Shown: one piece after another, positions 1-11,128 of the stretch
How the letters are laid out: the number at the start of each line of letters is the position of its first letter
Position numbering within the stretch: position 1 is the stretch's first letter
DNA from: Flavobacteriales bacterium
GTDB lineage: Bacteria; Bacteroidota; Bacteroidia; Flavobacteriales; BACL11
Direction of reading: 5' to 3'
Assembly: GCA_002730985.1 (NCBI GenBank)
Contig: PCBP01000015.1
Coordinates: forward strand, 17,677-28,804
Length of the DNA stretch: 11,128 nucleotides
Position numbers and translations under genes: made by a program
Notes under the pieces: generated by a model
Database searches by the model: none
What the model was told of the DNA's origin: nothing
The model's input: only the letters and a program-made list of their open reading frames with translations

Positions 1-3000
1 GTTGGTTCAAATTTTAAAGAATAAAGATCGTTATAATCTCTGTCTCCAATAATATTTACAAGACCCGTTTTATTATCAACAACTTGATTTCCAAATAAAG
101 ATCCTTTTTGAATTGTGTAAACATTCTTATTTGTAAAGTCTACAGTGGTAAGTACTTCTGTAAGTTGAATACTATCCTTTGTGCGACCTCCTGCAATAGA
201 TGTAGGCACGGTTGCTTGTACTAAAAATCTACCATAAGTATTTGTAAGTTCTAATTTACCATCAGTTTTAATATTATTACTTGCATTAGAAAACTGCGTA
301 TTAATATTGTCAATTGTTAGAGCATTATTAGTCTCACATTTAAAGTAATTTACAAGTTCTCTAGTGCTAAATCTAATATATTTTGATCTTTCAGGATTTG
401 TAAGAGTATCGATATCAGAAACAAGATCAAAATCTTTAATAGCATCAACTCTTTTATCTGATGTTAGATCACGTATTATTGATGTTGAATCAGCTGAAGT
501 TGATAATCCAGAAGATGTAGTAGAAGTAATACCAGTATCAGCAAAATTCTTAAGTCCTGAAGTATGAAGTAATCTGTTAACTGGACTTACTAATGCTTGA
601 TATTCAATTGGACTTTGAATAGTGTATGATAAATTTTGATAATAATCATTATCTGGAATAACTTGGAAGTCATCATCCAATTTTCCAGTATTTGTAAACC
701 AACCTTTAGTCTTTTTAGATGAATAGTCAACTTTAAATTCCCCTTTGTTTGGGTATAAAGTATTAATAGTAGCTATAGATCCAGTATAAGTTCCTTTAAT
801 TTTTTCATTTACCTTAAGATCATATTTACCAATTACCTTAATATAATCATTAGAAATTTTATCTAATTTAAGACCAACATCTTGATATTCATTATTAGCA
901 TCTAATACAAATATAGTTTCACCTTCAATAAATGGTGCTGCCTCTTGAGTAAGTGTAAATACAGGAAATTTCTTCTTATTAACAATAGAAGCAAAAGTTT
1001 GATTTGTTTTAGCAAGACCTGGATTATTTGCAATATCTTTTATATTAAATTCAAATTGATAAGGATTAAGACCCAATGCTGATGGTCTGCTTATATAAGT
1101 GTTAGTTACAGTAAAGAATCTATATCCATTATTTGCAGAGTTAAAAGTAGTTCCATATTCATTTTCAAATCCTTCTACAAAAATTTCATCACCTATTTTA
1201 AATGGATCTGTTGTAAATCCAACGATTGGAGTTCCTAAAGTAACTGTTACAATTCCACTTTGAGTATTTGTAACTATAGTATCACCAATTGCTACGGAAG
1301 TAACAGAAACACCATTGGTATTATCAACAGTTAATATTTCAGGAACATTTAATCCTTTTGGTGCAGATATAATATCAACACTTTCAATTGCTTGTGTTGA
1401 TGGACTTACATTTGGTTGTAAGTATCCTGTAGTATTAACTTCTCTAGTAAGTTTATCAATTATGACTAATGTAGGATTAGCAACAAATCCTTGGCCACCA
1501 CTAACAACATCTAAAGTCTTAAGTACGCCATAATCTCTTAAAGAAATTACTGGAGATAATCTTGCTATGGGCAATAAAGTTTTATCTGAAGCATACTCAA
1601 AACCAATGTTATTAATCTTAACATCTTTTATTTGATTAGAAGTAGATGATCTAGGTAATACCTCACCATTTGCTCCTTGAGTAGAAGCAATACTTACAAA
1701 TTTTGGCATTTGTTTGTATCCTACTCCAGCAAAATCTATCTTGATTTCACTTAAAGGTCCTCTTGCTGTTGGTGAATTTGTAGAATATTTAAAAGTATCT
1801 GTAGTTGAAGAATCATAGCGAAGAGATTCTGGTTTTTTATCTAATTGAATAGTAAAGGTAGTGGTTCCAATACCAGCAACTGCATATGAACCTTCATAAT
1901 CACTATTAACATAAGTAACCCTAGATCCATTTTTAACATCAATATCAGATGTACTAATAAATCCAGATTTTTCTAGATTATAGAATAAGTTAAATGGATT
2001 GTCTTTATTATATTTCAATGTAACAGTCGCTGTTACTCCACTACCTACAGTACCATCCCTAGCAATACTAATTACATTTGAACTTCCTATAGATACAAAT
2101 TTATTAACAAAATCATGATCATGATATAAATTAAAGTCATATCCAGATAAAGATGTGTCTGAAACATCAAATACTAGATTATTATCTCTTACGACAGGAA
2201 TTGGTGGATTTATTAAAGACAATTCCTGTGCAGTACCACCAACAGATACTAAAGACTTAACTTGTGGTGGATAACTTATAGCATCATAATAGGTGTCTGC
2301 TAATTGAATCTTATTATCATCAATTCTATAAACAAAATATGATGAAGAAACAGTTAGTCCCTCAATTGCTGAAAAATCAGTAACACCAATACCAGTATTA
2401 TAAAATACCTTACTACCAGTTTCAAAATGATGAGAATTTATAGTTAAAATATCTGTAGATGTATTAACACCAGAAGATGTAAACAATACAGGATTAACCA
2501 ATAACTTTTCAGTTAATGCATTATATTTTAAGGTAATTCCTGCTGAAGTACCAATACCAACTGATTGATCAGGTTTTAATGATAATGTAATAACATCATT
2601 ACCTAAAAGATTATGATTTGTTGAAACTGAAACTGTTGTATCTATTTTTTCAACGGTTCCAGTTACTTGAGTAAAATTAGATTTGAAAATATATTCAAAA
2701 CTATCAGTAGTAGCACTTAAGAAGAATAGTCCACCTGCGAGTGTTCCAGTTGTAGATCTTAAATCTGAAAGTTGAGTTGTTATTCCAATATAATCTTCGG
2801 ATTTATTAATAGCATAAAGATTTTGACTAGTTCCAGAAATTGGTATACTATATCCAGAAACAACAGTTCCATTTGTTGAAACTCCAATATTACCACCACT
2901 AGATGCTTTTGTAAGAGTTATTAATTGACCAGTCTTAAATGGATGCTTTGGTAAGTAAATGCTTTGAGTCGGAACAGAGACTTGACTAGCAGTTTCTCCT

Positions 3001-6000
3001 ACAGAAACATATACTGACGTAGATACTCCAGCAACTCCTCCTAAACCAAAAGACTGCTTGGGATTGAAGTAAACAATATCATCTAACTTAGAATCAAAGT
3101 AAGTAGTTTTTACTGGTAATGTAATTGATCTTGGTATTGTGGTAACTTCAGTAGAAAGTGTATGAGCAATTCCAGTAATACCTCTCTTAACTCTTAAAAT
3201 ATTTCTATCTTCAAACTTATTAAGAACAGATAATGTTTCTGTACCTATACCAATAGTACTACCAACAGAAATTAAATCTGAAGTTCTACCAACGTAAATA
3301 TCAGTTATAATTCCTGCTGTTCCATTTAAAGCAACTTCTTTATAAAGAATTGTATTTTCTGTAGTAATACCTAATACATGATTTCCTGCAAGATTTTGAA
3401 TAGCAGTTGATAATCCAGAAACTATAATAGGAGTATTAAGTGCTAATTCATGAGGTTCTGTAAAGTATGCAGATATTGTATTAGAATCTTTCCATGTAAA
3501 TTGAACACCAGTAAATGAAGTGTATGTAGTTTCAATAAGCGATAACTCTGGACTATCTACAGATTTAACAACAGCAGTTAAACCATTTCCATTAGTTCCT
3601 GTATCATCAAAAACTAAACTATCACCAGCTTTGTAATTATCTCCAACTTTTATAATATCAAGAGATTCTACATCTCCCTGAGAAACTGCTTCTACAACTG
3701 AAGATTGTGTAACAATATCGTCCGATTGTACAAAATATGTGGATGAGAATTTATCAGATGATTTATATGGGAAAGTATTTCTAACTAAATCCGAAGAATT
3801 AAAATCAAATGATTGTGTAATTTCATCTTCTGCATCTAAAACTACAGGAAGTGACCTATAAGTATGTCCAATAAAATATGGGAAAACTGGTTCTAACTTT
3901 CCATTAGAAGCAGTATTAACACCCACAAAATAAGCATATACTCCATCAGGGTATTGTGGTGTTATGCAATATCTACCATTATGCTCATCTAAATCACCAG
4001 AAGCATCATAAGAATAGTCCTCTGCAAAAGTTCCTTCTGCAAAAGTCAATAGTGCTGGTCTATCTTCAACTTTAGAAGAATCTAAACTATAACTTGGTTT
4101 TAAAAGAGTAACATCAGAATTATCAAAAGCATCAGTATATCCATAAGGACCATATATTGGATTACCATCATAAGCCCACCCTATAATAGGCGAGTGACTG
4201 CCTGTAAGATCTCCAAAGTATTCTTTACCTATATCAGTAGAATAACCTACTACAGAGTATCTAAGACCATGTACAGACTGTGTTATAACCTCATCAGTAT
4301 ATCTTGCAGTATATGGTCTTGTTGATTGTATACCACATAATGATAATTTTCTAATATCTGTGTCAAATATAGCATTCTTTCCTGCAGGAATAACTTTTAT
4401 AGAAGTTTTATCCGTACTAAATCCTGCTCCCCCATTAAGTATTACAGTATCAACTATTCTTAAGTAAGTATCCGATCCTACATTTCTATCAATAATAGGT
4501 CTTATCTTAGCACTAAATCCATCACCCTCTACAGATAAAACTGGAGTAGAATAATATTCATTTCCACCAGAATCAATTCTAACTTTTACAACTTTTCCAT
4601 TTTCAATAATAGGAACTAAAGCTGGAGTGATATCCTTATCACTTCTACCAAGACCATTCTTTAATAGTATTTCTGGTCTATTGTGATAGTTTATGAGAGT
4701 AGAAGAACCGTATGATGTTCCCTTTTCATAAAGGAAAGCATCTATTATTTTTCCATCAATAACAGGAGTTAATTTAACAGTCTCAGTTGTTATGCCAGTA
4801 GAATATATAACTTCTGCAGTAATTGTAATATCTGGATAGTTAAATGTCTGATATCCAGATCCCTTAGTCGTAAATTTCGTATAATTATTTTGATCAAAGT
4901 TAGTTGTTACAGTTCCACCTACTCCAGCATTTGCAATCCTAAATGAATTATCATTTAACTTAATTACCTTATATTCAATTGAAGTAGATAGTCCTGTAAT
5001 ATCAGTAGTTGTTCCACCAGAATAAACTATAGATTCTCCATTCTTAAATCCATGATTTTCAAAAGTAATTGTATCAGTATAAGTGGAAATACCAGTAGAC
5101 TTAACATAAATTTTTCTGTTTGCATATTCATCACCTGGATCTACTACAGCAATAGAATTTAAAGTATTTTTAGCATTTTTAAGTGTAAACTTATGAGTTC
5201 CTGTTTTTGCTACATTAGTAAATCCTATTGTATTAATTCCAGCATTATAATCGGATTCATCTTTAAAAAGATAAACGCTACTTATACCAAGAACTTGAGG
5301 ATAGTATACAGAACCATCTTCTAATGTTTCATAATCAGCAGCATCACTTCCTTTAAAGGTACCAATACCCAACGCAGGAAAACCATTTCTATTGTAAACT
5401 AATGGTTGACCACTTTCTAAATTATGATCATTTGAAAATCTGAGAGTTTCATTAACAGTATCAACATCACCACCATTCCCTATAAGTCTACCATCAAATT
5501 CTAATGTTCTGTTCCTTTTTTTAAGTACTGGTCTTAAAATACTATTACCACTATTACCACCAGTAATTTTTACTGAAAGAACATCCTCAATATCAAAATT
5601 TTGAGGGTCAACTAAAATTTCTCTAAGATGTCCAGATATAACTGGACGAACCAAAGCAGTTGTTCCAGATCCTGCTTTAATTTCTAATGAAGGTGGATTA
5701 ACTATATCATATCCTTCACCACCACTAATAACAGAAAACTTCTCTAATGGACCATAGAAAACACTATCAGATGATTTATAGTTTTCAATTTCTACACCAT
5801 TAATCATCATTCCCACAGGACCAGGAAGAGTTTTTGTATCTTCTCCCGTTTTTAAATTATATGATACTGGGAATTTTTTAAGTAATTCTTGAGATTGAAG
5901 TTGTTGGTTATAATGTCTTAATAGAGTAAATGTATGATCTACAAATACTGAACCTGTAATATCCTTAACAGTAAATTCAACACTAGTGCTAGAAGGATTT

Positions 6001-8033
6001 GCTAGGAAAGATGCTGATGAATATAATTTAATCTTATTAAAATCTACATTTTGTACAAAGTATACTCCTTCAGAGAGTCCTTCAATAGCATTTGTACCAT
6101 CAATGGTTCCTGGAGTATAATATACTTCATCACCAGTTATGAAAGGAATATTAGATTCGCTAAAAGATATTATTGAATACTTTCTTGTAGTTGAATTATA
6201 TCCCTGAATTGTATCTCCTACAATCGCACTAGAAATTCCAACTTTAGCAAGACTCTTTGTAATAGCATAAGAAGGTAATCCATTAGTGGCAACGTATAAA
6301 AATTCTTCATTTTCATCATATACATTTTGAATATCTGCAGTTAATGAATTATTTCCATATTTAAAACTAACATCGGACGTAGAATATGCTTTATTCAGTA
6401 CTCTTCGTAGATTATAATCTTTACCATTTTCTGCAACGAATGAATCAGACAACGAAACATCATAACCATCAGCAGATATAGTATTGACCGTAGCGGTCAT
6501 ATCTCCACCAATAAATTCAATAGCCTTTTGTAGAATTAATGGATTACTATTTCTCTCTACAATCTCAACAGTATCACCAACTTTTAGACTTGAAGTATAA
6601 GATCTTGATTTTAATTTAAATTCACCAACATTACCTATAATAGTATCCACTATTTCAGATATAGTAGATGTATTATAAATCCAAGAATTTGCTTGAATTT
6701 CTTTATTGGATAAATCATTACTTTCTATTCTTTCACCAATACTCTTAATCAGTATTGTTTCACCTTCTAAAGATAATCTATTCTGAGAATTTGAAATAAA
6801 ATCAGATAAAACTCCAGTAATTCTTAATTCAATTTTTTCATTTGCAGTATCACCATCCTCATATCCATAGATAGTCTCTTCTGATCTTAAATTATCACCA
6901 TATGCAATTGCAGTTTGAATAGATTGTGTGCCTGTGGTAGAAATTCCTATAAATTGGTTAATTGTTTTATCGGAGTAAACAATATTAGTATTAATACCAG
7001 ATACAACAACTCCAGTAGCACCAAAACCTATTGTAGAATCTACTGTTATGACAGATGCTCCTACACCAACATCACCTATGACTTTTGTTTTTCCTGGAAC
7101 TCCAAAAGTTCCAGTAACAAATTCTTCATCATCATATCCAACAAAAATATCTAAAGCATAATATTCAGCATCACCAGCTCCAGATATACCCGTTACAATC
7201 TCAACCTCAGAGATTGAAGCACTGGTTTGAGTATCAGTAGATTTAAATATAGTTTGACCTGTTAATTTTACAGGATCTCCCGATATTTTTTCAGCAACTA
7301 TTCTTTCACGTCTAATATATTTTGCTGAAGAGGGTTTTATTAAAAATTCTTCTAGGTCAATAATTTTTGGATCAGCACCATATAATACTTGAAAGAGTAT
7401 TCTAAAGGATTCTTCAGTTCCTTTTGCTTCATAAAATGTTCTTGCTTCCTTAATAAAGTTACTAACATCCAAATTAGAAACAAAATCTACATTTTCTAAT
7501 CCAGGAGTTAAAGTAACTTTAAGTTTTTTATAAAATTCTTGTAAAAATAGAGAACTTAAATTAACAACAACAGCATCATTCTCATGTGTCGCAGTACTAG
7601 ATGTAGAGAAAACTAACTCGCCTGGAGCATTTTCAGCATGATATGTAGTTATTCCACTAAATCCACGAACACATCCAGTAAAACTATTGGTTGTTAATCC
7701 AGTATATGTAACAATTTCATCATCAATCTTAAAAAGACCATATTGATCAGGAAATCCTTTAGTGCTATCAACGTTAATAGTAGTAGCATCTGTAGTAATA
7801 CCTGCAGAAAGAGCAGTTCTTCCTGTTATTACCTCTGGAGTTAGGTTATCTAACTTTAAATATTGATCTAAATTATCACTAATATCGACTGGACCACCAC
7901 GATACTCTTGTCCAATATAATATTGCTTTAAAAAATCAGCAGTCTTAGGACTTTCAGATAATATAAACTCTGGAAGTTGATTATCAATTAATTGCTGAAC
8001 TTGTACTCTCTTATCAATACCTGTTGTGATCAT
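1..8033 (-). CDS. Giant modular virion protein with YHYH domain, probable gp7-position baseplate wedge protein (3' partial)
   Basis: One frame stays open from ATG at 8033 to the left edge: at least 2677 residues, with no stop in sight. The start is fixed by the gp6 stop one base upstream; AGAGA five bases before the ATG is a weak ribosome site. Residues 1-240 include a helical stretch (AKGTEESFRILFQVLYG, ~203-219) like tail protein I and the related core of T4 gp7. After that the protein is rich in S, T, G, V, I, N and D and built from repeated modules: GG-x-G-Y/F turns, 'H-x-F-x-T-G' segments, two RG-x-x-G-I-x-x-x-H segments, and a YHYH domain at ~1255-1394. No signal peptide, membrane segment or catalytic enzyme motif was seen. 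T4 gp7 is about 1030 residues, so this would be far larger. A virion structural role is well supported by context; wedge function is inferred. It could instead be a fibre or adhesin fused to a wedge anchor. Confidence 0.85.
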   Translation of the reverse strand, partial: MITTGIDKRVQVQQLIDNQLPEFILSESPKTADFLKQYYIGQEYRGGPVDISDNLDQYLKLDNLTPEVITGRTALSAGITTDATTINVDSTKGFPDQYGLFKIDDEIVTYTGLTTNSFTGCVRGFSGITTYHAENAPGELVFSTSSTATHENDAVVVNLSSLFLQEFYKKLKVTLTPGLENVDFVSNLDVSNFIKEARTFYEAKGTEESFRILFQVLYGADPKIIDLEEFLIKPSSAKYIRRERIVAEKISGDPVKLTGQTIFKSTDTQTSASISEVEIVTGISGAGDAEYYALDIFVGYDDEEFVTGTFGVPGKTKVIGDVGVGASVITVDSTIGFGATGVVVSGINTNIVYSDKTINQFIGISTTGTQSIQTAIAYGDNLRSEETIYGYEDGDTANEKIELRITGVLSDFISNSQNRLSLEGETILIKSIGERIESNDLSNKEIQANSWIYNTSTISEIVDTIIGNVGEFKLKSRSYTSSLKVGDTVEIVERNSNPLILQKAIEFIGGDMTATVNTISADGYDVSLSDSFVAENGKDYNLRRVLNKAYSTSDVSFKYGNNSLTADIQNVYDENEEFLYVATNGLPSYAITKSLAKVGISSAIVGDTIQGYNSTTRKYSIISFSESNIPFITGDEVYYTPGTIDGTNAIEGLSEGVYFVQNVDFNKIKLYSSASFLANPSSTSVEFTVKDITGSVFVDHTFTLLRHYNQQLQSQELLKKFPVSYNLKTGEDTKTLPGPVGMMINGVEIENYKSSDSVFYGPLEKFSVISGGEGYDIVNPPSLEIKAGSGTTALVRPVISGHLREILVDPQNFDIEDVLSVKITGGNSGNSILRPVLKKRNRTLEFDGRLIGNGGDVDTVNETLRFSNDHNLESGQPLVYNRNGFPALGIGTFKGSDAADYETLEDGSVYYPQVLGISSVYLFKDESDYNAGINTIGFTNVAKTGTHKFTLKNAKNTLNSIAVVDPGDEYANRKIYVKSTGISTYTDTITFENHGFKNGESIVYSGGTTTDITGLSTSIEYKVIKLNDNSFRIANAGVGGTVTTNFDQNNYTKFTTKGSGYQTFNYPDITITAEVIYSTGITTETVKLTPVIDGKIIDAFLYEKGTSYGSSTLINYHNRPEILLKNGLGRSDKDITPALVPIIENGKVVKVRIDSGGNEYYSTPVLSVEGDGFSAKIRPIIDRNVGSDTYLRIVDTVILNGGAGFSTDKTSIKVIPAGKNAIFDTDIRKLSLCGIQSTRPYTARYTDEVITQSVHGLRYSVVGYSTDIGKEYFGDLTGSHSPIIGWAYDGNPIYGPYGYTDAFDNSDVTLLKPSYSLDSSKVEDRPALLTFAEGTFAEDYSYDASGDLDEHNGRYCITPQYPDGVYAYFVGVNTASNGKLEPVFPYFIGHTYRSLPVVLDAEDEITQSFDFNSSDLVRNTFPYKSSDKFSSTYFVQSDDIVTQSSVVEAVSQGDVESLDIIKVGDNYKAGDSLVFDDTGTNGNGLTAVVKSVDSPELSLIETTYTSFTGVQFTWKDSNTISAYFTEPHELALNTPIIVSGLSTAIQNLAGNHVLGITTENTILYKEVALNGTAGIITDIYVGRTSDLISVGSTIGIGTETLSVLNKFEDRNILRVKRGITGIAHTLSTEVTTIPRSITLPVKTTYFDSKLDDIVYFNPKQSFGLGGVAGVSTSVYVSVGETASQVSVPTQSIYLPKHPFKTGQLITLTKASSGGNIGVSTNGTVVSGYSIPISGTSQNLYAINKSEDYIGITTQLSDLRSTTGTLAGGLFFLSATTDSFEYIFKSNFTQVTGTVEKIDTTVSVSTNHNLLGNDVITLSLKPDQSVGIGTSAGITLKYNALTEKLLVNPVLFTSSGVNTSTDILTINSHHFETGSKVFYNTGIGVTDFSAIEGLTVSSSYFVYRIDDNKIQLADTYYDAISYPPQVKSLVSVGGTAQELSLINPPIPVVRDNNLVFDVSDTSLSGYDFNLYHDHDFVNKFVSIGSSNVISIARDGTVGSGVTATVTLKYNKDNPFNLFYNLEKSGFISTSDIDVKNGSRVTYVNSDYEGSYAVAGIGTTTFTIQLDKKPESLRYDSSTTDTFKYSTNSPTARGPLSEIKIDFAGVGYKQMPKFVSIASTQGANGEVLPRSSTSNQIKDVKINNIGFEYASDKTLLPIARLSPVISLRDYGVLKTLDVVSGGQGFVANPTLVIIDKLTREVNTTGYLQPNVSPSTQAIESVDIISAPKGLNVPEILTVDNTNGVSVTSVAIGDTIVTNTQSGIVTVTLGTPIVGFTTDPFKIGDEIFVEGFENEYGTTFNSANNGYRFFTVTNTYISRPSALGLNPYQFEFNIKDIANNPGLAKTNQTFASIVNKKKFPVFTLTQEAAPFIEGETIFVLDANNEYQDVGLKLDKISNDYIKVIGKYDLKVNEKIKGTYTGSIATINTLYPNKGEFKVDYSSKKTKGWFTNTGKLDDDFQVIPDNDYYQNLSYTIQSPIEYQALVSPVNRLLHTSGLKNFADTGITSTTSSGLSTSADSTSIIRDLTSDKRVDAIKDFDLVSDIDTLTNPERSKYIRFSTRELVNYFKCETNNALTIDNINTQFSNASNNIKTDGKLELTNTYGRFLVQATVPTSIAGGRTKDSIQLTEVLTTVDFTNKNVYTIQKGSLFGNQVVDNKTGLVNIIGDRDYNDLYSLKFEP
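1485..5723 (-). repeat. Dispersed protein repeat A: GG-x-G-Y/F turn modules in the giant protein
   Basis: A short module built on a glycine turn followed by an aromatic residue recurs in the giant protein. It is usually followed by a Pro-containing strand and then an alternating hydrophobic strand. Clear copies are SGGEGY (770-775), KGSGY (1057-1061), SGGNEYY (1155-1161), NGGAGF (1200-1205), FAGVGY (2101-2106) and SGGQGF (2178-2183). Weaker copies are DPGDEY (965-970), GDNY (1464-1467) and NIGFEY (~2142-2147). Several continue as 'x-x-P-x-(L/V/F)-x-(V/I)'. The copies are too diverged to align at DNA level, so this is a protein-fold repeat and not a recent tandem duplication. The coordinates give the span between first and last copies, not continuous repeat. 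Confidence 0.65.
2289..6143 (-). repeat. Dispersed protein repeat B: 'H-x-F-x-T-G-x-x-(V/I)' beta modules in the giant protein
   Basis: A second module of about 50 residues has an His/Phe-rich loop, a 'T/N-G-x-x-V/I-x-Y' strand, a variable loop, then 'Y-x-V-x-x-x-(D/N)-x-N-x-I/F-x-L/I'. Copies lie around residues 631 (FITGDEVYY then YFVQNVDFNKIKL), 994 (HGFKNGESIVY then YKVIKLNDNSFRI) and 1869 (HHFETGSKVFY then YFVYRIDDNKIQL). Partial copies begin near 1528 (PHELALNTPIIV), 1697 (HPFKTGQLITL) and 1807 (HNLLGNDVITL). The spacing is irregular and other modules, including the YHYH domain, lie between copies. The pattern fits a string of small beta domains, as in elongated phage appendages. The coordinates give the span that contains the copies. 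Confidence 0.6.
3852..4271 (-). other. YHYH domain within the giant protein
   Basis: This covers residues ~1255-1394 of the giant protein. Visible landmarks in order are HGLRYSVVGYS (from 1255), H1280 in GSHSPIIGWAYDG, the tract GWAYDGNPIYGPYGY (1285-1299), HNGRYC (1351-1356), PQYPDGVYAYF (1359-1369) and FPYFIGHTYRS (1384-1394). These match the aromatic, Gly/Pro-rich signature of the YHYH family, which is found in bacterial surface or secreted proteins and in large structural proteins of marine T4-like phages. The biochemical role is not settled, and conserved His and aromatic residues have prompted ideas of ligand or metal binding. Its place in the middle of a beta-repeat chain suggests an inserted binding or stabilising domain. 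Confidence 0.8.
7314..8033 (-). other. N-terminal wedge-like (tail protein I/gp7-type) region of the giant protein
   Basis: This covers residues 1-240. It opens with a charged, mostly helical segment containing QLIDNQLPEFILSESP and an aromatic QYY run. A small beta module follows at ~92-130 (KGFPDQYGLFKIDDEI, then CVRGFSGITTYHA). A helical segment at ~150-235 then carries FIKEARTFYEAKGTEES and ILFQVLYGADPKIIDLEEF. In P2-like phages the 'KGTE-S-x-R-x-L-F' pattern is typical of tail protein I, and T4 gp7 has a related core that pairs with gp6. With gp25 and gp6 encoded directly upstream, I infer that this part anchors the giant protein in the baseplate wedge. The assignment rests on motif recognition only. 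Confidence 0.5.
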
Positions 8034-8034
8034 A

Positions 8035-9960
8035 TTATTCTCTTGTTAATTCTCCATTGTTATAACTTGATGTAACATTATATCCAAGACCAGATATTTG
8101 TTCGCCAGATGTAATTGTATCCTTAACCATATTTATCGAACTAGTTGCAATGCCAAATTTCAGATATAAATCCTGAAGACCTATAACATCGTTAGATTCA
8201 GGAAATGCCTGAACTTCAATAATATTATTTTCTTTTTCAGTAGATATTATATTAATAGTAGTAAGATTTATTTCACCTTTTACATAATCTACTGTACCTG
8301 CATTCGCTACAATCACTATTTTTGATAGATCTGCTATATCTTCCCTTACAATTTCAATTGTTCCTGTTTTTTTGTCTGAATTTGGAACATCTGTAAGATA
8401 AACTGTGTCAGTTAAACCCAAAACCTTAAATCCAGTGCTTTTTATGTTTAATCCGCCTGGTTTTACATTAAATTGGTTACCAAAACATAATTCATACTGT
8501 GCAAATTGATTTACAAGAGCATTTAAGTTTCTTCTCATCCGTATTCTTGTAATATTGGATGTTATTGCATCACTAATATCGTCAATAACGGTCAAAACCT
8601 TACTATACTTAAATCTTCCTCCAAATTTGTTAAGATCAATGGAATTTGAGTAAGTTGTAAGTCCCTGAATGACTTCTGATCTCAAACCATCAACACTTTC
8701 AACCTTAGAAGAGTTATAATAGATGTATGATTCTGCCTCAATATACAAAACTTTCAAATCTAGGATTTTTTGGTTAATTCCAGTCAAAGAATATTGCTTC
8801 AAATCGGAAAGTATCTGATTTTTATCAAAATCGGACACAAAATCTCCATTTTTTGGTTTAATTGTAAGAAAAACACTTCCAAATTCAGGTGGATCCATCT
8901 CTTCACCACCAACTACAGAAACACTTTCAGTATTTGGGTAAATTTGTTGAATAATTGTCTCATAATCTCTTGATGTAACTGCTCTGTACTGTGCCGAATA
9001 CAGTCTAGGAGCATAGTATTTGATAGAATCAAGGGATTCTATATCTCCACCGTTACTTGCACGTGAAACCGTGTTTACTGAGGGTGCCGAAGTAGGAGAA
9101 ATGCTATTATTATTGGCATCTGCTATACTTCCAGAGAAAGTAAAGTTACTTGGACCATCTCCTTCTTTACCATCAGTAATAATATACTGTACAGTGACCT
9201 TTGCTTCGTTTTCTAACTTCTTACCAAAGATACCATCACCAAAAAGTAGTTCATATCTCTCATCTTGTACCTCTTGTATCAAGTATATCTCTGAATTTTT
9301 GTCAATATTTAAAATATTATCAACTTTGTTATACAAAACACCCTTTCCTGTACGATATACACCAGATGAAATAGGTGTATTGATGTATACAACGATTGTA
9401 GAGGTATCAATATAGGAATTATCTAATATAAACCTTTGATCAATTGACCCATCAACAATAAATTCCTTTGAAAGATAGGTTCCTTGGTATACTGTAATTG
9501 GATTAACACTAGTTCCAAAGTTAGCAGCATTGGATACAAGGGATGCTTCTATATCATCAGGTATAGAAAAACTATATGTACTATTTGATTGGTTTCCAGT
9601 GCAGACTAGACCTGCTTTTAAGTAGATTGCTTGAGTATCTTTATCAGATGATAGATCAGTTGTTATAGGAAAGTTAACAGATGCTTTAGCAGCAGTCCTA
9701 GAACGAGGTACATAACCCACATTACGTGCTAAAGAAACAACATTTTCCCTAACAGTAGCAGAATCCAAGAAGGATTCGTTAATAACCATGTTAGAGTTAA
9801 TGGCAGTAATGTAAGTATTGTATGCTAACGTATCAATTAAGACCGAAAAGTTAGAACCTTCAAAGTCAAATCCCGTAAATTCGGAATTCGCACGAAGATA
9901 ACTCTTAATTGATTCTTTTATCTGATCGAAATCAAGATTTGTAAACTTAGTAAAAGGCAT
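8035..9960 (-). CDS. 6: Baseplate wedge subunit gp6 (baseplate J family)
   Basis: This is a complete 641-residue protein, close to T4 gp6 (about 660). Together with gp7 and gp25, gp6 forms the wedge core that builds the inner baseplate ring and transmits the sheath-contraction signal. The N-terminus (MPFTKFTNLDFDQIKESIK, then LIDTLAYNTYITAINSNM) is typical of gp6 from marine T4-like phages. The baseplate J core is visible at ~236-275: ELLFGDGIFGKKLENEAKV, then DGKEGDGPSNF. It is followed by NGGDIESLDSIKYYAPRL (303-320) and AVTSRDYETIIQQIYP (327-342), the conserved gpJ-like segment. No membrane segment is seen. The start lies one base after the gp25 stop, with no good Shine-Dalgarno sequence, which suggests translational coupling. 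The stop lies one base before the giant gene. Confidence 0.93.
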   Translation of the reverse strand: MPFTKFTNLDFDQIKESIKSYLRANSEFTGFDFEGSNFSVLIDTLAYNTYITAINSNMVINESFLDSATVRENVVSLARNVGYVPRSRTAAKASVNFPITTDLSSDKDTQAIYLKAGLVCTGNQSNSTYSFSIPDDIEASLVSNAANFGTSVNPITVYQGTYLSKEFIVDGSIDQRFILDNSYIDTSTIVVYINTPISSGVYRTGKGVLYNKVDNILNIDKNSEIYLIQEVQDERYELLFGDGIFGKKLENEAKVTVQYIITDGKEGDGPSNFTFSGSIADANNNSISPTSAPSVNTVSRASNGGDIESLDSIKYYAPRLYSAQYRAVTSRDYETIIQQIYPNTESVSVVGGEEMDPPEFGSVFLTIKPKNGDFVSDFDKNQILSDLKQYSLTGINQKILDLKVLYIEAESYIYYNSSKVESVDGLRSEVIQGLTTYSNSIDLNKFGGRFKYSKVLTVIDDISDAITSNITRIRMRRNLNALVNQFAQYELCFGNQFNVKPGGLNIKSTGFKVLGLTDTVYLTDVPNSDKKTGTIEIVREDIADLSKIVIVANAGTVDYVKGEINLTTINIISTEKENNIIEVQAFPESNDVIGLQDLYLKFGIATSSINMVKDTITSGEQISGLGYNVTSSYNNGELTRE

Positions 9961-9961
9961 A

Positions 9962-10360
9962 TTATCTAGTGGCTTCTAATATGTATTGAAATGCTTGAGA
10001 AGGAAACTGCTGTCCGATGATATCGAAGTATATATTAACCTCAAATTCGTTTTGATCTGGTCTAGGAAACACTTCTACATTTAAATTTTCAACTCTAGGT
10101 TCAAAATTTTCTATTGTAGTTTGTATTTGTTTCTCTATAACTGATGCTGTACCAAAATCAACGAAGTCAAAAAGACTGCTCCTTATATCAGTACCTAAGA
10201 TAGAGTTAAAAAACCTTTCTCCAGGAATAGTCTGAACTAAGTTCCTTACAGATTTCTTAATTGCGTTCTCATTCTTAATAACTGTAAGGTCATTTGTGAC
10301 GGGATGAGGGTTAAAAGATAGACTAATATCCTTAAATGCTCTGGATATCCTCGTTTTCAT
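9962..10360 (-). CDS. 25: Baseplate wedge subunit gp25 (gpW/gp25 family)
   Basis: This complete 132-residue protein matches T4 gp25 in size. gp25 joins the gp6-gp7 wedge core and provides the contact from which the tail sheath starts to polymerise. Visible landmarks are FNPHPVTNDLTVIKNENAIK (16-35), SVRNLVQTIPGERFFNSILG (37-56), SSLFDF (61-66) and the EPRV motif (87-90) that is a hallmark of this family. The C-terminus (VNIYFDIIGQQFP, 108-120) is the usual beta strand before the end. The start chosen is the ATG at 10360, 25 bases downstream of the late promoter. An alternative ATG at 10364 is in another frame. No strong Shine-Dalgarno sequence is seen. It is the first gene of the unit gp25-gp6-giant gene. 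Confidence 0.95.
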   Translation of the reverse strand: MKTRISRAFKDISLSFNPHPVTNDLTVIKNENAIKKSVRNLVQTIPGERFFNSILGTDIRSSLFDFVDFGTASVIEKQIQTTIENFEPRVENLNVEVFPRPDQNEFEVNIYFDIIGQQFPSQAFQYILEATR

Positions 10361-10385
10361 TCATTTAGCAGTAGTTTTCTAGATT

Positions 10386-10393
10386 TATTTATA
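10386..10393 (-). promoter_or_regulatory. T4-type late promoter upstream of gp25
   Basis: The minus strand reads TATAAATA, the exact consensus -10 element recognised by the T4 late sigma factor gp55 together with gp33 and the gp45 clamp. No -35 element is expected. Transcription should start a few bases downstream, near 10380, leaving a leader of about 20 bases before the gp25 ATG. It lies in the only sizeable intergenic gap of the window, between a terminator and gp25, and so probably drives gp25, gp6 and the giant gene late in infection. Confidence 0.85.
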
Positions 10394-10423
10394 CTGCTTT
10401 CTTCAGAAATATTTTATGGCATT

Positions 10424-10451
10424 AAAAAAACGCCTCTTTCGAGACGCTTTT
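10424..10451 (-). terminator. Rho-independent terminator after the 48-aa gene
   Basis: On the minus strand the RNA reads GCGUCUC, loop GAAA, then GAGGCG and a run of seven U. The GC-rich part has one U-G wobble. A-U pairs extend the stem to about 11 base pairs, with the upstream AAAA pairing into the U-run. The GAAA tetraloop closed by C-G is a typical stable terminator loop. Read on the plus strand the wobble becomes a C-A mismatch and the hairpin weakens, so the direction is minus. The 48-aa gene stops at 10454, right at the stem. Confidence 0.88.
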
Positions 10452-10453
10452 CG

Positions 10454-10600
10454 CTATTTTCCTTGTCCTCTAGGTCTTTTACGAGCCGAGTTACGGGATG
10501 TGGCAGAGTATTTGGAGTGCTTTCCGTTCCCTTGACGAGATTTTTTCGGGATTGCCTCAACGAATATCTCTCCACTAAGTCCTGTTTTTGCTTTTGCCAT
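10454..10600 (-). CDS. Small strongly basic protein (48 aa), function unknown
   Basis: The frame MAKAKTGLSGEIFVEAIPKK to RKRPRGQGK ends in TAG. It contains 8 Lys and 5 Arg against only 2 Glu, with a Ser/Arg/Lys-rich second half, so it is strongly cationic. This would suit nucleic acid or acidic-surface binding, but no known domain is recognised and no function is claimed. The start is well supported: AGGAG lies at 10610-10614 with nine bases before the ATG, the best ribosome site in the window. That site overlaps the end of the 56-aa gene upstream. The gene is closed immediately by a strong terminator. It is the last gene of the unit with the glycosyltransferase-like gene, and its GC (near 48%) exceeds that of the structural genes. 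Confidence 0.85.
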   Translation of the reverse strand: MAKAKTGLSGEIFVEAIPKKSRQGNGKHSKYSATSRNSARKRPRGQGK

Positions 10601-10606
10601 TAAAAA

Positions 10607-10777
10607 TTACTCCTTTAACATTTCATGTCTTAGATCAGTCGGATGAGGTTCTCCAGTTTCGTAAAACTTTTGTGATAACTCATCCATTTTCTCAAAGAAC
10701 TCATCTTCTGTAAGGTTCTCAAAGATTAAAGAGTCCTTACAGTAGATATTGTACTTATATGACTCTTGATTTTTCAT
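10607..10777 (-). CDS. Small acidic protein (56 aa), function unknown
   Basis: The frame MKNQESYKYNIYCKDSLIF to DLRHEMLKE ends in TAA. It has about 14 Asp/Glu against 7 Lys/Arg, so it is acidic. The middle (NLTEDEFFEKMDELSQKFYE, 21-40) looks like an amphipathic helix pair, and a Pro/His turn follows (GEPHPTDL). No domain is recognised. The ATG lies inside the last codons of the glycosyltransferase-like gene, with a 23-base overlap in another frame. A short AGGA just before the ATG is a weak ribosome site. Six bases separate its stop from the next ATG, and its last codons contain the ribosome site for that gene. The tight overlaps support a real coding gene in a compact phage operon. Confidence 0.78.
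   Translation of the reverse strand: MKNQESYKYNIYCKDSLIFENLTEDEFFEKMDELSQKFYETGEPHPTDLRHEMLKE
10610..10614 (-). promoter_or_regulatory. Shine-Dalgarno site of the 48-aa gene
   Basis: AGGAG on the minus strand lies nine bases upstream of the ATG at 10600. It sits within the last codons of the 56-aa gene (AAG GAG TAA), so ribosomes finishing that gene pass over it. It fixes the start of the 48-aa frame and stands out because the baseplate genes have no comparable site. Confidence 0.75.
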
Positions 10778-11128
10778 GTCCTACACGTATCCGAGGGTCA
10801 CACCAGATTTCAAAACCTGCTTCCTTCGCATCAAGACAGAAAGAAACGTCCTCACCGCACATATCCTGCACGTCTCCTGATTCAAAAACCTGCATCTTGG
10901 GTGCGAACCAAGGATAAGTCATTTCCTCATGCTCGAAGACTCCTTTCTTAATCAATAACCAACCGAAACCTGTATAGTCTACTGTGAAAGGTTTGCGACG
11001 TTTGGATATACTTTCGATAGTTTCGTGATTCATCACTCCACCATTACTACGAAAATCATCCTCTTCTAACCAATGTGCTACAGAAGTAGTCTTACCATCT
11101 TCGGTACAATACCATCCTGCTGCAATGT
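10755..11128 (-). CDS. Glycosyltransferase-like protein, C-terminal part (5' partial)
   Basis: The frame enters from the right edge already open and ends in TAA at 10755, giving 123 visible residues. A GTG at 11036 is an internal codon, because the same frame continues upstream to the edge with coherent sequence (AAGWYCTEDGKTTSVAHWLE). Visible segments are VDYTGFGWLLIKKGVFE, then YPWFAPKM, then GEDVSFCLDAKEAGFEIWCD, and a final RVGHEK. The order 'E-D-x-x-F-C-x-x-A-x-x-A-G-F, then D-P, then V-x-H' is the usual C-terminal half of GT-A fold transferases related to family 2. There the acidic pair and the His lie at the active site. The DxD and nucleotide-sugar half would lie outside the window. 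Substrate cannot be inferred. Phage versions may modify virion proteins, DNA or host surface sugars. Confidence 0.72.
   Translation of the reverse strand, partial: IAAGWYCTEDGKTTSVAHWLEEDDFRSNGGVMNHETIESISKRRKPFTVDYTGFGWLLIKKGVFEHEEMTYPWFAPKMQVFESGDVQDMCGEDVSFCLDAKEAGFEIWCDPRIRVGHEKSRVI

Follow-up and report, generated by a model that had tools for sequence, protein, structure and literature searches.

In T4, each sixth of the baseplate contains one wedge made of two gp6 chains and one gp7 chain. A wedge core of two gp6-type chains and one gp7-type chain is described for both T4 and Vibrio phage XM1 in the available text of the XM1 study (PMC10457771), which calls XM1 gp17, a protein of only 242 aa, the T4 gp7 orthologue and reports that a loop in its domain I and its C-terminal tail hold the tail spikes. 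According to the portion of Sullivan et al. (2010, PMC3037559) available here, gp7 has diverged among T4-like phages to the point of being spread over several gene clusters. The S-SM1 proteome published there may include gp7. Purified virions of S-CREM2 yielded 91 unique peptides of gp122 (27.2% coverage; PMC10665884), a protein that stands at the gp7 place. A contrary statement appears in the available part of PMC7029224, where T4 gp7 is said to be absent from pelagi- and cyanomyophages and apparently substituted by VrlC.

Giant gp7 proteins are already known in cyanophages, where they are annotated as baseplate wedge subunits or initiators. The protein PSSM2_111 of P-SSM2 is a gp7 of 5,195 aa, and the baseplate wedge initiator of S-SRM01 has 3,895 aa; both genes occupy the same place after gp6 as the gene described here, and the proteins show 39.9% and 43.3% similarity, respectively, to the part of our protein that lies in the window. 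Because these annotations and PHROG 2885 cover it, ours does not represent a new type of gene, and what is new here is the reading of its core as bipartite and the series of sizes into which it falls. In our view this is probably the gp7 orthologue of a T4-like, Kyanoviridae-type marine phage that has not been cultured; its wedge core would lie in two segments, and the rest of the chain would most likely form peripheral arms.

The open frame and its neighbours

The window, by which we mean the whole stretch of 11,128 nucleotides that was analysed, forms the right-hand end of a contig of 28,804 bases, which comes from an assembly that is 67.9% complete. From an ATG at position 8033 on the minus strand, a frame runs for 2,677 codons to the left window edge with 0 stops, which at the base composition of the window would have a chance probability of about 10^-99, and a single base (8034) separates its ATG from the TAA stop of gp6, which ends at 8035. 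The open frame of at least 2,677 codons directly after gp6 that was noticed in a sequence-only reading of this DNA is thus real. Followed leftward, as that reading had proposed, the frame runs to contig position 12186, for a total of 4,507 aa, and since it continues outside the window, the early estimate of at least 2.5 times the size of T4 gp7 (1,032 aa) becomes 4.4 times. Six residues just beyond the left window edge are ambiguous. The contig shows nine short ambiguous stretches within the gp7 frame (L084:17531-17676), the last of them directly at the window edge. An uninterrupted copy in IMG/VR locus L100, also 4,507 aa long and 98.5% identical over the window part, was used as a stand-in for the portion of gp7 outside the window. 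The features of the window are as follows.

3..8033, minus strand: gp7-type baseplate wedge protein, of whose 4507 residues the window holds 1-2677, the rest lying further to the left
7854..8033, minus strand: N-terminal helical segment (LPEF...FLKQYY), residues 1-60, covered by profile N
7545..7829, minus strand: small beta module at residues 69-163, lying after the N-terminal helices and before segment 1
7233..7469, minus strand: wedge-core segment 1 ("FYxxKGT" helices), residues 189-267, by matches to T4 gp7, Ps15, pf16 and HTVC008M
714..7232, minus strand: inserted chain, residues 268-2440, with an all-beta prediction that covers 241-1420 only
3915..4199, minus strand: YHYH domain (PF14240), residues 1279-1373, Pfam E 1.8e-25
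519..713, minus strand: candidate wedge-core segment 2 ("DNDYYQxxSY...HTxG"), residues 2441-2505, by matches to Ps15, pf16, HTVC008M, S-CREM2 and S-PM2
3..518, minus strand: first part (residues 2506-2677) of the C-terminal extension, which runs to 4507 outside the window
8035..9960, minus strand: gp6, baseplate wedge protein (PF21379, E 9e-17; PHROG 219, E 1.7e-193)
9962..10360, minus strand: gp25, baseplate wedge subunit (PF04965, E 4.2e-12)

The gene order on the contig is 25-6-7-8-VrlC. A separate gp8 gene (PF09215, E 1.8e-10) follows the giant gene and is itself followed by a 2,407-aa DUF4815/VrlC protein and then by smaller ORFs, which places the giant directly between gp6 and gp8, at the T4-type gp7 place, as had been suggested from its position after gp6. 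At the other end of the window, positions 10755-11126 hold a partial ORF at the contig end with a match to PHROG 1574 (unknown function) and a weak glycosyltransferase match.

A tblastn search of the window part of the protein against a collection of phages returned 466 records, 93 of which covered 80% or more of the query at a single place and all of which were below 60% identity. By name these were Synechococcus phages (374), "Cyanophage" (61), Prochlorococcus phages (24), "Marine" (6), and one Actinomycetia phage, the last with a match limited to 53 residues near the YHYH domain. Where the gene could be read whole, its length in the undivided giants is about 12-16 kb.

Comparison with T4 gp7

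A profile of residues 1-330, built from 41 sequences and compared with every PDB sequence at a limit of E 10, found only two matches, both to residues 727-758/759 of T4-type gp7 (E 1.6e-4 and 3.2e-4). Aligned by hhalign, residues 193-267 matched T4 gp7 727-791 with an E of 1.8e-6, and a control with T4 gp6 gave 0.43; hhalign E-values here refer to a single comparison each. Judged by these alignments, the N-terminal part of the giant protein is a gp7 homologue. Both T4 gp7 and P2 gpI had been put forward as possible counterparts of this region. The first was borne out by sequence; for the second, which served as a further control, hhalign showed no match to the single P2 gpI sequence compared (E 0.8).

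Family searches placed the protein in PHROG 2885, "baseplate wedge subunit", with an E of 0 and 2394 bits over residues 2-2646, and the C-terminal part matches this family too. The Pfam family PF23786, Baseplate_wedge, reached 14.2 bits on the window protein and 17.6 bits on residues 1-330, against a cut-off of 27, and was matched at E <= 1 by 41/41 members of A1. Profile N, for the N-terminal helical segment, matched the gp7-position proteins of S-PM2, Ps15, pf16, HTVC008M, and S-CREM2 (E 0.0036 in the last), with no match in T4. A structural model of the N-terminal part had low confidence (pLDDT 63.4, pTM 0.40), and with this low-confidence model Foldseek returned no PDB match at E <= 0.001.

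The giant resembles the solved T4 gp7 in gene order, in segment 1, and weakly in segment 2, but it differs in layout: about 725 residues precede the segment 1 match in T4 versus about 190 here, and about 107 residues separate the two matches in T4 versus about 2,180 here. In support of the gp7 reading, a search of nine complete phage genomes, one of them T4, placed the core segment in a single ORF in each of the nine. Four further profile matches occurred in those genomes, three in the same ORF and one in VrlC, with which a beta module is shared.

The candidate second core segment and the size series

The 284 positions of PF23786 matched in two different places. In the window protein, B23, P-SSM2, and S-SRM01, sub-threshold matches lay at the KGT region of the N-terminus, whereas the last ~50 positions matched, also below threshold, midway along S-PM2 p084 and close to the end of S-CREM2 gp122. 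The family stayed below its cut-off in 7/7 phage records searched, and nothing in T4 or P2 matched it. This split suggested a small wedge protein interrupted by an insert. A tblastn search with residues 2380-2560 at E <= 10 led to phages of Stenotrophomonas (E 2) and Pseudomonas (E 0.3), values that alone are at chance level.

Stenotrophomonas phage Ps15 gp091 (503 aa) and Pseudomonas phage pf16 gp212 (523 aa) stand at the gp7 place, directly after gp6, without the giant insert, and both exceed the PF23786 cut-off. Segment 1 was found in Ps15 at residues 83-139 (E 1.3e-9) and in pf16 at 81-157 (E 9.2e-10), followed in each protein by segment 2, at 377-441 (E 6.3e-8) and 368-422 (E 2.5e-8), respectively. 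The 1016-aa gp055 of HTVC008M, at the gp7 place, also has segment 1 (E 1.1e-13) and segment 2 (709-813, E 2.1e-6). In T4 gp7 the second match, at 865-890, is weak (E 0.02, hhalign probability 2.3%); one of 1,000 shuffled T4 sequences outscored the real one. Both segments occur in order in 28/28 of the complete IMG/VR relatives taken, as well as in P-SSM2, S-SRM01, S-CAM9, B23, S-PM2, S-CREM2, HTVC008M, Ps15, and pf16, and on nine control proteins (gp6, gp8, gp10, VrlC) the two profiles gave a best E of 1.5.

On this sequence evidence the wedge core looks bipartite, with residues 193-267 as one half and 2441-2505 as the other. The earlier idea that only the first ~240 residues resemble a wedge core does not survive the second segment, which is clear in Ps15 and pf16, and from its position the long chain appears to be inserted within the wedge protein instead of hung on its end. 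The spread of gp7 over several gene clusters described in the available text of PMC3037559 fits these results.

These results bear on the alternative that the giant is a virion adhesin or fibre merely placed after gp6, with VrlC taking the gp7 wedge role, which we regard as very improbable. It has the printed statement of VrlC substitution behind it (PMC7029224, in the part available), along with the beta modules of the modelled part, the YHYH domain, and a VrlC-type gene two genes downstream in the source contig, P-SSM2, and S-SRM01. Yet segment 1 met nothing in the PDB except the two T4-type gp7 sequences, segments 1 and 2 were not found in any of the three VrlC-type proteins searched (source contig, HTVC008M, and P-SSM2; best E 1.5), and the N-terminal profile meets VrlC only in the shared beta module. 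Moreover, HTVC008M, the reference pelagimyophage in the available text of PMC7029224, carries both segments in gp055, and Ps15 encodes a compact gp7 and VrlC together.

Several of the records compared carry annotations of their own. The compact gp7 of Ps15 is followed by an annotated wedge subunit with a weak match to the gp8 family PF09215 (23.9/25 bits) and then by VrlC, and the gene after pf16 gp212 is annotated as a tail spike, not gp8. The record for gp212 itself (L174:4936-6507) reads "hypothetical protein", although it looks like a compact 523-aa gp7. HTVC008M gp055 (L175:33435-36485), annotated "head closure Hc2", lies between two annotated wedge genes and, from its sequence, is probably misnamed.

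Returning to the bipartite core, the spacing between its segments, measured from where match 1 stops to where match 2 begins (the boundaries of the matches vary somewhat, and the first match in T4 is shorter), increases from 107 residues in T4, where the second match is weak, to 227 in pf16, 247 in Ps15, 488 in HTVC008M, 1,556 in S-PM2, 1,630 in S-CREM2, and 2,104-2,195 in 32/32 giants. The giants comprise P-SSM2, S-SRM01, S-CAM9, B23, and 28 IMG/VR loci chosen for a complete ORF >3,000 aa from 151 with an N-terminal match, most of which are cut by contig or locus ends. Several of the 28 appear to be near-copies (L135/L097, L106/L107, L111/L128), so the number of independent cases is below 28, and the near-constant spacing among giants is partly a product of selection because they were picked as long and complete. 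Within these bounds the series shows what reads as stepwise growth of the insert within the family, from about 100 to about 2,200 residues.

The part after segment 2 measures 15 residues in S-CREM2, 65 and 104 in the compact proteins, 205 in HTVC008M, 1,179 in S-PM2, and 1,427-2,669 in 31 undivided giants. The 1937-aa gp122 of S-CREM2 shares both segments and the YHYH domain and is homologous to the giant in its N-terminus, YHYH region, and C-terminus, with a shorter insert; the virion peptides cited above thus belong to a shorter homologue, the only one for which presence in virions is shown. In phage B23 (L163:7998-19777) gp7 is divided into two ORFs, through either a gene split or a sequence error: 433 residues follow segment 2, and the separate ORF gp258 (1,081 aa), which overlaps by 4 bases, comes next.

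Such cases invite the suggestion that the chain is cut after synthesis, or that there are two working proteins, with the part past ~2,510 an independent tail component. The end of S-CREM2 gp122 so soon after segment 2 and the separate ORF in B23 both point that way. We nevertheless think it unlikely, given the single frame in 28/28 IMG/VR relatives (which were chosen as complete and >3,000 aa) and in P-SSM2, S-SRM01, and S-CAM9, and because the B23 split could be a sequencing error or a recent mutation.

Insert, C-terminal extension and putative arms

Between the two core segments of the source protein lie about 2,180 residues, and an extension of about 2,000 follows segment 2. Residues 241-1420 were modelled by AlphaFold2 as nearly all strand (pLDDT 84.3, pTM 0.72), and the beta chain holds like modules twice. 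A description of everything past the first ~240 residues as a modular beta chain is accordingly supported by the model for 241-1420 and is at odds with the putative core segment at 2441-2505. The C-terminal part differs in length between the source gp7 and those of P-SSM2 and S-SRM01, and when 30 complete sequences were aligned, variation was greatest in residues 3401-3900 (gap fraction 0.57-0.88), a stretch that holds four "YPR" repeats and matches the tail-fibre family phrog_5342 (E 9.7e-38). In the L100 copy the repeats, of the type "FTC...YPR", occupy residues 3465-3870, in the most length-variable part; ORFs that carry a tail-fibre annotation at other places in cyanophage genomes match this region as well.

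The homology, segment order, spacing, and beta prediction come from the sequences themselves; as a PDB sequence search found no solved relative of the whole giant gp7, we infer joint folding of the segments, six copies, outward arms, and receptor contact by analogy with T4 and XM1. By that analogy, the two gp7 segments would fold jointly with two copies of gp6 into a (gp6)2-gp7 wedge, one for each sixth of the baseplate. The chain of ~2,180 residues between the segments would leave this wedge and come back to it, and the C-terminal extension of ~2,000 residues would leave it a second time. Together the chain and the extension would most likely make up six large arms at the periphery, which would either bear receptor-contacting modules or serve as such modules themselves; the YHYH domain and the tail-fibre-like repeats are candidates for these. 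Like XM1 gp17, the giant carries extra sequence both within its core and beyond it, and it may have grown into arms at places that would be comparable to those in XM1.

Whether arms of this kind would touch the host is a separate question. They could be purely structural, forming a wide baseplate skirt or a second layer without receptor contact, and the near-constant length of the insert in the giants taken (2,104-2,195) is what one would expect from a scaffold; two-layer baseplates have also been proposed for VrlC phages in the available text of PMC7029224. That the C-terminal part varies as widely as it does across the 31 undivided giants and matches a tail-fibre family argues against this, as does the listing of YHYH domains among host-recognition domains in the same source, and we consider a purely structural role possible but somewhat doubtful. 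A case a little short of an even chance can be made for the wedge initiator as a host-contact scaffold, in which a length-fixed beta loop of ~2,180 residues and a variable adhesin-like tail would make six arms that do the work of the T4 peripheral proteins.

In T4 the genes for gp9, gp10, and gp11 come after gp8. The sequence-only reading had raised the possibility that one polypeptide takes on jobs that T4 gives to several, and in profile searches that matched T4 the gp9/10 and gp11 families were not detected in 8/8 complete non-T4 phage genomes. Because Ps15 and pf16, with compact gp7 proteins, are among the eight, the loss is not tied to giant gp7, and a giant arm need not be what replaces gp9-11.

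With the bipartite reading, what had been a vague "huge structural protein" gains a layout open to testing, which sets out the residues that would belong to the wedge and those that would leave it. The presence of both segments in ORFs at the gp7 position argues against the absence of gp7 stated in the available part of PMC7029224, and the series from compact to giant gp7 proteins offers material on how core assembly proteins gain host-contact modules.
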